A model generated the notes under the pieces. The model had not been told where the DNA came from. It worked only from the letters and a program-made list of their open reading frames with translations, and made no database searches. The position numbers and the translations under genes were made by a program. From NCBI RefSeq assembly GCF_016065055.1, contig NZ_CP065856.1, forward strand, positions 3,967,836-4,031,835: a DNA stretch of 64,000 nucleotides, written 5' to 3'. Positions 1-64,000 of the stretch are shown here, piece by piece (the stretch's first letter is position 1; each line of letters starts with the position of its first letter). This DNA is from Halosimplex litoreum (lineage in GTDB: Archaea > Halobacteriota > Halobacteria > Halobacteriales > Haloarculaceae).

Positions 1-404
1 GGCTGGCTCACCGCGCCGACGACGTGGCGGAGAACCTCAGCCACGGGGCCAGCCGCCAGCTCGAGGTCGCCGTGGCGCTGGCGGGCGATCCGGACGTGCT
101 CCTGCTGGACGAACCGAACGCGGGCGTCTCCTCCGAGAGCGTCGACGACATCGTCGCGCTCATCGAGGACGTGGCCGCGGACCACGCCGTCCTGCTGGTC
201 GAGCACAACATGGACATCGTCATGGAGGTCTCGGACCGCGTGGTGGTCCTCAACCAGGGCGCGGTCATCGCCGACGGCGAGCCCGAAGCGGTCCGCGAGG
301 ACCCCGCCGTTCAGGAGGCGTATCTCGGCGGCTACGAGCCCGGCGACCTGAATCGTCGCGGGGACGGGACCGCCGAACGGGACGACACGGGAGGGGTCGC
401 GTGA
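1..404 (+). CDS. livG: Liv-type ABC transporter ATP-binding protein LivG, 5' truncated
   Basis: Only the last 134 or so codons are present; the reading frame is open from base 3 and the start lies outside the window. The visible part holds the ABC signature (NLSHGASRQLE, a variant of LSGGQ), Walker B with the catalytic Glu (VLLLDEPNAG) and the H-loop (LLVEHNMD). The VEHNMD form and the short tail ending YLGGYE are typical of LivG, one of the two cytoplasmic ATPases of high-affinity branched-chain amino acid importers. It is followed at once by livF, livH and livM on the same strand, so it is the first visible gene of that operon. The true substrate cannot be told from sequence. Confidence 0.9.
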   Translation, partial: LAHRADDVAENLSHGASRQLEVAVALAGDPDVLLLDEPNAGVSSESVDDIVALIEDVAADHAVLLVEHNMDIVMEVSDRVVVLNQGAVIADGEPEAVREDPAVQEAYLGGYEPGDLNRRGDGTAERDDTGGVA

Positions 405-426
405 GCGCGCGTCGACCGTCGGGGAG

Positions 427-1134
427 GTGCGCGACGTGACCCTCCTCGAACTCGACGGCGTGGAGACGTACTACGGCGAGAGCCACGTCCTCGAAGGCGT
501 CACGCTCTCCGTCGACGAGGGTGAGGTGGTCGCGCTGGTCGGGCGCAACGGCGTCGGCAAGACGACGACGTTGCGGTCTATCCTCCAGTTGACCCCGCCT
601 CGGGAGGGAACGATCACGTACCGCGACGAGCAGTTGGTCGGCCTGGAGACCCACGCGGTCGCCGAGCGCGGCGTCGGCTGGATCCCCGAGGACCGCCGTA
701 TCTTCTCGCAGCTCACCGTCGCCGAGAACGTCCGCGTGGCGGTACCCGACGGCGCCGACACCGGCGAACGGGTCGCGACCGTCTACGACACCTTCCCGAT
801 CCTCGAAGAGCGCCGCGACCAGGAGGCTGGCACGCTCTCGGGTGGCCAGCAACAGATGCTCGCGCTGGCCCGAGGGCTCGTCGGCGAGAACGACCTGCTG
901 CTGGTCGACGAACCCAGCGAGGGCCTGGCCCCACAGATCGTCGCCGACGTGGCCGAGGCGCTGGCCGACGCCGCGACCGAGACGACGCTCCTGCTCGTCG
1001 AGCAGAACCTCCCGCTGGCGCTGGATCTGGCCGACCGCTTCTACGTCCTCGACAAGGGGCGGGTCGTCGACGACGGCGACACCGCCGACGTGTCCGCCGA
1101 CGACGAACGGCTCAGGAGGTACCTCTCCGCATGA
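427..1134 (+). CDS. livF: Liv-type ABC transporter ATP-binding protein LivF
   Basis: A 235-residue ABC ATPase with Walker A GRNGVGKT at residues 39-46, signature LSGGQQQ near 138, Walker B LLLVDEP near 157 and the switch LVEQN. The Q in VEQN rather than VEH separates LivF from LivG. The GTG start at 427 is used here; a second GTG three codons on (436) is equally possible and gives a protein starting directly at TLLELDGVE. The stop overlaps the livH start (ATGA at 1131-1134), so translation is probably coupled. It should pair with LivG on the inner face of the membrane to drive the LivH/LivM pore. Confidence 0.92.
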   Translation: MRDVTLLELDGVETYYGESHVLEGVTLSVDEGEVVALVGRNGVGKTTTLRSILQLTPPREGTITYRDEQLVGLETHAVAERGVGWIPEDRRIFSQLTVAENVRVAVPDGADTGERVATVYDTFPILEERRDQEAGTLSGGQQQMLALARGLVGENDLLLVDEPSEGLAPQIVADVAEALADAATETTLLLVEQNLPLALDLADRFYVLDKGRVVDDGDTADVSADDERLRRYLSA

Positions 1135-2204
1135 CGGCGAGCGCACTCGCTCCGGTCGCTGGGCCCCTCCAACACGGGGCCGAGCCGTTCGCAGCCGCCG
1201 CCATGCAGTTGAGCTTCGGTGAGGGGCTCCGGCAGTTCCTCGGCCCGGACACGCTCGTCAGCGTGGTCGTCGAGGGGCTGGCGAAGTCTGCCATCTACGT
1301 GATGATCGCCAGCGGGCTGACGCTCATCTTCGGCCTGATGGGCGTGTTGAACTTCGCGCACGGCTCGCTGACGATGATCGGCGCGTACCTCGCCGGCCTG
1401 GTCATGGTCACGCTCGTCGGGAGCGCCACGGGCGCCTGGACGCGCCTCGCACTGTTCTTCGTCGCGCTCGCTGCCGTCTTCGTCGCACTGGCGTTTCTGG
1501 GCGGTGTCATGGAGGTCGGGCTCGTCAGGCAGCTCTACGACCGGCCGCCGATCTACCAGATCCTCCTCACCTTCGGCCTGACGCTCGTGCTGGAGGAACT
1601 CGTCCGGATCGTCGTCCTGTTCTACGGGCTCCAGCCCATCTCGGAGTGGCGGGCCGCGCTGGGGACGCGGCCGGCGATCCTCTCGGCAGAGCAGTCGATC
1701 GGCCCGCTCTCGGTCCGCGGGCTGGCCCTGTTCGAGATCGCCCTCGGCGCGGCGACCGTCCTCGGCATCTGGGCCTTCCTGACTCGTACCCGCTACGGAC
1801 TGTACATCCGCGCGGGCAGCGAGGACGCGGAGATGGCCGAGGCGCTCGGGATCGACGTGCGCCGCGTGTTCACATTCGTGTTCGCGCTCGGTGCCGGCGT
1901 CGCGGGCGCCGCCGGTGCCCTGCTGATGTGGGACCCCGTCTGGGGCGCGAACGTCCCGCTGGCGGCCGAGACGCTGCTTCCGGCGTTCGTCGTCGTCATC
2001 ATCGGCGGGCTGGGCACCTTCCGCGGGACCGTCGCCGGCGCGCTCGTCGTCGGGATGGCCGACGCGACGACGACCTGGTGGTTCCAGAACGTCGTCGTCA
2101 CCTGGACCTGGCTGCCCGAGATCACCGTCTTCCTCATCCTCGTCGGGATGCTGATCGTCAAACCACAGGGCCTGTTCGGCGTCGAGGAGGTGGGCGGCCA
2201 TTAG
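1131..2204 (+). CDS. livH: Liv-type ABC transporter permease LivH
   Basis: A 357-residue polytopic membrane protein of the LivH family. After about 40 residues come the first helices and the family motif GLMGVLNFAHGSLTMIGAYL. A cytoplasmic loop near residues 230-250 (EDAEMAEALGIDVRRVFTF) fits the contact with the ATPases, and the end reads KPQGLFGVEE, the usual LivH terminus. ATG at 1131 overlaps the livF stop. Membership of the operon is clear; whether it moves leucine-type amino acids, amides or urea is not, because permeases of this family serve all of these. Confidence 0.9.
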   Translation: MTASALAPVAGPLQHGAEPFAAAAMQLSFGEGLRQFLGPDTLVSVVVEGLAKSAIYVMIASGLTLIFGLMGVLNFAHGSLTMIGAYLAGLVMVTLVGSATGAWTRLALFFVALAAVFVALAFLGGVMEVGLVRQLYDRPPIYQILLTFGLTLVLEELVRIVVLFYGLQPISEWRAALGTRPAILSAEQSIGPLSVRGLALFEIALGAATVLGIWAFLTRTRYGLYIRAGSEDAEMAEALGIDVRRVFTFVFALGAGVAGAAGALLMWDPVWGANVPLAAETLLPAFVVVIIGGLGTFRGTVAGALVVGMADATTTWWFQNVVVTWTWLPEITVFLILVGMLIVKPQGLFGVEEVGGH

Positions 2205-2283
2205 CTCCGTCACCCAGTGGATCGACGATCGGGAGCTCGCCTGGCCCGTCGCACACCTCCGGGACCAGCAGGTCCATCTGCTG

Positions 2284-3495
2284 GTGATCCTCGCCTTCGT
2301 CGCCTATCCCGTGATCTACCACCTGCTGACGACGTTCTCGTTCCCGGTCGCCCCCTCGGCGATCAACAGCTTCGCGATCGCCGTCCTCCCTCGCGTCGAC
2401 TCGATGGTCGCCGTCCTCTATTTCGCCCTGTTCGCCATGTCGTTCGACTTCATCAGCGGCTACACCGGCTATCTCTCCTTCGGCCACGCCGCTTTCTACG
2501 GCACCGGCGCCTACGCCGTCATCCTGATCGCCAACGGCAAGGTCCCGCTCCTCCCCGCCGGAACGCCGTTCATGGTCTCCTTGCTCGTCGCGGCCGTCCT
2601 CGCGGGACTGCTGGCGGTCGTCATCGGCCTCGTCTCCTTCCGGCTGTCGGGGGTGTACTTCGCGATGATCACGCTCGGGTTCGCGCAGGTGCTGTACGTC
2701 TTCGTCCGCGGCTGGGACTACGTGGCGAGCAACCCTCGCGACGGCCCCGCCGTCGGGTCGACCCACCCCGAGGGCTTCGAGATCGGGATCCCCTTCGTCG
2801 ACCAGCTGACCCTCGCGATCGGCACCTTCTCCGGCGACACGGTGGTAGTGCTGGGTCACGAACTCGGCACGTACACCGTCTCGTTCTACATGGTCGGCCT
2901 GGTCGCGCTGGTGTCCTATTTCGCGATGCAGCGGGTGATCCACTCCCCGTTCGGCCGGGTGATGATCGCCATCCGCGAGAACGAGGAACGGGCGGCCGCG
3001 ATCGGCTACGACACCTTCCGCTACAAGCTCGGCGCGTTCGTCATCAGCGGCTTCTTCGGCGGCGTCGCGGGCGCGCTGTACGCCGGCTTCTCCCGCTCGG
3101 TCACCCCCGAGAGCACGTTCTACTTCCTGACGACCGGCGACGCGCTGCTGGCGAGTATCATCGGCGGGTTCGGCACGCTCGCCGGCCCGCTGTACGGCCA
3201 CCTGTTCGACCACTCGATACGGGAGTTCCTCTCGAACACCGGCCAGGGCGGCGGCCTGCTCCCGTTCCTCCGGGAGACGCTGCCCGAGGGCGTGCTCACG
3301 GCGGATATCGTGGGCGGGCTCACCGTCGAGGGGTTCATCGGCGCGGCGCTGAACGGCCACGCCAGTCTCTACGTCGGGATCGTGTTCGTCCTGTTCGTCC
3401 TCTACGTCCCCAGCGGCCTCCTCGGGACGCTGCGGAACTACCTCGGTGGCTCCGTCTCCGAGCGGCTGCCCGCGAAGCTGTGGGGCGAGCGATGA
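2284..3495 (+). CDS. livM: Liv-type ABC transporter permease LivM (start probably further upstream)
   Basis: A LivM-family permease with the motif SGYTGYLSFGHAAFYGTGAY and the conserved cytoplasmic loop SPFGRVMIAIRENEERAAAIGYDTFRYKL split over 2950-3030. The first orthodox start is GTG 2284, used here, giving 403 residues, but this begins inside the first membrane helix. The frame stays open upstream and encodes 28 further plausible residues back to ATT 2200, which has a GGAGG 9 bases before it and overlaps the livH stop as ATTAG. The protein ends in an ATGA overlap with the next gene. Function: one half of the membrane pore of the importer. Confidence 0.88.
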   Translation: MILAFVAYPVIYHLLTTFSFPVAPSAINSFAIAVLPRVDSMVAVLYFALFAMSFDFISGYTGYLSFGHAAFYGTGAYAVILIANGKVPLLPAGTPFMVSLLVAAVLAGLLAVVIGLVSFRLSGVYFAMITLGFAQVLYVFVRGWDYVASNPRDGPAVGSTHPEGFEIGIPFVDQLTLAIGTFSGDTVVVLGHELGTYTVSFYMVGLVALVSYFAMQRVIHSPFGRVMIAIRENEERAAAIGYDTFRYKLGAFVISGFFGGVAGALYAGFSRSVTPESTFYFLTTGDALLASIIGGFGTLAGPLYGHLFDHSIREFLSNTGQGGGLLPFLRETLPEGVLTADIVGGLTVEGFIGAALNGHASLYVGIVFVLFVLYVPSGLLGTLRNYLGGSVSERLPAKLWGER

Positions 3496-4508
3496 CCGTC
3501 CACCTCACCGGAATCGGGACGGCGCTGCCCGACGAGACCGTCGGCGGCGCCGACATCGCCGAGCGGTCGGGTATCCCCCGCGACGTGGTCGTCGATAAGA
3601 TGGGGATCCGCCGCAAGCACGTCTGCCGGAACGGCGACGACCAGCCCAGCGATCTGTGTGTCGCGGCCGCCGAGGACGCGCTGGCCGACGCCGACTGCGA
3701 GCCTGCCGATCTCGACGTCGTCCGCTACCACGGCAGCGAGTTCAAGGACTACGTCGTCTGGAGCCTCGCGGCGGACGTGGCCGACCGGATCGGCGCGACC
3801 GACGCTTACGCCGCCGAGAGCTACGCGCTCTGTGCCGGCGCACCGGTCGCCGTCCGCGAGACGAAGGCCCAGATCGAAGCGGACGCCCCCGACCGAGTGC
3901 TGCTGGTCGCGGCCAGTCGCGAGGAGGACCTGGTGGACTACGACGACCCCGACACCTCCTTCACGTTCAACTTCGGCAGCGGCGCTTCGGCGATGGTGCT
4001 CGAACGCGACGCGCCCGACCGCGCGCTCGCGACCGTCCGCGAGAGCGCCGCGCTGACCGACGGCAGCTTCTCCCGGGACGTGGTGATGCCCGCCGGTGGC
4101 ACGCGCCACCCCCCGAGCCGCGACACCGTCGACGCCGGGATGCACGCGCTGCGCGTCCCCGACCACGAGTCGATGAAGGAGCGACTGGGCGAGGTGAGCC
4201 TCGGGAATTTCCTCGAAGTCGCCGACACCGCTCTGGAGCGGTCGGGACTGGACCGCTCGGATCTCGACTTCGCGGCGATAACACACATGAAGCGGTCGTT
4301 CCACGCCTATCTCTGCGACGAACTCGGACTCGACGACCGCGAGCAGTACTACCTCGACGACTACGGCCACGTCCAGAGCGTCGACCAGGCGTTGGCGACC
4401 GCCGAGGCCCGAACCCGGGAGTGGCTCCGCCCCGGCGACACCGTGCTCTTTCTCGCAGCGGGTACCGGCTACACCTGGGCGGCGACCGTCCTGGAGTGGC
4501 TCGGCTGA
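3492..4508 (+). CDS. 3-oxoacyl-ACP synthase III (FabH/HMG-CoA synthase superfamily) homologue
   Basis: A 338-residue thiolase-fold protein starting in the ATGA overlap with livM, so it belongs to the Liv operon. The N terminus (HLTGIGTALPDETV) and the GSGASAMVL segment fit ketoacyl synthase III. The likely nucleophile is Cys114 (YALCAG) and the His is His265 (ITHMKRS). At the place of the third catalytic residue, where KAS III has GNTSA, this protein reads YGHVQSVD, so the Asn appears replaced by His293. Archaea lack a standard fatty-acid synthase II, so the role is not chain initiation in the bacterial sense. An acyl-CoA condensing or transfer role tied to the imported substrate is my inference. 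Confidence 0.8.
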   Translation: MTVHLTGIGTALPDETVGGADIAERSGIPRDVVVDKMGIRRKHVCRNGDDQPSDLCVAAAEDALADADCEPADLDVVRYHGSEFKDYVVWSLAADVADRIGATDAYAAESYALCAGAPVAVRETKAQIEADAPDRVLLVAASREEDLVDYDDPDTSFTFNFGSGASAMVLERDAPDRALATVRESAALTDGSFSRDVVMPAGGTRHPPSRDTVDAGMHALRVPDHESMKERLGEVSLGNFLEVADTALERSGLDRSDLDFAAITHMKRSFHAYLCDELGLDDREQYYLDDYGHVQSVDQALATAEARTREWLRPGDTVLFLAAGTGYTWAATVLEWLG

Positions 4509-4581
4509 ACGACCCCTCAGACCGTCCAGCGATTCCGAATCCGGCGGGGTCGAGCTCCGACGCACGCCCTCCTTCGCATCA

Positions 4582-4587
4582 CTTATG
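4582..4587 (+). promoter_or_regulatory. TATA-like box of xacA
   Basis: CTTATG sits about 27 bases before ATG 4612, the distance expected for a leaderless haloarchaeal transcript. This supports 4612 over the in-frame ATG at 4585, which overlaps the box. Confidence 0.5.
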
Positions 4588-4611
4588 CCGGTCGCGTGCG
4601 GGCAATCGTTC

Positions 4612-5679
4612 ATGGATATACAGGAGTACATGGACGACTTCACGGCGCGCGACTGGCCCCAGGCGGACGAGGGGACGGTTCGGTTCGCGATGGTCGGACT
4701 CGGCTGGTGGACGATGGAGTTCGCCATCCCCGCAACCGAGGTCCTCGACCACCTGGAGACGACCGTCGTCGTCTCCTCGACGACCGAGAAGGCCGAAGGC
4801 GTCGCCGACGAGCACGAGTCCATCGAGCACGGACTCACCTACGACGAGTTCCAGAACGGTGAGGCGACCGACGCCTACGACGCCGTCTACATCGCCACGC
4901 CCAACGCCCTGCACCTCCCCTACGTGGAGGCGGCCGCCGAGTTCGACAAGGACGTCCTCTGCGAGAAACCCCTCGAAGCCAGCACCGAGCGCGCCGAGAA
5001 GCTCGTCGAGGCCGCCGAAGGCGTGACCCTGGGCGTCGAGTACCGGATGCACGTCCAGCCCGCCGTCCGCACGATGCGCGAGCTCGTCGACGCCGGCTTC
5101 ATCGGCGACGTGGCGATGGTCCACGGCAACATGTCTCAGCCCCTGCTGGACATCAACGACAACTACGACCAGTGGCGGCTCGACCCCGACATGGCCGGCC
5201 CCGGCGCCTCGGTCACCGACCTCGGCGTCTACTCCATCAACACGACGCGGTTCGTCATCGACGAGGACCCCGTCGCCGTCACCGCGACGGACTGGTCCGG
5301 TCACGAGGCCTTCGACGACGTACCGGACGAGCGGGCCGCCTTCACCGTCGAGTTCCCCGACGGCGTCGTCGCCGCCTGCACGGCCAGCCAGAACACTCAG
5401 GAGACCAGCAACCTCCGCATCATCGGCACCGAGGGCGAGCTTCTGCTCGAAGACGCCTTCCTCTCCGGCGACCGCGAGCTGACGATCACCCGCGGCGAGA
5501 CCACCATCACCACCGAGTTCGACGGCATCGAGGAGACCCGTCGCTCGCTGGAGTACTTCGGCGACCACCTGCTGACCGGCACGGACATCCACGGCGACGG
5601 CGAGCACGGCATCGTCGACCAGCGCGCCATCGACGCCGTCTACGAGGCCGCCGAGTCCGGCGAACGCGTCGAGCTGTAG
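4612..5679 (+). CDS. xacA: D-xylose 1-dehydrogenase (NADP+), Gfo/Idh/MocA family
   Basis: A 355-residue Gfo/Idh/MocA oxidoreductase. It has an N-terminal Rossmann fold (RFAMVGLGWW, residues 24-33), the EKP motif at residues 118-120, and a C-terminal alpha/beta substrate domain. The N terminus MDIQEYMDDFTARDW and phrases such as DAYDAVYIATPNALHLPYVE match what I know of the haloarchaeal xylose dehydrogenase (XacA of Haloferax, Gfo6 of Haloarcula). The enzyme oxidises D-xylose to xylonolactone in the cytoplasm, the first step of the oxidative path to 2-oxoglutarate. The xylonate dehydratase gene xacD lies 3.5 kb away on the other strand. A pyrimidine-rich stretch just after the stop (5690-5720) could end transcription. 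Confidence 0.88.
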   Translation: MDIQEYMDDFTARDWPQADEGTVRFAMVGLGWWTMEFAIPATEVLDHLETTVVVSSTTEKAEGVADEHESIEHGLTYDEFQNGEATDAYDAVYIATPNALHLPYVEAAAEFDKDVLCEKPLEASTERAEKLVEAAEGVTLGVEYRMHVQPAVRTMRELVDAGFIGDVAMVHGNMSQPLLDINDNYDQWRLDPDMAGPGASVTDLGVYSINTTRFVIDEDPVAVTATDWSGHEAFDDVPDERAAFTVEFPDGVVAACTASQNTQETSNLRIIGTEGELLLEDAFLSGDRELTITRGETTITTEFDGIEETRRSLEYFGDHLLTGTDIHGDGEHGIVDQRAIDAVYEAAESGERVEL

Positions 5680-5795
5680 CGGCCACTCGAACCGTTCTTT
5701 CTGCGCCCGTTCTTTCGTTGCGGACGCTCAGTGCAGTCTGAGGTTGTTGCATTTGGGGTAGCGGTGCGGTTGCGGTGCTGTGCGGTCGGCGCGTG

Positions 5796-5836
5796 CTGTC
5801 GAGCGTGCCCGCCTCGTGGCGGGCCGCTCGAAACAG
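5796..5836. repeat. Long imperfect inverted repeat (hairpin 1)
   Basis: CTGT, CGAGCG and GCCCGCC (5796-5813) pair with GGCGGGC, CGCTCG and ACAG (5818-5836) around a TCGT loop. The only interruptions are a one-base bulge at 5806 and two extra A residues on the right arm. This gives about 17 paired bases, well beyond a simple terminator stem. Confidence 0.6.
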
Positions 5837-5974
5837 TCGCGCGAGGGATGAGAAGCGCAGCCCGCGAGCATCGCAAGAGGCTGGGGAGGTGTGAGGCCGT
5901 CTGCGGTTGCTGTTGTGGTCGCGGTGCGGTCCTGGTGGACTGAAAGGGCGAGGCGCGCTCGCGCCGGTAGTCGT

Positions 5975-6029
5975 CTGAGCGGGCACTATCCGCGCGGGCT
6001 GTGCGGAGAGCGCGGATATCCCGTCTCAG
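5975..6029. repeat. Long imperfect inverted repeat (hairpin 2)
   Basis: Outer arms CTGAG-CGGG (5975-5983) and CCCG-T-CTCAG (6020-6029) pair with one bulged base. Inside them TATCCGCGC (5987-5995) pairs perfectly with GCGCGGATA (6010-6018) around a 14-base loop. The two-part stem separated by a small internal loop looks more like a folded RNA or a mobile-repeat core than a terminator. Confidence 0.6.
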
Positions 6030-6034
6030 CGACC

Positions 6035-6118
6035 GCGAGCGCGGCGAGGGCTTTCATCGCTTGCTGTTCTCTGCGGCCGAGACGGCAGCTAGCGAGCGCG
6101 GCGAGGGCGTTCATCGCT
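6035..6118. repeat. 27-base direct repeat, two copies
   Basis: Copies at 6035-6061 and 6092-6118 begin GCGAGCGCGGCGAGGGC and end TTCATCGCT, differing at one base (T or G at position 18). The offset is 57 bases, a multiple of three, but the frames crossing them do not look like protein. Confidence 0.65.
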
Positions 6119-6291
6119 CACCGTCGACTGCGGTCGCTGTGGTCCGCGTTTCTTTCACGAGACAATTTCTTGGAACTCGCGCTCAACGAGCACGCATACT
6201 GAGCGGACGCGTCTTCCGAGGCTGTCGAACGCGTAGCGGCGCCACACGAATAGCCGAGACGAACGCGATAACAACAGTTCGAAGCAGGAGT

Positions 6292-6320
6292 GGGGCGACC
6301 GGGTGGAGGGCGGTCGCCCC
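6292..6320. repeat. Perfect 10-bp stem-loop (hairpin 3)
   Basis: GGGGCGACCG (6292-6301) and CGGTCGCCCC (6311-6320) are exact inverted repeats around a 9-base purine-rich loop. There is no T-run after it on either strand, so a classical terminator is unlikely. Confidence 0.6.
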
Positions 6321-6513
6321 CGTGTCAGAGGCACAGGTGGATCGGTTGGCGGGCGATGCGACGGTGGCGCAGTCGGAGGGCGGCGTGGGGAGGGCCGAAG
6401 CGTCAGCGGGTGGGGACCTGACAGGGCGACGCGGGACCCGTCGCACCCACCGAACTGCGCGCATCTACTGGTAGCCGGGACGGGTATGTAATTTCTATCT
6501 CGGTACCATCTGT

Positions 6514-6550
6514 TGTATCGAGACTATCGATACTATCGATACACTATCGA
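6514..6550. promoter_or_regulatory. TATCGA tandem repeat within a 30-bp palindrome
   Basis: TATCGA starts at 6516, 6525, 6534 and 6545, so the first three copies form a 9-base tandem (TATCGAKAC). Bases 6514-6543 also form one palindrome: TGTATCGA at the left, TATCGATA in the centre, TCGATACA at the right. It lies 56 bases beyond the stop of the CARF-like regulator gene. The regular spacing suggests protein binding; the partner is unknown. Confidence 0.5.
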
Positions 6551-6605
6551 CGAAACGAACCGTTGGGTCACGGGTAGCTACAGCCGGCGCGGCCGCGTCG
6601 ACGAC

Positions 6606-7346
6606 TCAGAGCTTGTGGCGGAAGGCGTGGAGGACGTTCTGGCCGGTGTCGGTCAGGCGGATCTGTTTCTGTCGGCCGACGCGCTCGACTTCGATGTAGC
6701 CGTCGTCGACGAGCGGGTCGACGATGTTGGCGTTGAGCAGTGCGAACTTCGCCTTGTCGTTGGCGGGGTCGGCGTCGGCGATAAAGGACAGGGCTTCCGA
6801 CTCGGCGTGTTCGATCAGGTCGGACTTCTTGGCGGTGTAGCTGTCGCTGTTGCGCTCTTCGAGGTAGGCGAGGACGGCGACCTGGTCGCGGGAGACCGCT
6901 TCGATGGGGTAAGAGGGAAGCACCACGTCGTCGCGCATGCCCCGCGTTCGCGGGTTCTCCTCGAGGTCGGGGACGTGTTCCTCGGCGCGGACGTAGTAGG
7001 CGGTTGCCTCGGTAGCCATGCAGGCGATGGCGCTGCCGATGGCGGCGAGCTTGCCGCCGCTGGAGACGTTGACGCGGACCACGTCCTGCTCGTGGGCGGC
7101 GGCGACCGTCGTGACGACCGCGAGCACGTCGTAGAGGTCCGAGAGGTTCGTCTCGCGGAAGCGGATGGTCCGGCCGTCGTCCTCGAGTTCCTCGACGAGC
7201 GCCTCCTGGTAGGGAGTCAGCGGGGTGTGTTCCCCGTCGGCGGCGAGGAGGTAGACGGTGTCCGCGTCGTGTTTGCGAAGGGGGCGGAGGATCCGGTCGT
7301 GCTCGTATCCGAGCGGCACGACGTGGACTTCGTCGATGGTTCGCAT
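6606..7346 (-). CDS. CARF-like winged-helix transcriptional regulator (HFX_2341/DUF6293 family)
   Basis: A 246-residue cytoplasmic protein. Residues 1-125 look like the HFX_2341 N-terminal domain: VHVVPLGYEHDRILRPL, an alternating beta/alpha pattern, and a VNVSSGGKLAAI loop near 92-103 that resembles the ligand loop of CARF (CRISPR-associated Rossmann fold) domains. Residues 150-246 form a winged helix (DQVAVLAYLEER, KSDLIEH, LVDDGYIEVERVGRQKQIRLTDTGQ). CARF-HTH proteins such as Csa3 sense cyclic oligonucleotides; whether this one does is inference, and no CRISPR genes lie in the window. ATG 7346 was chosen because upstream residues are Arg/Pro-rich. The divergent neighbour starts 119 bases away. 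Confidence 0.75.
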   Translation of the reverse strand: MRTIDEVHVVPLGYEHDRILRPLRKHDADTVYLLAADGEHTPLTPYQEALVEELEDDGRTIRFRETNLSDLYDVLAVVTTVAAAHEQDVVRVNVSSGGKLAAIGSAIACMATEATAYYVRAEEHVPDLEENPRTRGMRDDVVLPSYPIEAVSRDQVAVLAYLEERNSDSYTAKKSDLIEHAESEALSFIADADPANDKAKFALLNANIVDPLVDDGYIEVERVGRQKQIRLTDTGQNVLHAFRHKL

Positions 7347-7465
7347 ATCCGACAGCGCGGCCGCTCCCGACGAGAACGTTTCGGTGGCAGGCCCGACCGC
7401 CGAGTACGCGACTCGGTCCCACACCGCCCGAAGGACCTTGGGACCGCCGACGGTAGTCCCGTCCC

Positions 7466-8329
7466 ATGACGAGCGGTGGACGGAGGGGAACAGGGGCGGA
7501 CTGGTCGCCGACCCACGAGGTGGTGTGTCCGGGCGACTCCGCCGACGCGGTCGCGGCAGACACGCGTCTGGTCGCCGTCGCCTGCGGGTTCGGCGACGAG
7601 GCGCGCCTGACGATGGCGACCGACGACGTGAGCGACCGGAGCCCCCGCACCCAGCGAGTGCTCGACGCGGACCTCGACCGACTCCCCGACGACGCGACCG
7701 ACGGTACGGACCCCACCTGGCGGGCGCCGCTCCCGGAGGCCACCGACGCGCTGGTGAGCGCGCTGACTGTCGACGAGTCCGGGGCGGACGGCCCACTCGG
7801 CGACGCGCGGTGGCGGGTCTGGGACGTGTCGTCGGTCGAGGTCCGCCGCGACGGCCGTCGGATCTACCGGTCGATCCCCCACCACGAGCGGTTCGAACTC
7901 GCCGCGACCGGCGCTCCCGGACTGGTCGACGCCGCGTGCGAGCGACTAGACGACTTGCCCTGTGCCGTCGTCCCGACCGGTCCGGTCGCCACCTGGGGCG
8001 ACGGCGGGGAACTGACACACCGGGGGCTCCGGTTCGAGGGCGGGGCGGGCGCGTCGCTGGCGCACGTCCGCCGAGTCGCAGTCGATCGCGACCGCCGAGC
8101 GATCGTCGTCGACTGGATGCCGACGAGCGAGCGCGTCGGCCGGGACCGCTCTCGCGCGATCCGCGCGCTGTTGCGAGCGTTCGTGTGGAGCGTCGAGCGG
8201 TTCGGTGGGTCGGACTCGCCACCCCGTCGACTCTCGTTCGCGGACGAGGCGAGCTTCCGGGAGGCGGTCGACGGGTTCGAGACGGTTCGCGACCGCGCGG
8301 GATACGACTTCGAAACCGTCGTGGTGTGA
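7466..8329 (+). CDS. Haloarchaeal protein of unknown function
   Basis: A 287-residue acidic protein that I do not recognise. The opposite strand is also open here, but this strand has the acidic composition and codon pattern of its neighbours. It reads as a soluble alpha/beta protein without signal peptide or membrane helix; notable segments are SVEVRRDGRRIYRSIPHHERFELAATGAPGLVDAA split around residue 130 and LRRAVWS-like helices near the C terminus. It is divergent from the CARF-like regulator and ends 44 bases before the Nudix gene, so those two may be co-transcribed. No function is proposed. Confidence 0.65.
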   Translation: MTSGGRRGTGADWSPTHEVVCPGDSADAVAADTRLVAVACGFGDEARLTMATDDVSDRSPRTQRVLDADLDRLPDDATDGTDPTWRAPLPEATDALVSALTVDESGADGPLGDARWRVWDVSSVEVRRDGRRIYRSIPHHERFELAATGAPGLVDAACERLDDLPCAVVPTGPVATWGDGGELTHRGLRFEGGAGASLAHVRRVAVDRDRRAIVVDWMPTSERVGRDRSRAIRALLRAFVWSVERFGGSDSPPRRLSFADEASFREAVDGFETVRDRAGYDFETVVV

Positions 8330-8373
8330 GAGATGGCGTCACACTTTACACCCGGACCCGCCTGAGTGGAGAC

Positions 8374-9009
8374 ATGGTGAACCTCAGGGACCCCGAGTCG
8401 CTCCGCGAGGAGCCGGGCGTCGACTTCCGCGAGCAGGAACAGGTCGTCGACGCCGAGCAGTTCGAGACGGCCGTGGAGGGCGCCGAGAATCAGAGCGGGC
8501 TGGTCGTCGTCGCGGTCACGGACGAACAGGACCGGCTCCTGCTGGCAGACTCCGAGTGGGTCGACGGCTGGACGCTCCCGAACGGGCCGGTCGGCGCCGA
8601 CGAGGACTGGGCGGTCGCCGCCGACCGCTGGGCTGAAGACGAACTGAGCTTCCCCGTCCAGATCGAACGGCCCGAGCTGGCGATCCGTACCGAGACGCGG
8701 GCCGAGGGCGGCGAGGAGAGCGTCGTCGGCTACACGGTCGCGTTCACCGCGTCGCTGATCCCCGCGATGGGCGGCCCCGGGGGGATGGGGCCCGGCAGCC
8801 CGCCGCCGGGCGTCGGCCCCGACGGGGAAGGCGCCCAAGAAGGCGAGGGGCCACCTGCGGGCGGCGGACCGCCCGGCGGCGGCGGTGGCCCGCCCGGCGG
8901 ACCCGGCGCCGGTCCCATCGCGTCGAACCCCAACCTTGACTGGTTCGACGGCGTCCCCGACGAGGTGGCGCCGGGCCACGACGCGCTCGTGCAGTACTTC
9001 CTGGGCTGA
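8374..9009 (+). CDS. Nudix-fold protein with degenerate catalytic box and Gly/Pro-rich insert
   Basis: A 211-residue protein. Residues 40-130 match the Nudix fold (LVVVAVTDEQDRLLLADS, then GWTLPNGPVGADE). The Nudix box should read GX5EX7REUXEEXGU. Here Gly71, Glu77 and Arg85 are kept, but the next part is WAEDELSF, so the first Glu after Arg is Trp and the conserved Gly is Ser. Metal-dependent pyrophosphatase activity is therefore doubtful. Residues 132-180 are a Gly/Pro-rich low-complexity insert, followed by a normal C-terminal helix region (DEVAPGHDALVQYFLG). ATG 8374 has a weak TATA-like TTTACA about 30 bases upstream. Confidence 0.75.
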   Translation: MVNLRDPESLREEPGVDFREQEQVVDAEQFETAVEGAENQSGLVVVAVTDEQDRLLLADSEWVDGWTLPNGPVGADEDWAVAADRWAEDELSFPVQIERPELAIRTETRAEGGEESVVGYTVAFTASLIPAMGGPGGMGPGSPPPGVGPDGEGAQEGEGPPAGGGPPGGGGGPPGGPGAGPIASNPNLDWFDGVPDEVAPGHDALVQYFLG

Positions 9010-9134
9010 AAAGCGATCTGTGGTTTTCCGACCCGTCTCACCGCGTCGCACATCGATAGTCTTGGATCTTCGAGTTCGACTTCGGCTACGCTTCGTCGAA
9101 CGAGTCGAAGCGAAGACTCGCCAGTTCGGTCGGC

Positions 9135-10379
9135 TTAAGCAGCCGGATCGAACAGCGTCTCGCCTTCGACCATGTGGTCTTCGACGGTGTCGAGGTCGAG
9201 CGTGACGCCGAGGCCCTTGTCCTCGGGCACTTTCATGTAGCCGTCCTCGATGAGACCGTCCTCCTGGACGAGGTCTTCCCACCAGTCGAGTTCGTAGGAG
9301 TGGTACTCGACGGCCAGGGAGTTCGGGACGCTGGCGCCGACGTGGGCGCTGGCGACCGTGCCGACCGGCGAGGAGACGTTGTGCATCGCGACGGGGACGT
9401 AGTACTGGTTGGCTACGTCGGCGATCTTGCGGGTCTCGCGCATGCCGCCGATCTTCGGCATGTCCGGCGCCACGATGTCGACGGCCTGGTCCTCGATGAG
9501 CCGGCGGTGCTCGGTGACGCGGTAGCGGTTCTCCCCGACCGTGATGGGCGTCGTCGTCGAATCGGTGACCTTCTGCTGGACCTCCAGGTTCTCCGGCGGG
9601 ACGGGGTCTTCGAGCCACCAGACGTCGTAGTCGTCGATGGCCTCGGCCAGCCGCTCGGCGGAGTTGCCCGAGAACGTCCAGTGGCAGTCGAAGGCCACGT
9701 CAGCCCGGTCTTTGACGCGCTCGGTCACCTTCTCGACGATCTCGGCCTTGTGGCGGATCTCGCCCGGGCGGAGGTGGCGGTTGGCGCGGTCTTTCTCGTG
9801 ACCGGAAGGCACGTCCAGGTCGAACTTCAGGGCGTCGTAGCCGAGTTCCTCGACGACACGCTCGGCCTCGTCGGCGCAGGCGTCGGGGTCGGCCTCCTCC
9901 TCGGTGTGGCAGTCGCAGTAGACGCGCATACGGTCGCGGTACTTGCCGCCGAGTAGCTGGTAGGCCGGCACCTCGATGATCTTGCCGGCCAGGTCGTGCA
10001 GCGCGACCTCGATCCCCGAGATGGCCGAAACGGTGACGCCCTCGACCGACCCCTCGCCGGACATCTTCTGGATCAGGTGTTCGTACAGGCGGTCGATGTC
10101 CAGCGGGTTTTCGCCGATGAGGAACGGCGCCATCCGCTCGATCAGCTCGGGGATGCCGGCGCCCCAGTAGGCCTCACCGGTGCCGACGAGTCCCGCGTCC
10201 GTGTAGACCCGAACGAGCGTCCACGGGAAGTTCCCGTCGACCATCGTGGTCTGTACGTCCGTGATCTCGACGTCTCGGCCGCCGCCGCGCTTCGCGTCGG
10301 CACCCATCGTCTCCGCCGACAGTTCCCGCATCGTGTACTCCGCGTTCGGGTCGTGGAGGTCTCTGTAGTCTCGTCCCAT
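9135..10379 (-). CDS. xacD: D-xylonate dehydratase, enolase superfamily
   Basis: A 414-residue mandelate-racemase/enolase-family enzyme. Metal ligands are visible as Asp231 (FDCHW), Glu257 (WLEDPVPPEN) and Glu283 (TVGENRYR), with the general-base Lys in LKFDLDV (Lys185). The opening DPNAEYTMRELSAETMG and the phrase MSGEGSVEGVTVSAISGIE agree with my memory of Haloferax XacD. It turns xylonate into 2-keto-3-deoxyxylonate in oxidative xylose degradation. A TTTAGTA box on the minus strand (about 10404-10411) lies some 28 bases before the ATG, so the mRNA is probably leaderless. It converges with the Nudix gene; the 125-base gap holds an imperfect stem (CTTCGAGTTCGAC against GTCGAACGAGTCGAAG). Confidence 0.9.
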   Translation of the reverse strand: MGRDYRDLHDPNAEYTMRELSAETMGADAKRGGGRDVEITDVQTTMVDGNFPWTLVRVYTDAGLVGTGEAYWGAGIPELIERMAPFLIGENPLDIDRLYEHLIQKMSGEGSVEGVTVSAISGIEVALHDLAGKIIEVPAYQLLGGKYRDRMRVYCDCHTEEEADPDACADEAERVVEELGYDALKFDLDVPSGHEKDRANRHLRPGEIRHKAEIVEKVTERVKDRADVAFDCHWTFSGNSAERLAEAIDDYDVWWLEDPVPPENLEVQQKVTDSTTTPITVGENRYRVTEHRRLIEDQAVDIVAPDMPKIGGMRETRKIADVANQYYVPVAMHNVSSPVGTVASAHVGASVPNSLAVEYHSYELDWWEDLVQEDGLIEDGYMKVPEDKGLGVTLDLDTVEDHMVEGETLFDPAA

Positions 10380-10557
10380 GCCCCCGGCTACTTGTGGACC
10401 CTACTAAAGTGTGGAGGAAACGCCGCCGAAGCGTTCGGCTCTCCGGAACGTTTGGAGTGTCGGGTCGTACTCGCTGAACGGTCTGTCCGTCGACTCGCTT
10501 CTCCAGGTCGAGTACGTCGCGACGCGTGCCTGAGGGGAGAACGCGAGGGTCGCCGTG

Positions 10558-11094
10558 TCAGCCGCTCGACCCGGTGTCACCGGCGTCCTCGATCCGGGTT
10601 TCGAGGTCGTCGAGGCGGGCGCGCAGTCGCTGGTACTCCTCGCTGCTCTCGAGTTCGGCCGGGTTCTTCTCGACGCGCAGCGTGGCGACTTTCGCCGAGA
10701 GGGCGTGGTACTCCCGGACGACGGCCCGCTTGTCGAGTCGATTGACGGCCTCGGCGACCACGGACTGCAGTTGCGCGCCCTCGACCGGCTTGAGCAGGTA
10801 GTCGTCGAAGCCCATGTCGACGATGTCGAACCCGGGGTCGACGGCGGTGACCATCACCACGCCGCAGTCGATGTCTCTGCCCCTGATCCGTTCGAGAACC
10901 TCCCGTCCCGAGAGACCGTGCATCCGCCGGTCCAGCAACACCACATCCACGTCTTCGGTCACCTGTTCGAGCGCCGACTCTCCGTCGTACGCGGTCGACA
11001 CGTCGTAGGACTCGCTGAGTTGACTCGCGTACACGTCCGCGACCGCCTCGTCGTCGTCGACGACCAACACGGTCGCTACCCCCCCTTGGACCAT
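10558..11094 (-). CDS. Response regulator with receiver and HalX domains
   Basis: A 178-residue protein. The receiver domain (residues 6-115) keeps the acidic pocket Asp13-Asp15, the phospho-acceptor Asp55 (LLDRRMHG), a Thr in MVTA and Lys102 in LKPV. Residues 115-170 match the HalX domain (VREYHALSAKVATLRVEKNPAEL...SSEEYQRLRARLDDLE), a haloarchaeal C-terminal helical module. No histidine kinase is adjacent, so the partner is unknown. It has no DNA-binding domain. Compare the defective HalX gene at 42066. Confidence 0.9.
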   Translation of the reverse strand: MVQGGVATVLVVDDDEAVADVYASQLSESYDVSTAYDGESALEQVTEDVDVVLLDRRMHGLSGREVLERIRGRDIDCGVVMVTAVDPGFDIVDMGFDDYLLKPVEGAQLQSVVAEAVNRLDKRAVVREYHALSAKVATLRVEKNPAELESSEEYQRLRARLDDLETRIEDAGDTGSSG

Positions 11095-11155
11095 GTATCG
11101 CAGTTGGCGGGTACCCGATTTAGGGTTTTATAATAGAATCTGATACGTTCCGCCG

Positions 11156-11338
11156 TCAGCCGCCCCACTCCTCGCGGTGGGCGTCGCTACAGAAGTGTGT
11201 CGTCTCCACCTGGCCGTCGTCGACGCGCGTGACGACCCTGTGGTCGGGGTCCTGTACCAGCGCTGCACCGCAGACGGCGCACGTCGGCGCCTCCTCCTCG
11301 GATACGTCTTCGTTGAGATCGGACGTGGGATCCACCAT
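11156..11338 (-). CDS. Small zinc-binding protein, DUF7576-like
   Basis: A 60-residue acidic protein with CAVCG near residue 20 and HFCSDAHREEW at the C terminus. These look like two halves of one treble-clef-like zinc site. ATG 11338 is preferred over a start 14 codons upstream because a TTAAGTG box on the minus strand sits near 11366-11372, the right distance for a leaderless message. I associate it with the haloarchaeal DUF7576 family from memory; the function is unknown. Confidence 0.7.
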   Translation of the reverse strand: MVDPTSDLNEDVSEEEAPTCAVCGAALVQDPDHRVVTRVDDGQVETTHFCSDAHREEWGG

Positions 11339-11445
11339 CGTGTCCGAGTGGTGTGTACGGACCCACTTAACCGCATACATCGACGCCGGCCAGAGCCGGA
11401 GAGACGACCGCCCGGGACGACCGCCGCGACCGGCGTTCAGGAGCC

Positions 11446-12630
11446 TCAGCGGTCGCGAGTCACGGACTCGCCGGGCGCACTGGTCGCGCCGGCGGAGAGT
11501 TTCACGCCGGGGTCGAGACTCGTGTTGATGCCGGTTTTGACGCCGTCGCCGGCGACGACGCCGAACTTCCGGCGACCGGTAGAGACGCGGTCACCTTTGA
11601 CCGTGAAGCGCACGTCGCCGCCGTCGTGACGGAGGTTCGCCACCTTCGTCCCCGCGCCGAGGTTCACGTCCCGACCGAGCACGCTGTCGCCGACGTAGTT
11701 GTGGTGCGGGACGTGCGTGCCGGCCATGACCACGCTGTTTTTGACCTCGACGGCGTTGCCGACGTAGGTGTCTTCCGCCAGCAGCGTCGCGCCGCGGACG
11801 TAGGCGTTCGGCCCGACCTCGGCGCCCTCGCGGATCAGCGCCGGTCCCTCGACGACGACGCCGGCGTCGACGGTCGCCCCGGCCTCGACGACCACGTCGC
11901 CGCGCAGCTCCGCCGACTCGTGGACGTCCCCCCGCACGTCCCGGTCGAGCTCGGCGATCTTCCACTCGTTGGCCTCCAGCAGTTCCCAGGGGCGGCCACA
12001 GCCCAGCCAGCGCTCGACCTCCACCGTTCGGACCGACCGCTCGGCGATCACCTTCGAGAGCACGTCCGTGATCTCGTGTTCGCCGCGCTCGCTCTTCGGC
12101 ACGTCGAGCCACTCGCGGGCCTCGGCGGGGAAGCGGTAGGCGCCGACGTTGACCAGATCCGTCGGCGGGTCGCTCGGTTTCTCGACAATACCGGTGACGA
12201 CCCCGTCGGTCACCTCGAAGACGCCGTAGCTGGTCGGGTCGTCGACGCGATAGGTGCCGACCGCCGGCCCGTCGGCCGAGAGGAGCGCCTCGACGCTCGC
12301 GCGGTCGTAGAGGTCGTCGCCGTTGAGCACCGCGAACGGGCCCTCGAGGTACTCGCTCGCGCAGTCGACGGCGTGTGCGGTCCCGAGTTGCTCCGCCTGA
12401 ACGGCGTATTCGACGGGTGTCCCGCGGTACTCCTCGCCGAAGTACTCCCTGACCGCGTCGGCCTCGTAGCCCACGACGAGGATCAGCTCCGACGCGCCCG
12501 CGTCGATGGCGGCGTCGGCGCCGTGGGCGACCAGCGGCCGGTCGGCCACCGGCAGCATCGGCTTGGGCAGCGACTCCGTCAGCGGACGCATCCGGGTTCC
12601 CTCCCCGGCGGTCAGCAGGACGACTTGCAT
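11446..12630 (-). CDS. Bifunctional sugar-1-phosphate nucleotidylyltransferase / left-handed beta-helix acyltransferase
   Basis: A 394-residue GlmU-like protein. The N-terminal half starts with the signature LLTAGEGTRMRPLTESLPKP (residues 5-24) and contains the NGDDLYD and VEKPSDPP motifs of NTP transferases. From about residue 240 the sequence becomes a left-handed beta helix of hexapeptide repeats (GDVVVEAGATVDAGVVVEG), ending in the trimer-type tail HHNYVGDSVLGRDVNLGAGT. It probably makes a UDP- or dTDP-sugar for surface glycans or protein glycosylation. Whether the C-terminal half acetylates is not proven. ATG 12630 has a minus-strand TATA-like CTATGAG some 26 bases upstream. Confidence 0.85.
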   Translation of the reverse strand: MQVVLLTAGEGTRMRPLTESLPKPMLPVADRPLVAHGADAAIDAGASELILVVGYEADAVREYFGEEYRGTPVEYAVQAEQLGTAHAVDCASEYLEGPFAVLNGDDLYDRASVEALLSADGPAVGTYRVDDPTSYGVFEVTDGVVTGIVEKPSDPPTDLVNVGAYRFPAEAREWLDVPKSERGEHEITDVLSKVIAERSVRTVEVERWLGCGRPWELLEANEWKIAELDRDVRGDVHESAELRGDVVVEAGATVDAGVVVEGPALIREGAEVGPNAYVRGATLLAEDTYVGNAVEVKNSVVMAGTHVPHHNYVGDSVLGRDVNLGAGTKVANLRHDGGDVRFTVKGDRVSTGRRKFGVVAGDGVKTGINTSLDPGVKLSAGATSAPGESVTRDR

Positions 12631-12807
12631 GTACGACACCCGTCGCTCGGACGGCTCATAGTGGTACCGCAACGTGAATCGGTGCCACATAACATCCAAG
12701 CCGCGATACCGGCGTGTTCGGGCCACTCGGGATAGTCGACGAGAACGATCAATGGTACCGCGACACATACAAAAGCGGGCGCCACGTAGTGGCCTGTCCG
12801 AAGACCA

Positions 12808-13239
12808 ATGCCACGATCCGACGACAGTGAGGGGGGAACCGACGAGCGGAACTCCTCGGCCGAGGGGAGTGAGTCAGCGGAGGCGATGGGTGCGCGTCTC
12901 CCGGCGTCGGCCGTCGCGGATCTGCGCGCGAGCGGTCGGCGACGTCGAGCGCTCAGCTGTCTCGCCGACTGCGACGGACCGGTCCCGGTGTCGGACCTGG
13001 CGCGACTCGTCGTCGCCGCCGAGCGGGGCAAGGGACCGGGAGACGTCTCCGTCGACGTCGCCGAACGAGTCCGCGCCGACCTGTTTCAGCGTCACCTGCC
13101 GAAGCTGATCGCGACAGGAGTGGTCAGCTACAACTCGCTGGTCGGGACCGTGGAGCTGGCGAGTGACGACCCGAGACTGCTCGGCGAGGACGGTGACAGC
13201 ATCGACGACCGGGTCGACGACCCGCCGACACCGGAGTGA
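12808..13239 (+). CDS. DUF7344-type winged-helix protein
   Basis: A 143-residue protein with a disordered acidic N terminus (about 28 residues) and a compact winged helix. The pattern RRALSCLADCDGPVPVSDLARLVVA, then RADLFQRHLPKLIATGVVSYN and a short hairpin VGTVELAS, is that of the haloarchaeal DUF7344 family, which resembles small DNA-binding regulators. It ends just before the GTP cyclohydrolase gene. A GCCAC-GTA-GTGGC palindrome at 12781-12793 precedes the start and could be an operator. Confidence 0.75.
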   Translation: MPRSDDSEGGTDERNSSAEGSESAEAMGARLPASAVADLRASGRRRRALSCLADCDGPVPVSDLARLVVAAERGKGPGDVSVDVAERVRADLFQRHLPKLIATGVVSYNSLVGTVELASDDPRLLGEDGDSIDDRVDDPPTPE

Positions 13240-13295
13240 AGGGAGGCTGTCCGAACGGAAAGAACAAAACGGGCTGCTTCCTAACCGCGGGTACT

Positions 13296-14084
13296 GTGAC
13301 GAACACGCAGGTAACGCACGTCCAGATCGACAACTACGGCCCCTGGACGGTCACCCCCGAACCCCGACGAGAGGTCGACCTTCAGACCCTGCAGTCGCGG
13401 CTGTACGCCGACCTCTCGCAACTGATCGGCAACCGCGGCGGCTACGTCTTCTTCTCGCGGTTCGACAACATGATCGCTGTCACGAACGGGCTCGACGAGG
13501 ACGACCACGCGCTCGTTCAGGAGTCCGTCGGCAACCGCTACCCGGTCACGATGAGCCTGAGCGTCGCCACCGGGACGACCCCCGCCGAGGCGCTCGGAAC
13601 CGCGACCGAGGCGCTCCAGGAGGCCGGGAGCGCCCAGGACAAGTCCCGGCGGGAGATCCTGCGCGGCCGGACCATCGACGAGGAGTTCCGGACCGCCGAG
13701 GATCTGCAGATCGCACACTTCGACGTGAACGACGCGACGGGCAAGTACACCGACCAGCTCAACGAGTTCGACACGTTCATCCGGATCGAACAGGGGTACG
13801 CCGAACTCATGCGCTACATGCGCCGCGCCTACGACTCACTCTCCTTTTTCGTCGGCGGCGACAACGTCATCGCCGTCTGTTCCGAGATGGACGCCGCCGA
13901 GTACCAGGACGCGGTCGACCACGTCCGCGAGGCGGTCGACGTGGAACTCAAGGTCGGTGTCGGTCGCGGGCGCGTCGCCCAGGACGCGGGCATGGCCGCC
14001 AAACACGCCCTCGAAGAGTGTCGCGCGACCGGCGAGGACGTACACGTCGACTGGGCGACCGGCGAGACCGACCCCTCGGCGTGA
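13296..14084 (+). CDS. arfA: GTP cyclohydrolase IIa (GTP cyclohydrolase III)
   Basis: A 262-residue protein of the archaeal GTP cyclohydrolase III family, which opens the GTP imidazole ring to the formamido-pyrimidine for flavin and F420 synthesis. The start MTNTQVTHVQIDNYGPWTVTPEPRRE is the family N terminus. The two repeated nucleotide-cyclase-like halves are visible: YVFFSRFDNMIAVTNGL near residue 50 and SFFVGGDNVIAVCSEM near 185. GTG 13296 is chosen because the extra in-frame residues upstream (back to 13236) have no family resemblance and overlap the previous gene. Confidence 0.88.
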   Translation: MTNTQVTHVQIDNYGPWTVTPEPRREVDLQTLQSRLYADLSQLIGNRGGYVFFSRFDNMIAVTNGLDEDDHALVQESVGNRYPVTMSLSVATGTTPAEALGTATEALQEAGSAQDKSRREILRGRTIDEEFRTAEDLQIAHFDVNDATGKYTDQLNEFDTFIRIEQGYAELMRYMRRAYDSLSFFVGGDNVIAVCSEMDAAEYQDAVDHVREAVDVELKVGVGRGRVAQDAGMAAKHALEECRATGEDVHVDWATGETDPSA

Positions 14085-14195
14085 ACGGTCCGTCGCCCTC
14101 CGCTCGACCGACGAATTTGGCCGGAAAAGTACGGTGCGTGCCGTCTTAAGCGTGGTGCAGGTAGCTTTTAGACGCAGTGTGGTAAACGTCCGCAC

Positions 14196-14789
14196 ATGGA
14201 ACCAGACGCGAGCGTTCGGGAGGTGATGGACCGCGAGTTCGTCGGGGTCAGCGAGGCGGACGACCTCGAGGAGACGGCGGAGCTGATGCTCGAAGCGGGG
14301 ACAGACAGCGCCGTCGTCCTGCGGGGGAGCGACCCGGTCGGCGTCGTCACCGAGCGAGACGCGCTCGCGGCGTTCGTCGACGCCGGGGAGGGCTCGCCCA
14401 GCGTCTCCGAAGCGATGACCGACGCCCTGCCGACCGTCTCGCCGGAGATGACCATCGCCGAGGCGGCCGACGAACTGTCGGCGGGGCCGACCCAGCGGGT
14501 ACTCGTCTCCGACGGGGACGAGCCCCTCGGCGTGTTGACCGAGCGGGACCTGTTGACCGCCTCGCCGTTCGTCCGGACGGCCGACGGCGCCGTGATGGCC
14601 GAACGCGAGCGGGCGGTCGTCGGCGTCACCGACGGAGTGGGCGAACCGAACCCCGAGTCCGCGGGCACGCGTCGGACCGACGAGTCGCGCTTCGAGGACC
14701 AGTCGCTGTGCGAGGCCTGCGGGTCGCTCTCGCGAGAGCTCTCGCCGTTCAACGGACAGCTACTCTGTCCAGACTGTCGGGACATCTGA
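14196..14789 (+). CDS. CBS-pair protein with C-terminal zinc ribbon
   Basis: A 197-residue protein with two CBS domains (residues 5-60 and 70-125; both show the GVVTERD or GVLTERDLL hallmark). A linker of about 40 residues leads to a zinc ribbon CEACGSLSRELSPFNGQLLCPDCRD, with CxxC pairs near residues 172 and 192. Such proteins bind adenine nucleotides through the CBS pair. The zinc ribbon suggests protein or nucleic acid contact. It stands alone between the GTP cyclohydrolase gene and the Liv binding-protein gene. Confidence 0.82.
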   Translation: MEPDASVREVMDREFVGVSEADDLEETAELMLEAGTDSAVVLRGSDPVGVVTERDALAAFVDAGEGSPSVSEAMTDALPTVSPEMTIAEAADELSAGPTQRVLVSDGDEPLGVLTERDLLTASPFVRTADGAVMAERERAVVGVTDGVGEPNPESAGTRRTDESRFEDQSLCEACGSLSRELSPFNGQLLCPDCRDI

Positions 14790-15006
14790 CCGCGCTGCTC
14801 CACGACCGTCCGCTTCACGACCAGCCGCCTCACGACCGCGTTCGGAGTCCACGCATGGAGGCCGGTGAGTAAGCACCCATTACGTGATCTAAATCTGGTA
14901 CGATAGACGAATCCGTATCGGATAGTCGGTATCGATCGATTCTCGAAAGCTGTACGGGCGCGTCCCGGCGTTCGTATTTCGATGGGAACGTGACAGGTCG
15001 TGGGAC

Positions 15007-15017
15007 AGCTTTATAGT
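15007..15017 (+). promoter_or_regulatory. TATA box of the Liv binding-protein gene
   Basis: CTTTATAG lies some 33 bases before ATG 15044. It stands out in a 250-base region that is AT-richer than its surroundings and otherwise holds only three CACGACC repeats (14799-14840). Confidence 0.45.
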
Positions 15018-15043
15018 GACTGGTTGACAAGGAACGTGAGAAG

Positions 15044-16423
15044 ATGTCTCGCAAGATACGGCGACGGAAGATACTGAAGGGACTCGGTGTCGCGGGCGTC
15101 GCGGGGCTGGCCGGGTGCGCGCAGGCGGGCGAGGACACGCCGACCGAAGAGGACGTCGGGGGCGATGGGGGCGACGGCGGTGACGGGGGCGACGGTGAGG
15201 ACATGTCGACCGCGTCGCCGACCGCCGAGCCCACGGACGGTGACACGGAGACCGAGGGCGACGGCGGTGGCGGGGTCGAGTCGCGGACGATCAGGTTGGG
15301 GATCCTGATGGGCGTGACCGGGCAGCTCTCGGACCTGGGGCCGCCGATCCGACAGGCCGCGGAGTTGGCGGCCGACTACGTGGACGAGGAGAGCGACACG
15401 TTCACGATCGACTACCAGTTCGAGGACACCGCGACGGACCCCAACACGGGGATCTCCGCCGCCGAGTCGCTCGTCTCGGCGGGGTATCCGATGATCGCCG
15501 GCGCACTGTCCTCGACGGTGACCATCCAGACGGCCAACAACGTCGCGGTCCCGAACGGCGTCGTCGAGTGCTCGCCCGCCAGTACGTCGCCGGCGATCAC
15601 GGACCTGGAGGACAACGGCTACCTCTACCGGACGACCCCGACCGACGCGCTCCAGTCCCAGGTGATGACCCAGATCGGCCGCGAGCGCCTGGAGGCGTCG
15701 ACGACGTCGACGCTCGCGCTGAACAACGACTACGGGCAGGGGCTGGCCGACGCCTACGTCTCCGCCTGGGAGGAGGCCGGCGGGACCGTCCAGCAGGAGG
15801 TCAGCTTCGAGCCCGGAGCGTCCTCCTACACCTCTCAGCTGAGTTCCGCGCTGCAGGACCAGCCGGATCTCCTGATGATCGTCGGGTACCCCGATAGCGG
15901 CGTTCGGATCTTCCGCGATTTCTACAACGACTACTCCCAGGACTTCTGCGACATCATCGTCCCGGACGGCCTCCAAAGCGGGAGCCTCCCGGGCAACGTC
16001 GGCAACTCCATGCGCAACGTCTGGGGGACCGCCCCGACTTCGACCGGCCCGGGTCGGGACACGTTCGACTCGCTCTACCAGGAAGCGTACGACAGCAACC
16101 CCGCAGAGAGCCCGTTCACCGGCCAGTCGTTCGACGCCGTCGCCGTGCTCGCGCTCGCCAACGCCGCCGCCGGCGAGAACAGCGGCGAGGCGATCCGCGA
16201 CCAGATGAGCGCCGTCGCCAACGAGGGCGGCGAGACGGTGACGCCGGAGAACCTCGCCGAAGGCCTGGAGATGGCCGCCAGTGGCACCGAGATCAACTAC
16301 CAGGGCGCCTCCAGCGCCGTCGAGTTCGACGACGTGGGCGACATCGCCGCCGCCACCTACCAGTTCTACCGCTACCAGGAGGGCGGCTTCGAGGTCATCG
16401 AGAACATCGACTACTCGGCCTGA
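15044..16423 (+). CDS. livJ: Liv-type substrate-binding lipoprotein with Tat signal
   Basis: A 459-residue periplasmic-binding-protein type 1 family member. The N terminus has a Tat motif (RRRKILKGLG), a short hydrophobic stretch and a lipobox LAGC, so it is likely exported folded and anchored by lipid. An acidic Gly/Asp-rich linker (residues 30-85) follows. The binding domain starts at IRLGILMGVTGQLSDLGPPI and contains VIAGALSST-type and NNDYGQGLADAY segments. It is convergent to the second Liv operon (16458-20848) and is the natural binding protein for it. The ligand is uncertain: branched-chain amino acids, amides or other small carboxylates. Confidence 0.9.
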   Translation: MSRKIRRRKILKGLGVAGVAGLAGCAQAGEDTPTEEDVGGDGGDGGDGGDGEDMSTASPTAEPTDGDTETEGDGGGGVESRTIRLGILMGVTGQLSDLGPPIRQAAELAADYVDEESDTFTIDYQFEDTATDPNTGISAAESLVSAGYPMIAGALSSTVTIQTANNVAVPNGVVECSPASTSPAITDLEDNGYLYRTTPTDALQSQVMTQIGRERLEASTTSTLALNNDYGQGLADAYVSAWEEAGGTVQQEVSFEPGASSYTSQLSSALQDQPDLLMIVGYPDSGVRIFRDFYNDYSQDFCDIIVPDGLQSGSLPGNVGNSMRNVWGTAPTSTGPGRDTFDSLYQEAYDSNPAESPFTGQSFDAVAVLALANAAAGENSGEAIRDQMSAVANEGGETVTPENLAEGLEMAASGTEINYQGASSAVEFDDVGDIAAATYQFYRYQEGGFEVIENIDYSA

Positions 16424-16457
16424 GGCGGCGGTTCGGGGGTTCGCTTTCCCCGCTCGC

Positions 16458-17210
16458 TCACCCGCCGAGGAACTGCTGGCGAACGCTCTCGTCGGCCAGC
16501 AAGGCGTCGCCGTCGTCGACGAATCGGTTCTCGCCCTGCACGAGGACGTAGCCGCGGTCACAGCGACGCAGCGCCTCTTTGGCGTTCTGCTCGACCATCA
16601 GGATCGCCGTCCCGCCCTCGTTGATGGCGTCGATGCGGTCGAACAGGTCGTCGACCAGATCCGGCGCCAGCCCCGCGGAGGGCTCGTCGAGCAGGAGTAG
16701 GTCGGGGTCGAGCATCAGCGCCCGGCCCATCGCGAGCATCTGCTGCTGGCCGCCCGACAGCGTGCCGGCGCGCTGGTCCTCGCGCTCTTCGAGGATCGGG
16801 AAGCGGTCGTAGACCGCTGCCAGCGCCTCGTCGGGGAACTCCGCGCGGATGTACGCGCCCATCTCCAGGTTCTCGCGGACCGAGAGGCCCGCGAAGACGT
16901 TCTCGTTCTGGGGGACGTACCCCAGCCCGTGGTGGACCATCGACTCCGGCGCCTCGTCGGTGATGTCGGTGCCGTCGAAGGTGATCGTCCCGTCGAACAC
17001 GCGGGTGAGCCCGAACACGGATTTCATGACCGTCGACTTCCCCGCGCCGTTCGGGCCGACGATGGTGACGTACTCGCCGTCGCCCACGTCCAGGTCCACG
17101 TCGGTCAGGATCTGCAGGTCGCCGTAGCCCGCGTCGAGGTTCCGGACCGCGAGCAGCGGGTCGTCGAGCGACGACGCGTCCGCCGCGCTGGTCGCCTCGG
17201 CGTCGCTCAC
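16458..17210 (-). CDS. livF: Liv-type ABC transporter ATP-binding protein LivF (second system)
   Basis: A 250-residue ABC ATPase with Walker A GPNGAGKS near residue 53, signature LSGGQQQMLAMGRAL, Walker B LLLLDEPSAGLAP and the LivF-type switch MVEQN. It starts with GTG 17210 overlapping the TGA of livG (GTGA, 17207-17210), so it is the last gene of livH-livM-livG-livF. A 20-residue Ala/Ser/Asp-rich leader precedes the domain. Confidence 0.92.
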   Translation of the reverse strand: MSDAEATSAADASSLDDPLLAVRNLDAGYGDLQILTDVDLDVGDGEYVTIVGPNGAGKSTVMKSVFGLTRVFDGTITFDGTDITDEAPESMVHHGLGYVPQNENVFAGLSVRENLEMGAYIRAEFPDEALAAVYDRFPILEEREDQRAGTLSGGQQQMLAMGRALMLDPDLLLLDEPSAGLAPDLVDDLFDRIDAINEGGTAILMVEQNAKEALRRCDRGYVLVQGENRFVDDGDALLADESVRQQFLGG

Positions 17211-18124
17211 AGGTCCTCACCCAGGTAGGCGTCGATGACGCGTTCGTTCGATCTGATCTCCGCGGGCGGCCCCTCGGCGAGGACCTGCCCCTGGTGCATG
17301 ACGACGACGCGTTCGCAGTGTTCCATGATGAGGTCCATGTCGTGTTCGACCAGCAGGAAGGTCAGCCCCTCCTCCCGCAGCTGGTGAACGCGGTCGAGCA
17401 GCTTCTCCTCCAGCGTCGGGTTGACGCCGGCGAACGGTTCGTCCAACAGCATCATCGACGGGTCGACCATCAGCGCCCGGGCGAGTTCGAGCAGTTTCCG
17501 CTGACCGCCGCTGAGGTTGCCCGCGTACTCCTCGGCGAGGTGGTCGATCTCGAACAGCTCCAGCGTGTCCCACACCCGCTCGCGCAGTTCCCGCTCCTCC
17601 TCGCGGACCCGTCCGCGGAGGCCGGGCGTGACCGCGTCGACCAGGTTCTCGCCCGACTGGCCCCGCGGGGCGAGCATCAGGTTCTCGAGCACGGTCATCT
17701 CCTCCAGTTCGCGGGCGATCTGGAACGTCCGCACGAGCCCCTCGTCGGCGATCGCGGCCGTCCGAGCGCCGGTGATCTCCCGTCCTTCGAAAGTGACCCG
17801 TCCACCGTCGGGGTCGTGAACCCCCGTGATCAGGTCGAACGTGGTCGATTTACCCGCGCCGTTCGGGCCGATGAGGCCCGTCAGCGTCCCCCGCTCGACG
17901 GCGAAGCTCACCCCGTCGACGGCGTCGATACCACCGAAGCGCTTGGCGAGGCCGTCGACGACCAGCGAGGCGTCGGCCGGGTCGAGGCCGTCGCGCTCGG
18001 CGCCGTCGGGCGTCGTCGATTCGGGGCCATCGACGTCCGCGGCGGCCACGGCGTGGTCCGGTTCGGCCGCGGCGGACGGTTCGGTCGTCTCGGCCGCTTC
18101 GGCGGCCGGCGCGTCGTCACTCAT
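17207..18124 (-). CDS. livG: Liv-type ABC transporter ATP-binding protein LivG (second system)
   Basis: A 305-residue ATPase: Walker A GPNGAGKST near residue 86, signature NLSGGQRKLLELARAL, Walker B MMLLDEPFAGVNP and the LivG switch LVEHDMD. About 55 N-terminal residues are an acidic Ala/Pro-rich extension that ordinary LivG lacks. ATG 18124 overlaps the end of livM by eight bases. It pairs with the downstream LivF. Confidence 0.9.
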   Translation of the reverse strand: MSDDAPAAEAAETTEPSAAAEPDHAVAAADVDGPESTTPDGAERDGLDPADASLVVDGLAKRFGGIDAVDGVSFAVERGTLTGLIGPNGAGKSTTFDLITGVHDPDGGRVTFEGREITGARTAAIADEGLVRTFQIARELEEMTVLENLMLAPRGQSGENLVDAVTPGLRGRVREEERELRERVWDTLELFEIDHLAEEYAGNLSGGQRKLLELARALMVDPSMMLLDEPFAGVNPTLEEKLLDRVHQLREEGLTFLLVEHDMDLIMEHCERVVVMHQGQVLAEGPPAEIRSNERVIDAYLGEDL

Positions 18125-19577
18125 CGTCGTCGTCCCCCTGTGGCGGCCGACGGGGCTCGTCGGCGGTCCGGTCCACGGCCGCGGGTCCACCGCCGTCGGC
18201 CGCCGGTCGCGGCCCGTTCGACCCAGGCCGGCTGCCGTGGTCGGAGAGCAGCACGCTCGCGGCGACCTCCTTTCGATGGCCGAGCAGGCCGGTCGGTCGC
18301 CGCTGCATCAGGACGACCAGGACGACGCCGAGGAGGACGAACCGCAGCGGCGGGACGTTCTGGAGCGTGTAGGCGAACAGCGGGCCGAAATCCAGCGACC
18401 CGATCGGCGCGAGGGCACCCGCGATGGTGGTCGGCGCGTCGCCGCTGACGAAGTACTTCGTGAAGATCCCGGCGACGCGCTGGGGCCCCTGGAAGAGGAG
18501 GCTGGCGAACAGCGCGCCGCCGAGGACGCTCCCCGTGTTCGAGCCCGCGCCGCCGATCATCAGCGCGATGAAGATGTAGAACGTCTGGATCGGCATGAAC
18601 GTCGTCGCCGTCGGGTCGGTGTAGCCCTTCTGGGTCTCCCAGAGGATCCCACCGAGACCCATCAGCGCGCAGCCGACCATGAACACCTTCACCTTGAACA
18701 GCCGGGTGTCCTTGCCCAGCGAGTTGGCGACGAGTTCGTCCTCGCGGATGGCCTTCAGGACTCGACCGAACGGGGAGTTGCCGATCCGGCGGAGCAGCCA
18801 GTAGAACAGCCCGACGAAGACGAGCAAGACCACCGTGTACGCGAGCGAGACGACGACGGTCTCCCTGACGCCCGCGGCGCCGAACGCCGAGATGACGGCG
18901 TCGCCCAGCGCCGTCCGACTCCCGCTGGCGGGGTTGGTCGGGTTCGTGTAGAACAGCGACTTGACGGGGATCGTCGGGTTGATCGGGATGTTGATCCCGC
19001 GACCGGCGCCGGTACCCAGCGGGATGTCGGGGAGGACGGGAACGTTCGCGAACAGCGTGAACTGCTGGAACGTCGTCGACAGTAGGGTGAGGCGGACGAT
19101 CTCGGAGAACGCGACGGTGACGATCGCGAGGTAGTCCGCCCGCAGGCGCAGCGCCGGCAGCGAGATGACGGCGCCGGCGATCGCGGCCATCAGCATCCCG
19201 CCGACGACACCGACCCACAGCGGGAGGCCCAGACCCGGCGGCGTTCCGCCGGTCGGAGCCGTGATCGCGGCGAAGGTGTAGACGCCGACGGCCATGAAGC
19301 CCGCGACGCCGATGTTGAACAGGCCGGCGTACCCCCAGTGGAGGTTCAACGCGAGGACGAGCATCGCGTACAGCGCCGTCCAGAAGGTGACCGCCTGGAG
19401 CGCGGCGACGACGCCGCCGACGCCCTGTGGCGGGCCGAGAATCGCGAAGATCGTGAACAGCACGTAGATGCCGCCCATCACCAGCGCGATCAGGCCGGCG
19501 TCGCCCTCCCGTAGTTCCCTGAGGAGGCGGTCGATCACGCTCGCACCGGTAGCGCCACGGCTCTCCGAGTCGCTCAT
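18117..19577 (-). CDS. livM: Liv-type ABC transporter permease LivM (second system)
   Basis: A 486-residue permease, longer than the first LivM. A cytosolic leader (MSDSESRGATGASVIDRLLRELREG split) precedes the first helix. Family motifs are NLHWGYAGLFNIGVAGFMAVG and the loop NSPFGRVLKAIREDELVANSL. A large extracellular segment near residues 165-215 (PLGTGAGRGINIPINP) and a 50-residue Pro/Asp-rich cytosolic tail are unlike the first system. ATG 19577 overlaps the livH stop (ATGA). Confidence 0.9.
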   Translation of the reverse strand: MSDSESRGATGASVIDRLLRELREGDAGLIALVMGGIYVLFTIFAILGPPQGVGGVVAALQAVTFWTALYAMLVLALNLHWGYAGLFNIGVAGFMAVGVYTFAAITAPTGGTPPGLGLPLWVGVVGGMLMAAIAGAVISLPALRLRADYLAIVTVAFSEIVRLTLLSTTFQQFTLFANVPVLPDIPLGTGAGRGINIPINPTIPVKSLFYTNPTNPASGSRTALGDAVISAFGAAGVRETVVVSLAYTVVLLVFVGLFYWLLRRIGNSPFGRVLKAIREDELVANSLGKDTRLFKVKVFMVGCALMGLGGILWETQKGYTDPTATTFMPIQTFYIFIALMIGGAGSNTGSVLGGALFASLLFQGPQRVAGIFTKYFVSGDAPTTIAGALAPIGSLDFGPLFAYTLQNVPPLRFVLLGVVLVVLMQRRPTGLLGHRKEVAASVLLSDHGSRPGSNGPRPAADGGGPAAVDRTADEPRRPPQGDDDDE

Positions 19578-20848
19578 GCGGTCGTCACCCCCCCGAACAA
19601 CCCGTCCGGCCGTATCACCAGCACGAGGATCATGATCGCGAACGCCGCCGCGGTCGAGAACGACGACGGGATCCACACCAGCGAGACGGACTGGGTGAGC
19701 CCGATCAGCAGGCCGCCGACCATCGCGCCGTAGATGGAGCCGATCCCGCCGAGGATGACCGCGGCGAAGATGAGGAGGAGCAGCACCCAGCCGAGATTGT
19801 ACGACAGCGTCCCGCGTTCGAGCGCCATCAGGTAGCCCGCGGCGCCGGCGAGGCCGCCACCGATGACCCACGTCGCGCGGACGACGCGTTCGGTCGGGAT
19901 GCCGGAGACCCGCGCCAGGTCCTCGTTGTCGGCCATCGCCCGCATCGCCTTCCCGAGTTTTGTCCGCTGGAGCGCGAGGTGGAGCGCGACCATCAGCGCC
20001 AGCGACGTGACGACGAGCGTCGCCTCGGCGCTCGTGACCGAGAGGATCTCGGCGGTGTAGCTCCCGAAGTCGGGGCCCGGGAGTTCGACGTAGAACGCGT
20101 CGCTCGGGACGTTGCCGTTGGCGGCGAGGATGACCGTCGAACGCTCGGTCGCCAGTGCGAGCGTCCCGCTCACGCTCGCGAAGACGAGCTTCGACCCGCC
20201 GGCGGTCAGCCCGCGGTTGGTCGGCCCGAAGAAGAAGACGATCAGGTATCGCAGCGCCAGCGCGACGCCGATGCTCGCGATCAGGACGGCGATCCCGCTC
20301 TGGTCGCGCATCGGCCGGAAGACGACCCGGTCGAGGACCAGCGAGAGCGCGATGGTCGCGACCACCGCGACGACGAGCCCGGCGAACACCGCCAGGGGGT
20401 TGCCCAGCGCGTTGACCGACAGCTCCGCCGCGCTCGGGCCCTCGGGACCGAACCCGAGCGTCCCGAGGTAGAGGACGTTGCCGTCGAGCAGGCCCGATCC
20501 CAGCCCGGCCAGCAGCCACGCGACGGCCCAGCCGGCGAACGCGCCGGTCGTGATGTAGTCGCCGTGGGCGAAGTTCGCGAAGCTCAGGATGCTGTAGGTC
20601 ATCGACAAGCCGATCCCGGCCAGCCCGATCCCCAGCCCGACCACGACGCCGTTCCAGACGAGCGTGATCAGCCGGCTCGCGGCCAGCGTCCCTCCAAAGA
20701 GTTTCACCGACCCGACCGCCACCTCGACTCCGAGGACCTTCAGCAGGAGGTCGACGCAGAGGCCGACGACGAACAGCCCGAACAGCGCCGTCTTCGGCCG
20801 TTCAGCGACTTCTACCCGCAGGTCGGCGACCCGCTCAGCGGTCGCCAT
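19574..20848 (-). CDS. livH: Liv-type ABC transporter permease LivH (second system)
   Basis: A 424-residue polytopic protein, first gene of the second operon. Motifs: LSMTYSILSFANFAHGDYITTG, LIASIGVALALRYL, and the end VIRPDGLFGGVTTA. ATG 20848 (MATAERVADLRVEV) was chosen because the Arg/Gly-rich extension upstream has no family resemblance. A long extracytoplasmic loop occurs between helices near residues 105-140. The divergent gene is an acetyltransferase. Confidence 0.9.
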   Translation of the reverse strand: MATAERVADLRVEVAERPKTALFGLFVVGLCVDLLLKVLGVEVAVGSVKLFGGTLAASRLITLVWNGVVVGLGIGLAGIGLSMTYSILSFANFAHGDYITTGAFAGWAVAWLLAGLGSGLLDGNVLYLGTLGFGPEGPSAAELSVNALGNPLAVFAGLVVAVVATIALSLVLDRVVFRPMRDQSGIAVLIASIGVALALRYLIVFFFGPTNRGLTAGGSKLVFASVSGTLALATERSTVILAANGNVPSDAFYVELPGPDFGSYTAEILSVTSAEATLVVTSLALMVALHLALQRTKLGKAMRAMADNEDLARVSGIPTERVVRATWVIGGGLAGAAGYLMALERGTLSYNLGWVLLLLIFAAVILGGIGSIYGAMVGGLLIGLTQSVSLVWIPSSFSTAAAFAIMILVLVIRPDGLFGGVTTA

Positions 20849-21073
20849 GGCTCCACTCTGATGCCTCCCACCCGACCGTTCGACGCTCGGTCGTCTCGCA
20901 TCCGTGCGCCGAATCCGTCCCCGCGACCACTCGCCTCCCCCTCGACCACTGGCACCGGATCGTGTGATTTGCAAACATGCCTTACAGGCAGTGGAGACGC
21001 CGGAGGGGTAAAACTCTTCGACGCCCGCCGGCCGAAAGGCTTAGTCGGAGCCGGGCGTCACACCGGCCACCGG

Positions 21074-21556
21074 ATGGAGATCGAACTCGCCACGGTGGCC
21101 CAGGCCGAGCGCGTCACCGACCTGTGGGTCGACCTCGCCGAGGAGCAGACCCAGCACGACTCGCACGTCCTCGCCGAGCGCAACAGGGGGTCGGTCGCCG
21201 ACGAGCTGGCTCGCCACGCCGTCACCGACCGCCTCGTCGTCGCCACCGAGGCCGGCGACGTCGTCGGGTTCGTGATGTTCACGCTCGACCGCGGCAGCTA
21301 CGAGATGGACCTGACCCAGGGCGTCGTCGAGAACCTCTACGTCGTCCCCGAACGGCGTGGGGAGGGGATCGGCAGCGAGCTGCTCGCGACCGCAGAGGGG
21401 CGACTGGACGAACTGGGTGCGGACACGGTCACTCTGGAGGCGATGGCGGACAACCTCGCCGCCCGGCGGTTCTACCGTCGCCACGGTTACGACACCCACC
21501 GCGTCAAACTGGAGAAACCACTGGAAACCGATACCCACTCAAAGGAGGGCCGGTAA
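21074..21556 (+). CDS. GNAT-family N-acetyltransferase
   Basis: A 160-residue GNAT protein. Motif A with the acetyl-CoA pyrophosphate loop is VVPERRGEGIGSELLATAE (R-x-x-G-x-G); motif B is ARRFYRRHGYDTHRVKLEK. The acceptor substrate is unknown. It starts 226 bases from the divergent livH, and its stop is only 11 bases before tRNA-Thr. Confidence 0.85.
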   Translation: MEIELATVAQAERVTDLWVDLAEEQTQHDSHVLAERNRGSVADELARHAVTDRLVVATEAGDVVGFVMFTLDRGSYEMDLTQGVVENLYVVPERRGEGIGSELLATAEGRLDELGADTVTLEAMADNLAARRFYRRHGYDTHRVKLEKPLETDTHSKEGR

Positions 21557-21567
21557 CGCTCACCTGC

Positions 21568-21641
21568 GCCAGGGGAGCTTGGGCGGTTCAAGCACTCGAC
21601 TTGTAATCGAGATTCCCGGGGTTCGAATCCCTGCCCTGGCT
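21568..21641 (+). tRNA. tRNA-Thr (UGU anticodon)
   Basis: A 74-base cloverleaf. Acceptor GCCAGGG (21568-21574) pairs with CCCTGGC (21634-21640); D stem GCTT/AAGC; anticodon stem CTCGA/TCGAG with loop CTTGTAA, giving anticodon UGU that reads ACA/ACG Thr codons. The T arm is CGGGG-TTCGAAT-CCCTG. The terminal CCA is not encoded and I see no intron. It may be read through from the acetyltransferase gene, since no clear TATA box lies in the 11-base gap. Confidence 0.95.
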
Positions 21642-21701
21642 CTACTCGCCGTCGTTCGCTTCGACTAGTTCGAACTCGACCGAGACCACCTTCTCGGCGG
21701 T

Positions 21702-21821
21702 TCAGAGGGCGATGTAGTGCGTCTCGACGCGCGCGAACGACTCGGACTCCTCGCAGACGGTCGTCTCGTCGTATCGAGTGCCGTCGACGAGCGGGACGGC
21801 ACGCGGTTCGGTGTCGCTCAT
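21702..21821 (-). CDS. Possible 39-residue microprotein
   Basis: ATG 21821 to TGA 21702 encodes a 39-residue acidic peptide opening MSDTEPRAVPLVDGTRYDE and ending ETHYIAL. The composition and codon choice (C or G at third positions, Asp/Glu-rich) fit a real haloarchaeal protein, and it follows the HEWD gene on the same strand by 37 bases. I do not recognise the family. Confidence 0.45.
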   Translation of the reverse strand: MSDTEPRAVPLVDGTRYDETTVCEESESFARVETHYIAL

Positions 21822-21858
21822 CGGTAGCGGAGACTCGGATCTGAGCGGTCCAGACGAC

Positions 21859-22044
21859 TCAGGCGCCCTCTTCGAGCGGATTGTACGCGCCGTTGATGTC
21901 CCACTCGTGGAGACAGAAGGGGTCGCCGGCGAGGCGCTCGCCGTCCCGCTCGACGACGGTCCAGGTGCCCGACTCGTCGTTCCAGACGTCGGTTCGACCG
22001 CAGCGCTCGCACTCGCGCTCCCGCGGGGGGACGATAGTTGTCAT
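21859..22044 (-). CDS. HEWD-family small zinc protein
   Basis: A 61-residue protein with CERCGRTDVW near residue 12 and the hallmark FCLHEWDINGAYNP near the C terminus, which matches the haloarchaeal HEWD family as I remember it. The two Cys of CERC with Cys and His of CLHEW could bind one zinc ion. It is divergent from the 47-residue zinc protein at 22257; two palindromes lie between them. Confidence 0.75.
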   Translation of the reverse strand: MTTIVPPRERECERCGRTDVWNDESGTWTVVERDGERLAGDPFCLHEWDINGAYNPLEEGA

Positions 22045-22174
22045 ACGGCACTCTCCGTCGTGGGGGGTAATTAATCTCGCGGGCTCGACTCGTAGGCGGG
22101 GCGCAAGCACTCGACGACCGTTGACCCCCGTCCACGACCGTCCCCACGGCGAGTCGCGCCGGATCCTCGATGTG

Positions 22175-22192
22175 CGAACGGACATTCGTTCG
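22175..22192. promoter_or_regulatory. Operator-like dyad CGAACG-N6-CGTTCG
   Basis: A perfect 6-bp inverted repeat with a six-base spacer in the 212-base region between the divergent genes at 21859 and 22257. Its position suits control of either gene. Confidence 0.4.
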
Positions 22193-22231
22193 GAGATAAT
22201 ATCACTAGAAGATCCTTGAAGCAACACTTTT

Positions 22232-22248
22232 TGTGACGAATGTTCACA
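22232..22248. promoter_or_regulatory. Operator-like dyad TGTGA-N7-TCACA
   Basis: A perfect inverted repeat ending nine bases before ATG 22257, across the expected transcription start of a leaderless message. A repressor bound here would block the gene. The half-sites look like those of bacterial CRP, but no such protein is implied. Confidence 0.5.
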
Positions 22249-22256
22249 TATATCGT

Positions 22257-22400
22257 ATGCACAGCAAAGATCCGTACACGGCGACGAAATCCCGGTACGA
22301 GTGCGTGGAGTGTCTGCACAGGGAGACGACCGACGGGACGCTCGGGGCCTGTCCGGAGTGTGGCGGACGCGTGAAGAACGTGGCAGTGCCGCGGGAGTGA
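22257..22400 (+). CDS. Rubrerythrin-like zinc-ribbon microprotein (DUF7129-like)
   Basis: A 47-residue protein with YECVECLHRE (CxxC, residues 16-19) and CPECGGRVKN (CxxC, near 33-36), a complete four-cysteine rubredoxin-type knuckle. It resembles the haloarchaeal rubrerythrin-like-domain microproteins. ATG 22257 follows a clear AT-rich promoter region and the TGTGA dyad. It is probably a metal-binding adaptor; no enzyme domain is present. Confidence 0.75.
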   Translation: MHSKDPYTATKSRYECVECLHRETTDGTLGACPECGGRVKNVAVPRE

Positions 22401-22439
22401 CGAGCGCGAAGGGGGTGAGCGGACCCGACGAAGTCGGGG

Positions 22440-22901
22440 CTACTCGCCGAAGTCGGGGAGGTCGTCGGGCGCCTCGTACTCGGTCTCCCACTCGATGTAT
22501 TCCTCTTTGAGCACGTCACAGACCTCCTGACCGAGTTCGGTTAGACCGGCGTTGATCGCCGAGACGGTGCCCCACGAATCGAGGTCGGGGTGGATGTCCA
22601 TCCGTTTCCAGTCTTCGGGGAGTCCAGGCGCGTGGTAGCCGACGCGCTCGGCGTACGAATCCCAGAAGAAGTCGAACCGCTCCATCAGGTCCAGATCGAC
22701 GACGATCCGGTAGTCCTCGGCGTTCATCCCCGTGTCCTCGGCCCACGTCTCGAACGCGCGGTCCCAGGCGCCCTCGCGGAGGTAGTCCTCGATCTCCTCG
22801 CGGCGGTAGTCGGTGTCGTCGACGACCTGGGCGTCCTCGTACTCGTTGGGGTCGATGGTCTCCAGTTCCGGCGGGTCCGGCGGGTCCACGTCGAGGGGCA
22901 T
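22440..22901 (-). CDS. Conserved-looking haloarchaeal protein of unknown function
   Basis: A 153-residue acidic soluble protein starting MPLDVDPPDPPELETID. It is predicted mostly helical, with aromatic-rich stretches RFDFFWDSYAERVGYHAPGL and YIEWETEYEAPDD. No signal peptide, membrane helix or metal motif is visible, and I do not recognise the family. ATG 22901 is chosen because the extra upstream codons overlap the thioesterase promoter area and read as Arg-rich. It lies 52 bases downstream of the thioesterase gene on the same strand and may share its transcript. Confidence 0.7.
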   Translation of the reverse strand: MPLDVDPPDPPELETIDPNEYEDAQVVDDTDYRREEIEDYLREGAWDRAFETWAEDTGMNAEDYRIVVDLDLMERFDFFWDSYAERVGYHAPGLPEDWKRMDIHPDLDSWGTVSAINAGLTELGQEVCDVLKEEYIEWETEYEAPDDLPDFGE

Positions 22902-22953
22902 GAGCGGAGATAGGCGGGGTCGGCGGATAAGTTCACGTGTCCCGACCGCCGAC

Positions 22954-23406
22954 TCAGTGGGCACTCTCCTTGTCGTCGCCGTCGATGGCGTCGGCGCGGA
23001 GCCGTTCGCCCTCCTCGGAGTCGACGGTGAGTTCGGGGACTTCGACGGGCTCTCGGTCGTCGTCGATGGCGACGTAGACGGAGTACGATTCGGTGGTGAG
23101 CTCGCGCTCGCCCGACCGGGGGTCCTCGCGGAAGACGCGCAGGCGGACGCGGACGCTGGAGCGACCGGTCTCGTAGACGTAGGCTTCGACGAGCGCGGTC
23201 TCGCCGACGGGGATCGGCTGTAGGAAGTCGACCTGGTCCATCCGGGCGGTGACGCAGTCGCGGCCGGCGAACCGCATCGCCGACATGGCCCCCACTTCGT
23301 CCATCCACTTGAGCACGTTCCCGCCGTGGGTGGTCCCCAGGGAGTTGGCGTGGTTGGGCTGAACCATCCAGCGGTTCTCCAGGAACGTATCCATCAGGTC
23401 TGGCAT
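22954..23406 (-). CDS. Acyl-CoA thioesterase, hotdog fold (YciA/BFIT type)
   Basis: A 150-residue single-hotdog protein. NHANSLGTTHGGNVLKWMDE (residues 18-37) contains the active-site Asn and the helix-capping HGG/MDE motif of acyl-CoA thioesterases, followed by RMDQVDFLQPIPVGE. It would hydrolyse acyl-CoA to free acid and CoA. The start at 23406 (MPDLMDTFLENR) matches relatives; an in-frame ATG nine codons upstream (23433) is possible. Confidence 0.85.
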   Translation of the reverse strand: MPDLMDTFLENRWMVQPNHANSLGTTHGGNVLKWMDEVGAMSAMRFAGRDCVTARMDQVDFLQPIPVGETALVEAYVYETGRSSVRVRLRVFREDPRSGERELTTESYSVYVAIDDDREPVEVPELTVDSEEGERLRADAIDGDDKESAH

Positions 23407-23538
23407 CGACGGCGGTTGGACGAGCGAGCCCATATGGCTGACCGTTCGGGCAGTCCGCGCCAGCGGGACGCGCGGACACGTGGGTCGGCTCTGGTCCGCG
23501 TCTTCGAGAGCGCTCACGTCGCCCGGAACCCAGGGGGA

Positions 23539-23546
23539 TTTATACT
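23539..23546 (+). promoter_or_regulatory. TATA box of the geranylgeranyl-reductase-family gene
   Basis: TTTATACT lies about 27 bases before ATG 23569, the typical spacing for a leaderless haloarchaeal gene. Confidence 0.55.
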
Positions 23547-23568
23547 CCGGCGAGGCACGAGTAGGCCT

Positions 23569-24930
23569 ATGAACCGCGCAGACGTCGCGATCGTGGGCGG
23601 CGGTCCGGCCGGCACCGCGGCGGCGTGGGCGGCCGCCGACGAGGGGGCCGACGCCGTCGTCGTCGAGAAGGGTGTCCCACGAGCGGATCGGGACCGGCTC
23701 GGCCCCGACTCGACCGACGCCGCCGGGATGCTCGACTACTGGCTGGAGATCATGGACGTCCCGGCCGAGGAGCTCCCCGACGACGTGATACTGAGCGTCC
23801 TCGACGGCGCCGAGTTCATCGGCCCCTCCGAGTCGGTGACGCTCGAATCGACCGGCATCGAGTCCTCCTACGACCACTTCGGGTTCGCCTTCCACCGCGC
23901 GAAGTTCGACGACTGGCTGCGTGACCGCGCCGAGGAAGCGGGCGGCCGATACGAGGTCGGCACGAGCGTCAAGTCCGTCGAGACCGACCTCTCGGGCGAC
24001 CCGCGCCACACGCTCGAACTCGCCGACGGCGAGACGATCGGCGCCGACTACCTGATCCTCGCCGACGGGCCCCAGCGGACGGTCACGACCGGCGTCCTCG
24101 ACGGGTTCCTGCCCGGCAGCCGGAGCGTCTCCGAGTACCTCTCGCCGGACCGGGCGAACCACATCGCCTACCAGGAACACCGGCGCATCCCCGAGGAGCT
24201 GTTCGACCCCGCCCACATCAAGTTCTGGTGGGGCGTCATCCCGGGCCACACCGCCTACCCGTGGATCTTCCCGAACGACGACAACGTCGCCCGCGTCGGC
24301 CTGACGATGCCGATCGGGATGGATCTCGCCGACGTGGCCAACCCCGAGTCGTACGCGCTGCTGGAGCCCGACGACGAGCAAATTCCGGCCGGGGCGACGT
24401 ACCTCGAACGACTGCTCGAACGCGAGTACCCGGGCTACGACATCGAGGACTTCCCGCTGGTCGAAGACCGGGGCAAGCGCGGCGGGACCGAGGCGTATCC
24501 GATCTCCTCGACGCGACCCATCGACTCGCCGACGAGCGCCGGAATCGCCGTCGTCGGCGGTGCGATGGGCACCACCTCGGCGTTCCACGAGGGCGGCGAC
24601 CACGTGGCCGTCCGCACGGGCAAGATCGCCGGCGAACTCGCGGCTAACGACCGCCTGCTCGCCTACAACGGCCGCTGGAAGAAAGCCATCGGCGACGAGA
24701 TACTGCGGAACGTCACCTTCGCGGAGGTCGTCCGCGGCTGGGAACCCGCCGACTGGGACCGCATCTTCGCCGCGACGCGCGCGATGAAACATCGCGGCGG
24801 CTACGACTGGGGTGGCGCGCTGAAGTCGGGTACGACGGCGCTGAAGCTCGTCGCCGACTATCGGTGGACGAAACGGGGCTTCGGCGACGGGAAGTACGTC
24901 CAGTTGCGACAGGACGAGTACGAAGTGTAG
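23569..24930 (+). CDS. Geranylgeranyl-reductase-family FAD-dependent oxidoreductase
   Basis: A 453-residue flavoprotein. The dinucleotide motif VAIVGGGPAGTAAAW occupies residues 6-20; a second FAD motif YLILADGPQ is near 157-165; the family segment AGIAVVGGAMGTTSAFHEGG is near 325. Relatives saturate the isoprenoid chains of archaeal lipids (digeranylgeranylglycerophospholipid reductase) or of menaquinone. Several paralogues usually exist in haloarchaea, so the exact substrate here is open. The thioesterase gene is divergent. Confidence 0.85.
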   Translation: MNRADVAIVGGGPAGTAAAWAAADEGADAVVVEKGVPRADRDRLGPDSTDAAGMLDYWLEIMDVPAEELPDDVILSVLDGAEFIGPSESVTLESTGIESSYDHFGFAFHRAKFDDWLRDRAEEAGGRYEVGTSVKSVETDLSGDPRHTLELADGETIGADYLILADGPQRTVTTGVLDGFLPGSRSVSEYLSPDRANHIAYQEHRRIPEELFDPAHIKFWWGVIPGHTAYPWIFPNDDNVARVGLTMPIGMDLADVANPESYALLEPDDEQIPAGATYLERLLEREYPGYDIEDFPLVEDRGKRGGTEAYPISSTRPIDSPTSAGIAVVGGAMGTTSAFHEGGDHVAVRTGKIAGELAANDRLLAYNGRWKKAIGDEILRNVTFAEVVRGWEPADWDRIFAATRAMKHRGGYDWGGALKSGTTALKLVADYRWTKRGFGDGKYVQLRQDEYEV

Positions 24931-24958
24931 GCTCGCGACTGGTCGCTTTCGACCGGCT

Positions 24959-25315
24959 TCAGCAGGGCACGACGCTGTCCCCGCTCACCCGCGTCTCGTT
25001 TTCGGCGGTGACGTGGTAGACGGCCTCCGAAGCGCCGTCTTCCTCGGTACTGTTCGTCCCGTAGAAGTAGGGCTGGCTCACCTCGACGTAGACTCCACCG
25101 TCGGTTCGGTCGACGACCGAACTCTCCGCCTCGACGACCGGACTGGAGACCCCCCAGCTCTCGACGCAGGTGGCGTTCTCGAACCCGTTCGAGAGGTGTG
25201 CCGCTTCGGCGTCGAGCGCGCGCCCCTCCGGATTCTGTACGGACTGACATCCCGACACGGCTGCGAGGAGGACGACGAGAGCGACGGCAGCACCGACTCG
25301 TTTCGTGTCTGCCAT
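24959..25315 (-). CDS. Small secreted lipoprotein of unknown function
   Basis: A 118-residue protein with a hydrophobic signal (VGAAVALVVLLAAVSGC) ending in a lipobox around Cys25. The mature part is Thr/Asn/Val-rich with two cysteines (CVESW and the C-terminal VVPC), which could form a disulfide. ATG 25315 gives the best signal peptide. It lies tail to tail with the flavoprotein gene, only 28 bases apart. Confidence 0.7.
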   Translation of the reverse strand: MADTKRVGAAVALVVLLAAVSGCQSVQNPEGRALDAEAAHLSNGFENATCVESWGVSSPVVEAESSVVDRTDGGVYVEVSQPYFYGTNSTEEDGASEAVYHVTAENETRVSGDSVVPC

Positions 25316-25395
25316 ACGATCGGTCTGAAAGCCGCGAAGCAAGTGCTTTCCGGGCGGATCGCTGCCGTTGTCGTCTGTCGAAGCAGTGCGCGAAT

Positions 25396-25440
25396 AGTAA
25401 GGCCAATATTCAAAAGTAAGGAGAGCGTAGTTTTGGTAAG
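25396..25440 (+). promoter_or_regulatory. Spaced GTAAG repeats before vapBC
   Basis: AGTAAGG occurs at 25396-25402 and 25415-25421, and a third GGTAAGA lies at 25435-25441, just before ATG 25444. The spacing of 19-20 bases puts all three on about the same face of the helix. VapB-type AbrB proteins commonly repress their own operon, so this is the likely autoregulatory site. Confidence 0.5.
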
Positions 25441-25443
25441 ACG

Positions 25444-25707
25444 ATGGCCACTAGGGAAGACGCGACGATCACCAGCAAGGGACAGGTCACGATCCCGAAG
25501 GAGATCCGGGAGCGGCTCGACCTCGACGAGGGGACGAAGGTGGAGTTCGTGCTCGACGATGACGGGAGGGTGACCATCCGACCGAAGGAGTCGGCGATGG
25601 AACGGCTCCGAGGCGTGCGGCGGACGCTCTCGAAACACGACGTCGACCTCGACGAGATGCGCCGGGACTCCGAGCGGGCGTGGAGTTCCCACACCGAGGA
25701 CTCGTGA
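25444..25707 (+). CDS. vapB: VapB-type antitoxin, AbrB/SpoVT DNA-binding domain
   Basis: An 87-residue protein. Residues 5-50 are an AbrB swapped-hairpin domain (ATITSKGQVTIPKEIRERL, then GTKVEFVLDDDGRVTIRP). The C-terminal tail MERLRGVRRTLSKHDVDLDE should wrap the toxin. Its TGA overlaps the GTG of the PIN-domain gene (25704-25707), the usual antitoxin-toxin coupling. Confidence 0.9.
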   Translation: MATREDATITSKGQVTIPKEIRERLDLDEGTKVEFVLDDDGRVTIRPKESAMERLRGVRRTLSKHDVDLDEMRRDSERAWSSHTEDS

Positions 25708-26120
25708 TCTTCCTCGACTCCTGGGTGTGGCTGGAGTTCGTGTTCGACGGCGACAGCGTCGACGAAGCCGAGTCAGTCATCGAGCGGGCCAACTCGCCCG
25801 ACGTGGGGGGACTCGTCGCACCGACGGTCGTCTCGGAGGTCTCCTATCGCGTTCGCCGAGTCGAAGACGAGGAGACGGCCGAGGAGACGATCCGCGCGAT
25901 CCGCGACTTCGAACACGTCGAGAGCATGCCCGTCGTCGACGACATCGGGGAGTACGCGGCAGAACTTCGGTTCGAGTACTACGAGCCAGGCGAGCGGGAG
26001 CTGTCCTACGCCGACGCGATACACCTCGCGACCGCGATCGTCCACGGGGGCTGTGACACGCTGTACACCGGTGACCCGGACTTCGAAGGGATCGAAGAGA
26101 TCGAGACGGTCGTCCTGTGA
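25704..26120 (+). CDS. vapC: VapC-type PIN-domain ribonuclease toxin
   Basis: A 138-residue PIN protein starting at GTG 25704. The acidic active site is visible as Asp5 (MIFLDSWVW), Glu in VVSEVSYR, Asp in SYADAIHLATA and Asp in LYTGDPDF. The family cleaves tRNA or rRNA unless held by its antitoxin. All key residues are present, so the pair is probably functional. Confidence 0.9.
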   Translation: MIFLDSWVWLEFVFDGDSVDEAESVIERANSPDVGGLVAPTVVSEVSYRVRRVEDEETAEETIRAIRDFEHVESMPVVDDIGEYAAELRFEYYEPGERELSYADAIHLATAIVHGGCDTLYTGDPDFEGIEEIETVVL

Positions 26121-26141
26121 TCGCCGACCGATTTTGGCTGC

Positions 26142-26924
26142 TCACTCGCCGTCCGGGAACTCCACCGTGTGCCGCAGCGTCCCCACGTCGTCGATCTCGA
26201 TCTCCACCTCGTCGCCGTCGGCGAGCGGACCGACGCCCTCGGGGGTGCCGGTGGCGATCACGTCGCCCGGTTCGAGGGTCATGTAGGTCGTGATCTCCTC
26301 GATGAGCTCCGGGATGGAGAAGATCATCTTCTCGATCGATTCGGACTGGCGGACCTCGCCGTTGACCCGGGCCTCGACGGTGGCGTCATCGGCGAGGTGC
26401 TCCGGCGTGGCGATGACCGGTCCCATCGGGGCGGCGCCGTCGAAAGCCTTGCCGCGGACCCAGTTCTGCTCGCGGTCCTGGTCGTCGCGGTTCGAGAGGT
26501 CGTTGAACGGGGTGTAGCCGGCGATCACGTCGTCGGCGGTGGCGGCGTCGACGTTGCGACAGCGCTCGCCGATGACGACGCCGAGTTCCGCCTCGTGTTC
26601 GATCCGCTCCTTGCCGGCGGGGAGCGTGACGGTGCTGTTGTGGGTGGCGACGGTGTTGGGCGTCTTGAGAAAGAGCAGCGGGCGGTCGGGGATCTCCTCG
26701 TCGCGCTCGTCGGCGTGGTCGGCGTAGTTGCGGCCGACGCAGACGATCTTGGTCGGTTCGCAGGGAGCGAGTACGTCTACCTCGTCGGGGTCGAACGTCT
26801 CGTCGCCGAAGGCGATGCGTCCGTACGGGCCCGCCGCGGCGGTGACCACCTCCTCCCCGTCCCTGACGGTCCACCGACCGCCGCGGACGTTGCCGGCAGA
26901 ATCGCGAAAGCGGACGCGTCTCAT
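26142..26924 (-). CDS. Fumarylacetoacetate hydrolase (FAH) family protein
   Basis: A 260-residue protein with the FAH core: KIVCVGRNYADHADE, then KTPNTVATHNSTVTLP, the metal-binding HEAELGVVIGERCRN, and the end TGTPEGVGPLADGDEVEIEI. It most likely acts on a 2-oxo acid or a 1,3-diketone (hydrolase, decarboxylase or hydratase). In Haloferax the xylose-path 2-keto-3-deoxyxylonate dehydratase is also an FAH member, but nothing here ties this gene to xacA/xacD, which lie 16 kb away. ATG 26924 fits the domain start. Confidence 0.85.
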   Translation of the reverse strand: MRRVRFRDSAGNVRGGRWTVRDGEEVVTAAAGPYGRIAFGDETFDPDEVDVLAPCEPTKIVCVGRNYADHADERDEEIPDRPLLFLKTPNTVATHNSTVTLPAGKERIEHEAELGVVIGERCRNVDAATADDVIAGYTPFNDLSNRDDQDREQNWVRGKAFDGAAPMGPVIATPEHLADDATVEARVNGEVRQSESIEKMIFSIPELIEEITTYMTLEPGDVIATGTPEGVGPLADGDEVEIEIDDVGTLRHTVEFPDGE

Positions 26925-27041
26925 GGCCGGATTATCTGCGGGCGGACTGATAAGCGTTTTCAGAGCGGGGCATGTTGACACGCCACGGGAGAGAGTCGAC
27001 TGACCGAACGGCTTTTGAAACGGGCCACAGTAGCCCGGTCC

Positions 27042-27872
27042 ATGAACCTGCTCGTGGTCGGCGCCGGCGAGATGGGGCGGTGGTTCGCCCGGACGGTCAC
27101 CGCCGGGGCCCCCGACCCGCCGCCGGTCGCGTTCACCGACACCGACCCGAGCGCTGCGCGCGAGGCCGCTGCCGCGTGCGACGCCGCCGTCGACGACGCC
27201 CCTGACGCCCGCGTCGTCCCGACCGACACCGACGAGCGCTTCGACGTCGTCTGTTTCGCGGTGCCGATCCCCGCAGTCGGGACGGTCGTCCCGGCGTACG
27301 CCGACCGGGCGGACCGGGCGCTGGTCGACGTGTCCGGCGTGATGGCCCCCGCGCTCGACGCGATGGGAGCCGCCGGTCCGGACCTCGAACGGGTGAGCTT
27401 CCACCCGCTGTTCGCGGCCGCCAACGCGCCGGGCAACGTCGCCGTCGTCGCGGACGCCCCCGGCCCCGTGACCGACGAGATCCGCGCGGCGCTGGCCGAC
27501 GCCGGCAACGACACCTTCGAGACGACCGCCCGGGAACACGACCGAGCGATGGAGACCGTCCAGGCCCGCGCTCACGCGGCCGTGCTGGCGTTCGGCATCG
27601 CCGCCGAACCGGTCGCCGACGAGTTCGGGACGCCCGTCTCGGAAGCGCTGTTCGACACCCTGGCGACCGTCACCGGCAACGACCCGAGCGTCTACGCCGA
27701 CATTCAGACCACCTTCGACGGCGCCGAGAGCGTCGCCGAGGCCGCTCGCCGAATCGCCGACGCCGACCGCGACGCCTTCGAGTCGCTGTACCGCGAGGCG
27801 GACACAGCGCTCGCGCCGACCGCCGACGGGGACGGAAACGAGAGCGGTGACGCGGACGGAGAGCGTCCATGA
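27042..27872 (+). CDS. tyrA: Prephenate dehydrogenase
   Basis: A 276-residue protein with an N-terminal NAD(P) fold (LLVVGAGEMGRWFARTV, residues 3-19) and the TyrA segments VDVSGVMAPALDAM and RVSFHPLFAAANAPGN. The His in SFHPLF corresponds to a conserved active-site residue. It makes 4-hydroxyphenylpyruvate from prephenate for tyrosine. The C-terminal 25 residues are an acidic Asp/Gly-rich tail. The stop overlaps the next start (ATGA). The chorismate mutase that makes prephenate is at 37481. Confidence 0.87.
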   Translation: MNLLVVGAGEMGRWFARTVTAGAPDPPPVAFTDTDPSAAREAAAACDAAVDDAPDARVVPTDTDERFDVVCFAVPIPAVGTVVPAYADRADRALVDVSGVMAPALDAMGAAGPDLERVSFHPLFAAANAPGNVAVVADAPGPVTDEIRAALADAGNDTFETTAREHDRAMETVQARAHAAVLAFGIAAEPVADEFGTPVSEALFDTLATVTGNDPSVYADIQTTFDGAESVAEAARRIADADRDAFESLYREADTALAPTADGDGNESGDADGERP

Positions 27873-29368
27873 ACGCCGACCAGCGCGAACAGGTTCGCTC
27901 GAACGCGAAGTACCTCCGGCGAGTGCGTCCGATCGACCCCGACGAGATATACGAGTACGTCGACGGCCAGCCCCACCCGGCCGCGGTCGCGCAGGTGCTA
28001 CGCGAGTCGGCCGTCGACCTGGGCCTCCTCGAGCGCGACGACGGCACTTTCGAACCCGTCGAGGCGGGGGCGCTGTCGGTCTCGTTCCACGGCGTCGACG
28101 CGTTCCCCGTCGAGTACGGACGCGTACTGGAGGACCGACTCGTCGCCGAGTACGGCCCCGGCTGGCCGGACGGCGACTCGGGCGACCGCCTGCGCGAGCG
28201 GATCCGCTCGTTCAAGGCCGACTACTTCGAACAGCGCGCCGTCGCGTACGACGCGGAGACGGCACTGGCGTACGGCCTCTACCACCTCCCCGACTACTAC
28301 GCCGTCGCGCAGTACGCCCTGGCCGACCTCGCGGGCGAGGGCCTGCTCCCCACGCACCTGCGCGTCCTCGACGTGGGCGCCGGCGTCGGCGGCCCGGCTC
28401 TGGGTCTGCACGACCTCGTCCCCGAGGACGCGCTCGTGGACTACCACGCAGTCGAGCCCAGCGCCGCCGGCGACGTACTCGAAGCGCTGCTCGGCGAGAC
28501 CGGACGGAACTTCCATCACGCGGTCCACCGCGAGACCGCAGAGGCGTTCGACCCCGGCGCCCTCGCGTCGGAGTTCGGCGACGACAGCGATAGCGAGGGC
28601 GAGCACGATGACACCGACGACGGCGACGCCGGCTTCGACCTGATCCTGTTCTCGAACGTCCTGAGCGAACTCGACGACCCCGAGTCGGTAGTCGAGCGAT
28701 ACGCCGAGGCGCTGGCGGAGGACGGGACCATCGTCGGCCTCGCGCCCGCGGACCGCAACACGGCGACCGGTCTCCGCGAGGTCGAGCGGTCGGTCGCCGA
28801 CCGCGGGCCACTGACGATATACGGTCCCGACGTTCGACTCTGGCCCGGCGAGACGCCCGCGGACGACTGCTGGTCGTTCGAGGTGAAACCCGATATCGAG
28901 GTGCCCGTCTTCCAGCGCCGCCTCGACGACGGCGAGCCCGGTGAGTCGAGGCTCGACGGCCCCGAGCGACGCGACGGCGAGTTCGAGAACACCGACGTGC
29001 AGTACGCCTACACCTACCTCCGTCGGGACGGCAGTCGGCGCGTCGACTTCACGCCCGACGACTCCCGCGTCGCCAGGCTCGCCAAAAGCGAGGACCTGGT
29101 GACCGAGCGGGCCAACGTCTACCTCGCGAAACTCAGCCGCGACCTCTCCGACGACGGCCACCCCCTCTTTCGCGTCGGCGACGGCTCCCAGCAGGTCGAC
29201 CACTTCGCCGTTCTCACCGACGAGTCGATGCTCAACAGCGATCTCCTGACCGCCGAGTACGGCGACGTGCTGTCGATCGAGAACGCGCTCGTCCTCTGGA
29301 ACGACGACGAAGGCGCCGTTAACCTCGTGATCGACGGCGAGACCGTCGTCGACCGGGTCCCCGTCTGA
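27869..29368 (+). CDS. Rsm22-family ribosomal small subunit methyltransferase-like protein
   Basis: A 499-residue protein. A class I methyltransferase core starts at LRVLDVGAGVGGPALGL (about residues 166-182) and continues through FDLILFSNVLSELDDPESV. The N-terminal 160 residues contain the Rsm22-type segment YDAETALAYGLYHLPDYYA. The mitochondrial relatives have a four-cysteine cluster; here only one Cys is visible in the C-terminal half, so that metal site seems absent. The tail (residues 390-499) is beta-rich. It overlaps tyrA by four bases, a link I cannot explain functionally. Confidence 0.75.
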   Translation: MNADQREQVRSNAKYLRRVRPIDPDEIYEYVDGQPHPAAVAQVLRESAVDLGLLERDDGTFEPVEAGALSVSFHGVDAFPVEYGRVLEDRLVAEYGPGWPDGDSGDRLRERIRSFKADYFEQRAVAYDAETALAYGLYHLPDYYAVAQYALADLAGEGLLPTHLRVLDVGAGVGGPALGLHDLVPEDALVDYHAVEPSAAGDVLEALLGETGRNFHHAVHRETAEAFDPGALASEFGDDSDSEGEHDDTDDGDAGFDLILFSNVLSELDDPESVVERYAEALAEDGTIVGLAPADRNTATGLREVERSVADRGPLTIYGPDVRLWPGETPADDCWSFEVKPDIEVPVFQRRLDDGEPGESRLDGPERRDGEFENTDVQYAYTYLRRDGSRRVDFTPDDSRVARLAKSEDLVTERANVYLAKLSRDLSDDGHPLFRVGDGSQQVDHFAVLTDESMLNSDLLTAEYGDVLSIENALVLWNDDEGAVNLVIDGETVVDRVPV

Positions 29369-29480
29369 GACCCGTTCGGAGAGTACGACTGGCACAGCGG
29401 TGTCGTTCATACCCTCACGGAACTGGAATTCGAGCAACGCCCAGGCGCGACAGCGTCGCAGTGGCGGCGATTCGTGTGGG

Positions 29481-32228
29481 TCAGCTCGCAGCGTATGCCG
29501 TTGCGACCTTACTGAGTCCGTTGATCGTGAGGTCTCCGTTCGCATAGTCCGTCGCGGCATCGGCGAGTTCGCCGATGCCGATCGCCCAGTCCCCGTTGCT
29601 GTCGTACTCGGCCGCCAAGCTACCTCGTTCGTAGGCAGCATCGTTCGGGATCGACACCGGTTCGACGGTTACCTCCGTGGTATTATGCCCGTTCACGGTC
29701 ACGGTGTGCGGTCCGGCCTCGTCGAACGCCGTTGACGCGGTGACGGTCGTCGAGTCGCCGGTGCCGAGCGCGACAGTAGTGTTAGAGACTATCGAGTCGT
29801 CCGCGTACACCGTGATCGCAGTTGTCTCCGAGACGGTCCCGGTGTTTTCGGCGGTCGCCGTTATCTCCAGGGTCTCGTTGACGGCGACAGTGTCGTTCGC
29901 GACGGTATAACTCACGGAGATACCGGCCGTCTCCCGGGGAGAATCGACGACCGCCACGTCGCTCGTGCTGGTCACGGATTCACCGTCCACCGTGATCGGA
30001 TCTCCGTACGCACTCTCGGGGGCGGTCTCGTGGAGTTGCAACCGTAGCGTGACGTTCTCGGAGAACGCGTCGAGTCCGTCGTCCTGCGCTGCGGTGGCGT
30101 TGAGATCGAGCGGGATATTCTGTGAGTAGCCAGTCAGTGGGACCGAAGAACCGACTGGTTGGCCAACGGTGTCGTCGGAAGCGACCAGGTGCGCCACGAC
30201 CACGTACTCCCCTGCCGTCCCATCTCTCAGCGTGTAGTTCGCGAACTCCACGGACACCGTTTCGGAGCCCGTCCGAACACTCTGATTGTCGAAATCCACC
30301 GCCGCTGCGCGCTGCGATGGGGAGATAGCCACGGTGGCCGTGGCGGGCTCGAAATCTGCCGTCGGTGGATCGTTCGCCGCCGCAGCGGTGAGCGTGTGAT
30401 TCGCTGGGGCGGTCGCGGCGAGCACGATACGACCGTCCTCACCGGTCACGAAGCGGTCGTCGTCGGTCCTGAGGGTCGCGTTCACGGCCTCGCCCGTATC
30501 CGCGCGTGTGACGGTGACCGAGAGCCGGTCGCCGACGATGACTGCCGACCGGTTCGTCGTGACGGTAAGCGGGACCGACGGATCGAGCCGTTCGGCAGCG
30601 GCGACGACGCTCACTTTCCCACCGCCGGTATACACGTCGGTTCCAGATCGGTCGACGTCCTGTGCTGCCGAAATAAGTGCGTCCTCGATCTGGCCAGCGG
30701 ACGCGGACTCGTTGATCGAACGCAGCAGTGCGGCCGCACCCCCGATGTGTGGAGCTGCCGCGGAGGTGCCTCGAAACGCCCTGTCGTAAGCCCGTGTCGA
30801 TACCTTCGATGGGCCGAGGATGTCGACCCCTCGTCGACCGTCGGCTGTGGGCCCTGCCGCGCTGTACGCCGCCATGCGACCGGTATCGACGTGGTACGAG
30901 CCGACAGCCGTCACCCCTCGGGCAACCGCTGGTGCGACGATACTCCCCTGGCGAACGACGTGCTCGAACGGACGGGTTACGTCCGACCCGATGACCTCCA
31001 CGGTATGTGGCGATTCGGACCCGGAGATCGCGAAGTGATAGCGCCCGTCGTGTGGGAGCATCGCAGACAGTACCTCGACCGGTCGGTCCGGTGACCCGGG
31101 CAATCGATACGACTTCGCGACAACTTGATTGGATGCGTCGAGCAGATACAGCGTATAGTCCGTGGTCGCGCTGGCACGCTCACTCCACTTGAGATAGAGG
31201 GTCACCGATCGTCCGGCAGAATACACTCGCCCGTCGCCGAGGGTGTTCACCTCGTCGTCCCCGTCGAAGTTGTGCCAGGAGTCCCCGTCGGGGCTGGAAA
31301 ACGACCCCTGCCAGTGGCTATCGCCGGAGTTTCCCGCCGAATTCGCCCAGAATATCCCTTCGGCCGCAGCCTCCGTCGCGGTCTGGGAGACGATACCTTC
31401 GCCCGTGTCGGCTTGCGTATAGAATCCCGCGGACATCACGACGACGTCGACGTTCTTGCTCTCCATCCACGAGACCGCATTGGCGTAATCGACCTGGGTG
31501 TTGAACGCACTCAGATAGAGAGACGCGTTCGGTGCCGTGTCGGCGACGATCTCGGCGACTGCCGTTCCGTGAGACGCACTCGACGCGGTGAGCCCACCGG
31601 GGTGAAACGCCTTCGTCGCTGCGACCTGGTCGGCGTACTCCGGAGAATCGGAGCGAACCCCGAGTGTGAGGACACCGACCTTGGAATCTTCGCCCGTCAC
31701 GTTCAGCTCCTGCAGTGATCCCGCACCCATCGAGCGAACACCCTCGGAGACCTCGGTCCGTGTCGGAGTCACGACCGGTCGGACGGAGACGACCCAGCTC
31801 ACGTTCTCGATCGAACGAAGCGCCGGCCGCGTCGCGTTCACCTCGATGTACTGGTCGTGCCGCGCGCCGACGTCTGCCTCGAGGCGTCCGAGCTGCGTCG
31901 TGTTGATCGCGTCGGGCCGCGTCGCCTCGACGATCACCTGCACGGGCTGCTCGGAGCCCCCCGCCGGCCGGACGCTATCTCCCGGGACACCGGTTCGATG
32001 ACTCTCGTTGAGGTCCACGACGACCGACCCGTTCGACGGGTGTTCGGCGCCGTGGACTGTCCCAGTCTCGGTGAGTTGCGATTGTGCGATACCGCCTCGG
32101 TCGGCTGCCGGCGCGGTATCTACAGACTGCGGCGCTGCCGACAGATCCGGGACTGCCAGCCCGCCAATAGCCCCGACCGCGATACAACAACACACAACCG
32201 CCAAGATGGTATTTGATCTAAGTTTCAT
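29481..32228 (-). CDS. Large secreted S8-like (subtilisin-fold) protein with CARDB and dockerin-like domains, Asp of triad not found
   Basis: A 915-residue exported protein. Residues 1-32 are a Sec signal peptide. The S8-like domain (about 175-520) has His220 (SASHGTAVAE), the oxyanion Asn300 (SAGNSGD) and Ser489 (RGTSAAAPHIGG). Where subtilases have D-T/S-G, this protein reads KVGVLTLGVRSD, so the Asp is replaced by Thr188/Leu189; it may be inactive or may use Asp194. After Ig-like segments comes a CARDB-type domain (about 745-845), then YDSNGDWAIGIGELADAATDY, which resembles a dockerin or calcium-binding end. A TTTTTTATG box near 32251-32260 lies 28 bases before ATG 32228. Confidence 0.85.
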   Translation of the reverse strand: MKLRSNTILAVVCCCIAVGAIGGLAVPDLSAAPQSVDTAPAADRGGIAQSQLTETGTVHGAEHPSNGSVVVDLNESHRTGVPGDSVRPAGGSEQPVQVIVEATRPDAINTTQLGRLEADVGARHDQYIEVNATRPALRSIENVSWVVSVRPVVTPTRTEVSEGVRSMGAGSLQELNVTGEDSKVGVLTLGVRSDSPEYADQVAATKAFHPGGLTASSASHGTAVAEIVADTAPNASLYLSAFNTQVDYANAVSWMESKNVDVVVMSAGFYTQADTGEGIVSQTATEAAAEGIFWANSAGNSGDSHWQGSFSSPDGDSWHNFDGDDEVNTLGDGRVYSAGRSVTLYLKWSERASATTDYTLYLLDASNQVVAKSYRLPGSPDRPVEVLSAMLPHDGRYHFAISGSESPHTVEVIGSDVTRPFEHVVRQGSIVAPAVARGVTAVGSYHVDTGRMAAYSAAGPTADGRRGVDILGPSKVSTRAYDRAFRGTSAAAPHIGGAAALLRSINESASAGQIEDALISAAQDVDRSGTDVYTGGGKVSVVAAAERLDPSVPLTVTTNRSAVIVGDRLSVTVTRADTGEAVNATLRTDDDRFVTGEDGRIVLAATAPANHTLTAAAANDPPTADFEPATATVAISPSQRAAAVDFDNQSVRTGSETVSVEFANYTLRDGTAGEYVVVAHLVASDDTVGQPVGSSVPLTGYSQNIPLDLNATAAQDDGLDAFSENVTLRLQLHETAPESAYGDPITVDGESVTSTSDVAVVDSPRETAGISVSYTVANDTVAVNETLEITATAENTGTVSETTAITVYADDSIVSNTTVALGTGDSTTVTASTAFDEAGPHTVTVNGHNTTEVTVEPVSIPNDAAYERGSLAAEYDSNGDWAIGIGELADAATDYANGDLTINGLSKVATAYAAS

Positions 32229-32507
32229 ACGGTCACACCGATCGAAAGCACATAAAAAAGTAACTAAACGATAGTCAGATGACAAGGGGCGTGTTCGGTT
32301 CAGACTCGACTGTTCGGTCCCAGTGGCGACGAGTTTTCCGACGCTGGTGTGCTAATTTGTATCGCGTTCTACCCACGGAACGGTCGCTCGGTATAGACTG
32401 TCGTTCGGGGCTGTCGCGACAGTCACAGATCCCGGTACCTATCGAGGAGTACGGCTACACCCGCGAGCGGTCGGTGCGCTTTTGCCGGTTCCGTCGACAG
32501 GGCTGGT

Positions 32508-33299
32508 ATGGACGAGCCGTCGATCCTCCTGACGAACGACGACGGGATCGAGAGCGCCGGCCTCCGGGCGCTCTACGACACGCTGACCGACGTGGGCGAC
32601 GTGACGGTCGTCGCCCCGGCCGAAGACCAGAGCGCGGTCGGGCGCTCGCTCTCACACGAGGTGACAGTTCACGACCACGAGCTCGGCCACGCCATCGAGG
32701 GCACGCCGGCCGACTGCACGGTCGCGGGGCTGGGGTCGCTGGCGCCCGAGACCGATATCGTCGTCGCGGGCTGCAACCAGGGCGCGAACCTCGGGGCGTA
32801 CGTCCTCGGACGGTCGGGGACGGTCTCGGCGGCCGTCGAGGCGACGTTCTTCGACGTGCCCGCGATCGCGGTGTCGATGTACATCCCCGTCCGCGAGGAC
32901 ACGGCGTTCGAGTCGACCCAGGTGGCCCCCGAGAGCTACGCCGAAGCGGCGCGTGCGACGGAGTACCTCGTCGAGCGCACTCGCGAGACCGGCGTGTTCG
33001 AGGAGGCGGACTACCTGAACGTCAACGCGCCCGTCGCCGAGTGGGGACCGGCCGAGATGGCCGTCACCGTCCCCTCGGAGGTGTACCAGATGACCGCGAC
33101 GCGCGAGGAAGACGGCGTCCACCTCCACGACCGCATCTGGGAGCGAATGGCCGACGGCGACATCCCAGACCCCGAGGGAAGCGACCGCCGCGCCGTCGTC
33201 GACGGGAAAGTGAGCGTCTCGCCGCTGACCGCGCCCCACACGACCGAACGCCACGACGAACTCGACGCACTCGTCGGGACGTACGACCCGACCGCGTAG
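32508..33299 (+). CDS. surE: 5'/3'-nucleotidase SurE
   Basis: A 263-residue SurE phosphatase. The metal-binding motif LLTNDDGIESAGL is at residues 7-19; VVAPAEDQSAVGRSLS and GTPADCTVAGLG follow, with the second metal site Asn in VVAGCNQGANLG. It dephosphorylates nucleoside monophosphates in the cytoplasm. A CTTTTGCC box at about 32479-32486 precedes the ATG by 28 bases. The intervening 279 bases back to the S8-like gene hold the two promoters and no gene I can see. Confidence 0.92.
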   Translation: MDEPSILLTNDDGIESAGLRALYDTLTDVGDVTVVAPAEDQSAVGRSLSHEVTVHDHELGHAIEGTPADCTVAGLGSLAPETDIVVAGCNQGANLGAYVLGRSGTVSAAVEATFFDVPAIAVSMYIPVREDTAFESTQVAPESYAEAARATEYLVERTRETGVFEEADYLNVNAPVAEWGPAEMAVTVPSEVYQMTATREEDGVHLHDRIWERMADGDIPDPEGSDRRAVVDGKVSVSPLTAPHTTERHDELDALVGTYDPTA

Positions 33300-33383
33300 T
33301 CGCGGGGGTGGGCGCCGTCCCCGGCGGTGTGACCGTCGACGCCGGCCGGATCGTCTGCCACGTCGTGCCACGGCGCCGAAACG

Positions 33384-33392
33384 CTCAATTGG
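33384..33392 (+). promoter_or_regulatory. CTCAATTGG promoter element of the AAC(3)-family gene
   Basis: This 9-mer starts exactly 30 bases before ATG 33414, in the TATA position. The same 9-mer at the same distance precedes the next gene (34291). Confidence 0.5.
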
Positions 33393-33413
33393 GCACTTTT
33401 CGAAGCCGACTCC

Positions 33414-34241
33414 ATGGGAGAACGGGACGCCGTCGACCGGGTAGACGAACCGGCTACGGTCTCGACACTCGTCGAGGATCTCCGCGACGTGGGCGTAGAG
33501 CGGGGTGAAACGCTGCTCGTCCACTCGTCGCTCTCGGCGCTCGGTTGGGTGGCCGGCGACGCCCAGGCCGTCGTCGACGCGCTGCAGGAGGCCGTGACCG
33601 ACTCGGGCACGCTCGTGATGCCCGCTCACACCGGCCAGTACACCGACCCGTCGGCCTGGTCGAACCCGCCGATCCCCGACGACTGGATCGAGACGATCCG
33701 CGCCGAGCGGCCGCCCTTTCGCCCCGAGACCACGCCCACTCGCGGGATGGGGGCGATCGCGGAGTGCTTCCGCGGGTATCCCGCCACCGTCAGGAGTCGC
33801 CACCCGACCGTCTCGTTCGCCGCCTGGGGCGCGGAGGCCGAAGCCGTCGTCGCCGACCACGCCTACGACGAGGGGCTCGGCGAGGAGTCGCCGCTGGCCG
33901 CAGTCTACGACCGCGGCGGGAAGGTGTTACTGCTCGGCACCGGCCACGATACCAACACCTCGATCCACCTCGCCGAGTACCGCGCGGAGTTCCCGAAGTC
34001 GCGTACGACCGACGACGCTCCGGTGCTGGTCGACGACCGACGGGTCCGCGTGGAGTACGGCGACATCGAGACCGACACGTCCGACTTCGCAGCTCTGGGG
34101 GCCGACTTCGAGGACGACCGTCCGTGGGCCGTCGACCGCGCGAGCGTCGGCGCGGCCGAGGCGCGACTGATCGACCAGCCGGCGCTGGTCGACTTCGCAG
34201 TCGAGTGGTTCGAATCCAACCGGTGCGTCGCCTCCGAGTGA
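33414..34241 (+). CDS. Aminoglycoside N3-acetyltransferase (AAC(3)) family protein
   Basis: A 275-residue protein of the AAC(3)/YokD family. Motifs: LLVHSSLSALGWVAGDAQAVVDA, GTLVMPAHTGQYTDPSAW, and the catalytic-site segment SRHPTVSFAAWG with the conserved His, then LLLGTGHDTNTSIHLAE with another conserved His. Family members acetylate amino groups with acetyl-CoA. In an archaeon, whose ribosome is largely insensitive to these drugs, the natural substrate is probably something else. Confidence 0.85.
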   Translation: MGERDAVDRVDEPATVSTLVEDLRDVGVERGETLLVHSSLSALGWVAGDAQAVVDALQEAVTDSGTLVMPAHTGQYTDPSAWSNPPIPDDWIETIRAERPPFRPETTPTRGMGAIAECFRGYPATVRSRHPTVSFAAWGAEAEAVVADHAYDEGLGEESPLAAVYDRGGKVLLLGTGHDTNTSIHLAEYRAEFPKSRTTDDAPVLVDDRRVRVEYGDIETDTSDFAALGADFEDDRPWAVDRASVGAAEARLIDQPALVDFAVEWFESNRCVASE

Positions 34242-34290
34242 CCGGCCGGTTCGCTGGCCGAGAACCCCGACACTCCGGACGGGCGACACA

Positions 34291-34299
34291 CTCAATTGG
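34291..34299 (+). promoter_or_regulatory. CTCAATTGG promoter element of the carbonic anhydrase gene
   Basis: Identical to the element at 33384 and also exactly 30 bases before the start codon (ATG 34321). Confidence 0.5.
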
Positions 34300-34320
34300 C
34301 GGGCGGGTGTCGACTCGAAC

Positions 34321-35001
34321 ATGAACACGACGGTCGTCGAGCTGCTCGAGGGGAACGCGCGCCACGCGAGGGCGTTCGCGGACCGCTTCGACGACGTGCA
34401 AGACGCACAGCGCCCCGACGCCGTCACCGTCTGTTGCTCCGACTCGCGCGTGCTGCAAGACGAGATGTGGGGCAACGACGAGCCCGGCCGCGTGTTCACC
34501 GCGGGTAACATCGGCAACCGCGTGGTCCAGCGGACCGACGAGGGCGAGGCCGTCTCGGGCGACGTGCTCTACCCTCTCGCTCACACCGGTACCGACACGG
34601 CGGTCGTCGTCGGCCACACCGGCTGTGGCGCCGTCACGGCCACCTACGGGAAGCTGACCGACGGCCTCTCGGAACCGGCTGGGATCGACCACTGTCTCGA
34701 CCTGCTGGCCCCCTCTATCGAGCCCGGTCTGGCGGCGCTGCCCGACGGCCTCGACGACGAAGCGGCCGTCAACCACCTCGTCGAGTACAACGTCGACCGC
34801 CAGGTCGCGTTCCTCCTTGAGAGCGACGAGGTACCCGACGGCGTCGACGTGGTCGGCGGCGTCTACGACTTTCAGGACGTCTACGATGGCGGCCGCGGCG
34901 AAGTACACGTGATCAACGTCGACGGCGAGCGACGTGTCGACGCGCTGCGGGACGCCCACCCGGAAGTGGACGGCCGGATCGACCGGCTCTGGGAGTACTG
35001 A
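34321..35001 (+). CDS. Beta-class carbonic anhydrase
   Basis: A 226-residue beta carbonic anhydrase. Zinc ligands are Cys39 (CSDSR, residues 39-43), His99 and Cys102 (GHTGCGAV); the Asp41-Arg43 dyad that controls zinc access is present. GNIGNRV is the conserved substrate-pocket strand. It interconverts CO2 and bicarbonate in the cytoplasm. The promoter element is shared with the AAC(3)-family gene, so the two may respond together. Confidence 0.92.
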   Translation: MNTTVVELLEGNARHARAFADRFDDVQDAQRPDAVTVCCSDSRVLQDEMWGNDEPGRVFTAGNIGNRVVQRTDEGEAVSGDVLYPLAHTGTDTAVVVGHTGCGAVTATYGKLTDGLSEPAGIDHCLDLLAPSIEPGLAALPDGLDDEAAVNHLVEYNVDRQVAFLLESDEVPDGVDVVGGVYDFQDVYDGGRGEVHVINVDGERRVDALRDAHPEVDGRIDRLWEY

Positions 35002-35170
35002 CCGCCGAGACGGTCGCACGGCCCGTTCAGTGGGCCAGCGGTGTCGACTCGTGGCTGCGAAGGGGGAGTTCGTCGGCGACGGTCAGACCCCGAGTCCCCG
35101 GGGTGGACGTACGGAACTTCGGTTCTCGGGCACGGGCCGACTGGACTCACTGCGAAGCGTCCGCGAACCC

Positions 35171-35839
35171 TCAGGCGCCTGGCGGCGCCGCGTCTCCGGC
35201 GTCGTCGAGCCGTTCGTAGAGATAGTACGAGTAGGCGACCGTGACGGCGGCGGTCGTCAGCGCCGGTACGAGGAGGAAGTAGACGGCGTAGTCGCCGAAG
35301 GCGAGCCCGACGAGCGAGACGACCGCGGTCAGCTTGAACAGGCGTCCGCCCAGCGCGTGCGTGCGCTGCCACACCGTCTCGCTACTGAGCGTCCAGGGCG
35401 TGCGGATACCGACGAACCAGTTCTGCTCGGCGTGGGTCAGGAGGATGCCGATGTAGTAGAAGAGGCCGGCCACGGCGGCGAGGATCAGCAGCGTGAAGTC
35501 GAACTCGTAGCCGAGGTTGAACGCGACCACGCCCCCGTGGACGAGAGTCATGAACGCCGCGAACAGCACGACGAACCAGTCGTAGGACGCGCGGAAGTCG
35601 GCGACGTTCTCCCCGAGCGGGTCGAGCCTGGGGAGGACCGCGAACAACGCGACGAAGACGGCTGAAAGCGCCGGCAGCAGCGCTAGTGCCGTCGTCTTCG
35701 CCATCGTCCCGTCCGGCTCCCCGGCCGCGTTCCAGTGAGTGACCAGCGTGTCCGGGAGTGACGGCGCGGCGAGGACACTCGCGAGCGCCGAGACCGCGAC
35801 GAGCGCGGCCGCGACTCCGAAGCGTTGGGTCGTGTTCAT
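35171..35839 (-). CDS. SdpI-family membrane protein
   Basis: A 222-residue protein with about six membrane helices. The N-terminal half matches DUF1648 (LPDTLVTHWNAAGEPDGTMAK) and the C-terminal half the SdpI fold (NWFVGIRTPWTLSSETVWQRTHALGGRLF). In Bacillus SdpI gives immunity to a killing factor; in archaea the role is unknown. ATG 35839 begins directly at the first helix; a GTG or ATG further up would add an unlikely leader. Confidence 0.85.
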   Translation of the reverse strand: MNTTQRFGVAAALVAVSALASVLAAPSLPDTLVTHWNAAGEPDGTMAKTTALALLPALSAVFVALFAVLPRLDPLGENVADFRASYDWFVVLFAAFMTLVHGGVVAFNLGYEFDFTLLILAAVAGLFYYIGILLTHAEQNWFVGIRTPWTLSSETVWQRTHALGGRLFKLTAVVSLVGLAFGDYAVYFLLVPALTTAAVTVAYSYYLYERLDDAGDAAPPGA

Positions 35840-36003
35840 ACACGTTGATACGTCCTCACCCCTCAAGAATTGATGGGCCGGCGGACTACGGGTCCGAGAC
35901 GGTCTCGGCGACTCCCGACCGGTTCGACTCCTTCGGGTAGCGGAGCGGTACCGTTCCCCCCTCGTCGGTTTCCCAGCGGGGATCCCACCCCCAGAACCAT
36001 AAG

Positions 36004-36018
36004 TAAGCTTATGCTTAT
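36004..36018 (+). promoter_or_regulatory. TATA-type promoter with embedded palindrome
   Basis: TAAGCTTA (36004-36011) is a perfect palindrome within the AT-rich run TAAGCTTATGCTTAT, centred about 29 bases before ATG 36041. It is the only AT-rich stretch in this gap and fits a leaderless promoter. Confidence 0.5.
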
Positions 36019-36040
36019 TCCCCTCCTCTAGAGCGCACTC

Positions 36041-37468
36041 ATGAGTTCACGGAGACCCACCGGTACCCCGCGTGGCTTGCCATCTGTTCCCGTTAGTCGT
36101 CGTCGCCTCCTCGCGGTCGGCGGTGTCCTCGCGGCCGGGTCGATGGCTGGGTGTCTGGATCGGGTAGCGTCGGCGGTGACGAACACGGGGGCGTCGCCTG
36201 CGGCGGCGTTCGCGGGGACACAGGGGGCGAGTATGGGCGAGTTCGTCGTCGGTGAGCCACACGTGAGTCGGCTGACTCCGACGGTGTCGGGTGGACGACT
36301 CGGAGACGTAGCGTTGGAGGGGTGGCTCACGTCGTCGCCGGTCATGGCGCAGAATCACAATTCGTCGCGGAGCAACAGACACAGTCTGCGGGGAGACGGT
36401 GATGCTGATGCGGATGGTGTGGGCGACGCTGACGAGGATGACGACCTCGTCGCGTATCTGGGCGGCGAAGCGATGGTCGCTGAGCGGTTCACGGTCTGTC
36501 TGCCTGATGCTGACGTTCCGGGTGAGAACGGGCGTCTCCGTGAGGAGGTGACGCCGGAGCGACTCGTCGCCTATCTGACGGGCGGTGATGGTGACGACCT
36601 GCTCTCGAGGGCCGACTCGAAGTCGCGTGACGTGGGGGGTGGTGGTGATTGTGACGACGACGACCCCACCGGGTACCCGAGTGCGGTGTGCGGGACGACG
36701 CCCCACTTCGTTGCGGAGGTGTCCGAGCCGACGGCGACGGGCGGGGGTCTGGAGATCGTTCGGACGGACGACGGGTCGGTGGTACTGTATTCGGGCGACA
36801 GGGCGACGGAGGGGACAGAGATGCAGATAGAGATGCTGATGACGCTTTCCGCGGACCCGATCGTCGCTGGACCCGACGGTGACGGGTCTGACACGAGCTG
36901 TTCGGCCGACGGCGACCCGTGTGGGCCGGGCGTCTGGGCACGGACGACGGCGTCCGGTTCGTCGACCGGTGTGTCGGTGTCTCAGGTGACGGTGCAGCCG
37001 CCGCGGTGTCCCCGTCCGTTCCCGGCGTTGTTCTACGTCCAGCGGTGTGAGAGCGACGACCAGCTCGTGTACACGGGTGGGTGGGTCGTCGACGACGCTG
37101 CGCTGTACGAGCATTCGGCGACGGTGTTGTCGCTGGCCGGTCCGACGGACGTCGTTCCCGTTGGGAGTGGCGACTTGGATGGGGACGGGCTCGATGACGT
37201 GGTGAAGCGGGCAGCGTCTGGTGAGCGTGCGGGTCGGGGTGCGCGGCTGGATCGGGGGACGGTCGAGGAGTTGGTCGGGACGGGGGTGCTTTCGAAATCC
37301 GCAGGGGAAGACATCGGTATTCGGAAGCGGCCGGGGGAGAGGACGTACGATATCGAGTTACTGCACGTGTCGCCGGACGCACCGGTGGTTCACCTGACGA
37401 GTGCGAGCCGGGCGTCGCAGGACGTGAAGTTCAAAGCGGGCGCGGAGCTGTCGAAGGCCGTCAACTGA
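36041..37468 (+). CDS. Cysteine-rich Tat lipoprotein of unknown function
   Basis: A 475-residue exported protein. The Tat motif is SRRRLLAVGG (residues 19-28) and the lipobox is MAGC at about residue 41. The mature part is acidic, with Asp/Gly-rich linkers (DGDADADGVGDADEDDD) and about eight further cysteines in spaced single positions (GDCDDDD, AVCGTTP, TSCSADGDPCGPG, PRCPRP, QRCESD), unusual for a haloarchaeal protein. Third codon positions favour G and T much more than in neighbouring genes, which may mean transfer. I do not recognise a domain. Confidence 0.75.
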   Translation: MSSRRPTGTPRGLPSVPVSRRRLLAVGGVLAAGSMAGCLDRVASAVTNTGASPAAAFAGTQGASMGEFVVGEPHVSRLTPTVSGGRLGDVALEGWLTSSPVMAQNHNSSRSNRHSLRGDGDADADGVGDADEDDDLVAYLGGEAMVAERFTVCLPDADVPGENGRLREEVTPERLVAYLTGGDGDDLLSRADSKSRDVGGGGDCDDDDPTGYPSAVCGTTPHFVAEVSEPTATGGGLEIVRTDDGSVVLYSGDRATEGTEMQIEMLMTLSADPIVAGPDGDGSDTSCSADGDPCGPGVWARTTASGSSTGVSVSQVTVQPPRCPRPFPALFYVQRCESDDQLVYTGGWVVDDAALYEHSATVLSLAGPTDVVPVGSGDLDGDGLDDVVKRAASGERAGRGARLDRGTVEELVGTGVLSKSAGEDIGIRKRPGERTYDIELLHVSPDAPVVHLTSASRASQDVKFKAGAELSKAVN

Positions 37469-37480
37469 ACGACTCCCGCC

Positions 37481-37786
37481 TCAGCGACTCTCCCGTTGCT
37501 CCACCTTGTTCAGCTCGATGAGCAGGCGGAAGATGGCTTTGACGAGGTTCGAGTCGACGTCGAACTGCTCGGCGTTCTCGCCGGCCCGATCCATGACGGC
37601 CTGCTCCTGTTCCTCGTCGGTGGTCGGGAGGCCCTGTTCGTCTTTGACTCGAGCGATCGTGTCGGCGACGTAGGTCCGCTGGGCGATCTGTTCGACGATC
37701 TCGCGGTCGATCGCCCGGATCTCGTCGCGCAGTTCGTCGAGGCTCATCTCCTCCGCGTACTGTGTCGTGGGTTCGTCTTGGCTCAT
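37481..37786 (-). CDS. aroQ: Chorismate mutase, AroQ class
   Basis: A 101-residue all-helical AroQ protein: SLDELRDEIRAIDREIVEQI, then RTYVADTIARVKDEQGLP and the third helix ending LIELNKVEQRE. The conserved Arg and Lys of the active site fall in RDEIRAID and ARVKDE. It turns chorismate into prephenate, the substrate of TyrA. ATG 37786 overlaps the shikimate kinase stop (37783-37785), so the two genes form an aromatic-synthesis operon. Confidence 0.9.
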   Translation of the reverse strand: MSQDEPTTQYAEEMSLDELRDEIRAIDREIVEQIAQRTYVADTIARVKDEQGLPTTDEEQEQAVMDRAGENAEQFDVDSNLVKAIFRLLIELNKVEQRESR

Positions 37787-38637
37787 TGGATGCGTGTCCC
37801 TTCCGTCTGTGTCGTCGTCAGCCAGGTGCGTCCCTCGCGGTCGCTCCAGCGGTCGCGCAGCGCTTCCAGCTCCTCACGGTCGCCGACGGCGGTGAAACTG
37901 GGTCCGGTCCCCGACAGCGAGACCCCGTGGACGACCGGCATCGCCTCGACGACCGGATCCGTCGGAAAGTCGAGCGCGGCGCAGAAGGCCAACCCGTTGA
38001 CCGTCATCGCGCGACCGAACTCGCCCTCGAGAGCCAGATCGGCCACCAGGTCGGCCATCGGGGTGACCCGCCGGCAACTCTCGACGTCGGCGTCCGCGGA
38101 GAACGAGCGCTCCGGCGGCGTCCACACGAGGACTGCCCAGTCGCGCTCCTCGCGGGCGAGCAGTTCGTCCTCGGCGTTGTCGGTGACGGTGACGCCGCCG
38201 AGCATGCTCGCGCTCGCGTCGTCGAACGCGCCCGTCACCGTGACGCCCGCGTCGCGAGCGGCTTGCACGCCGATGCGGCAGGCGTCCTCGCGGTCGATCT
38301 CGTCGGCGGCGTCCAGCGCGTCCAGGGTCGCCAGCACGGTCGCGTTGGCGGCCGCGCTGGAACTCTTCAGCCCCGACGCCATCGGGACCTCGCTCTCGGT
38401 TCGGACCGCTCCGCCCTCGCCCGCCCCGAAGCGGTCGGTGACCGCGGCGACACAACGCTCGATCAGCTCCGTGTCGGCGTCCGCGGCCTCGGCGACATGG
38501 CCGGTCACCTCGTCGGCGCCGGGGTCGAGTTCGACCGTCGCGGTGGTGTACTCGTCGATAGCGAAGGCCGACCCCTTGCCGTTCGCGAGGGCGTTCAGCA
38601 CCGTCCCCGCCGCGGGGGCGACTGCCTGTCCTTCCAT
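37783..38637 (-). CDS. aroK: Shikimate kinase, archaeal GHMP type
   Basis: A 284-residue GHMP kinase. The ATP loop is VPMASGLKSSSAAANATVLA (about residues 85-104) and the C-terminal motif is VVHGVSLSGTGPSFTAVG. The N terminus GQAVAPAAGTVLNALANGKG fits the archaeal shikimate kinase, which is unrelated to bacterial AroK. It phosphorylates shikimate before chorismate is formed. ATG 38637 is chosen since upstream codons give an Arg-rich leader. Confidence 0.9.
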   Translation of the reverse strand: MEGQAVAPAAGTVLNALANGKGSAFAIDEYTTATVELDPGADEVTGHVAEAADADTELIERCVAAVTDRFGAGEGGAVRTESEVPMASGLKSSSAAANATVLATLDALDAADEIDREDACRIGVQAARDAGVTVTGAFDDASASMLGGVTVTDNAEDELLAREERDWAVLVWTPPERSFSADADVESCRRVTPMADLVADLALEGEFGRAMTVNGLAFCAALDFPTDPVVEAMPVVHGVSLSGTGPSFTAVGDREELEALRDRWSDREGRTWLTTTQTEGTRIQ

Positions 38638-38825
38638 CGTCTCCCTGTCTTCCCGGGCGGTATTTACCTCTGTGGGATTCCTGTGAGCGAAGCGAACGGG
38701 AAGTCGGCGAGGGACCGAGCGGGCGCGAGTGTACTCGCCGGAAATCCGGCAAGCGCAGCGACGGGCCCGCATCGTCCCGGTCCGCGAACGCGACGTTTTT
38801 GGGGCGCTGGCGGGAATCCCCGTGC

Positions 38826-39254
38826 ATGAGCGCGCGCAACGACGTGCCGCCGGACACGCTGGGGGTCGAACTCACCGAGGACGGGATCGCCGTCGAGTAC
38901 GTCGACGGCCGGGAGGTCTTCTACCGCGGCGTCCCGACGGCCGTCGAGGACAGCGTCCGCGCCGCCCCCGGCAAGGACGTCCACGTCCTGGTCACCGACG
39001 CCTCGGAGACCCAGGGCATCATGCTGTACGTCAACGACCTGAACACCCACGACGACATCCTGGAGACCACCGGCGTGGGGCGCGTGATGGTCGACGACGG
39101 CGACGAGGAGCCGCTGTTCCAGGGCGTCCGGGCGCGCTCGGAGGCCCACCGCGTCGAAGTCGAAGCCGACCTGTCGGTCGTCGACGGCCGAGTGTTCGTC
39201 TTCGTCGAGGACGAAATGGGCGAGCAGAGTTTCGAAATCGTCGAGAACGCGTAA
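38826..39254 (+). CDS. DUF5796-family protein
   Basis: A 142-residue acidic, beta-rich protein: VPPDTLGVELTEDGIAVEYV, FYRGVPTAVEDSV, and IMLYVNDLNTHDDILETTG. I recognise it as the haloarchaeal DUF5796 family; the function is unknown. A pyrimidine run with TTTTT just after the stop (39264-39268) could be the terminator. Confidence 0.75.
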   Translation: MSARNDVPPDTLGVELTEDGIAVEYVDGREVFYRGVPTAVEDSVRAAPGKDVHVLVTDASETQGIMLYVNDLNTHDDILETTGVGRVMVDDGDEEPLFQGVRARSEAHRVEVEADLSVVDGRVFVFVEDEMGEQSFEIVENA

Positions 39255-39258
39255 CGTC

Positions 39259-39272
39259 CCCCGTTTTTCGGT
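39259..39272 (+). terminator. T-rich terminator after the DUF5796 gene
   Basis: CCCCGTTTTTCGG follows the DUF5796 stop by a few bases. A short T-run without a strong stem is a usual archaeal termination signal. It lies between two convergent genes. Confidence 0.35.
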
Positions 39273-39293
39273 CCCCTGTGCGGTCTGACCGGC

Positions 39294-39428
39294 TTACTGG
39301 ATGTACGACGGCTCTTCGGCGTCGCAGTTGTTCTCGTGCTGGTGCGCGTCTGACTGGTCGTCGAACAGCAACCCGCAGTCCTCGCACTTGTACCAGGTCA
39401 TTTCGTCGCGCTCGGTAGTCACGACCAT
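39294..39428 (-). CDS. C2H2 zinc-finger microprotein, DUF7128-like
   Basis: A 44-residue protein: MVVTTERDEMTWYKCEDCGL, then FDDQSDAHQHENNCDAEEPSYIQ split at residue 20. CxxC at 15-18 and H-x-H-x4-C at 29-35 make a classical zinc finger. It matches the haloarchaeal DUF7128 family as I remember it. ATG 39428 is preferred over an in-frame start 16 codons upstream. Confidence 0.8.
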   Translation of the reverse strand: MVVTTERDEMTWYKCEDCGLLFDDQSDAHQHENNCDAEEPSYIQ

Positions 39429-39812
39429 GGTAATCGTTGCGTCGGCGGAGGGTAAAGGCGTTTCTCCGAGTCCCATCTTTTTCCCGCTCGGGTATCCTCG
39501 CTCACTGCGTTCGCTGCGGGTACCACTCGCGGCAAAAACATGGGTGAAAAAGGCCGCCTTCGCCGTCTTCGACGGCTCCGGCGGAGAACCACCTTCGCTC
39601 GCTAGCGCTCGCTCGGTGGATGCTTCTGTGGTTTACCCGTCACCTCTACTGAGCATTCGCGCGAGCGAAGTGAGCGCGATTCACGCGGCCGAACGGAGTG
39701 AGGCCGCGCCTTTTTCGCCCACGTTTCTGGCTCGGGGGTCGCGCCGTGCGCGACCCCCGAGCGAAAAAGGTGGTGGGGAACGCATTAAGACGGTCGGCCC
39801 GATAGCGAGGGT
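39429..39812. other. 384-base intergenic region built of many short inverted repeats
   Basis: No gene is visible. The stretch 39480-39770 is a chain of self-complementary segments: TCGCTCACTGCGTTCGCTGCG, CGCTCGCTAGCGCTCGCTCG (both split by one base here), GCGCGAGCGAAGTGAGCGCG, GCGGCCGAACGGAGTGAGGCCGC and the hairpin at 39730. Elements with GCGAGCGAAGTGAGCGC-type arms recur between haloarchaeal genes in my experience. T and A runs flank several of them. The CDC48-like gene starts at the end of the block, with a CATTAAG box (39782-39788) as its likely promoter. Confidence 0.6.
39730..39762. repeat. Perfect 15-bp inverted repeat
   Basis: GCTCGGGGGTCGCGC (39730-39744) and GCGCGACCCCCGAGC (39748-39762) pair without mismatch around a CGT loop and are followed by GAAAAAGG. 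It lies 51 bases before the CDC48-like start, too far upstream to be a leader structure of a leaderless gene. It may block read-through or mark a repeat end. Confidence 0.75.
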
Positions 39813-42014
39813 ATGGGAAGCGGCGACGCCATCGAAGTCTCCGTCGAAGGAGCGAACAAGCGCGACGCCGGCCGCGGCATCGCGCGGGTCCCGGAGCGAG
39901 TCCGTGCCGAACTGGGCGTGTTGAGCGGCGACCCGCTCGTCATCCAAGGCGAGCGGGCGACCGTCGCGAAGGCCTGGCCCGAGAGCGGTGACGGCGCGTA
40001 CATCCGTATCGACGCCGACACGCGCGCCAACGCCGGCGTGAACATCGGCGACACCGTCACCGTCGAACAGACTTCCGTCCGCGAGGCCGACAGCCTGACC
40101 GTCCGGCTGGCGCAGACGGTCGGGCTCGACGAAGCCCAGCAGGAGTCGGCGGTCCGGCGCGCACTGCTGGACCGCCCGCTCCGCGAGGGCGAACAGGTCC
40201 ACATCGACGGCGTGGGCGCCTTCGCCGTTTCCGGGACCGACCCCGCCGGTGCGGTTCGGGTCACCGACGAAACCGACATCACCGTCCTGCCGCCGATCGA
40301 CGGGACGCCGACCGGGAGTGCGGCCGGCGGATCCGTCGCCGGGACCGGCGACGTGGGATCCGCGGGCGGGACCGGCGCGGCGAGCGGGTCGGCCGGTGCC
40401 GGGACGGCAACGGGCGGCGCGACAGCGGAGTCGACGCCCGACGAATCGGCCTCGCGCACGGGCGTCTCCTACGAGGACATCGGCGGGCTGGACGACGAAC
40501 TCGACCAGGTGCGGGAGATGATCGAACTCCCGCTATCGAACCCCGATCTGTTCACTCGTCTGGGTATCTCGCCGCCGCGAGGCGTGTTGCTACACGGTCC
40601 GCCCGGGACGGGGAAGACGCTCATCGCCCGCGCGGTGGCCAACGAGGTCGACGCCTACTTCGACGTGATCTCCGGGCCGGAGGTCGTCTCGAAGTACAAA
40701 GGCGAGAGCGAGGAGCGACTGCGCGAGGCGTTCGACGACGCCGAGGCGAACGCGCCGGCGATCATCTTCGTCGACGAGATCGACGCCATCGCTGGCGAGC
40801 GCGACGAGGACTCGGACATGGAGAACCGCGTCGTCGCGCAGTTGCTCACCCTGCTCGACGGGCTGGAGGACCGCGGACAGGTCATCGTCATCGGCGCGAC
40901 GAACAGGGTCGACAGCATCGATCCGGCGCTTCGCCGCGGCGGTCGCTTCGACCGGGAGATCGAGATCGGCGTCCCCGACGAGACCGGTCGCCGGGAGATC
41001 CTCGACGTCCACACACGCGGGATGCCGTTGGCGGACGACGTTGACCTGGACCGCGTGGCCGGTCGGACCCACGGGTTCGTCGGTGCGGACCTGCACACGC
41101 TGACGACCGAGGCCGCCATGCACGCGTTGCGGCGGACCCGGGACGAACCGGAGGTCACCCGCGAGGACCTCGAAGCGGCGCTGCGAACGGTCGAACCCTC
41201 GGCGATGCGCGAGTACGTCGCCGAGTCGCCGACCGTCACCTTCGACGACGTGGGTGGGCTCGCGGAGGCCAAATCGACGCTCGAACAGGCCGTCGAGTGG
41301 CCCCTGGAGTACGGTCCGCTGTTCACCGCGACGAACACCGACCCGCCGTCCGGCGTCCTGCTATACGGCCCGCCCGGGACGGGAAAGACCCTCCTCGCGC
41401 GGGCGGTAGCGGGTGAGAGCGGCGTGAACTTCATCCGGGTCGCCGGCCCCGAACTCATGGACCGGTACGTCGGCGAGAGCGAGAAGGCCGTCAGGGAGGT
41501 CTTCGACCGCGCTCGTCAGACCGCGCCGGCGATCGTCTTCTTCGACGAGATCGACGGCATCGCTGGCGGCCGGATGGACGGCAACGAGGTGACCGAACGC
41601 GTCGTCTCCCAGTTGCTCACGGAGATGGACAGCGCCGCCGAGAACCCCAACCTCGTCGTCCTCGCGGCGACGAACCGCCGGGACATGCTCGACGACGCGC
41701 TGTTGCGACCCGGCCGGCTCGAACAGCACGTCGAAGTCCCCGATCCCGACGAGACGGGCCGGCGGGCGATCCTCGAAGTCCACACCGAGGGCAAACCCCT
41801 GGGCGACGACGTGGATCTGGACGAACTGGCGAGCGAGACCGAGGGACTCTCGGGCGCGCAGATCGAGTCGCTGGTCCGCGCGGCGTCGATGCGGGCCATC
41901 AGCGAGGTCGCCGCGGGCGTCGACCCCGAGGAGGCCAACGAGCGGGCCGACGACGTGGTGGTCGGTCGCGACGACTTCGAACACGCGATCGAGCGGGTCG
42001 CGCGGGCCGACTGA
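39813..42014 (+). CDS. CDC48/VCP-type AAA+ ATPase
   Basis: A 733-residue protein. The N-terminal double-psi barrel plus second subdomain spans residues 5-163. A Gly/Ser/Ala-rich linker (164-212) follows. Domain D1 has Walker A GPPGTGKT at 262-269, Walker B FVDEID at 319-324 and RRGGRFD near 374. D2 has Walker A at 519-526, Walker B FFDEIDG and RPGRLEQ. Both ATPase sites look intact. Such hexamers unfold proteins, often for the proteasome. The linker is longer and more repetitive than I expect in CDC48, so this may be a haloarchaeal paralogue and not the main one. Confidence 0.9.
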
Positions 42015-42065
42015 GCGGCGATCGGACGGCGGCCGACGGCTCCGGCCGCCGGCGGAGCGCTCGCG

Positions 42066-42887
42066 TCAGCGACGACGGGCGATCCGCTGGTTCGCGGGGT
42101 CCGAGCGGTCCTGCAGCGTCCCGCAGTCGGTACACTCCCAGACGAACGCGCCCAGTCGCCGGTAGCCGGCGGGCGAGCCGTCGGGGGTGACGTTCCAGTC
42201 GCGCCCGCAGGACCCGCAGCCGTCGGGTCGGTACTTGCCGCTCGTCGGCGGTTCGCACTCGTCGGCGGTACGCTCGTACTCCGGCGGTGCGATGTCGAAC
42301 AGCACCGACCGCACCTCCTCGGCCGAGAGGCGCTTCTGGAGGGTCTTGATCCCCGCGGCCAGGTCCGCCCGGCGCGACTCCAGGCGACGGTATCGCTCGT
42401 CACCCTCCAGTTCGTCCCCGCGGCGTTCGACCTCCCGCGAGGCCAGCCAGGCCGTACACTCGTAATACTCCGTGAGCAGCCGTCCGTAGGAGGCCATCGC
42501 GAGCTGTCGGCCGACCACTCGACGGAGCGCCGTCCTGTCGATCGGTTCGCACAGGCAGGCGTCCTCGTCGACGACCGAGTCGCTGACCGGTTCGTGGCGA
42601 CTCGTCGTGAGGACGACCCGAACGCCGCCGCCCCGGTCGGCCAGCACGTCGGCGATGGCCGAGCGCTTGGCTTCGGACAGCTCGTAGCGCACGAGCGCGA
42701 CGGCCGTGGTCGGATCGACGAACCGCCGACCCTCGTCGACGGACCGCGCGGTCTCGACCCGTCGAACACTACGACCGTCCGACCGGCCCCGTCGTTCGCC
42801 CGTCCCGCGTCGGTCTCTACGTCCGCCTCCACCTGACTCGGCGCTCCTGATGCGGTTGCCATCCTGTGTCACTCGTCCGTATCGCAT
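42066..42887 (-). CDS. HalX-domain protein with C-terminal zinc ribbon; receiver domain probably frameshifted
   Basis: The intact frame gives 273 residues. From about residue 60 it reads as the second half of a degenerate receiver (AVALVRYELSEAKRSAIADV, no phospho-Asp), then a HalX domain (LAMASYGRLLTEYYECTAWL and on), then a zinc ribbon (CGSCGRDW and WECTDCGTLQ). The first 55 residues of this frame are Arg-rich and unlike haloarchaeal protein. A second frame from ATG 42862 gives acidic, receiver-like MATASGAPSQVEADVETDAG and RTVVVFDGS, and has TTATAAAA 28 bases upstream. The two frames would join near 42755-42765. I infer a small deletion that broke the gene; a sequencing error would look the same. 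Confidence 0.65.
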   Translation of the reverse strand: MRYGRVTQDGNRIRSAESGGGGRRDRRGTGERRGRSDGRSVRRVETARSVDEGRRFVDPTTAVALVRYELSEAKRSAIADVLADRGGGVRVVLTTSRHEPVSDSVVDEDACLCEPIDRTALRRVVGRQLAMASYGRLLTEYYECTAWLASREVERRGDELEGDERYRRLESRRADLAAGIKTLQKRLSAEEVRSVLFDIAPPEYERTADECEPPTSGKYRPDGCGSCGRDWNVTPDGSPAGYRRLGAFVWECTDCGTLQDRSDPANQRIARRR

Positions 42888-42893
42888 TTTATA
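42886..42893 (-). promoter_or_regulatory. TATA box of the HalX/zinc-ribbon gene
   Basis: TTATAAAA on the minus strand is centred 28 bases before ATG 42862. It overlaps the alternative ATG at 42887, which therefore cannot lie on the transcript. Confidence 0.6.
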
Positions 42894-42989
42894 ACGAACT
42901 ATAATTAATATTTCGCGGACTATCGACCGTGATAACGGACCGGGCCGACGCGGGGGAGGTTTTTGCCAGTCGCGGTCGAACTGGGCAGC

Positions 42990-44522
42990 ATGAGTCGGGA
43001 TCAATCGGAGCCTTTCGAGCACTACGTCGACGGGGAGTGGACGACCGGATCGAGCGGGGAGACCTTCGAGAGCGCGAATCCGGCGACGGGGGAGACGCTG
43101 GGGGAGTTCCACCGGGCGACCCCGGCGGACGTAGAGCGGGCGGTCACCGCCGCCGAAGAGGCCTTCGAGGAGTGGCGCGGGCTGTCGTACATCGACCGCG
43201 CCGAGGTACTCTGGGAGGTGTACCACGAACTCCGCGACCGCACCGACGAACTCGGCGAGATCGTTACCCGGGAGTGCGGCAAGGAGATCAGCGAGGGCCG
43301 GGCAGACGTAGTCGAGGCCGCCCACATGGTCGAGTGGGCCGCCGGCAACGCCCGCCACCCCCACGGCGACGTGGTTCCCTCCGAGATCGCCGCCAAGGAC
43401 GCTTACATGCGCCGCAAACCGAAGGGCGTCGTCGGCTGTATCACCCCCTGGAACTTCCCGGTCGCCATCCCCTTCTGGCACGTGGCCGTCGCGCTCGTCG
43501 AGGGCAACACCGTCGTCTGGAAGCCCGCCGAGCAGACCCCCTACTGCGGCCAGATCATCTCGGAGATGATGATCGACGCGGGCGTCCCGCCGGGCGTGTT
43601 CAACGTCGTCCAGGGCTTCGGCGACGCCGGCAACGCCATCGTCGAAGACGAGCGCGTCTCGACGGTCCTCTTCACGGGCTCGGCCGAAGTCGGCCACAAG
43701 ATCGACGAGAAACTCGGTGGCGTCGCCGGCCGCGACGCCGCCCTGGAGATGGGCGGCAAGAACGCCATCGTCGTCACGGAGGCGGCCGACCTCGACATCG
43801 CCATCCACTCGGCGGTGATGTCCTCGTTCAAGACCACGGGCCAGCGCTGCGTCTCCAGCGAGCGACTCATCGTCCACACCGACGTGTACGACGAGTTCAA
43901 AGAGCGGTTCGTCGACCTGGCCGAAGACGTGGCCGTGGGCGACCCGCTTGAGGAGGACACCTTCATGGGCCCGGTCGTCGACGAGAGCCAGGTCGAGAAG
44001 TTCGGCAAGTACAACGACCTCGCTCGCGAGGAGGGCGCGACCGTCCTCGTCGACCGCGAGGAACTGGACCCGGCGGAGATCCCCGAGGGCCACGAAGGCG
44101 GCCACTGGGTCGGCCCGTTCGTCTACGAGGTCGACTACGACCCGGATCTCCGGTGTATCCACGAGGAGGTCTTCGGTCCCCACGTCGCCCTGATCGAGTA
44201 CGACGGCGACGTCGAACGGGCCGTCGAGATCCACAACGATACCGAGTACGGTCTCGCCGGGGCCGTCATCTCGGAGGACTACCGCCAGCTCAACTACTAC
44301 CGCGACCGCGCCGAGGTCGGCCTCGCCTACGGCAACCTCCCCTCCATCGGCGCCGAGGTGCAACTGCCGTTCGGCGGCGTGAAGAAATCGGGCAAGGGCG
44401 CCCCCAGCGCCCGCGAGGTAATCGAGGCCGTCACCGAGCGCACCGCCTGGACGCTCAACAACTCGAAGGAGATCGAGATGGCACAGGGGCTCTCGGCGGA
44501 CATCTCGACCGACGAGGACTGA
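42990..44522 (+). CDS. Aldehyde dehydrogenase family protein
   Basis: A 510-residue NAD(P)-dependent aldehyde dehydrogenase. Key parts: the cofactor site PWNFPVAIPFWHVAVALVEG and WKPAEQTP; FTGSAEVG; the general-base Glu in LEMGGKNAIVV; the nucleophile Cys in GQRCVSSERL; and EEVFGPHVALIE. The sequence resembles semialdehyde dehydrogenases more than the short-chain type. I do not think it is the xylose-path dioxopentanoate dehydrogenase XacF, whose N terminus differs as far as I recall. ATG 42990 has a GTTTTTGCC box about 30 bases upstream. Confidence 0.88.
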   Translation: MSRDQSEPFEHYVDGEWTTGSSGETFESANPATGETLGEFHRATPADVERAVTAAEEAFEEWRGLSYIDRAEVLWEVYHELRDRTDELGEIVTRECGKEISEGRADVVEAAHMVEWAAGNARHPHGDVVPSEIAAKDAYMRRKPKGVVGCITPWNFPVAIPFWHVAVALVEGNTVVWKPAEQTPYCGQIISEMMIDAGVPPGVFNVVQGFGDAGNAIVEDERVSTVLFTGSAEVGHKIDEKLGGVAGRDAALEMGGKNAIVVTEAADLDIAIHSAVMSSFKTTGQRCVSSERLIVHTDVYDEFKERFVDLAEDVAVGDPLEEDTFMGPVVDESQVEKFGKYNDLAREEGATVLVDREELDPAEIPEGHEGGHWVGPFVYEVDYDPDLRCIHEEVFGPHVALIEYDGDVERAVEIHNDTEYGLAGAVISEDYRQLNYYRDRAEVGLAYGNLPSIGAEVQLPFGGVKKSGKGAPSAREVIEAVTERTAWTLNNSKEIEMAQGLSADISTDED

Positions 44523-44584
44523 CCGCGAGGCCTCGGCACGCGCTAGCGGCCCCGAGGTCCGGACGAGTCGGCGACCGCGCGTTC

Positions 44585-45307
44585 TCAGATGTCGCCGCCG
44601 GCGTCGACGTCGACGCCGCCGCCGGAGTTGCCGGAGGGGAGGCGCCCGGCGAGGTCGCTGACGAACTCGCCGTAGTTGCGGGTCTGCAACAGCACCGTCC
44701 CGGGGCCGGTAAAGCGCATGACCAGCCCCTCGTCGCTGAACAGCGTCTCCTTCATCCCACCGATCCGCTCGGTGTTGTACTCCATCGCCGCGTCCCAGGC
44801 GACGACGTGTCCCGAGTCGACGGTGAACACCTCGCCGGCGTCGACTTCGTGCTCCTGGATCCCGCCGAAACTCGACAGGAAGAGCGGTCCGGTCCCGGAG
44901 GCCTTCAGCAGGAAGAGTCCCTCGCCGCCGAACAGCGTGTCGAGACTGCCCACGTCGGTGTCGAGTTCGACGCCAGAGCCGGCGGCCTCGTAGGCCCCCG
45001 ACTGGACGTAGACGCTGTCGCCGTCGAGGTCCCGGACGGTCATGTCTCCGGGCGTCGTCGCCGCGATCTGGACGACGCCGTCGCCGCCCTCGGCGGTGAA
45101 CCGGTTCCGGAACAGCGACTCGTCGCCGAGCACGGAGTCTTTGACCGACTCCAGGAACCCTTCGTCGGAGTCGCCGATCCCCGTCTCCATCCGGATCGTC
45201 TCCGTGTGCGAGACCATCGCGCCGGCCTCTGCAGTGAGTTCTTCGCCCGGGGACAGCTCGACCGAAGCGACCGCGTACGACGGCCGGTTCTCGAGTTCGT
45301 ACTCCAT
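44585..45307 (-). CDS. AIM24/TIGR00266-family protein
   Basis: A 240-residue all-beta protein of the AIM24 family: ELSPGEELTAEAGAMVSHT is close to the family start (here VELSPGEEL), GEGLFLLKASGTGPLFLSSF is the centre, and GLVMRFTGPGTVLLQTRN the end. The C terminus is a Gly/Asp tail. These trimeric proteins have no known enzyme activity; membrane or stress roles have been proposed. A minus-strand ATATTTATCC box near 45337-45345 lies about 33 bases before the start. Confidence 0.85.
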   Translation of the reverse strand: MEYELENRPSYAVASVELSPGEELTAEAGAMVSHTETIRMETGIGDSDEGFLESVKDSVLGDESLFRNRFTAEGGDGVVQIAATTPGDMTVRDLDGDSVYVQSGAYEAAGSGVELDTDVGSLDTLFGGEGLFLLKASGTGPLFLSSFGGIQEHEVDAGEVFTVDSGHVVAWDAAMEYNTERIGGMKETLFSDEGLVMRFTGPGTVLLQTRNYGEFVSDLAGRLPSGNSGGGVDVDAGGDI

Positions 45308-45690
45308 GGTCGTCCCAGAAGCATTCGGACGGCGGATAAATATCTTGTCCCCCGGTCGACATCAGCGGACCAACCACCGGTTGGGAGCGGACGATACCGC
45401 CGGATAGAGTACTCGGACGGGTCGAACGGAGCGTCGAAAGGTGAGAGGCGGGCCGTGGACGAGGAGGCGAGCCGCGGCGGCCTGTCCGGACAGGTGCCGC
45501 GGCGTGAGGTCGACGTGGGCCTGGTCGAGCGCGGTTGGATTGCCGGGTGCGACGTGAAAAGCGTCTTGCCGGCACCTCCTTGTTGCGTTTCCTCCGATAT
45601 AAATCTCGTGTCTGAACGCACGGCGGAACCGCGTTCTCGTGTGACAGTGTGGCCCATCGGGGAGCGATCCACGGCCGCGCCCGGACTCGA
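45308..45690. other. 383-base gap without a recognisable gene
   Basis: The right side is the 3' end of the DUF4349 gene, the left side the promoter of the AIM24 gene. The open frames between are short and Arg-rich. An 8-bp inverted repeat AGGTGCCG/CGGCACCT spans 45494-45576 with a long spacer, and GATATAAAT (45597-45605) looks like a TATA box without a following gene. I see nothing else. Confidence 0.5.
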
Positions 45691-46797
45691 TCACTCGTCT
45701 TCGGGGTCCGTCTGCTCGCCGTCGCCGGCCTCCGACCGCTCGGCCGAGTCGTCAGAACCGTCCTCGTCGTCCGACTCGAACTCGGTTCGGAGGCCATCGG
45801 CCGTATCGGCGCGTTCGCCCGACGAGGGCCGCGAACTCGATCGGCTCCCGACGAACGGTAGGCGTCGCGCGACCCCGAGGCGGCGGCCGCCACCGACGAC
45901 CAGCAGCGCGGGCACGCCGAGGCCGACGATCCACGGGACCGCGGCGACGCCGGCGACGAAGACGGTCCGGGCGAACGTGACGAAGCCACCGACCGAGGAG
46001 GCGAACACGGCGGCGGGCGACTGCTCGTGCAGCGGCGTCGGCTCCTCCGGCGCGACCGCGTCGGGCTCGGGCTCACGCAACTCGACCCGAACCGTCGAGA
46101 ATGACACCCTGTCGCGAAGGGAGCGCTGCTGGGCTTCGAGCCGTTCGATCTCGCCCTGAACCGAGGAGAGCTGTTCGCCCACGTCGAGCAGGGCTTCGGT
46201 CGTATTGGCCGAGTCGTACAGCGAACGCAGTCGGTCGCGCTGGGCTCGGAGGTTCTCCAGCCGGGCCGTCAGATCCACGAGCTGGTCGGTCACGTCCTTC
46301 GTGTTCGAGTCGGCCGATAGCACCGTCCCCTCGCGCTGGGCGCCCTCGTACAGCGCCGTGAAGTTCGTCGACGGGACTCGCACCTCGACGTATCCCGTTC
46401 GCCAGGTCTCGTTCTCTCGGTGGTGAAGCTGGACGCTCGACCCGGAGACGTATCCGCCGAGGTCCGCCGCCCGACTCCGTACTGCCCGCTCGCCGACGGA
46501 GTAGTTCTCGACCTCGACGGCGACCTCCCCGGTCTTGATCAGCGCCCGATCCACTTGGGCCGCCGCGCTCGATCGTCCGTCGCCGCCGTCGTCGCTCGCG
46601 CCGAACTCGGCGTCCGCCACGTCGCCACCGCCGCTTGCGCCGTCACCGCCGCCACTGCTCCCGTCTCCCCCACCACCGTCGCCGCCGTTCGCTTGGAGGT
46701 CCGCACCTTCGCGGTTCGCCGAATCGCCCGATCCCATGCTCGCACAGCCCGACAGGGCCACCAGCACGACCACGAGAACCGCCGCTTTTCGTCCCAT
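45691..46797 (-). CDS. DUF4349-domain lipoprotein
   Basis: A 368-residue membrane-anchored protein. The signal ends in lipobox LSGC (Cys18). A Gly/Ser-rich linker (35-75) leads to the DUF4349 domain (about 85-255): RALIKTGEVAVEVENYSVGE, GYVEVRVPSTNFTALYEG, and a coiled coil LVDLTARLENLRAQRDRLR. Near residues 275-310 lies a membrane helix (VFVAGVAAVPWIVGLGVPAL). The end is an acidic cytosolic tail. The family is common in cell envelopes; the function is unknown. Confidence 0.85.
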   Translation of the reverse strand: MGRKAAVLVVVLVALSGCASMGSGDSANREGADLQANGGDGGGGDGSSGGGDGASGGGDVADAEFGASDDGGDGRSSAAAQVDRALIKTGEVAVEVENYSVGERAVRSRAADLGGYVSGSSVQLHHRENETWRTGYVEVRVPSTNFTALYEGAQREGTVLSADSNTKDVTDQLVDLTARLENLRAQRDRLRSLYDSANTTEALLDVGEQLSSVQGEIERLEAQQRSLRDRVSFSTVRVELREPEPDAVAPEEPTPLHEQSPAAVFASSVGGFVTFARTVFVAGVAAVPWIVGLGVPALLVVGGGRRLGVARRLPFVGSRSSSRPSSGERADTADGLRTEFESDDEDGSDDSAERSEAGDGEQTDPEDE

Positions 46798-46856
46798 ACA
46801 CCTCGGGTCTGACCGTATCGGTAAAGGGGTGCCGTGGCTTCAAATACGCGCTTGAG

Positions 46857-47666
46857 CTATCGACGGCGGTCTTCGAGCGCGGGGAACTCCGACCGGACCT
46901 CGGCGACGCGGTCGGCGTCGACGTCGGCGGTCACGACGGCGGCCTCGTCGCCCGCGCCGGCGAGGGTCGTGCCCCAGGGGTCGTAGACTGCGGAGCGGCC
47001 CAGCAGGTCGGCGTCCTCGAAGCTCCCGACGCCGTTGACGGCGCCCACGTACAGGAGGTTCTCGACGGCGCGCGCCTGCGGGAACAGCCGCCAGTGCTCG
47101 ACGCGCGGATACGGCCACGCGCTCGGGACGAGAACCATCGTCGCCCCCGCGTCGACGAGGTCCCGATACAGCGAGGGGAACCGCAGGTCGTAGCAAGTCG
47201 TGATACCGACGGTGTGGTCGTCGAACTCGACGGTCGGTACCGCCTCGCCGGCCGTCAGTAGCTCCTGTTCCGCCGAGTCGTACCCGAACAGGTGACGTTT
47301 GCGGTACACCGCCCGACGCTCGCCCGCTCGGTCGAGGAAGACGGCGGCGTTGGCCAGCCCCTCCTCGGTCGGTGTCTCGACGCCCTCGGCCCGCGAGGCT
47401 TCGAGGTCCTCCACGATGGTGCCCGCGAGGATTCCCACGTCGTGCTCGCGCGCACACTCTGCGAGCGCGGAGACGGTCGGACCGGCGACGCTCTCGGCGT
47501 CGCGAGCGTAGCTCTCGAACGCGAAGTACCCGACGTTGAAGATTTCGGGGAGCGCGACGAGATCCGCGCCGTCGGCGGCGGCCTCGGCGAGCGCCGCCCG
47601 CGCGCGGTCGAGGTTGCCCGCCACGTCGCCCCCTTCGATCCGGAGCTGTGCGAGCGCGAGCCTCAC
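46857..47666 (-). CDS. Carbon-nitrogen hydrolase (nitrilase superfamily)
   Basis: A 269-residue nitrilase-fold amidase. The catalytic triad is visible as Glu (ALPEIFNVGY), Lys (YRKRHLFGYD) and Cys (GITTCYDLRFPSLYR). The Omega-amidase/NIT2 group is closest in pattern, so it may deaminate 2-oxoglutaramate or a similar amide. The GTG start at 47666 overlaps the stop of the SRPBCC gene (GTGA at 47663-47666). Confidence 0.88.
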   Translation of the reverse strand: MRLALAQLRIEGGDVAGNLDRARAALAEAAADGADLVALPEIFNVGYFAFESYARDAESVAGPTVSALAECAREHDVGILAGTIVEDLEASRAEGVETPTEEGLANAAVFLDRAGERRAVYRKRHLFGYDSAEQELLTAGEAVPTVEFDDHTVGITTCYDLRFPSLYRDLVDAGATMVLVPSAWPYPRVEHWRLFPQARAVENLLYVGAVNGVGSFEDADLLGRSAVYDPWGTTLAGAGDEAAVVTADVDADRVAEVRSEFPALEDRRR

Positions 47667-48091
47667 ACTTCGACACCGAGGTCCTCGGCGAGCGCCGCCT
47701 CCAGGTTCTCCATCTCGTCGTCGAGGTTGCGCTTGAAGAAGCGTTCGACGCCGGGGAGCGAGCCGTCGACGACGAAGCGGTTGGTGAGCCGCGTCCCCCC
47801 GTCGGTCTCGGTCAACTCGTGTTCGCCGATCACTTTCATCACCTTCGAGCGACCGACGAACCGGACGTACTCCGGCGCCCGGCGCTCCTCGTCTTCGGTC
47901 TCGACGCCGATGGTCCGGTTCACGACCGGGATCGGGAGGTCGAGTCGCCAGGTCGCGCTGCCGTCGTCGTGGACGGTGTAGTCGGAGACGACGCTGATGG
48001 CGCCGGCTCGTTTCCCCGGATCGGCGATGAACTCCCAGACGCGCTCGCGGCCGACCGGTAGCTCGAACGACCGCTCCACCCGAACAGTCAT
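47663..48091 (-). CDS. SRPBCC (START/CoxG-like) family protein
   Basis: A 142-residue helix-grip protein: VERSFELPVGRERVWEFIAD at the N terminus, then beta strands ATWRLDLPIPVVNRTIGVE and a long C-terminal helix VERFFKRNLDDEMENLEAAL. It probably binds a hydrophobic ligand. It is the first gene of a two-gene unit with the nitrilase. Confidence 0.82.
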   Translation of the reverse strand: MTVRVERSFELPVGRERVWEFIADPGKRAGAISVVSDYTVHDDGSATWRLDLPIPVVNRTIGVETEDEERRAPEYVRFVGRSKVMKVIGEHELTETDGGTRLTNRFVVDGSLPGVERFFKRNLDDEMENLEAALAEDLGVEV

Positions 48092-48127
48092 GACGGTGCT
48101 TCGGACCGCGTCCCCTAAAAGAGCCCG

Positions 48128-48352
48128 TTAGCTGAGCGTGACACGCCAGGTCGTCGAGCGCGCGCGACCCCACTTCTCGATGTCGACGTCGTCTGACTCC
48201 TCGTCGAGTTTGGGCAGGCGCGCGCCGACCTGCTTCGATGAGAGCCCGATCTGCTCGGCGATGTTCTTCGCTCTGAAGTAACTCTGCCCGCGCGAAACGC
48301 TGTCGCGTAGATAATCCAGAATTTCCCTGTCCTCCTCGCCGAGTTCGCTCAT
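48128..48352 (-). CDS. Small winged-helix protein, DUF7123-like
   Basis: A 74-residue DNA-binding-type protein: LGEEDREILDYLRDSVSRGQ, then helix-turn-helix RAKNIAEQIGLSSKQVGARL and a wing ending TTWRVTLS. It resembles the haloarchaeal DUF7123 family. It is likely a regulator; the target is unknown. Confidence 0.8.
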   Translation of the reverse strand: MSELGEEDREILDYLRDSVSRGQSYFRAKNIAEQIGLSSKQVGARLPKLDEESDDVDIEKWGRARSTTWRVTLS

Positions 48353-48388
48353 ACCCTCGACTAGGGCGCGAGCGCCCTTAAGAATTCC

Positions 48389-48586
48389 TTACGCGTTCGC
48401 GCCGTCGTAGAGGTGGATCGCGGCGACCGCGCAGATCCCACCGACGATCGCCAGGGCGAAGCTCCAGCCCGCGACGATCTGATTGCTGTAGGCGACCAAC
48501 ATTCCGACCGCGCCCGCCACCGCGAGCACGCCGAACGCCAGTCCCAGCCCGATACCCATGTCCGAGCCCGCGGTTGCCTCGCTCAT
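48389..48586 (-). CDS. Small two-helix membrane protein (DUF7525-like)
   Basis: A 65-residue protein with two membrane helices (GIGLGLAFGVLAVAGAVGML and SFALAIVGGICAVAAIHLY). No catalytic residues are visible. It resembles a haloarchaeal family I recall as DUF7525. The start at 48586 fits; the stop is 36 bases upstream of the winged-helix gene on the same strand, so the two may share a transcript. Confidence 0.7.
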   Translation of the reverse strand: MSEATAGSDMGIGLGLAFGVLAVAGAVGMLVAYSNQIVAGWSFALAIVGGICAVAAIHLYDGANA

Positions 48587-48715
48587 GTCCTCTCGTTCCG
48601 TGACTCACCACTTAATTCATTCGAGGTCCGAGCAACGGCGAGTCGGTAGTGCCGGGGCGCCTGCGAGCACGCCAGAGCCGGGACGACGCCCGGAGTTGGC
48701 GTCGCGACCGCCGAC

Positions 48716-49768
48716 TCAGTCCTGCGTCGAGTCGGACTGGATAGTCGTGTGTTCGGACTCCTCGCTGAGCGCGAGGTTCGTCGCGATCTCGGCGTTACGG
48801 ACGGCATACTGAGCGGTCTGCTGGAGGCTCACGAGCACCTCGCGGACCCGCAGGACGTCGTCGTTGGACATCTCGTCGAGGTCGTCCAGGATCTCGGCCT
48901 CGCGGTCGCCGATCTCGGCGAACATCTCGCGGACCTCGATGGCGATGTCGTAGTCGCGCTCGACGGCCGCCTCGACCGCGAGTTCGGTGATCTCGTTGAC
49001 CTGGTCGGTGAACTCGCGGATGCGACGCATCGTCGAGGAGTCGACGTTCAGCGAGTGGCCCTCGGTCTCCAGGGCGATCTCGGCGATGTCTTCGGCGTTG
49101 TCCGCGGTCAGTTCGAGGTTCTTCGCGATCGAACGGTAGCCGATGAGCGGGAACCCGTCGTTCAGCCCCACCGCCCGCGCGAGGTTGGGGTTCTGGTAGG
49201 AAGTGAATATCAGGCGCAGCAGCAGGACGAAGATCTTGTTGGCCTGCCGTTCCCGGTTCAGGGCCCGCTGGGCGAGGTCGGGGTTGCCGTGGGCGAGCGC
49301 CTTGATCGCCTCGTTTCGCATCGTCGAGCCCGTGCTCTCCAGTCGTTCGAGGAGGTTGTCGAGCGTGAAGTCCTCCGGGTCGACAGAGCAACGAATGGCG
49401 ATCCGCTCGGGGGTCTCCTCGACGACGCCAAGTCCCATCAGCTGGGTCTCGGCGTTGTAGACGGCGTTGATGTGGGAACTCTCCAGGGTCCCGCTCTCGC
49501 CGGCGTCGACGTGGATGATGCGCCGCCCGAGGACGTACTGCGAGAGGATCGCCCGTTCGAGCGCGTCTGCGTTGAGGTCCTCGGCGTGGATGACCGCCTC
49601 GGACTCCTCGCCCTGGACGGACTCGGGCATCACCGTCAGCGTCCCCTTGCCGCCCATCCGCAGCGATACCTCGTCACCCTTCTCGACGTTGTGCTCCTTG
49701 GCCCACTTCGCAGGGAGGGTCATCGCCAGCGTCGACGGACCCAACCGCTGGACTTTCCGCGTTTCCAT
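48716..49768 (-). CDS. Phosphate uptake regulator, AbrB and PhoU domains
   Basis: A 350-residue protein. Residues 1-45 are an AbrB-type DNA-binding domain (METRKVQRLGPSTLAMTLPA, then KGDEVSLRMGGKG). Residues 115-330 contain PhoU-like helical repeats with the acidic metal-cluster pattern NAEDIAEIALE and EITELAVEAAVERDYDIA. Haloarchaeal genomes carry several AbrB-PhoU fusions, which are thought to regulate phosphate transport. ATG 49768 has a GTTTAAGG box about 26 bases upstream. Confidence 0.87.
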   Translation of the reverse strand: METRKVQRLGPSTLAMTLPAKWAKEHNVEKGDEVSLRMGGKGTLTVMPESVQGEESEAVIHAEDLNADALERAILSQYVLGRRIIHVDAGESGTLESSHINAVYNAETQLMGLGVVEETPERIAIRCSVDPEDFTLDNLLERLESTGSTMRNEAIKALAHGNPDLAQRALNRERQANKIFVLLLRLIFTSYQNPNLARAVGLNDGFPLIGYRSIAKNLELTADNAEDIAEIALETEGHSLNVDSSTMRRIREFTDQVNEITELAVEAAVERDYDIAIEVREMFAEIGDREAEILDDLDEMSNDDVLRVREVLVSLQQTAQYAVRNAEIATNLALSEESEHTTIQSDSTQD

Positions 49769-49948
49769 ACCCTTTCTTATTCTCAATCGACCTTAAACGT
49801 ATTCATACACCGTATAATTCTCTGTCAAATAATATTACGCATAGTGGACGATCGTCCGAAAATCGCAACGACCGATCTGAACGGTTACCATACTAGGAAT
49901 CTGGGGAGGGTCACGCAGGTAGAAGACGGGCGAGCAGGTGGGGTGCGG

Positions 49949-51070
49949 TCACTCGATGTCGACGAGCCGTCGCTCGTAGCGGCCGACCCTGACGCGGTGC
50001 CAGCCCCGCAGTGACTCGTCGAGGTCGGGGTCACCCGTGTCGACGCGGAGGGCGTCCAGTCCGTCGAGTTTCGCGCGGGTCGCGACGATCTCGATCGTCG
50101 ATCGGCGGATCACCTCGGGAGAGATCTGCTGGTTGCCGCGACCGAAGACGAATCCCTGTCCACCGATCGGGGAGACGACGACCACGTTTCGCTCGCCCAG
50201 GGCCGCCTCGATGTCGGCAGCGCCCCCGTCGCGGACGACCACTTTGCCCGTCGGCACCGCACCGCTGGCCCGTCCGTTTCCGGCGTCCGCCCGCCACACG
50301 TCGACGCCCAGCGGCGTCCCTTCGAACCCGAGTTCGGCCTTGATCGCGCCGACGGTTCCGCCAGGGCCGAGGACGTAGGTCGTCCCTGGTCGGACCTCTT
50401 CGGCGACCCCTTCGGCGAGCGTCGCGACGGAGCCGCCGCCGGTCTGCTTGCTCGCCTGGCGCTGTTCGGCGACGGGCGTCTTCGCGATCGCTCGCAGCTC
50501 GGTCGACACCTCCTGGGCTCGGTAGGCGTCCTCGTCCACGTCGTTGACCTCGCCGGTCTCCACGTCCTCGAACGACGCGGCGACGATCCCCGCTTCTCGG
50601 GGCCGTACCGCGAACACCGACGAGTAGATCTTCACCCCCGCCGGCACCCCCAGGATCGGGATCTCGCTGTCGCACTCGGTTACCGCCTCGGCCACGTCGA
50701 CGGCGGTCCCGTCGCCCCCGACGAACAGTATCAGATCCGCGTCGCGCTCGACGAACGCGTGGACCGCCGCGCGGGTGTCCGCCGCCGTCGTCTCCCCGCC
50801 CTCGCCCTCGCTCCCCGAGGGCGCTCCGACGACGAGGGGGTCGAATCCCACCGCACGCGCGGCGTCCGCACCCATCGGCCCGTCGAAAGCGAGTAGCTCG
50901 ACGCTCGCACCCGTCCCGGCCAGCGCGTCCAGCGCCGCGCGCGCTCGTTCGGGTGCCCGCGGCTCCGCCCCGCGTTCGCGGGCCTCCTCGACTTTCCCGT
51001 CGGTGCCCTTCAGTCCCACTCGCCCGCCCATGCCGGCGATCGGGTTGACGACCACGCCGATCCGTCGCAT
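49949..51070 (-). CDS. ATP-NAD kinase-like (AcoX/NadK-fold) protein
   Basis: A 373-residue protein: IGVVVNPIAGMGGRVGLKGT at the N terminus, the diacylglycerol/NAD-kinase motif LILFVGGDGTAVDVAEAV near residue 140, and VVVVSPIGGQGFVFGRGNQQ near 300. It is longer than NadK and matches the AcoX-type group. A kinase role on NAD or a similar nucleotide is likely but not certain. ATG 51070 was chosen, as nine further upstream codons add nothing conserved. Confidence 0.8.
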   Translation of the reverse strand: MRRIGVVVNPIAGMGGRVGLKGTDGKVEEARERGAEPRAPERARAALDALAGTGASVELLAFDGPMGADAARAVGFDPLVVGAPSGSEGEGGETTAADTRAAVHAFVERDADLILFVGGDGTAVDVAEAVTECDSEIPILGVPAGVKIYSSVFAVRPREAGIVAASFEDVETGEVNDVDEDAYRAQEVSTELRAIAKTPVAEQRQASKQTGGGSVATLAEGVAEEVRPGTTYVLGPGGTVGAIKAELGFEGTPLGVDVWRADAGNGRASGAVPTGKVVVRDGGAADIEAALGERNVVVVSPIGGQGFVFGRGNQQISPEVIRRSTIEIVATRAKLDGLDALRVDTGDPDLDESLRGWHRVRVGRYERRLVDIE

Positions 51071-51245
51071 CACAGGTGATTCGGCGCGGCCGGCCAAAAG
51101 CGACCCGACTCCCGAGCCGGCTGCCCGACTCCCGGCGGAGTCGGCGCGAGCCCGACGACCGGTCCCTGCGTCGACTCCGGCCGGACCGGGACGAGCGCGG
51201 CGGAAACCGGGCGGTTTTACATCGCGTCACGCGAAACGCTCCGAT

Positions 51246-51371
51246 ATGTACATGCCGCTGCAGGAGAGCGCCGAGGCCGTGCAGGGCGGGCTCATCAACG
51301 TCGCGGGGTTCGTTTTGCTATTGGGCGGACTGCTGTTGACCGCGCTGTGGTGGAAGATCCTCTATCGGTAG
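51246..51371 (+). CDS. 41-residue membrane microprotein
   Basis: ATG 51246 opens a 41-residue peptide: MYMPLQESAEAVQGGLINVA, then one membrane helix (GFVLLLGGLLLTALWWKIL) and a basic end YR. A GTTTTACAT box at 51211-51219 is 30 bases upstream, so it looks like a true leaderless gene. The positive C terminus suggests N-out orientation. The family is unknown to me. Confidence 0.65.
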   Translation: MYMPLQESAEAVQGGLINVAGFVLLLGGLLLTALWWKILYR

Positions 51372-51378
51372 CGCCGCG

Positions 51379-52086
51379 TTACTCGTCGCTCTCCGTCTCG
51401 ATATCGGCCAGTTCGACCCGATCGCGTAGCCACGCGGCGGCCGTCTCGACTTCCTGGTCACCGCCCCGTATCTTCACTCGCACCGAGTCGCCAGGGTAGC
51501 TCCCGACGGCCACGTCGAACCGGTCGCGCAGCTCGTCGATCCGGTCCAGCAACGCGCTCTCCGGTTCGTCGGCGACGACCGAGGTGACGTGTTCGATCTC
51601 GCCGGCGAACTCGTCCGCGATCGTCTCGAACATGGCTTTCATCTCCGCGGGCACGCCCGGCAGGACGTAGACGCTCCCGACGACGCAACCGGGGGCGACG
51701 CCCTCGAGGTTCTTCAGCAGACGAGCGCCCCGAGGGATGTCCGCGGTTCCCTCGGCGAGGTCGTCGGCCGCGTAGCCGCCTTCCTCGGCGAGCCAGTCCA
51801 GCGCCTCCTCGCTCTCGACGACCTCGCGGCCGAAGGCGGCGGCGACGCCGTCCATCGTCAGGTCGTCGTGGGTCGGCCCGAGCCCGCCGGTCACGAGGAC
51901 GGCGTCGTAGGCGGCCCGGTACTCGTTGACGACGCGGGCGATGTCGGCCACGCGGTCCGGGAGCGTGACGACTCGCTCCACGTCGACGCCGCGCTCGGTC
52001 AGTCGTTCCCCCAGCCAGGCGGCGTTCGTGTTCACCGTGTCGCCGACGAGCAACTCGTCGCCGACCGTGACGATAGCAACGCGCAT
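51379..52086 (-). CDS. Molybdopterin-binding/CinA N-terminal family protein
   Basis: A 235-residue MoaB/CinA-type domain protein. MRVAIVTVGDELLVGDTVNT is the family N terminus, and VLVTGGLGPTHDDLTMDGVA is the MPT-binding loop. VYVLPGVPAEMKAMFE completes the CinA signature. The C-terminal amidohydrolase domain of full CinA is absent, as usual in archaea. Likely an ADP-ribose or nucleotide pyrophosphatase or a cofactor-related protein. It converges with the microprotein gene only seven bases away. Confidence 0.85.
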   Translation of the reverse strand: MRVAIVTVGDELLVGDTVNTNAAWLGERLTERGVDVERVVTLPDRVADIARVVNEYRAAYDAVLVTGGLGPTHDDLTMDGVAAAFGREVVESEEALDWLAEEGGYAADDLAEGTADIPRGARLLKNLEGVAPGCVVGSVYVLPGVPAEMKAMFETIADEFAGEIEHVTSVVADEPESALLDRIDELRDRFDVAVGSYPGDSVRVKIRGGDQEVETAAAWLRDRVELADIETESDE

Positions 52087-52208
52087 ACCCGCCGTTGGCA
52101 CCCGACGCGTAAAAGGTCGCCTGCTTCCGGTCAGAACGGTCGCGGGCGTGGCGACTCCTGTCGCCGCTGCACCCCGCGGCGCCTACTCCCGTCCCGCACC
52201 GGTCGCGA

Positions 52209-53003
52209 CTACCGCATCCCCGGCGGTGGGTCGTCGTCGTCGAACTCGTCGGTCTCGGTCTCCACGTCGAGACCGATCTCTTCGCGCCGACGCTCCAGCA
52301 CGCGGATCTGCCGCAGGTAGTACAGCGCGCCGCCGATACCGACCAGCGCGAGGACCCCACCGATGCCGCCGAACAGCAGCAGGTCCCGCGCGAGGTAGTA
52401 CCGGGTCACTATCGGGCCGCGTTCGACCGAGTTCCAGCGGACGGTCATCCGGTTCGACTCGTCGGGGGAGCTTGTGGTGTAGCCACCCGGCGAGACCTTC
52501 GAGAGCAGCGGCACGCCGACGCGAGCCTGCGGCGGAAGGACGACCTCGACCGAGTGGGCCGACTCGAGGAACGTCGGGACCGCGAACCGCTTGGCGTTGG
52601 GCCGGTTCGCCGTGAACGCCACCTGGCCCCCTGCCTCGGGGAGCGTCACGTTCAGCCGCGAGTTCGTCGCGTTGACGTAGAAGTTCGACCGGTTGGCCGG
52701 CGCGGTGACCGTCCCGTTGTCGGGGTAGCGGAATCGGAGCGAGGCCACGTCCAGCGGCTCGTCGGTGCCGAGTTCGCTCCGCTGGTACAGCTCGACGTAC
52801 GACTCGTTCTCGACGCCGAGTATCCCCGTGAAGTTCCCGCGGCCAACGTCGTAGGTCGTCGTCGCGTTGGTGTCCCAGTCGTAGGTCGCGTTCTGATTCA
52901 GCTGCGCCTCGTCGGGGCCGCCGCCGCCGAACGGCGACGCACAGCCCCCGAGCGCGACGAGCACTGCCAACAGGCCGAGCGCGAGGACCGATCGCCGCCT
53001 CAT
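52209..53003 (-). CDS. DUF5803-family lipoprotein
   Basis: A 264-residue exported protein. The signal peptide ends in lipobox LGGC (Cys21). An Asn-rich beta domain follows (NATYDWDTNATTTYDV, then GRGNFTGILGVENESYVELY). A C-terminal membrane helix (LLLFGGIGGVLALVGIGGAL) leads to an acidic cytosolic tail. It overlaps DUF2110 by four bases (ATGA, 53000-53003). I recognise the family as DUF5803; the function is unknown. Confidence 0.8.
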   Translation of the reverse strand: MRRRSVLALGLLAVLVALGGCASPFGGGGPDEAQLNQNATYDWDTNATTTYDVGRGNFTGILGVENESYVELYQRSELGTDEPLDVASLRFRYPDNGTVTAPANRSNFYVNATNSRLNVTLPEAGGQVAFTANRPNAKRFAVPTFLESAHSVEVVLPPQARVGVPLLSKVSPGGYTTSSPDESNRMTVRWNSVERGPIVTRYYLARDLLLFGGIGGVLALVGIGGALYYLRQIRVLERRREEIGLDVETETDEFDDDDPPPGMR

Positions 53004-53686
53004 GGCACGACACAGAGCAGCTCCGCCGGCATGTACTGGCCGATGCTCGCCAGCAGCCCCGGCGGGTCGGTGTCTTCGGTACAGACGATGCTCTGTTCGA
53101 GCAGACCGAGCCGCTCGACGGTCACGATGTCCTGGGCGTGGCCCGCACGGTTGACCGTCGCCCGCGCCTCGGCCCGCGTCGCCGAGTTGACGTTGACCCG
53201 CCCCGCCCCGCGCGTCCAGTCGTAGAGGCGGTCGCGCTCGGCGTCGGCCAGTCGTGCGGGTTCGTCCTCGTCGGGGTCGGCCGCGACGAACCGCATCGGC
53301 AGGTGCTGGACGAGGCCGAACCGCGTCCGGATCTGCTCTGGCGTCCCCTGTCCGAGCCCGATCTCGCCGGCGGGAATGCGCACGTCACGGCCGAAGCCGG
53401 CGTCGAGGACGAACCCCTCGTCGTCCCACGACTCGAGCGTCCCGACGTGTTCCGCGCCCGGGTCGATTTCGGGCGTGACCTCGCCCCACTCCTCGGCGAG
53501 GGCGTTGGCCGCGACCGTCGCGTCCTCGCCGTCGAGGGCGACCTCGGGGAAGTCGTCGTCGCGGATCTCGAGGGTAAACGCCACGTCGAGGTCGCCGACG
53601 ACGTTGTTTACCTGCGAGCGCAGCGAGTCGGTCGCTCGCGACCGGGCGTCGCCCTCGACGTACAGCTTGGTTGCGAGTACGACCAT
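53000..53686 (-). CDS. DUF2110-family protein
   Basis: A 228-residue soluble acidic protein: VVLATKLYVEGDARSRATDS, a middle part with GFVLDAGFGRDVRIPAGEIG, and RVNVNSATRAEARATVNRAG near the C terminus. The family is archaeal and usually follows tfe, as here. The function is unknown; a link to transcription or RNA is suggested only by position. ATG 53686 overlaps the tfe stop by one base. Confidence 0.82.
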   Translation of the reverse strand: MVVLATKLYVEGDARSRATDSLRSQVNNVVGDLDVAFTLEIRDDDFPEVALDGEDATVAANALAEEWGEVTPEIDPGAEHVGTLESWDDEGFVLDAGFGRDVRIPAGEIGLGQGTPEQIRTRFGLVQHLPMRFVAADPDEDEPARLADAERDRLYDWTRGAGRVNVNSATRAEARATVNRAGHAQDIVTVERLGLLEQSIVCTEDTDPPGLLASIGQYMPAELLCVVP

Positions 53687-54213
53687 CAGGCCTCGCCGTG
53701 CTCGACGTTGAGTTCGTCGCGCAGTTGTGCGATCCGCGTCTCCATCGCGTCGACCAGGCGAGTGTTCTCCATCGCCTCGACGGGGTTGCCACAGTCCGGG
53801 CACTCGAAGCCGAACTCCATGGCTTCGCCGAACTCGAAGCGGATGCCGCAGTGCTCACACAGGTAGAACTCGTTGTCCTTCTCGTAGCCCTCCCGCTCCT
53901 CCAGAGCTTCGAGCAGCCGGTACATCTCCGACTCAAGTTGCTCGGGGATCTTCTCGTACTCGAAGGTCCAGAGGTACGTGAGCCACCCCGAGTCCTCGTC
54001 GCGAAGCCGGCGGTAGCTCGCCAGGTCGTTCTCGTAGAGGATGAACAGCGCACGGCGAACGTCGTTGAGCTCCAGGCCGAGGTCCTCGGCGAGCTCCTCG
54101 TCGGTCACTTCGCCGTCCGGCGGTGCCGCCGCCACCGGCATCCCTTTCGGGCCGACCAGCTCGTGTAAGTACTTCTGTATAACGGGGTCCTCCAGAAGTT
54201 CGTCAAAAGCCAT
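53686..54213 (-). CDS. tfe: Transcription initiation factor TFE alpha subunit
   Basis: A 175-residue TFIIE-alpha homologue. The N-terminal winged helix includes DEELAEDLGLELNDVRRALF and LWTFEYEKIPEQL. The zinc ribbon has CEHCG and CPDCG near residues 124 and 145. It helps RNA polymerase open the promoter. It heads a unit with DUF2110 and DUF5803; trm56 lies 95 bases upstream on the same strand. Confidence 0.93.
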   Translation of the reverse strand: MAFDELLEDPVIQKYLHELVGPKGMPVAAAPPDGEVTDEELAEDLGLELNDVRRALFILYENDLASYRRLRDEDSGWLTYLWTFEYEKIPEQLESEMYRLLEALEEREGYEKDNEFYLCEHCGIRFEFGEAMEFGFECPDCGNPVEAMENTRLVDAMETRIAQLRDELNVEHGEA

Positions 54214-54308
54214 TACGTCCGTCTCAGTCCGTGAGGCGTTTAAAAGCACCGGATGGACGGAACCGTCGCGTCCCGGCGTCTGCCCCGAATTCGCGGCGCG
54301 CGCCGGCT

Positions 54309-54893
54309 TCACTCGGCCTCGTCGGCCGATCCGGCGTCTCCGTGGCGGTCGGCGCCGCCCGGTTCCACGACGCGCTTGCCGGTCTCTTTCGGGATCACTT
54401 CGCGGTCGGCGCCGACCCACTCGCGGTCGAGTTCGGCCCCGTCGAACATCCGGTCGAGCGTCACCGCGAGCGACGCCACCTCCGAGTGGGGCTGGTTCGT
54501 CACGGCGACGTTGTAGTCGGCGCGCTCGTACACGTCGAACGACACCTTCTCGGCACCGACGACGAACAGGACCGGCTCGTCCGCCGCCAGCGACTCGCGC
54601 AGGTCGTCCTGCACGTTCTGGATCGGCAGCCCGTACATCGTGAGGTGGACGACCGGGCCGGTCCAGTCGGAGATGGTCGCCTTCGGCGCGTCGGTGACCT
54701 CGACCTCGAAGGGGCCGCCGAAGCGGTCGGTGATGTCCCGCACCGTGTCGGCCGAGCCGGACGCCTTCGGGCCGAAGACGACGCGGTCGGCACCCAGCGC
54801 CCGCGCCGTGAGTCCGACGTGGGTCGTCATCCGGTCGTCGCGACCCGGCCGGTGACCCAGCCGGAGGACGGCGACCTCGGGTTCGTCGTTCAT
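54309..54893 (-). CDS. trm56: tRNA (cytidine(56)-2'-O)-methyltransferase
   Basis: A 194-residue SPOUT methyltransferase. EVAVLRLGHRPGRDDRMTTH is the Trm56 N terminus; the trefoil knot parts are VVHLTMYGLPIQN, LFVVGAEKVSFDVYERADYN and VAVTNQPHSEVASLAV. It methylates C56 in the T loop of archaeal tRNAs. An acidic tail of about 20 residues ends the protein. Confidence 0.92.
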   Translation of the reverse strand: MNDEPEVAVLRLGHRPGRDDRMTTHVGLTARALGADRVVFGPKASGSADTVRDITDRFGGPFEVEVTDAPKATISDWTGPVVHLTMYGLPIQNVQDDLRESLAADEPVLFVVGAEKVSFDVYERADYNVAVTNQPHSEVASLAVTLDRMFDGAELDREWVGADREVIPKETGKRVVEPGGADRHGDAGSADEAE

Positions 54894-54917
54894 GCGCGAC
54901 GGCTACGCGAGCCCCGT

Positions 54918-55640
54918 TTAGGAGCCTTCCGACCGAGCGACCGGATCGGCGCTCCCCTCCCCCGCGCCTCGCTCGCGCCCCCAGCCCTCGGAACGCGCGT
55001 TCTCGATCGCCGACCGGACGGTCTCCCAGCCGAATCCGTCGAGGGCCGACCCGTTCACGAACACCCACGGCGTGCCGCGCACGCCCGCGTCGATTCCCTG
55101 CTGTTTGTCGGCCTCCACGACCGAGCGATAGGTCCGACCCTCGGCGTCGGACCGGACGCGCTCGCCGTCCACGTCGACGTCCCCTGCGAGGTCGGCGTAC
55201 GTCGACGGCCCCAGATCGGCCTGGTTGTCGAACAGCAGGTCGGCGTACGCGAAGAAGGCCGCGTCGTCGGCCGCGTGCTGGACGGCCCGCGCGGCGTTGG
55301 CCGCCGTGTACGAGTCGGGTTCGTGCATGTCCAGCGGGAAGTCGTAGTGTTCGAGTCGGACGACTCCCGGGTCGACGTATTCGCGCTCGACCTGCGGCGC
55401 GATCTGCTGGTCGAACTGCCGGCAGGCCGGACAGGCGAAGTCCTTGTAGACGCCGACGGTGACCGAAGCGTCCTCGGGTCCCTTGTACGGCGTCGGCAGC
55501 GACACGTCACGAGCGGTCGGCGTCCCTTCGCTTCCCGGCCCGGAGACGAGTCCGTTACATCCCGCGAGCGCGCTCCCGGCGAGCGCGCCAGTCCCCGCGA
55601 GAAACGCGCGTCTGCTCGATCCCCGTGTCTCGTCGTTCAT
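54918..55640 (-). CDS. DsbA-like thiol oxidoreductase lipoprotein with Tat signal
   Basis: A 240-residue exported protein. It has a Tat motif SSRRAFLAGTG and a lipobox LAGC (Cys28). The thioredoxin fold contains CPAC (KDFACPACRQFDQQ) as redox site, the helical insert AFFAYADLLFDNQADLG, and the cis-Pro loop VRGTPWVFVNG. It should form or shuffle disulfides outside the membrane. It shares its divergent promoter region with the epimerase gene. Confidence 0.88.
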   Translation of the reverse strand: MNDETRGSSRRAFLAGTGALAGSALAGCNGLVSGPGSEGTPTARDVSLPTPYKGPEDASVTVGVYKDFACPACRQFDQQIAPQVEREYVDPGVVRLEHYDFPLDMHEPDSYTAANAARAVQHAADDAAFFAYADLLFDNQADLGPSTYADLAGDVDVDGERVRSDAEGRTYRSVVEADKQQGIDAGVRGTPWVFVNGSALDGFGWETVRSAIENARSEGWGRERGAGEGSADPVARSEGS

Positions 55641-55780
55641 ACGTCGTCTGTGGCCCCTGTCGCGTTTACCGTTGTCGGTGACACGTTCGGCGTCGCAGCC
55701 GGACGTCCGGTCGGGTTCCCGGACGCCGACTCGCTCCGATCGACCGCAACACACATGTCGGCGCTAGACGACGTTCGCCC

Positions 55781-56749
55781 ATGGAACTCTCTGGCAAGCG
55801 ACTGGTCGTCACTGGCGGCGCGGGCTTCGTGGGTTCGCACCTCTGTGAGCGACTGGTCGCAGACAACGAGGTGGTCGCGGTCGACGACTTTTCGAACGGC
55901 GAGCGCGCGTGGCTGCCCGACGGCGTCGAAGTGGTCGAGGGCGACTTGACCGACCCCGAGGTGGCCGCCGAAGCGATCACCGAAGAGGTAGACGGCGTCT
56001 TCCACTTCGCCGCGAACAAGAACGCCGCCGCCGACGACATCGACCAGTACCGCTTCAACAACGAACTCACCGAGACCGTCCTCGACCGGATGGACGAGGT
56101 CGGTGTCGACAAGATCGCCTTTACCTCTTCGTCGACGGTGTACGGCGAGGCCCCGCGGCCCACCCCCGAGGACTACGCGCCGCTGGAGCCCATCAGCATC
56201 TACGGCGCCTCCAAACTCGGCGAGGAGAGTCTGCTGTCGGTGTACGCCAACAGCCACGACTTCACCGCGTGGGTCTACCGGTTCGCCAACATCGTCGGCC
56301 CGCGGCTTCAGCTGGGTGCGGTCATCCCCGACTTCGTCGACAAACTGGAGGACGACCCCGACTCGCTGACGATCCTCGGCGACGGCCGCCAGGAGAAGTC
56401 GTACATGCACGTCGACGACTGTGTCGATGCCATGTGTCACGTCGTCGAACACGCCGGGGACGTCTCCGAGGGCACCTCGGAGGCTCGTCGGACTTCGTCT
56501 GACGGTGACTTCAACGTCTACAATCTGGGCACGCGCACGACGACCTCGGTGACGACCATCGCCGATATCGTCAGCGACGAGATGGGCCTCGATCCGGCCT
56601 ACGAGTACACGGGCGGCGACCGCGGGTGGGTCGGCGACGTGCCGCGGATGCGCCTCTCCATCGAGAAGCTCTCGGCGCTGGGCTGGGAGCCCGAGGGGTC
56701 GTCCGACGACGCCGTCCGACGCGCGACCCGTCAACTGCTCGACGGCTGA
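55781..56749 (+). CDS. NAD-dependent sugar epimerase/dehydratase
   Basis: A 322-residue extended short-chain dehydrogenase. LVVTGGAGFVGSHLCERLVA (residues 8-27) binds NAD; Ser/Thr in TSSSTVYGE and Tyr-Lys in SIYGASKLGEE form the active site; HVDDCVDAMCHV is the usual UDP-sugar part. It is probably a UDP-glucose 4-epimerase-type enzyme for surface glycans, but the exact sugar is open. Confidence 0.88.
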   Translation: MELSGKRLVVTGGAGFVGSHLCERLVADNEVVAVDDFSNGERAWLPDGVEVVEGDLTDPEVAAEAITEEVDGVFHFAANKNAAADDIDQYRFNNELTETVLDRMDEVGVDKIAFTSSSTVYGEAPRPTPEDYAPLEPISIYGASKLGEESLLSVYANSHDFTAWVYRFANIVGPRLQLGAVIPDFVDKLEDDPDSLTILGDGRQEKSYMHVDDCVDAMCHVVEHAGDVSEGTSEARRTSSDGDFNVYNLGTRTTTSVTTIADIVSDEMGLDPAYEYTGGDRGWVGDVPRMRLSIEKLSALGWEPEGSSDDAVRRATRQLLDG

Positions 56750-56783
56750 CCGGCGGCTCCAGAAGCGTCGCGACGCGTCGGGT

Positions 56784-57245
56784 TCAGGGCGCGTAGGTGC
56801 CTTCGAGCTGTGCCTTGCCGACGAGGCAGCCCTCGGCGGCGTCGTAGGCGTCGTCCTTGGTGGCGTCCCGGCCGAGATTCAGGCGGTCGTCGAGCGCGTA
56901 GAGGAGGAACCGGTAGGTGTGCTCGCGGTCCGGCGGGTTCGGGCCGCCCCAGCCGGTCTCCCCGTAGTCGTTCTCGCCGGCGACGGCGCCGTCGCCCTCG
57001 AGGTCCCAGTCCTCGGGGATCGACTCGGTGTCGGCGTCGACGTTCCAGACGACCCAGTGGTCCCAGATCTTCCCCGCGGGCTCGCGCGCGTCGGGGTCGT
57101 CGACGACGATCAGGAACGATTCCGTGTTCGAGGGCGCCCCCGAGATCTCCAAAGGCGGGTTGACGTTGTCCTCGGTGTAGCCGTAACGCTCGGGGATCGC
57201 CGTGCCGTCCGCGAACGCCGGACTGGTGAATTGCAGGTCGGCCAT
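56784..57245 (-). CDS. YbhB/YbcL-type phosphatidylethanolamine-binding protein
   Basis: A 153-residue PEBP-fold protein: LQFTSPAFADGTAIPERYGY, SFLIVVDDPDAREPAGKIWD with the ligand-site DPD, HWVVWNVDAD, and YRFLLYALDDRLNL. No signal peptide. The function in archaea is unknown; bacterial relatives bind small ligands. ATG 57245 starts the family domain directly. Confidence 0.88.
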   Translation of the reverse strand: MADLQFTSPAFADGTAIPERYGYTEDNVNPPLEISGAPSNTESFLIVVDDPDAREPAGKIWDHWVVWNVDADTESIPEDWDLEGDGAVAGENDYGETGWGGPNPPDREHTYRFLLYALDDRLNLGRDATKDDAYDAAEGCLVGKAQLEGTYAP

Positions 57246-57411
57246 GCTACGGCGAACCGACGACGCCCCGACAGTTAAACCCGACCCACCGTTCGCCCGG
57301 CCTACAGGTTTCCCACGAGGGCGGCCGAGCGCGCCGTCGCAGTCGTGCGACCTGCAGTAGCGTCCCCAGCGGAGCGCCACGACTATATCCGGGGGTCGCC
57401 AAGCCGCGGCC

Positions 57412-58167
57412 GTGCAGATAGTGGGGTACGAGAGCGGTACCGACGGACCGCCAGCGCTGCTGATCGCCGACGACGGCTCCGTCTCGGCGGTGGCGCTCGA
57501 CCCTCATGCCGAGATCACCTACGCCCTCGAGGAACGCCACTGCGCCGGCGTGCTCGACGACGGCTCGCACATACCCTGTCCCCGCGATGGCGCGCCCTAC
57601 TGCGACGACCACACCTCCCGGTGGCCCTGCGCGCGATGCACGGGGGAGTGCTCGATGCCCGTCGACGCCTGCCGCGAGGAACACGCCATCTACCTCGCCG
57701 CCTTCGCGCCCGCGACGTTCAAAGTCGGCGTCACGCGCTCCTGGCGGCTCGACACCCGCCTGCGCGAGCAGGGCGCCGACCGCGCCGCGCACCTCCGGAC
57801 GGTCGCCGACGGCCGCGTCGCCCGGCAGATCGAGGCCGAGATCGCGACCGACGTCGGCGACCGCGTGCGCGTCCCGACGAAGGTCCGCGGCCTCCACGAG
57901 CGGGTCGACGAGGCTGCCTGGGACACCCTGCTCGCCGAGTTCGACCCGATCGAGACCTACGACTTCGACTACGGTCTCGACCTCGTCGACCGGCCGGTGA
58001 CCGAAACGGTCGCTTCGGGGACGGTCAGGGGCGTCCAGGGTAGGGTGCTGTTACTCGACAACGGCGGCAGCACGTACGCCGTCGACATGCGCGACCTCGT
58101 CGGGTACGACGTGCGGCCGGGCGAGAGCGACCGAAACCTCCAGTCCAGCCTCGGCGCGTTCGGGTAG
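57412..58167 (+). CDS. DUF2797-family protein
   Basis: A 251-residue protein. GTG 57412 is preceded by ACTATATCC (57382-57390), the right distance for a leaderless gene. A Cys/His-rich segment near residues 44-85 (CAGVL, CPRDG, CDDHT, CARCTGEC) is probably a zinc site. Next, AIYLAAFAPATFKVGVTRSW with an Arg after it resembles the GIY-YIG fold. The function is unknown. Confidence 0.82.
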   Translation: MQIVGYESGTDGPPALLIADDGSVSAVALDPHAEITYALEERHCAGVLDDGSHIPCPRDGAPYCDDHTSRWPCARCTGECSMPVDACREEHAIYLAAFAPATFKVGVTRSWRLDTRLREQGADRAAHLRTVADGRVARQIEAEIATDVGDRVRVPTKVRGLHERVDEAAWDTLLAEFDPIETYDFDYGLDLVDRPVTETVASGTVRGVQGRVLLLDNGGSTYAVDMRDLVGYDVRPGESDRNLQSSLGAFG

Positions 58168-58337
58168 GCCAGTCGGCGCGGGCGTCACACGGGCGGCACG
58201 CCCGAGCGGCGGGCGGTGGTGTCGGACACGAGAGCGATGCCGCAGGCCGGAAGACCGTGGAACGTCTCCGCCCGATCGCCAGTCCGGATATCGCCCGGTA
58301 CGACAACCCTTTTGGGACGGCGCGGCCAAGCGCGACC

Positions 58338-58799
58338 ATGGCAGACGATACCTCAGAGGAGAACGACGCGCCCGCGGAGGAGTCGGCCGACGGGGCCGAC
58401 GGAGCAGACGCCGAGGGCGAGAGCGACGACGAGTCCCAGTCCTTCCGCGAGCGGGTCGAGGAGATCCGCCAGCAGCGCGCCGAAGAAGGCGAGGGCGACG
58501 GCGAAGGCATGAGCCGCGAGGAGCGCATGGAAGAGATGATGGGCGGCGGTGGCGGCCCGCCCGGCATGGGCGGCGGTGGCGGCGGCAATCCCTTCGCGCA
58601 GATGATGGGCGGCATGATGGGCGGCGGTGGCGGCCCGCCCGGCATGGGCGGCGGCCCGGGCGGCCCGGGCGGCCGCGGCGAGGAGGAGTCCTCCTCGAAG
58701 GCCGACGAGGAACTCGTCCGCGAGGTCCGCAAACTCCGCGACGAGGTCCACGACGCCCGCCGCGAACTCGGTCGCATCGCCGACGCGCTCGAAGACTGA
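58338..58799 (+). CDS. Acidic Gly/Met/Pro-rich protein with coiled-coil end
   Basis: A 153-residue protein of unknown function in three parts: an acidic disordered N terminus (1-35), a helical segment with Arg/Glu (36-65), a Gly/Pro/Met-rich centre (66-118) with two copies of MMGGGGGPPGMGGG, and a C-terminal coiled coil (LVREVRKLRDEVHDARRELG). The centre is encoded by a 41-base exact repeat. A CCTTTTGGG box (58308-58316) lies about 27 bases before the ATG. Confidence 0.75.
   Translation: MADDTSEENDAPAEESADGADGADAEGESDDESQSFRERVEEIRQQRAEEGEGDGEGMSREERMEEMMGGGGGPPGMGGGGGGNPFAQMMGGMMGGGGGPPGMGGGPGGPGGRGEEESSSKADEELVREVRKLRDEVHDARRELGRIADALED
58536..58654 (+). repeat. 41-base exact direct repeat inside the Gly/Met-rich gene
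   Basis: Bases 58536-58576 and 58614-58654 are identical. The offset of 78 bases is a multiple of three, so the protein repeats MMGGGGGPPGMGGG in frame. This is a recent duplication or a site of slippage. Confidence 0.8.
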
Positions 58800-58836
58800 A
58801 CTCGCCGCTCCCGAATCGTCCCGCCGACCGACCCAG

Positions 58837-59355
58837 TCACCGTTTTGCGAGGGAGTAGACGGCCTGCTCGTGGAGCGCCGGGTGCGGCTGTGCCGGCGGT
58901 CGCGCGGACTGCACGTCGGAGAGCGCCGACCGGAACGAGCGGTCCTCCGCGGCGGCGAGCGCGACCGCGGCGACTGCCGCGCTCCGCGAGACGCCGTGCG
59001 AACAGTGAACGAGCAGAGACCCCGGTCTCGACCCGAGGAGTCGACACGCCGTGTCGGCGGCCGCTTCGAACGCGGCCCACTCGTTGCCGGGGCCGTCGAC
59101 GAGGGGTCGGTGATGGGTCGTCGCCGGTCGCGGCTCGGCCGTCAGCGAGAGGACGTTGTCGCCGCGAGCGGGAGCGCCGGTCCGGTGGTCGTCGGGCCGG
59201 TCGGGGTCGGCGGCGGCCGCGTTCCCGACGAACAGGTCGCGTTCGCAGACTCGCCGAGCGATCGGTCGGTCGTGGCCGTAGCCGAACGGGCGGACGACCG
59301 TCTCGTCGTGACGCCACCAGTCGGGGCCTTCGCGGCCGAGATTCGTACCAGGCAT
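58837..59355 (-). CDS. Dual-specificity protein phosphatase family
   Basis: A 172-residue cysteine-based phosphatase. The loop HCSHGVSRS gives Cys118 and Arg124 (CX5R). DNVLSLTAEPRPATTHHRPL provides a plausible general-acid loop with Asp87 just behind. It could dephosphorylate proteins or phospholipid head groups. The N terminus (about 40 residues) is less conserved. Confidence 0.82.
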   Translation of the reverse strand: MPGTNLGREGPDWWRHDETVVRPFGYGHDRPIARRVCERDLFVGNAAAADPDRPDDHRTGAPARGDNVLSLTAEPRPATTHHRPLVDGPGNEWAAFEAAADTACRLLGSRPGSLLVHCSHGVSRSAAVAAVALAAAEDRSFRSALSDVQSARPPAQPHPALHEQAVYSLAKR

Positions 59356-59398
59356 AGCTACTGCGGCCCGAGAACGGCGAAGTGGGACGGTCGCCGCG

Positions 59399-59743
59399 CT
59401 ACTCCTCGTAGGCGAGGTTCATGACGAACTGCGAGAAGGTGTCGCTGTGGGCGTTGACCTCGTCGTCGCCGACGAACGGGGAGAGCTGGTCGCCGGCCAT
59501 CAACAGCGAGAAGTCGAGGTCGCGGGCGGCGGGCGTCAGATAGTAGGTGTTGTGGCCGTTGTAGACGGTCTCCTCGCGCTGGATGAGGTCCTGGTCGGCC
59601 AGCGCGTCGGCGATGCGGCTCCCCTTGCGGGAACTCACGTCCAGCTCCTTCCAGAAGTCGCTCTGGTGGATGCCTCCCGTCTCCCGGATGAGTTCCAGTC
59701 CCGCGTGCTCGTCCTCGTTGAGGTCGGCTTCGGCAGCGGCCAT
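59399..59743 (-). CDS. Helix-turn-helix (MarR/Lrp-like) transcriptional regulator
   Basis: A 114-residue protein with a single winged helix: LNEDEHAGLELIRETGGIHQ, then SDFWKELDVSSRKGSRIADA as recognition part and a wing with YNGHNTYYLTP. A C-terminal part FSLLMAGDQLSPFVGDDEVN follows. ATG 59743 is selected since the upstream codons read Arg-rich. The target is unknown. Confidence 0.8.
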   Translation of the reverse strand: MAAAEADLNEDEHAGLELIRETGGIHQSDFWKELDVSSRKGSRIADALADQDLIQREETVYNGHNTYYLTPAARDLDFSLLMAGDQLSPFVGDDEVNAHSDTFSQFVMNLAYEE

Positions 59744-59769
59744 ACGGGTACGGTCCGTGTCTGACCGGT

Positions 59770-60513
59770 TTAAACCTGGCCCTCCACGTCGCGGTAGTCG
59801 GTCTCGCACGGGGGACCGTCGGCGTAGCGGTATCGCGATCCCTCACGGCCGATCTCGACCAGCGACGACGAGCGCGTCCCGAAGCGGTCGCGGTGGATAC
59901 AGACGCCGTACTCGTGGTCGGCGACCACGTCGGCGGCGCGGTCGAGCCATTCCGTACTCCGCTCGCCAGGCTCGACCTCCAGAGCGGCCGCGACTTTCCC
60001 GGCGTTCTCGGCCTGGGCTCGCCCGGCCTCGGCGCGGCGCTCGGGGATAGTGTAGTCGCCGTCGGCGCCGACGTTGACGACGACGTGGACGCCGGGGTCG
60101 AAGTTCCGAACGCGGCGACGGTCGCCGTCCCACTCGACGAACAGCGCGGCGCTCGCGTCCGCGACGACGAGGTTGAACCCGTCGTAGGTGTTCTCGTCGA
60201 GTTCCCGCTCGACCAGGCGTGTGGCCGCCTCCGCCGAGGACTGGCGGAGCGCGTCCCGGACGAGCAACCCGCGCGAGCGCTCGCCGCCCGGGTCACGCCC
60301 GTTCCACCGATTGGTGATCGCGACGAACACACCCGCCTCGTTGTAGCCGATCCAGGTGCCGCCCGCTTCCTCGTCGCGGGGGGCGACGACGCGGGGTGAC
60401 TCTTCGATCACTTCGGGCGGCGTCGACGGTCTATCGAGCGCCTCGTCGCGGTTGGCCGCCGCGACGACCGGCGCGTCGGGGAACACCTGCCAGGCGAAGA
60501 CGAGCGTACACAC
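59770..60513 (-). CDS. NRDE (TANGO2-like) family protein
   Basis: A 247-residue protein with Cys2 exposed after the start (MCTLVFAWQ), as in N-terminal nucleophile families, and the name motif AANRDEALDRPS at residues 19-30. GGTWIGYNEAGVFVAITNRW is the second conserved block. The start is GTG 60513. The TANGO2 group has been linked to haem or lipid handling in eukaryotes; the archaeal role is unknown. Confidence 0.85.
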   Translation of the reverse strand: MCTLVFAWQVFPDAPVVAAANRDEALDRPSTPPEVIEESPRVVAPRDEEAGGTWIGYNEAGVFVAITNRWNGRDPGGERSRGLLVRDALRQSSAEAATRLVERELDENTYDGFNLVVADASAALFVEWDGDRRRVRNFDPGVHVVVNVGADGDYTIPERRAEAGRAQAENAGKVAAALEVEPGERSTEWLDRAADVVADHEYGVCIHRDRFGTRSSSLVEIGREGSRYRYADGPPCETDYRDVEGQV

Positions 60514-60596
60514 GACTCGGGGTAGGCGACCGAGCGGATTAAACCTCGTGGCGCGACCCGCGGAGAATACGCCTGCCGTCCGGACGAGGACGGCAG

Positions 60597-62168
60597 TTAC
60601 TCGTCGGTCCGCGCCGCGACCAGTCGCTCCCGAACGGCCTCGCGGTCGATCGTCCCGGAGTGCGTTCGCGGTATCTCGGTGGCGAACGCGACGGTCTTCG
60701 GGACGGCGAACGCCGCGAGGTCGTCGCCGGCGGCCGCTCGGACACGCTCCGGGGAGAGCGCCGCGGCGTCGGCAGGCACGACCAACGCGGCGACGCGCTG
60801 GCCCCACTCTTCGTCGGGGATGCCGACGACGGCCGCGTCGACCACGCCGTCGGTATCGCGGAGCGCGTCGGCGACCCCCGCGGTGTGAACGTTCTCGCCG
60901 CCGGTGACGACGGTGTCGTCGACGCGACCGACGACCCACAGTCGCCCCGCGTCGTCGGTGTACCCCAGATCACCCGTGTGAAAGCCTCGATCGTCGACGG
61001 CCGACGCCGTGTGAGCGGCGTCGAGATAGCCCGGCGTGACCGTCGGGCCCGAGACGACGAGTTCGCCGGTTTCACCGGGCTCGGCGGGTGAGTCGTCGTT
61101 CCCCAGGACCGTGACCGTCGTCCCACGGAGTGGCTTGCCGACCGTGCCCGGGTTGTCCCTGGCCTCCCCGGGGGTCGCAGTCGCGACCTGCGAGGCGGTT
61201 TCGGTCGTGCCGTAGGTCGGACAGGCGGGGACGCCGCGGTCGGCACAGCGCTCGACCAGCTCGCGCGAAGCGGGCGCACCGCCCAGGAGGACGAACCGCA
61301 GCGAGTCGGCGGGCCGCCAGCCGGCGTCGAGCAGTCGGGTGAGCATCGTCGGGACGAGCGAGACGGCGGTGATATCGCGTTCGTCGAGCACGCGTGCGGT
61401 CGCCTCGGCGTCGAACTCGCGCTGGACGACGGTCGTCGTGCCGTACAGCGTCGACCGGACGATCGGTGCGAGCCCGCCCATGTGATAGGTGGGGAGACAG
61501 ACGAGCCAGCGGTCGTCCGGTTCGACGCCGAGCCGGTGAGCCGAGGCGGTAGCGCTCGCGACGAGGTTCCGACGTGTGAGACTGACGCCCTTCGGATCGC
61601 CCGAGGTCCCGGAGGTGAACATCACGACGCGCTCGGAATCGAGCGCGCGCTCCGACGGGGCGACACCGCCACGACCGTCGCGATCGCCGTCGTCGAGCGG
61701 GAGTCGCGCCACGTCGTCCACCCCGGGGTCGTCGACCGATGCGACCGACACGCCTCCGGGAGCCACCGCGGACGCCAGGTCCTCGGTTGCCCGCTCGCCG
61801 ACGAGCAGGTCGATATCGGCCCGTGCTGCTTGCGAGCGGAGCCGCGCGGCGGGGAGTTCGACGTTCAGCGCGACCGCGCTCGCACCGAGTCGGCCGACCG
61901 CGAAGTACAGGTCCGCGACGGCCGGCCGAGTCCCGAGCACCAGGCCGACGCGACTCCCGTCGAGGTCGGTGTCGGCGACGGCTTCGAGGGCCGTGGCGCG
62001 GGCGGACGCCCGCTCGTCGAGGTCGGTATAGGTCCACTCGGCCCCCGTGTCGGCGTCGACGACGGCGGTCGCCCCGGGCGTCGAAGCGGCGCGCTGTGCG
62101 AGGCTGTCGACGGACTGGTCCGCCATCGGGTCGTCGACGGGCCACTCGGTCGGACCCGGGAGCGTCAC
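60597..62168 (-). CDS. menE: o-Succinylbenzoate--CoA ligase
   Basis: A 523-residue acyl-adenylate-forming ligase. The P-loop is MFTSGTSGDPKGVSLTRRN; other motifs are YGTTETASQVA, YLDAAHTASAVDDRGFHTGD and the hinge VVGRVDDTVVTGGENV. The start is GTG 62168, overlapping the menC stop (GTGA). Its place behind menC and menA supports MenE over a general acyl-CoA synthetase. It activates o-succinylbenzoate in menaquinone synthesis. Confidence 0.9.
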   Translation of the reverse strand: MTLPGPTEWPVDDPMADQSVDSLAQRAASTPGATAVVDADTGAEWTYTDLDERASARATALEAVADTDLDGSRVGLVLGTRPAVADLYFAVGRLGASAVALNVELPAARLRSQAARADIDLLVGERATEDLASAVAPGGVSVASVDDPGVDDVARLPLDDGDRDGRGGVAPSERALDSERVVMFTSGTSGDPKGVSLTRRNLVASATASAHRLGVEPDDRWLVCLPTYHMGGLAPIVRSTLYGTTTVVQREFDAEATARVLDERDITAVSLVPTMLTRLLDAGWRPADSLRFVLLGGAPASRELVERCADRGVPACPTYGTTETASQVATATPGEARDNPGTVGKPLRGTTVTVLGNDDSPAEPGETGELVVSGPTVTPGYLDAAHTASAVDDRGFHTGDLGYTDDAGRLWVVGRVDDTVVTGGENVHTAGVADALRDTDGVVDAAVVGIPDEEWGQRVAALVVPADAAALSPERVRAAAGDDLAAFAVPKTVAFATEIPRTHSGTIDREAVRERLVAARTDE

Positions 62169-63229
62169 GGACGGTCCTCCGTGATCTCGACACCGATCCC
62201 CGGGTCCTGCGGAACCGCGATCCGTCCGTCTTTCACGGGCGCGGGGTCGTCGGCGAGGTCCTCGGCGAGCATGTCGGCCGTCGCGAGTCCGCAGGGAGCC
62301 ACGTCGGGGATCGACGCGGCGACGTGGACCGCTGCCGTCCGGGCGACGACCGCGTCGACGGTGGTGGTCACCACCGGCTCCATCCCCTCGTCGCGAGCCC
62401 GGAGTGCGAGGGTCCGTGCGTTACCCGGGCCGCCCAGTACCATCGGTTTCAGGACGACCACGTCGGCCGCCTCGGCGTCGAACACCTCGGCCATGGAGTG
62501 TTCGACGAGCCCCTCGTCGATGGCGATATCGACCCCGCTCCCGCGGAGCCCCGCGAGTCCCGCGAGGTCGTCGGCCGGAACCGGCTGTTCGGCGTAGGCC
62601 ACGCCGAGCGGTTCGACTCGTTCGAGCGCTCGCTCGGCCTCGGCACGGGACCAGCCGCCGTTGGCGTCCAGACGGAGCGTCACGTCGTCGCCGACCGCCT
62701 GGCGGACGGCGCGGACGCGCTCGACGTCTTCGTCGACCGAGCGCGCACCGACCTTGAGCTTCAGGCAGTCGACCCCTTCCTCGACGGCCCCACTGGCGTG
62801 GCCGACGGTGGTCTCCGGGTCGGCGTCGCCGACGGTGGCGTTGACCGGCACCGACTCCACCGTTCGCGAGTCGTCGAACCAGCGGTAGAGCGGGCGGTCG
62901 TCGGCCCGCGCGTCGGCGTCGAGCAGCGCGGTCGCGAACCCGTGGCGGGCCGCCGGCGTCTCGTCGGCGTCGAGTTCGAGCAGCCCCGTGCTGTGGGCGC
63001 CGTCGGCCCCCGCGTCGAGCGCGCGGTCGAGGCCGCGCTCGCAGGCGTCGAGCGACTCCGTCCAGCCGGGGAGCGGCGTCGCCTCCCCGAGCCCCGTCTC
63101 GCCGCGGTGGTCGTAGCGGACGAGGTAGCCCGAGCGCTCGGTGACCTCGCCGGCGGCGGTCCCCAGCGGCGATTCGAGCGGGAGCGTGAAGGGGTCGACG
63201 TCCTCGCGGGTCGGGTGCTCGCCGCTCAT
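62165..63229 (-). CDS. menC: o-Succinylbenzoate synthase
   Basis: A 354-residue enolase-superfamily enzyme. The KxK base pair is in CLKLKVGARS, metal ligands are Asp in LRLDANGGW, Glu in AYAEQPVP and Asp in AIDEGLVEH, and the second Lys is in VVLKPMVLGG. It dehydrates SHCHC to o-succinylbenzoate. The end overlaps menE and the start overlaps the menA stop (ATGA at 63226-63229). Confidence 0.9.
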   Translation of the reverse strand: MSGEHPTREDVDPFTLPLESPLGTAAGEVTERSGYLVRYDHRGETGLGEATPLPGWTESLDACERGLDRALDAGADGAHSTGLLELDADETPAARHGFATALLDADARADDRPLYRWFDDSRTVESVPVNATVGDADPETTVGHASGAVEEGVDCLKLKVGARSVDEDVERVRAVRQAVGDDVTLRLDANGGWSRAEAERALERVEPLGVAYAEQPVPADDLAGLAGLRGSGVDIAIDEGLVEHSMAEVFDAEAADVVVLKPMVLGGPGNARTLALRARDEGMEPVVTTTVDAVVARTAAVHVAASIPDVAPCGLATADMLAEDLADDPAPVKDGRIAVPQDPGIGVEITEDRP

Positions 63230-64000
63230 AGCAGTTGGGGAGCGGCGAGGCCGGCAGCGAACAGGATCGAGTGGACGAACAGCGTCTGTCCGACGCGTTC
63301 GAGCGCCGGGTTGAGCGCCTCGCCCTCGGTGCGTTCGAGGACGGTCGTCGTCACGCCCCCCGCGAGCGGGAGCGAGGCCAGCGGCGCGAGCGCCCACAGC
63401 CCGTAGGCGGGGTCGAGCGCGAAGACCACGGGGACGACGTAGGCCATCCCGACCAGCGCGAGGAACTCGACGCGGCTCCAGCGGTAGCCGAGGATCACCG
63501 CCAGCGTCCGCTTGCCGGTCGCGGCGTCGGTCTCCCGGTCGCGGACGTTGTTCACGACGAGGATAGCCGTCGAGAGGCCCGCGGCGGGGAGGCTCGCGAC
63601 GACGGCCGCGAGCGACAGAGTTTCGGCGGGGAGTCCCGTGGGAAAGAGTCCGACGCCGGCCGCGGTGACCGCCTGGACGTAGTAGGTGCCCGTCACGGCG
63701 ACGACGCCGAAGTAGACGAACACGAAGAGATCGCCGAGCCCGCGGTAGCCGTAGGGGTAGGGACCGCCGGTGTAGAGCACGCCGGCGGCGATCGAGGAGA
63801 GCCCGACCAGAAGGATGGGGACGCCGCCGATGGCGACGAGGTAGGCGCCGACGACGACGGCCAGCGCGTAGGTGGCGACCATCGCCCACTTGACCTGGGC
63901 GGGCGGGATGAGCCCGCCGGCGGTGACGCGGGTGAACCCCTCGCGGTCGTCGGTGTCGGCGCCGTTGACGGCGTCGTAGTAGTCGTTGGCGAAGTTGGTC
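63226..64000 (-). CDS. menA: 1,4-dihydroxy-2-naphthoate polyprenyltransferase, 5' truncated
   Basis: The gene runs past the end of the window; 258 codons are visible. The frame stays open above the ATG at 63882 and encodes NFANDYYDAVNGADTDDR, the first Asp-rich prenyl-diphosphate motif of MenA, so that ATG is internal. The second motif is VNNVRDRETDAATGKRTLAV. Several membrane helices follow. It joins the isoprenoid chain to the naphthoquinone ring. First visible gene of menA-menC-menE. Confidence 0.9.
   Translation of the reverse strand, partial: TNFANDYYDAVNGADTDDREGFTRVTAGGLIPPAQVKWAMVATYALAVVVGAYLVAIGGVPILLVGLSSIAAGVLYTGGPYPYGYRGLGDLFVFVYFGVVAVTGTYYVQAVTAAGVGLFPTGLPAETLSLAAVVASLPAAGLSTAILVVNNVRDRETDAATGKRTLAVILGYRWSRVEFLALVGMAYVVPVVFALDPAYGLWALAPLASLPLAGGVTTTVLERTEGEALNPALERVGQTLFVHSILFAAGLAAPQLL

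Follow-up and report, generated by a model that had tools for sequence, protein, structure and literature searches.

Between gfo6 and a convergent gene for a winged-helix protein, the 64,000-nt stretch of the 4.16-Mb Halosimplex chromosome analysed here (the window) carries a block, positions 5680–6480, with three strong hairpins, which raises the question of whether they belong to one element, whether that element recurs, and whether it is mobile DNA or a structured RNA. A sequence-only reading had taken the block for a single unit encoding no plausible protein. All three hairpins are real, and no gene is called within the block. The first (5796–5836) is the core of a longer stem (~5789–5842) in the 5′ domain of a dispersed repeat, here called element A; the second (5975–6029) is the inner part of the larger helix system of its 3′ domain; and the third is a perfect 10-bp stem, GGGGCGACCG/CGGTCGCCCC. 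The single unit itself does not hold, because no BLAST copy of the recurring element extends past ~6202 and hairpin 3 lies in a syntenic feature, here called feature B, that is present also in congeners without A. The block is two unrelated features, element A with hairpins 1 and 2, and feature B with hairpin 3 (Table 1). The adjoining gene had been called a CARF-like regulator; its product has the HFX_2341_N and DUF6293_C domains, but its likeness to Csa3 is weak (21 bits; cut-off 60), and the predicted CARF/Csa3 relationship is fair but distant. There is no evident functional tie between this gene and A, the neighbours of which differ at every site.

Table 1. Coordinates in the window of element A, feature B and the flanking genes
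Feature	Position	Strand	Basis or remark
D-xylose 1-dehydrogenase Gfo6 (gfo6), upstream neighbour	4618..5679	+	520.8 bits, cut-off 350; context, outside A
Element A, long form of the dispersed repeat	5727..6206	+	BLAST copies in own genome ~5720–6202; ends compared in 20 copies
Element A, ends			imperfect inverted motifs CTCAGTGCAG (left) ... ATACTGAGCG (right)
Element A, 5′ domain	5788..5889	+	long hairpin, then GCGAGGGA, variable hairpin, GGCTGGGGAGG
Element A, variable linker	5890..5934	+	from sequence
Element A, 3′ domain (model R1)	5935..6056	+	covariation, tandem G·A, genome-wide model matches
Element A, 3′ tail, two ~57-bp tandem units	6035..6136	+	repeat family D2
Element A, conserved 3′ tail, T-rich stretch GTTTCTTTCAC and right inverted end	6137..6206	+	common to other long copies
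Feature B, separate structured intergenic element containing hairpin 3	6284..6480	+	same site in six other Halosimplex genomes
Hairpin 3, 10-bp stem, 5′ hairpin of feature B	6293..6321	+	sequence
22-nt core of feature B	6389..6410	+	identical to core of a short RNA-like haloarchaeal locus
HFX_2341_N + DUF6293_C winged-helix protein, convergent neighbour	6606..7346	-	context, outside A

Feature B keeps its site in the six other genomes with or without A, and the stem of hairpin 3 differs by species (for example GGCGCGACC/GGTCGCGCC in H. aquaticum). Support for its fold is weak, with double changes in 8 of 56 pairs across five aligned sequences versus 5 of 44 on the reverse strand. B shares its 22-nt core, letter for letter, with the core of a short locus that nearly every haloarchaeal genome searched contains (89 of 97 with any match, in most cases to the 22-nt core), in which a TATA-like box is followed by TGACGCTTCG-CTTGGAGGGC-CGAAGCGTCA, GCGGGGACCAATTCAGGGCGGCAAGCG, a GC-rich hairpin and often a T-run. 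Examples (G000:C1:3564377, which is L269, together with L089–L111 and L270–L280) share a near-invariant ~46-nt core, the loop CUUGGAGGGC, a promoter-like box and a terminator-like hairpin; the four short loci searched against Rfam gave no match. The locus looks like a universal haloarchaeal sRNA. The conserved sRNAs of H. volcanii include H225.2R, hts10 and htsf_359 (PMC3956466), and the locus may be one of these three.

The earlier suspicion, voiced without a check, that 5850–6050 recurs is right, and the recurring sequence is element A. BLAST of 5680–6480 against its own genome returned the block itself and ~40 other places, 67–91% identical to the window copy. A covariance model of the 3′ domain built from a 35-sequence alignment (R1) gave 63 matches there, namely 62 copies and one antisense match of a palindromic copy. 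R1 also matched seven Halosimplex congeners (96, 83, 58, 48, 35, 31 and 16 matches) and genomes of other genera (39, 20, 12, 11, 5 and 3), counts of which a few may be antisense matches of palindromic copies, and it gave zero matches in four further genomes. Among 65 loci outside Halosimplex, R1 matched 51 places; bacterial loci retrieved through the 16-nt motif used as bait gave no R1 match, and in a phylum-wide sample under stricter filters the matches were confined to the same order. The bait motif occurs in genera that include Halorussus, Haloparvum, Halolamina, Halonotius, Halovenus, Halomicrococcus, Haloarcula, Natronomonas, Haladaptatus and Halobacterium. The 5′ domain was found in Halosimplex, Haloparvum, Halorussus and a few others, and the tail units also in Haloparvum, Halorussus and others; elsewhere it is often the 3′ domain that occurs by itself, at times in head-to-head inverted pairs. 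At five such loci in other genera the paired domains lie tens to a few hundred bp apart, and some pairs enclose a GGTTGGGGAG-containing centre.

Five haloarchaeal plasmids carry partial matches to A. A phage origin was rejected, as 50,697 phage records held no match. Against Rfam 15 the block gave no covariance-model match at the gathering threshold, and two sub-threshold hits at a relaxed E-value. Full-text searches of openly available journal papers on dispersed repeats and conserved sRNAs of haloarchaea, the motif, Halosimplex and comparable mobile structured RNAs found no description of A. Element A is a real, unannotated, widespread and previously undescribed family, and with up to ~100 copies per genome, in many genera and outside Rfam, it makes up a substantial unannotated part of haloarchaeal genomes.

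The copies share one plan, comprising a 5′ domain, a variable linker, a 3′ domain and a tail of one to ~six 57-bp units. Long copies are extended on the 5′ side, have a conserved tail on the 3′ side and end in imperfect inverted motifs of ~8–10 nt (GTTCAGTACAG / GTTCRGTWCG), which are missing from core-only copies. Some copies carry additional hairpins, always at set positions in the loops, and the same double hairpin (CGTGGCGGCGTAGCCGCCACGG...GGCGGTCGGCGGAGCCGACCGCC) stands at one loop position in several copies (six loci). The ~57-bp tail units repeat the 3′ strand of the outer helices, and their number, two in the window copy and up to ~6 in others, is a likely strain-typing marker. Units are near-identical within a copy and different between copies (seven loci), which indicates local expansion. 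Long A copies are often preceded, 100–200 bp upstream, by another recurrent intergenic module (seven loci), in which GGCAAAAACATGGGTGAAAAAG, GAACCGCG and CGGATGCTCAGTA follow one another with a hairpin of varying sequence after each of the first two.

The core of A folds at -154.6 kcal/mol (z -3.5 against dinucleotide shuffles), and its reverse strand folds well too (z -5.3), as near-palindromic DNA would, which leaves room for a role as DNA. The 3′ domain is formed by four helices, UGAAAG/CUUUCA, CGCGCUCGCG/CGCGAGCGCG, CUGAGCGGG/CCCGCUCAG and UAUCCGCGC/GCGCGGAUA, and contains a CGAG/CGAG tandem G·A motif that is invariant in 35 of 35 sequences; the linker segment GUCUGC could pair with the GUGGAC that opens this domain. 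Stem sequences of the 5′ domain are swapped wholesale between copies, and GGCGCG, GCGAGGGA and GGYTGGGGAGG stay constant across 67 copies, a constancy that is partly by construction, as these motifs were the search criteria. Single folds of the 5′ domain have a mean z of -1.8 and their reverse complements are at least as stable, so that folding energy by itself says little there.

In the 35 sequences of the 3′ domain, double changes occur in 16 of 34 pairs, against 5.8 +/- 1.4 in shuffled alignments (0 of 500 shuffles) and 2–5 when the pairing partner is slid, and 93% of cells are paired, against 28–48% in the slid controls. In other genera, in an alignment fitted to R1, 31 of the 34 pairs covary (score 0.290 versus 0.082 +/- 0.006). 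As the loci were retrieved with the 16-nt bait, one side of the outermost helix, its 5′ strand, is fixed from the outset, and helices 2–4 carry the weight of this result. Among mismatches in the 3′ domain, G·A and A·G outnumber C·T and T·C (37 versus 8), and G·U outnumbers A·C (26 versus 9). The excess of G·A over C·T and the invariant tandem G·A identify the + strand as the folding strand, a polarity that does not separate RNA from single-stranded DNA. The shape of element A is clearly kept by selection, and the copies appear to form one structured family, with a single consensus fold backed by covariation. The copies might instead be inert, decaying MITE insertions, with covariation an artefact of palindromes and shared ancestry, which would suit the dispersal, the inverted ends and the insertion polymorphism described below. 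We consider this extremely improbable, given that the covariation stands well above both shuffled and slid controls and recurs in other genera, that stems are exchanged wholesale with the loops fixed, and that helix 4 switches between GC/CG and G·A/A·G only as a pair. Two of the checks proposed in the sequence-only reading, BLASTn and covariance modelling, yielded further copies, in the own genome and in other haloarchaea, and compensatory changes far above the controls. That reading had offered two possibilities, a dispersed element and a structured-RNA family; the dispersed family of 62 copies with compensatory changes stands, and its folded strand may be RNA or single-stranded DNA.

The genomic setting bears on what a conserved fold might do. 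With genes called from codon usage, the caller being trained on the window, 62 of 62 copies are strictly intergenic and none overlaps a called gene, and protein coding was rejected on that ground. The gaps that hold them are convergent in 19 cases, tandem in 33, divergent in 9 and undetermined in 1. A cis-acting 3′-end module (terminator, processing or mRNA stability), comparable to REP/BIME and spread by selection at gene ends, would fit the ratio of convergent to divergent gaps, the several core-only copies that begin 10–50 bp past a stop codon and the T-rich 3′ tail of long copies. However, about 40% of the flanks are gene starts, there is no orientation preference relative to genes (the upstream gene is co-directional in 37 of 62 cases and the downstream gene convergent in 35 of 61), and A is far bigger and internally more conserved than a terminator requires. 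The bias to gene 3′ ends is only mild and argues against a 3′-UTR function tied to particular genes; we judge the 3′-end module unlikely.

No TTTAWD-type (TATA-like) box lies within 130 nt upstream of any of 48 A copies, whereas one is found near the expected place at 17 of 19 loci of a control haloarchaeal sRNA. A therefore probably works either within read-through transcripts or as single-stranded DNA in folded form; if A is transcribed, then probably by read-through. A family of stand-alone, trans-acting RNA genes, such as a ribozyme or a protein-binding RNA, would account for a large conserved fold with invariant unpaired motifs across genera, but the lack of a promoter-like box, the 62 copies with differing neighbours and the several genomes with none make it decidedly unlikely.

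Element A shows insertion polymorphism. Orthologous gaps are empty in some species, for instance at the window site and at three other loci, as confirmed with R1; in H. aquaticum the window-site gap is without A. In several other Halosimplex (four loci) the gap between gfo6 and the regulator holds other inserts in place of A, some of them probably protein-coding, and it looks like a hotspot of exchange. A cassette boundary CTCAGTAC...GTACTGAG shared with the protein genes at this site was considered and rejected; among loci of the own genome, A alone carries the exact motif of the 5′ end, so that the resembling ends found in H. pelagicum and H. carlsbadense are more plausibly what is left of A. 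Target-site duplication was not detected, the words shared across the two flanks being no longer than in mismatched flank pairs.

Where two genomes have A at the same site, the sites persist and the sequences appear to be replaced. In ten comparisons at seven sites, with anchor flanks typically 81–98% identical, the orientation relative to the flanks is the same in all, which indicates inherited sites. Over the whole core, however, the shared-site partner is the closest own-genome copy in only 2 of 10 comparisons and no closer than a random copy in the other 8, with a median rank of 28 of 57, which points to replacement. The simplest explanation of these ten comparisons, a small sample, would be ectopic gene conversion.

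Several candidate drivers of movement were discarded. The reverse transcriptase family PF00078, the only such family searched, is absent from 14 of 14 genomes, with control genomes positive, and group II or other RVT_1 retro-mobility, SINE-like included, was rejected on that ground. No protein family recurs beside the copies at the 62 sites, where the neighbours are ordinary, unrelated genes, and an autonomous partner gene was likewise rejected. Y1 transposase (PF01797) does not track copy number, being absent from genomes with 35, 39 and 20 copies and present in two with none, and for want of this co-occurrence IS200/605 Y1 mobilisation was set aside. These results also weigh on a reading by analogy, in which A would be folded single-stranded DNA and a transposase, integrase or recombinase would act on its folded + strand, so that only copies that fold can move. 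The ends of IS200/IS605 and the attC sites of integrons are precedents, and mobility, imperfect inverted ends, palindromic folding on both strands, the missing promoter and tandem G·A pairs, which are stable in DNA as well, all agree with it. Yet the ends are the least conserved part of A, core-only copies exist, Y1 transposases do not follow copy number and no partner gene stands beside A; we leave this possibility a minor but appreciable share of our confidence.

In sum, A combines the behaviour of a transposase-free mobile repeat with the shape of a structured RNA, and its mechanism and product we infer as follows. The reading that we prefer, with confidence about evenly balanced, is that A, a high-copy repeat of Halobacteria, moves non-autonomously, that its folded + strand is selected, that its copies overwrite one another, and that it is carried in read-through RNA. 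Selection would hold the + strand to a large fold of two domains with a tail of tandem repeats that varies, and copies would spread and overwrite one another as DNA, by a trans-acting transposition system together with ectopic gene conversion. Having no recognisable promoter of its own, A would ride in read-through transcripts of adjacent genes; there its folded strand may bind a protein or the ribosome, or be processed, tied to no one gene. Selection on the folded strand, not on the DNA ends, would account for the internal loops being more constant than any other part. A bolder proposal, which we regard as doubtful, would make A the first example to be described from a class of archaeal RNA elements that are large, structured and mobile. 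Their intergenic sites and orientation would be fixed and their sequences continually exchanged, a population of folded RNAs being kept by in-place cassette replacement.

Among known systems, HEARO and IscB omega-RNAs are large, structured RNA-like elements with many copies per genome, most without a protein. Element A is likewise large, structured and present in many copies, but has no recurring nuclease gene and no Rfam match at gathering. The REP/BIME, ERIC and bcr repeats of bacteria are dispersed intergenic stem-loops with module shuffling, mostly shorter and simpler, whereas A has conserved internal loops and a wide distribution in Halobacteria. MITEs have terminal repeats that match a transposon and often a target duplication; in A no duplication was found. 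PATEs and other IS200-IS605 derivatives are, like A, non-coding, folded and dispersed in haloarchaea, but PATEs have near-terminal palindromes and no inverted ends, whereas A has inverted end motifs and a copy number that does not follow Y1.

Further comparisons come from Haloquadratum. In its 'SwitchRepeats' and deletion-coupled insertions, different repeats or unrelated DNA occupy the exact same position in two strains (PMC3119063), much as one A copy appears to give way to another at shared sites and genes stand at the window site in other Halosimplex species. In Haloquadratum, however, this is a difference between two strains, whereas A copies are members of one structured family with constant orientation; that they appear to be replaced while site and orientation persist makes 'switch repeats' and deletion-coupled insertions directly testable in culturable Halosimplex. 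The small mobile repeats (SMRs) of Haloquadratum walsbyi, the A-type of which targets PATE/IS605 elements, resemble element A in their haloarchaeal dispersal without a transposase, the lack of a detected target-site duplication and their inverted ends, which in A are imperfect and confined to the long copies (Dyall-Smith et al. 2011, PMC3119063). The ends of SMRs are unrelated to known transposons, and within one type identity commonly exceeds 95% (PMC3119063). Copies of A, by contrast, are only ~67–91% alike (67–91% to the window copy), have a covarying ~270-nt fold and tandem tails, lie between ordinary genes and, at shared sites, appear to be replaced in place. On account of this lower identity we do not class A as an SMR; the SMRs are nonetheless its closest known kind.

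Follow-up and report, generated by a model that had tools for sequence, protein, structure and literature searches.

A CARF–winged helix gene of haloarchaea, its adjacent 9-bp repeat array and a proposed antisense RNA

Proteins with a CARF domain are known chiefly as partners of type III CRISPR systems. Here we analyse a gene for such a protein in a 64,000-nucleotide stretch of the Halosimplex litoreum genome (the window), whose closest described counterparts are HFX_2341 (Crr) of Haloferax mediterranei and Csa3a of Saccharolobus solfataricus (2wte, 6wxq). HFX_2341 was described in 2024 as repressing many genes, cas among them; its deletion alters many genes, it is reported as a global regulator, its authors suggested cyclic oligoadenylate, c-di-AMP or cAMP as ligands, and its DNA site and its signal are both not known, according to the available portion of the paper (PMC11434293). 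The protein studied here shares with it a CARF-like N-terminal domain, a winged helix, a haloarchaeal host and the lack of linkage to CRISPR genes, but is a distinct paralogue, and the same portion of PMC11434293 mentions neither an array nor a linked RNA. Csa3a is linked to an 18-bp palindrome, twice the length of the 9-bp unit described below, and its sites lie in acquisition-gene promoters and CRISPR leaders, whereas our array would belong to the promoter of a non-coding RNA (PMC8699464, in the part of its text at hand). Both proteins combine a CARF domain with a winged helix and carry a basic residue in the pocket loop; unlike that of Csa3a, our gene does not lie beside cas genes, and its own genome has no type III match.

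In the RNAI–RNAII and CopA–CopT pairs, the antisense RNA is perfectly complementary to the loop of a structured RNA. The RNA proposed here resembles them in this respect and differs in that its target, which we call RNA-B, lies at another locus and in that its promoter would stand behind a repeat array linked to a CARF gene. A further parallel is CreTA, a CRISPR-regulated RNA toxin–antitoxin, which likewise involves archaeal small RNAs regulating the function of a small RNA; as far as the excerpt of PMC8501985 goes, its RNA guide works with Cas proteins, whereas we propose direct RNA–RNA complementarity and found no Cas protein. Among the matches listed in the open-licence literature, the portions of text available contain no description of the array, the CARF-linked RNA or RNA-B.

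The protein family (DUF6293, CARF plus winged helix) is thus already known, and what is new is the array, 3' of the CARF gene, together with the predicted RNA beyond it. The features concerned are the following:

6606–7346, minus strand: CARF–winged helix gene (DUF6293 family), 246 aa
6499–6549, minus strand: 9-bp repeat array (unit about GTATCGATA), putative operator for the CARF protein, from scans and alignment
6482–6499, minus strand: BRE/TATA-like box GATAGAAATTACATACCC of the RNA gene, a putative promoter element
6220–6466, minus strand: unannotated conserved RNA gene (proposed antisense RNA), its start set by the distance from the TATA-like box and its end approximate
6363–6466, minus strand: 5' hairpin of the CARF-linked RNA, with pairing support from Haloarcula homologues
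6389–6410, minus strand: 22 nt CCCGCTGACGCTTCGGCCCTCC, perfect complement of RNA-B
6292–6321, minus strand: terminator-like hairpin GGGGGCGACCG...CGGTCGCCCC, seen in the sequence, a putative terminator

The CARF protein and its family

A sequence-only reading of the window had proposed a stand-alone CARF-like sensor that carries a winged helix in the manner of Csa3 and is not accompanied by CRISPR genes. The gene is intact, encodes 246 aa and is read on the minus strand, from 7346 down to 6606; the loop quoted in that reading, VRVNVSSGGKLAAIG, is present in the protein. Pfam recognizes both domains of DUF6293, with HFX_2341_N (PF19810) at 140.6 bits (cut-off 30) and the winged helix DUF6293_C (PF22665) at 123.9 bits (cut-off 27), and the PADLOC model CARF3 (PDLC01847) covers residues 1–246 with an E-value of 7e-97. 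An AlphaFold2 model built from a 36-sequence alignment has a mean pLDDT of 93.0, and the top PDB matches by Foldseek are CARF proteins, namely Csm6 (8jbb), Csa3 (2wte and 6wxq) and the ring nuclease Sis0811 (7pq6). Using VIA-align, in which absent families were not taken as evidence, we found Can2 (7bdv; Z 15.1, residues 5–146, rmsd 2.5, 122 aligned), Sis0811 (7pq3; Z 13.7, rmsd 6.2, 186 aligned), Csa3 (6wxq; Z 11.2, rmsd 12.8, 187 aligned) and MepR winged helices (Z up to 11.7, residues 149–246). Taken with Foldseek, this places residues 3–147 among CARF domains, with the Rossmann-like fold and pocket loop of that superfamily, and residues 149–246 among MarR-like winged helices. The architecture suggested from the sequence is borne out, and the rmsd of 12.8 over 187 residues of Csa3 6wxq indicates that the CARF and winged-helix domains are set differently in the two proteins.

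In 36 sequences picked from the fetched loci (24 close orthologues and 12 paralogues), H8, E15, R18 and N93 are invariant, and G13, D17, S96, G97 and K99 are at least 90% conserved. The conservation of pocket-loop residues makes a nucleotide ligand in the CARF pocket plausible; by analogy with Csa3, the protein is presumably a dimer. Motif 1 of Csa3 is not conserved, being mostly G-(Y/F/H)-E-x-D-R with a variable residue 21 in the place of the Arg. At motif 2 (Leu-X2-Gly-h-Arg) the protein reads V-S-S-G-G-K, in which Gly 97 and Lys 99 are the conserved residues and Lys stands where the motif has Arg. The Csa3 model TIGR01884 (cas_HTH) gives 21.3 bits, with a cut-off of 60.2.

By sequence, the CARF protein is a divergent paralogue of HFX_2341/Crr. 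It reaches 24.2 bits against the HFX_2341 equivalog model NF051475 (cut-off 500), and the genome of Halosimplex litoreum, which carries three PF19810 genes in total, encodes a separate true HFX_2341 copy at 579.9 bits. We refer to close orthologues of the CARF gene (at least 52% identity), found in 50 of the 146 genomes of Haloarculaceae, as class A, and to paralogues at about 40% identity and below as class B. Relatives of the protein also occur on 21 plasmid records, and the 20 matches listed are haloarchaeal, at 30–57% identity. In genus g8 (L080, L081, L083, L087, L089 and L090), a class B paralogue lies near a methylmalonyl-CoA mutase gene, assigned by Pfam in L090 and by clustering in the other loci.

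Protein neighbours and the 9-bp array

The divergent gene at 7466 and the Nudix-like gene at 8374 had been put forward as natural partners of the CARF gene, to be judged by whether such neighbours vary freely between genomes. With neighbour genes called by a codon-usage script in 61 loci and then clustered, the Nudix-like gene adjoins the class A gene in 7/7 Halosimplex loci and the 7466 gene in six of the seven; neither does so in any of 29 loci of other genera. The protein neighbours thus vary between genera, their adjacency being confined to Halosimplex, and the partnership is not supported. A gene of the same cluster as the Nudix-like one (window 8374–9009) is likewise next to the orthologous class B gene in 7/7 Halosimplex loci (L073, L078, L079, L084–L086 and L088), several of which add canonical Nudix, serine hydroxymethyltransferase-like and GNAT genes. 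Where the canonical Nudix box is GX5EX7REUXEE, the 8374 protein reads GPVGADEDWAVAADRWAEDE on inspection, with one canonical Glu being Trp. Relatives of the Nudix-like gene occur in 63, and those of 7466 in 15, of the 146 Haloarculaceae genomes; Pfam, NCBIfam and PADLOC, searched at E 0.1, gave no match for the 7466 protein, and its AlphaFold model is poor (pLDDT 60).

The conserved neighbour is instead non-coding: a repeat array and, in many lineages, a predicted RNA behind it. AT-rich 9-bp repeats lie in the flanks of class A genes, and in the window the array is found 57–107 nt beyond the CARF stop, inside a 926-nt gap that separates the CARF gene from the convergent Gfo6 gene. We scanned 61 loci, 1.2 Mb in all, with weights for three units and a threshold of 20 of 27; 34 of the 36 class A loci contain a site, or 33 of 35 distinct ones (L056 duplicates L063, and six of the short Haloarcula loci are copies of six long ones; per-genome counts allow for both). 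Each has a single site, never more than 1 kb from the CARF gene, and the two loci missed, L042 and L054, have weaker arrays by alignment. None of the 24 class B loci gave a site, and neither did the 20 kb surrounding the single HFX_2341 locus. As the weights had been set by eye with some of the 61 loci in view, we carried out a fresh test on 40 loci of other families: a single site was found in 28, at most 1.6 kb from the gene, and none in 12, and the reversed-sequence control gave one site in 1.46 Mb. Sites were present in 17/20 loci with at least 52% identity and in 11/20 with less than 50%. The period of nine is distinct in 21 non-redundant loci, each anchored on a TATA chosen by eye, with mean self-matches at lags 9 and 18 of 0.54 and 0.53, as against 0.16–0.31 at the remaining lags from 4 to 20.

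When whole genomes were searched with a pattern allowing up to three mismatches, the only match in the own genome was the window array. The 146 genomes together have 107 matches. Of these, 69 are no more than 1.5 kb from a class A gene and come from 38 of the 50 class A genomes, leaving 12 in which no match is near the gene; the other 38 matches are spread over 13 class A genomes and 11 others, and the backwards pattern totals 17. Such a site, beside the gene and rare elsewhere, has the distribution expected of a dedicated operator. A pattern search of viral contigs gave 25 matches, none of which encodes a relative of the CARF protein; RNA-B matches no phage record, and a viral origin was rejected.

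The position of the array relative to the gene differs between lineages. Among the 34 Haloarculaceae sites, 26 are on the 3' side of the CARF gene and 8 on the 5' side (L052, L053, L057 and L064–L068), and in L057 and L064–L067 the array stands in front of a divergent HTH gene of winged-helix type (Pfam on L065) rather than an RNA. In nine loci of other families (L119, L121–L123, L125, L126 and L132–L134) it abuts the CARF start: with the window protein as guide, the start projects to 20 nt from the end of the site, and the likely ATG follows that end by a few nucleotides. In 11 other-family loci the site is 680–870 nt 3' of the CARF gene; in the nine of these inspected (L127, L129, L135, L137, L140–L142, L144 and L149) it stands before what is probably a convergent gene, of about 190–260 aa, and the two convergent-gene proteins scanned matched no Pfam family above cut-off. 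Since the array precedes protein genes or the CARF start in some loci, the antisense RNA would be one target among several. In L127, L135, L142 and L149, a segment of 13–22 nt antisense to RNA-B lies beyond the 3' end of the convergent gene.

The predicted RNA behind the array and its complement

In an element alignment of 28 of the 36 class A loci (L056, L058–L063 and L068 were left out), the array is followed by a TATA-like box, with ungapped spacing in 27 of 28. About 20–27 nt past this box, a conserved RTGCGC is seen in Halosimplex, Haloarcula and several other loci, which we take as the RNA start. In the seven Halosimplex loci, the next 240 nt are much more alike than the sequence beyond, and the resulting predicted RNA of about 245 nt (about 6466 to 6220) is apparently non-coding: the only long reading frame, from the ATG at 6464, is broken by indels after about 25 codons in other Halosimplex, on which ground a peptide was rejected, although a very short conserved peptide may be encoded in the region.

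The element extends beyond the genus. A profile of the seven Halosimplex elements alone reaches other genera across 150–270 model positions, with matches to L049 (Haloarcula; 8e-16), L044 (8e-14), L050 (1e-13) and L071 (2.5e-13); the profile includes the array, which raises these scores, and the matches extend far past it. Only iteration 0 of nhmmer was used, as hits were force-extended in iterations 1–3 and their E-values thereby inflated. Rfam has no match above threshold in the RNA region, the sub-threshold one being a Mycobacterium model on the opposite strand at 5778–5854.

Folding supports the 5' hairpin, which in 14/14 sequences is more stable than the mean of its shuffles (z -1.7 to -4.2), by the smallest margin in the window (z -1.7, with 10 of 200 shuffles as good). 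Because the MAFFT hairpin alignment A2 was poor, a covariance model, R1, was built from Haloarcula sequences only. From 19 short loci (L015–L033), 16 had the hairpin as judged by a search expression (L023, L032 and L033 did not), 15 were aligned after removal of the near-duplicate L029, and 13 were kept, L016 and L017 having a misaligned 3' arm; the middle part of the RNAalifold structure is doubtful. In these 13 hairpins, the proportion of cells that pair is 96%, compared with 87% in shuffles, and 25 cells are changed on both sides, as against 10.2 in shuffles, which leave relatedness uncorrected, and 2 to 12 in slid structures; counted as pairs with both-side change, there is no excess (6 versus 5.4 in shuffles). 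R1 finds one copy near the gene in 17 of 19 class A genomes of the genus Haloarcula, 13 of which supplied the model's own sequences and four of which are independent (G030, G031, G034 and G038), and none in the 13 Haloarcula-genus genomes without class A. The two misses, G012 and G021, carry a divergent form (L049 and L050). R1 does not find the window's own hairpin, its one Halosimplex match being L043 (E 0.42), and it gives weak matches (E 0.05–0.10) in G138 and G080, both without a class A gene.

The most constant part of the hairpin loop is CUUCGGCCCUCC. A search of eight Halosimplex genomes for its 12-nt complement, GGAGGGCCGAAG, returned 26 matches, with one for the backwards control: 12 were read as RNA-B and 5 as the CARF-linked RNA, the remaining 9 being unexplained or due to chance. 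RNA-B is a separate unannotated intergenic element, present in at least one copy in all eight genomes, in which a TTTAAG-like box is followed by UGACGCUUCG(U)CUUGGAGGGCCGAAGCGUCAGCGGGGACCAAU and usually a second hairpin. Its predicted fold has a GGAGGGC loop (z -3.8, -1.5 and -3.1 for three copies). The core is identical over 43 nt on a plasmid of Haloarcula sp. GH36 and over 38 nt on pHLAC01 of Halorubrum lacusprofundi, in both cases with no annotated feature, in a PLSDB gene table that carries no RNA genes. RNA-B has no Rfam match; six viral contigs match a 16-mer and lack the rest of the core, and were taken as chance. Four of the eight Halosimplex genomes (G089, G090, G093 and G094) hold two different RNA-B copies with an exact match to the 12-mer (L164–L187).

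The window RNA and RNA-B share 22 nt of perfect complementarity, whereas 60 shuffles reach at most 10, so that the complementarity to this distinct conserved RNA is beyond chance. In all 16 distinct Haloarcula genomes examined, 14–16 nt are complementary to RNA-B, and in four of them (L048, L071, L018 and L025) there are two segments, one of 11–15 nt to the loop and one of 15–16 nt to the linker. Counting both strands within 2 kb of the CARF gene, at least 14 nt antisense to RNA-B are found in 18/36 class A, 7/40 other-family and 1/24 class B loci, and at least 12 nt in 22/36, 15/40 and 2/24, respectively; 12 of the 36 class A loci have no antisense stretch longer than 10 nt in that range (L051–L053, L057, L058, L061, L062 and L064–L068). 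Whole-duplex energy is far from that of shuffles in the window (z -7.8) and not distinct from it in L044 (z -1.1).

A proposed switch and its alternatives

We think it probable, by a modest degree, that the CARF protein uses the array to control an antisense RNA directed against RNA-B. Computation supports the fold, the array and its linkage to the CARF gene, the conserved non-coding element with its pairing, and the complementarity to RNA-B; the steps that join them are proposals. The factor, presumably dimeric and acting locally, would bind the adjacent 9-bp array, which has no second copy in its own genome at the stringency searched, and thereby control one promoter giving a small RNA of about 245 nt. 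Its pairing partners on RNA-B would, in the cell, be the GGAGGGCC loop and 3' stem, to which some Haloarcula would add the linker through a second segment. A ligand in the pocket, nucleotide-like and probably not made by Cas10, would set the production of antisense RNA and hence the amount of free RNA-B. The 18-bp palindrome of Csa3a corresponds to two 9-bp units, which would fit dimers on two units, as far as the excerpt of PMC8699464 goes. Since the array is upstream of the TATA-like box in the window and over the CARF start in other families, regulation may be of either sign. Archaeal activators often bind just upstream of a TATA-like box, and the position over the CARF start is where a repressor would bind.

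With so precise a candidate operator array, the DNA target can be tested directly, and the ligand likewise by gel shift. Should the link to RNA-B hold, the CARF repertoire gains a new output, RNA controlling RNA, and two conserved RNAs without an Rfam match come to light. We extend the proposal further only tentatively and with some doubt: a CRISPR-free CARF protein would sense a nucleotide signal, its response would be an antisense RNA rather than a nuclease, this RNA would open and neutralize a conserved haloarchaeal RNA with a Shine–Dalgarno-like GGAGG loop, and this second-messenger-to-antisense-RNA switch would operate in many haloarchaea. RNA-B itself would possibly act on ribosomes or as an RNA toxin.

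The array could also be an autoregulatory operator only, through which the CARF protein would control its own gene and any promoter that happens to be adjacent, the RNA being a by-product whose likeness to RNA-B is inherited and not functional. That the array abuts the CARF start in nine other-family loci, that the transcription unit behind it varies between lineages and that a third of the class A loci (12/36) lack the complementarity all fit such an origin; the window array, however, lies 3' of the CARF gene and cannot be its promoter, the hairpin and anti-RNA-B segment persist where the sequence after them does not, and four of 16 Haloarcula carry two separate segments matching RNA-B. On balance we consider it unlikely. 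Still less probable, in our view, is global regulation by the CARF protein, as by HFX_2341/Crr, with the array as no more than its strongest site. The two proteins have the PF19810 domain in common, and many genes change on deletion of HFX_2341 (PMC11434293, in the portion available), but the pattern has one match in the own genome, the equivalog model separates the CARF protein (24 bits, cut-off 500) from the true copy of that genome (580), and the 20 kb around the latter hold no array.

It would be most surprising if the protein were a type III CRISPR effector, that is, a regulator sensing cyclic oligoadenylate that stands alone in most genomes. Its CARF fold is what such a sensor would have, and in G042 (genus g4; L061 3617–15031) a Csm1-type Cas10, a Csx1-CARF-like gene (24.5 bits, slightly below the cut-off of 24.7) and a Cas6 gene lie about 6–11 kb from the class A gene, with Cas10 at 10–11 kb in G043 and G045. 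Against this, in G042 genes for CDC48, LarC, a RadA/B-like protein and an HTH protein, and one unknown gene, stand between the cas genes and the CARF gene, Cas10 lies on a different contig in G040, and Cas10 (PF22335) is found in only 4 of 146 genomes, all of genus g4, as against 50 with class A. Models of Cas1, Cas3-HD and the Cas10 palm gave no match in the own genome, so that the absence of CRISPR genes read from the window holds as tested. In 46 of the 50 class A genomes the ligand would accordingly not be made by Cas10, an argument that covers Cas10 of the PF22335 kind only.

The CARF gene stands between genes for Gfo6 (D-xylose 1-dehydrogenase, 4585–5679) and a mandelate-racemase-family, sugar acid dehydratase-like protein (9135–10379), which plausibly belong to pentose catabolism.
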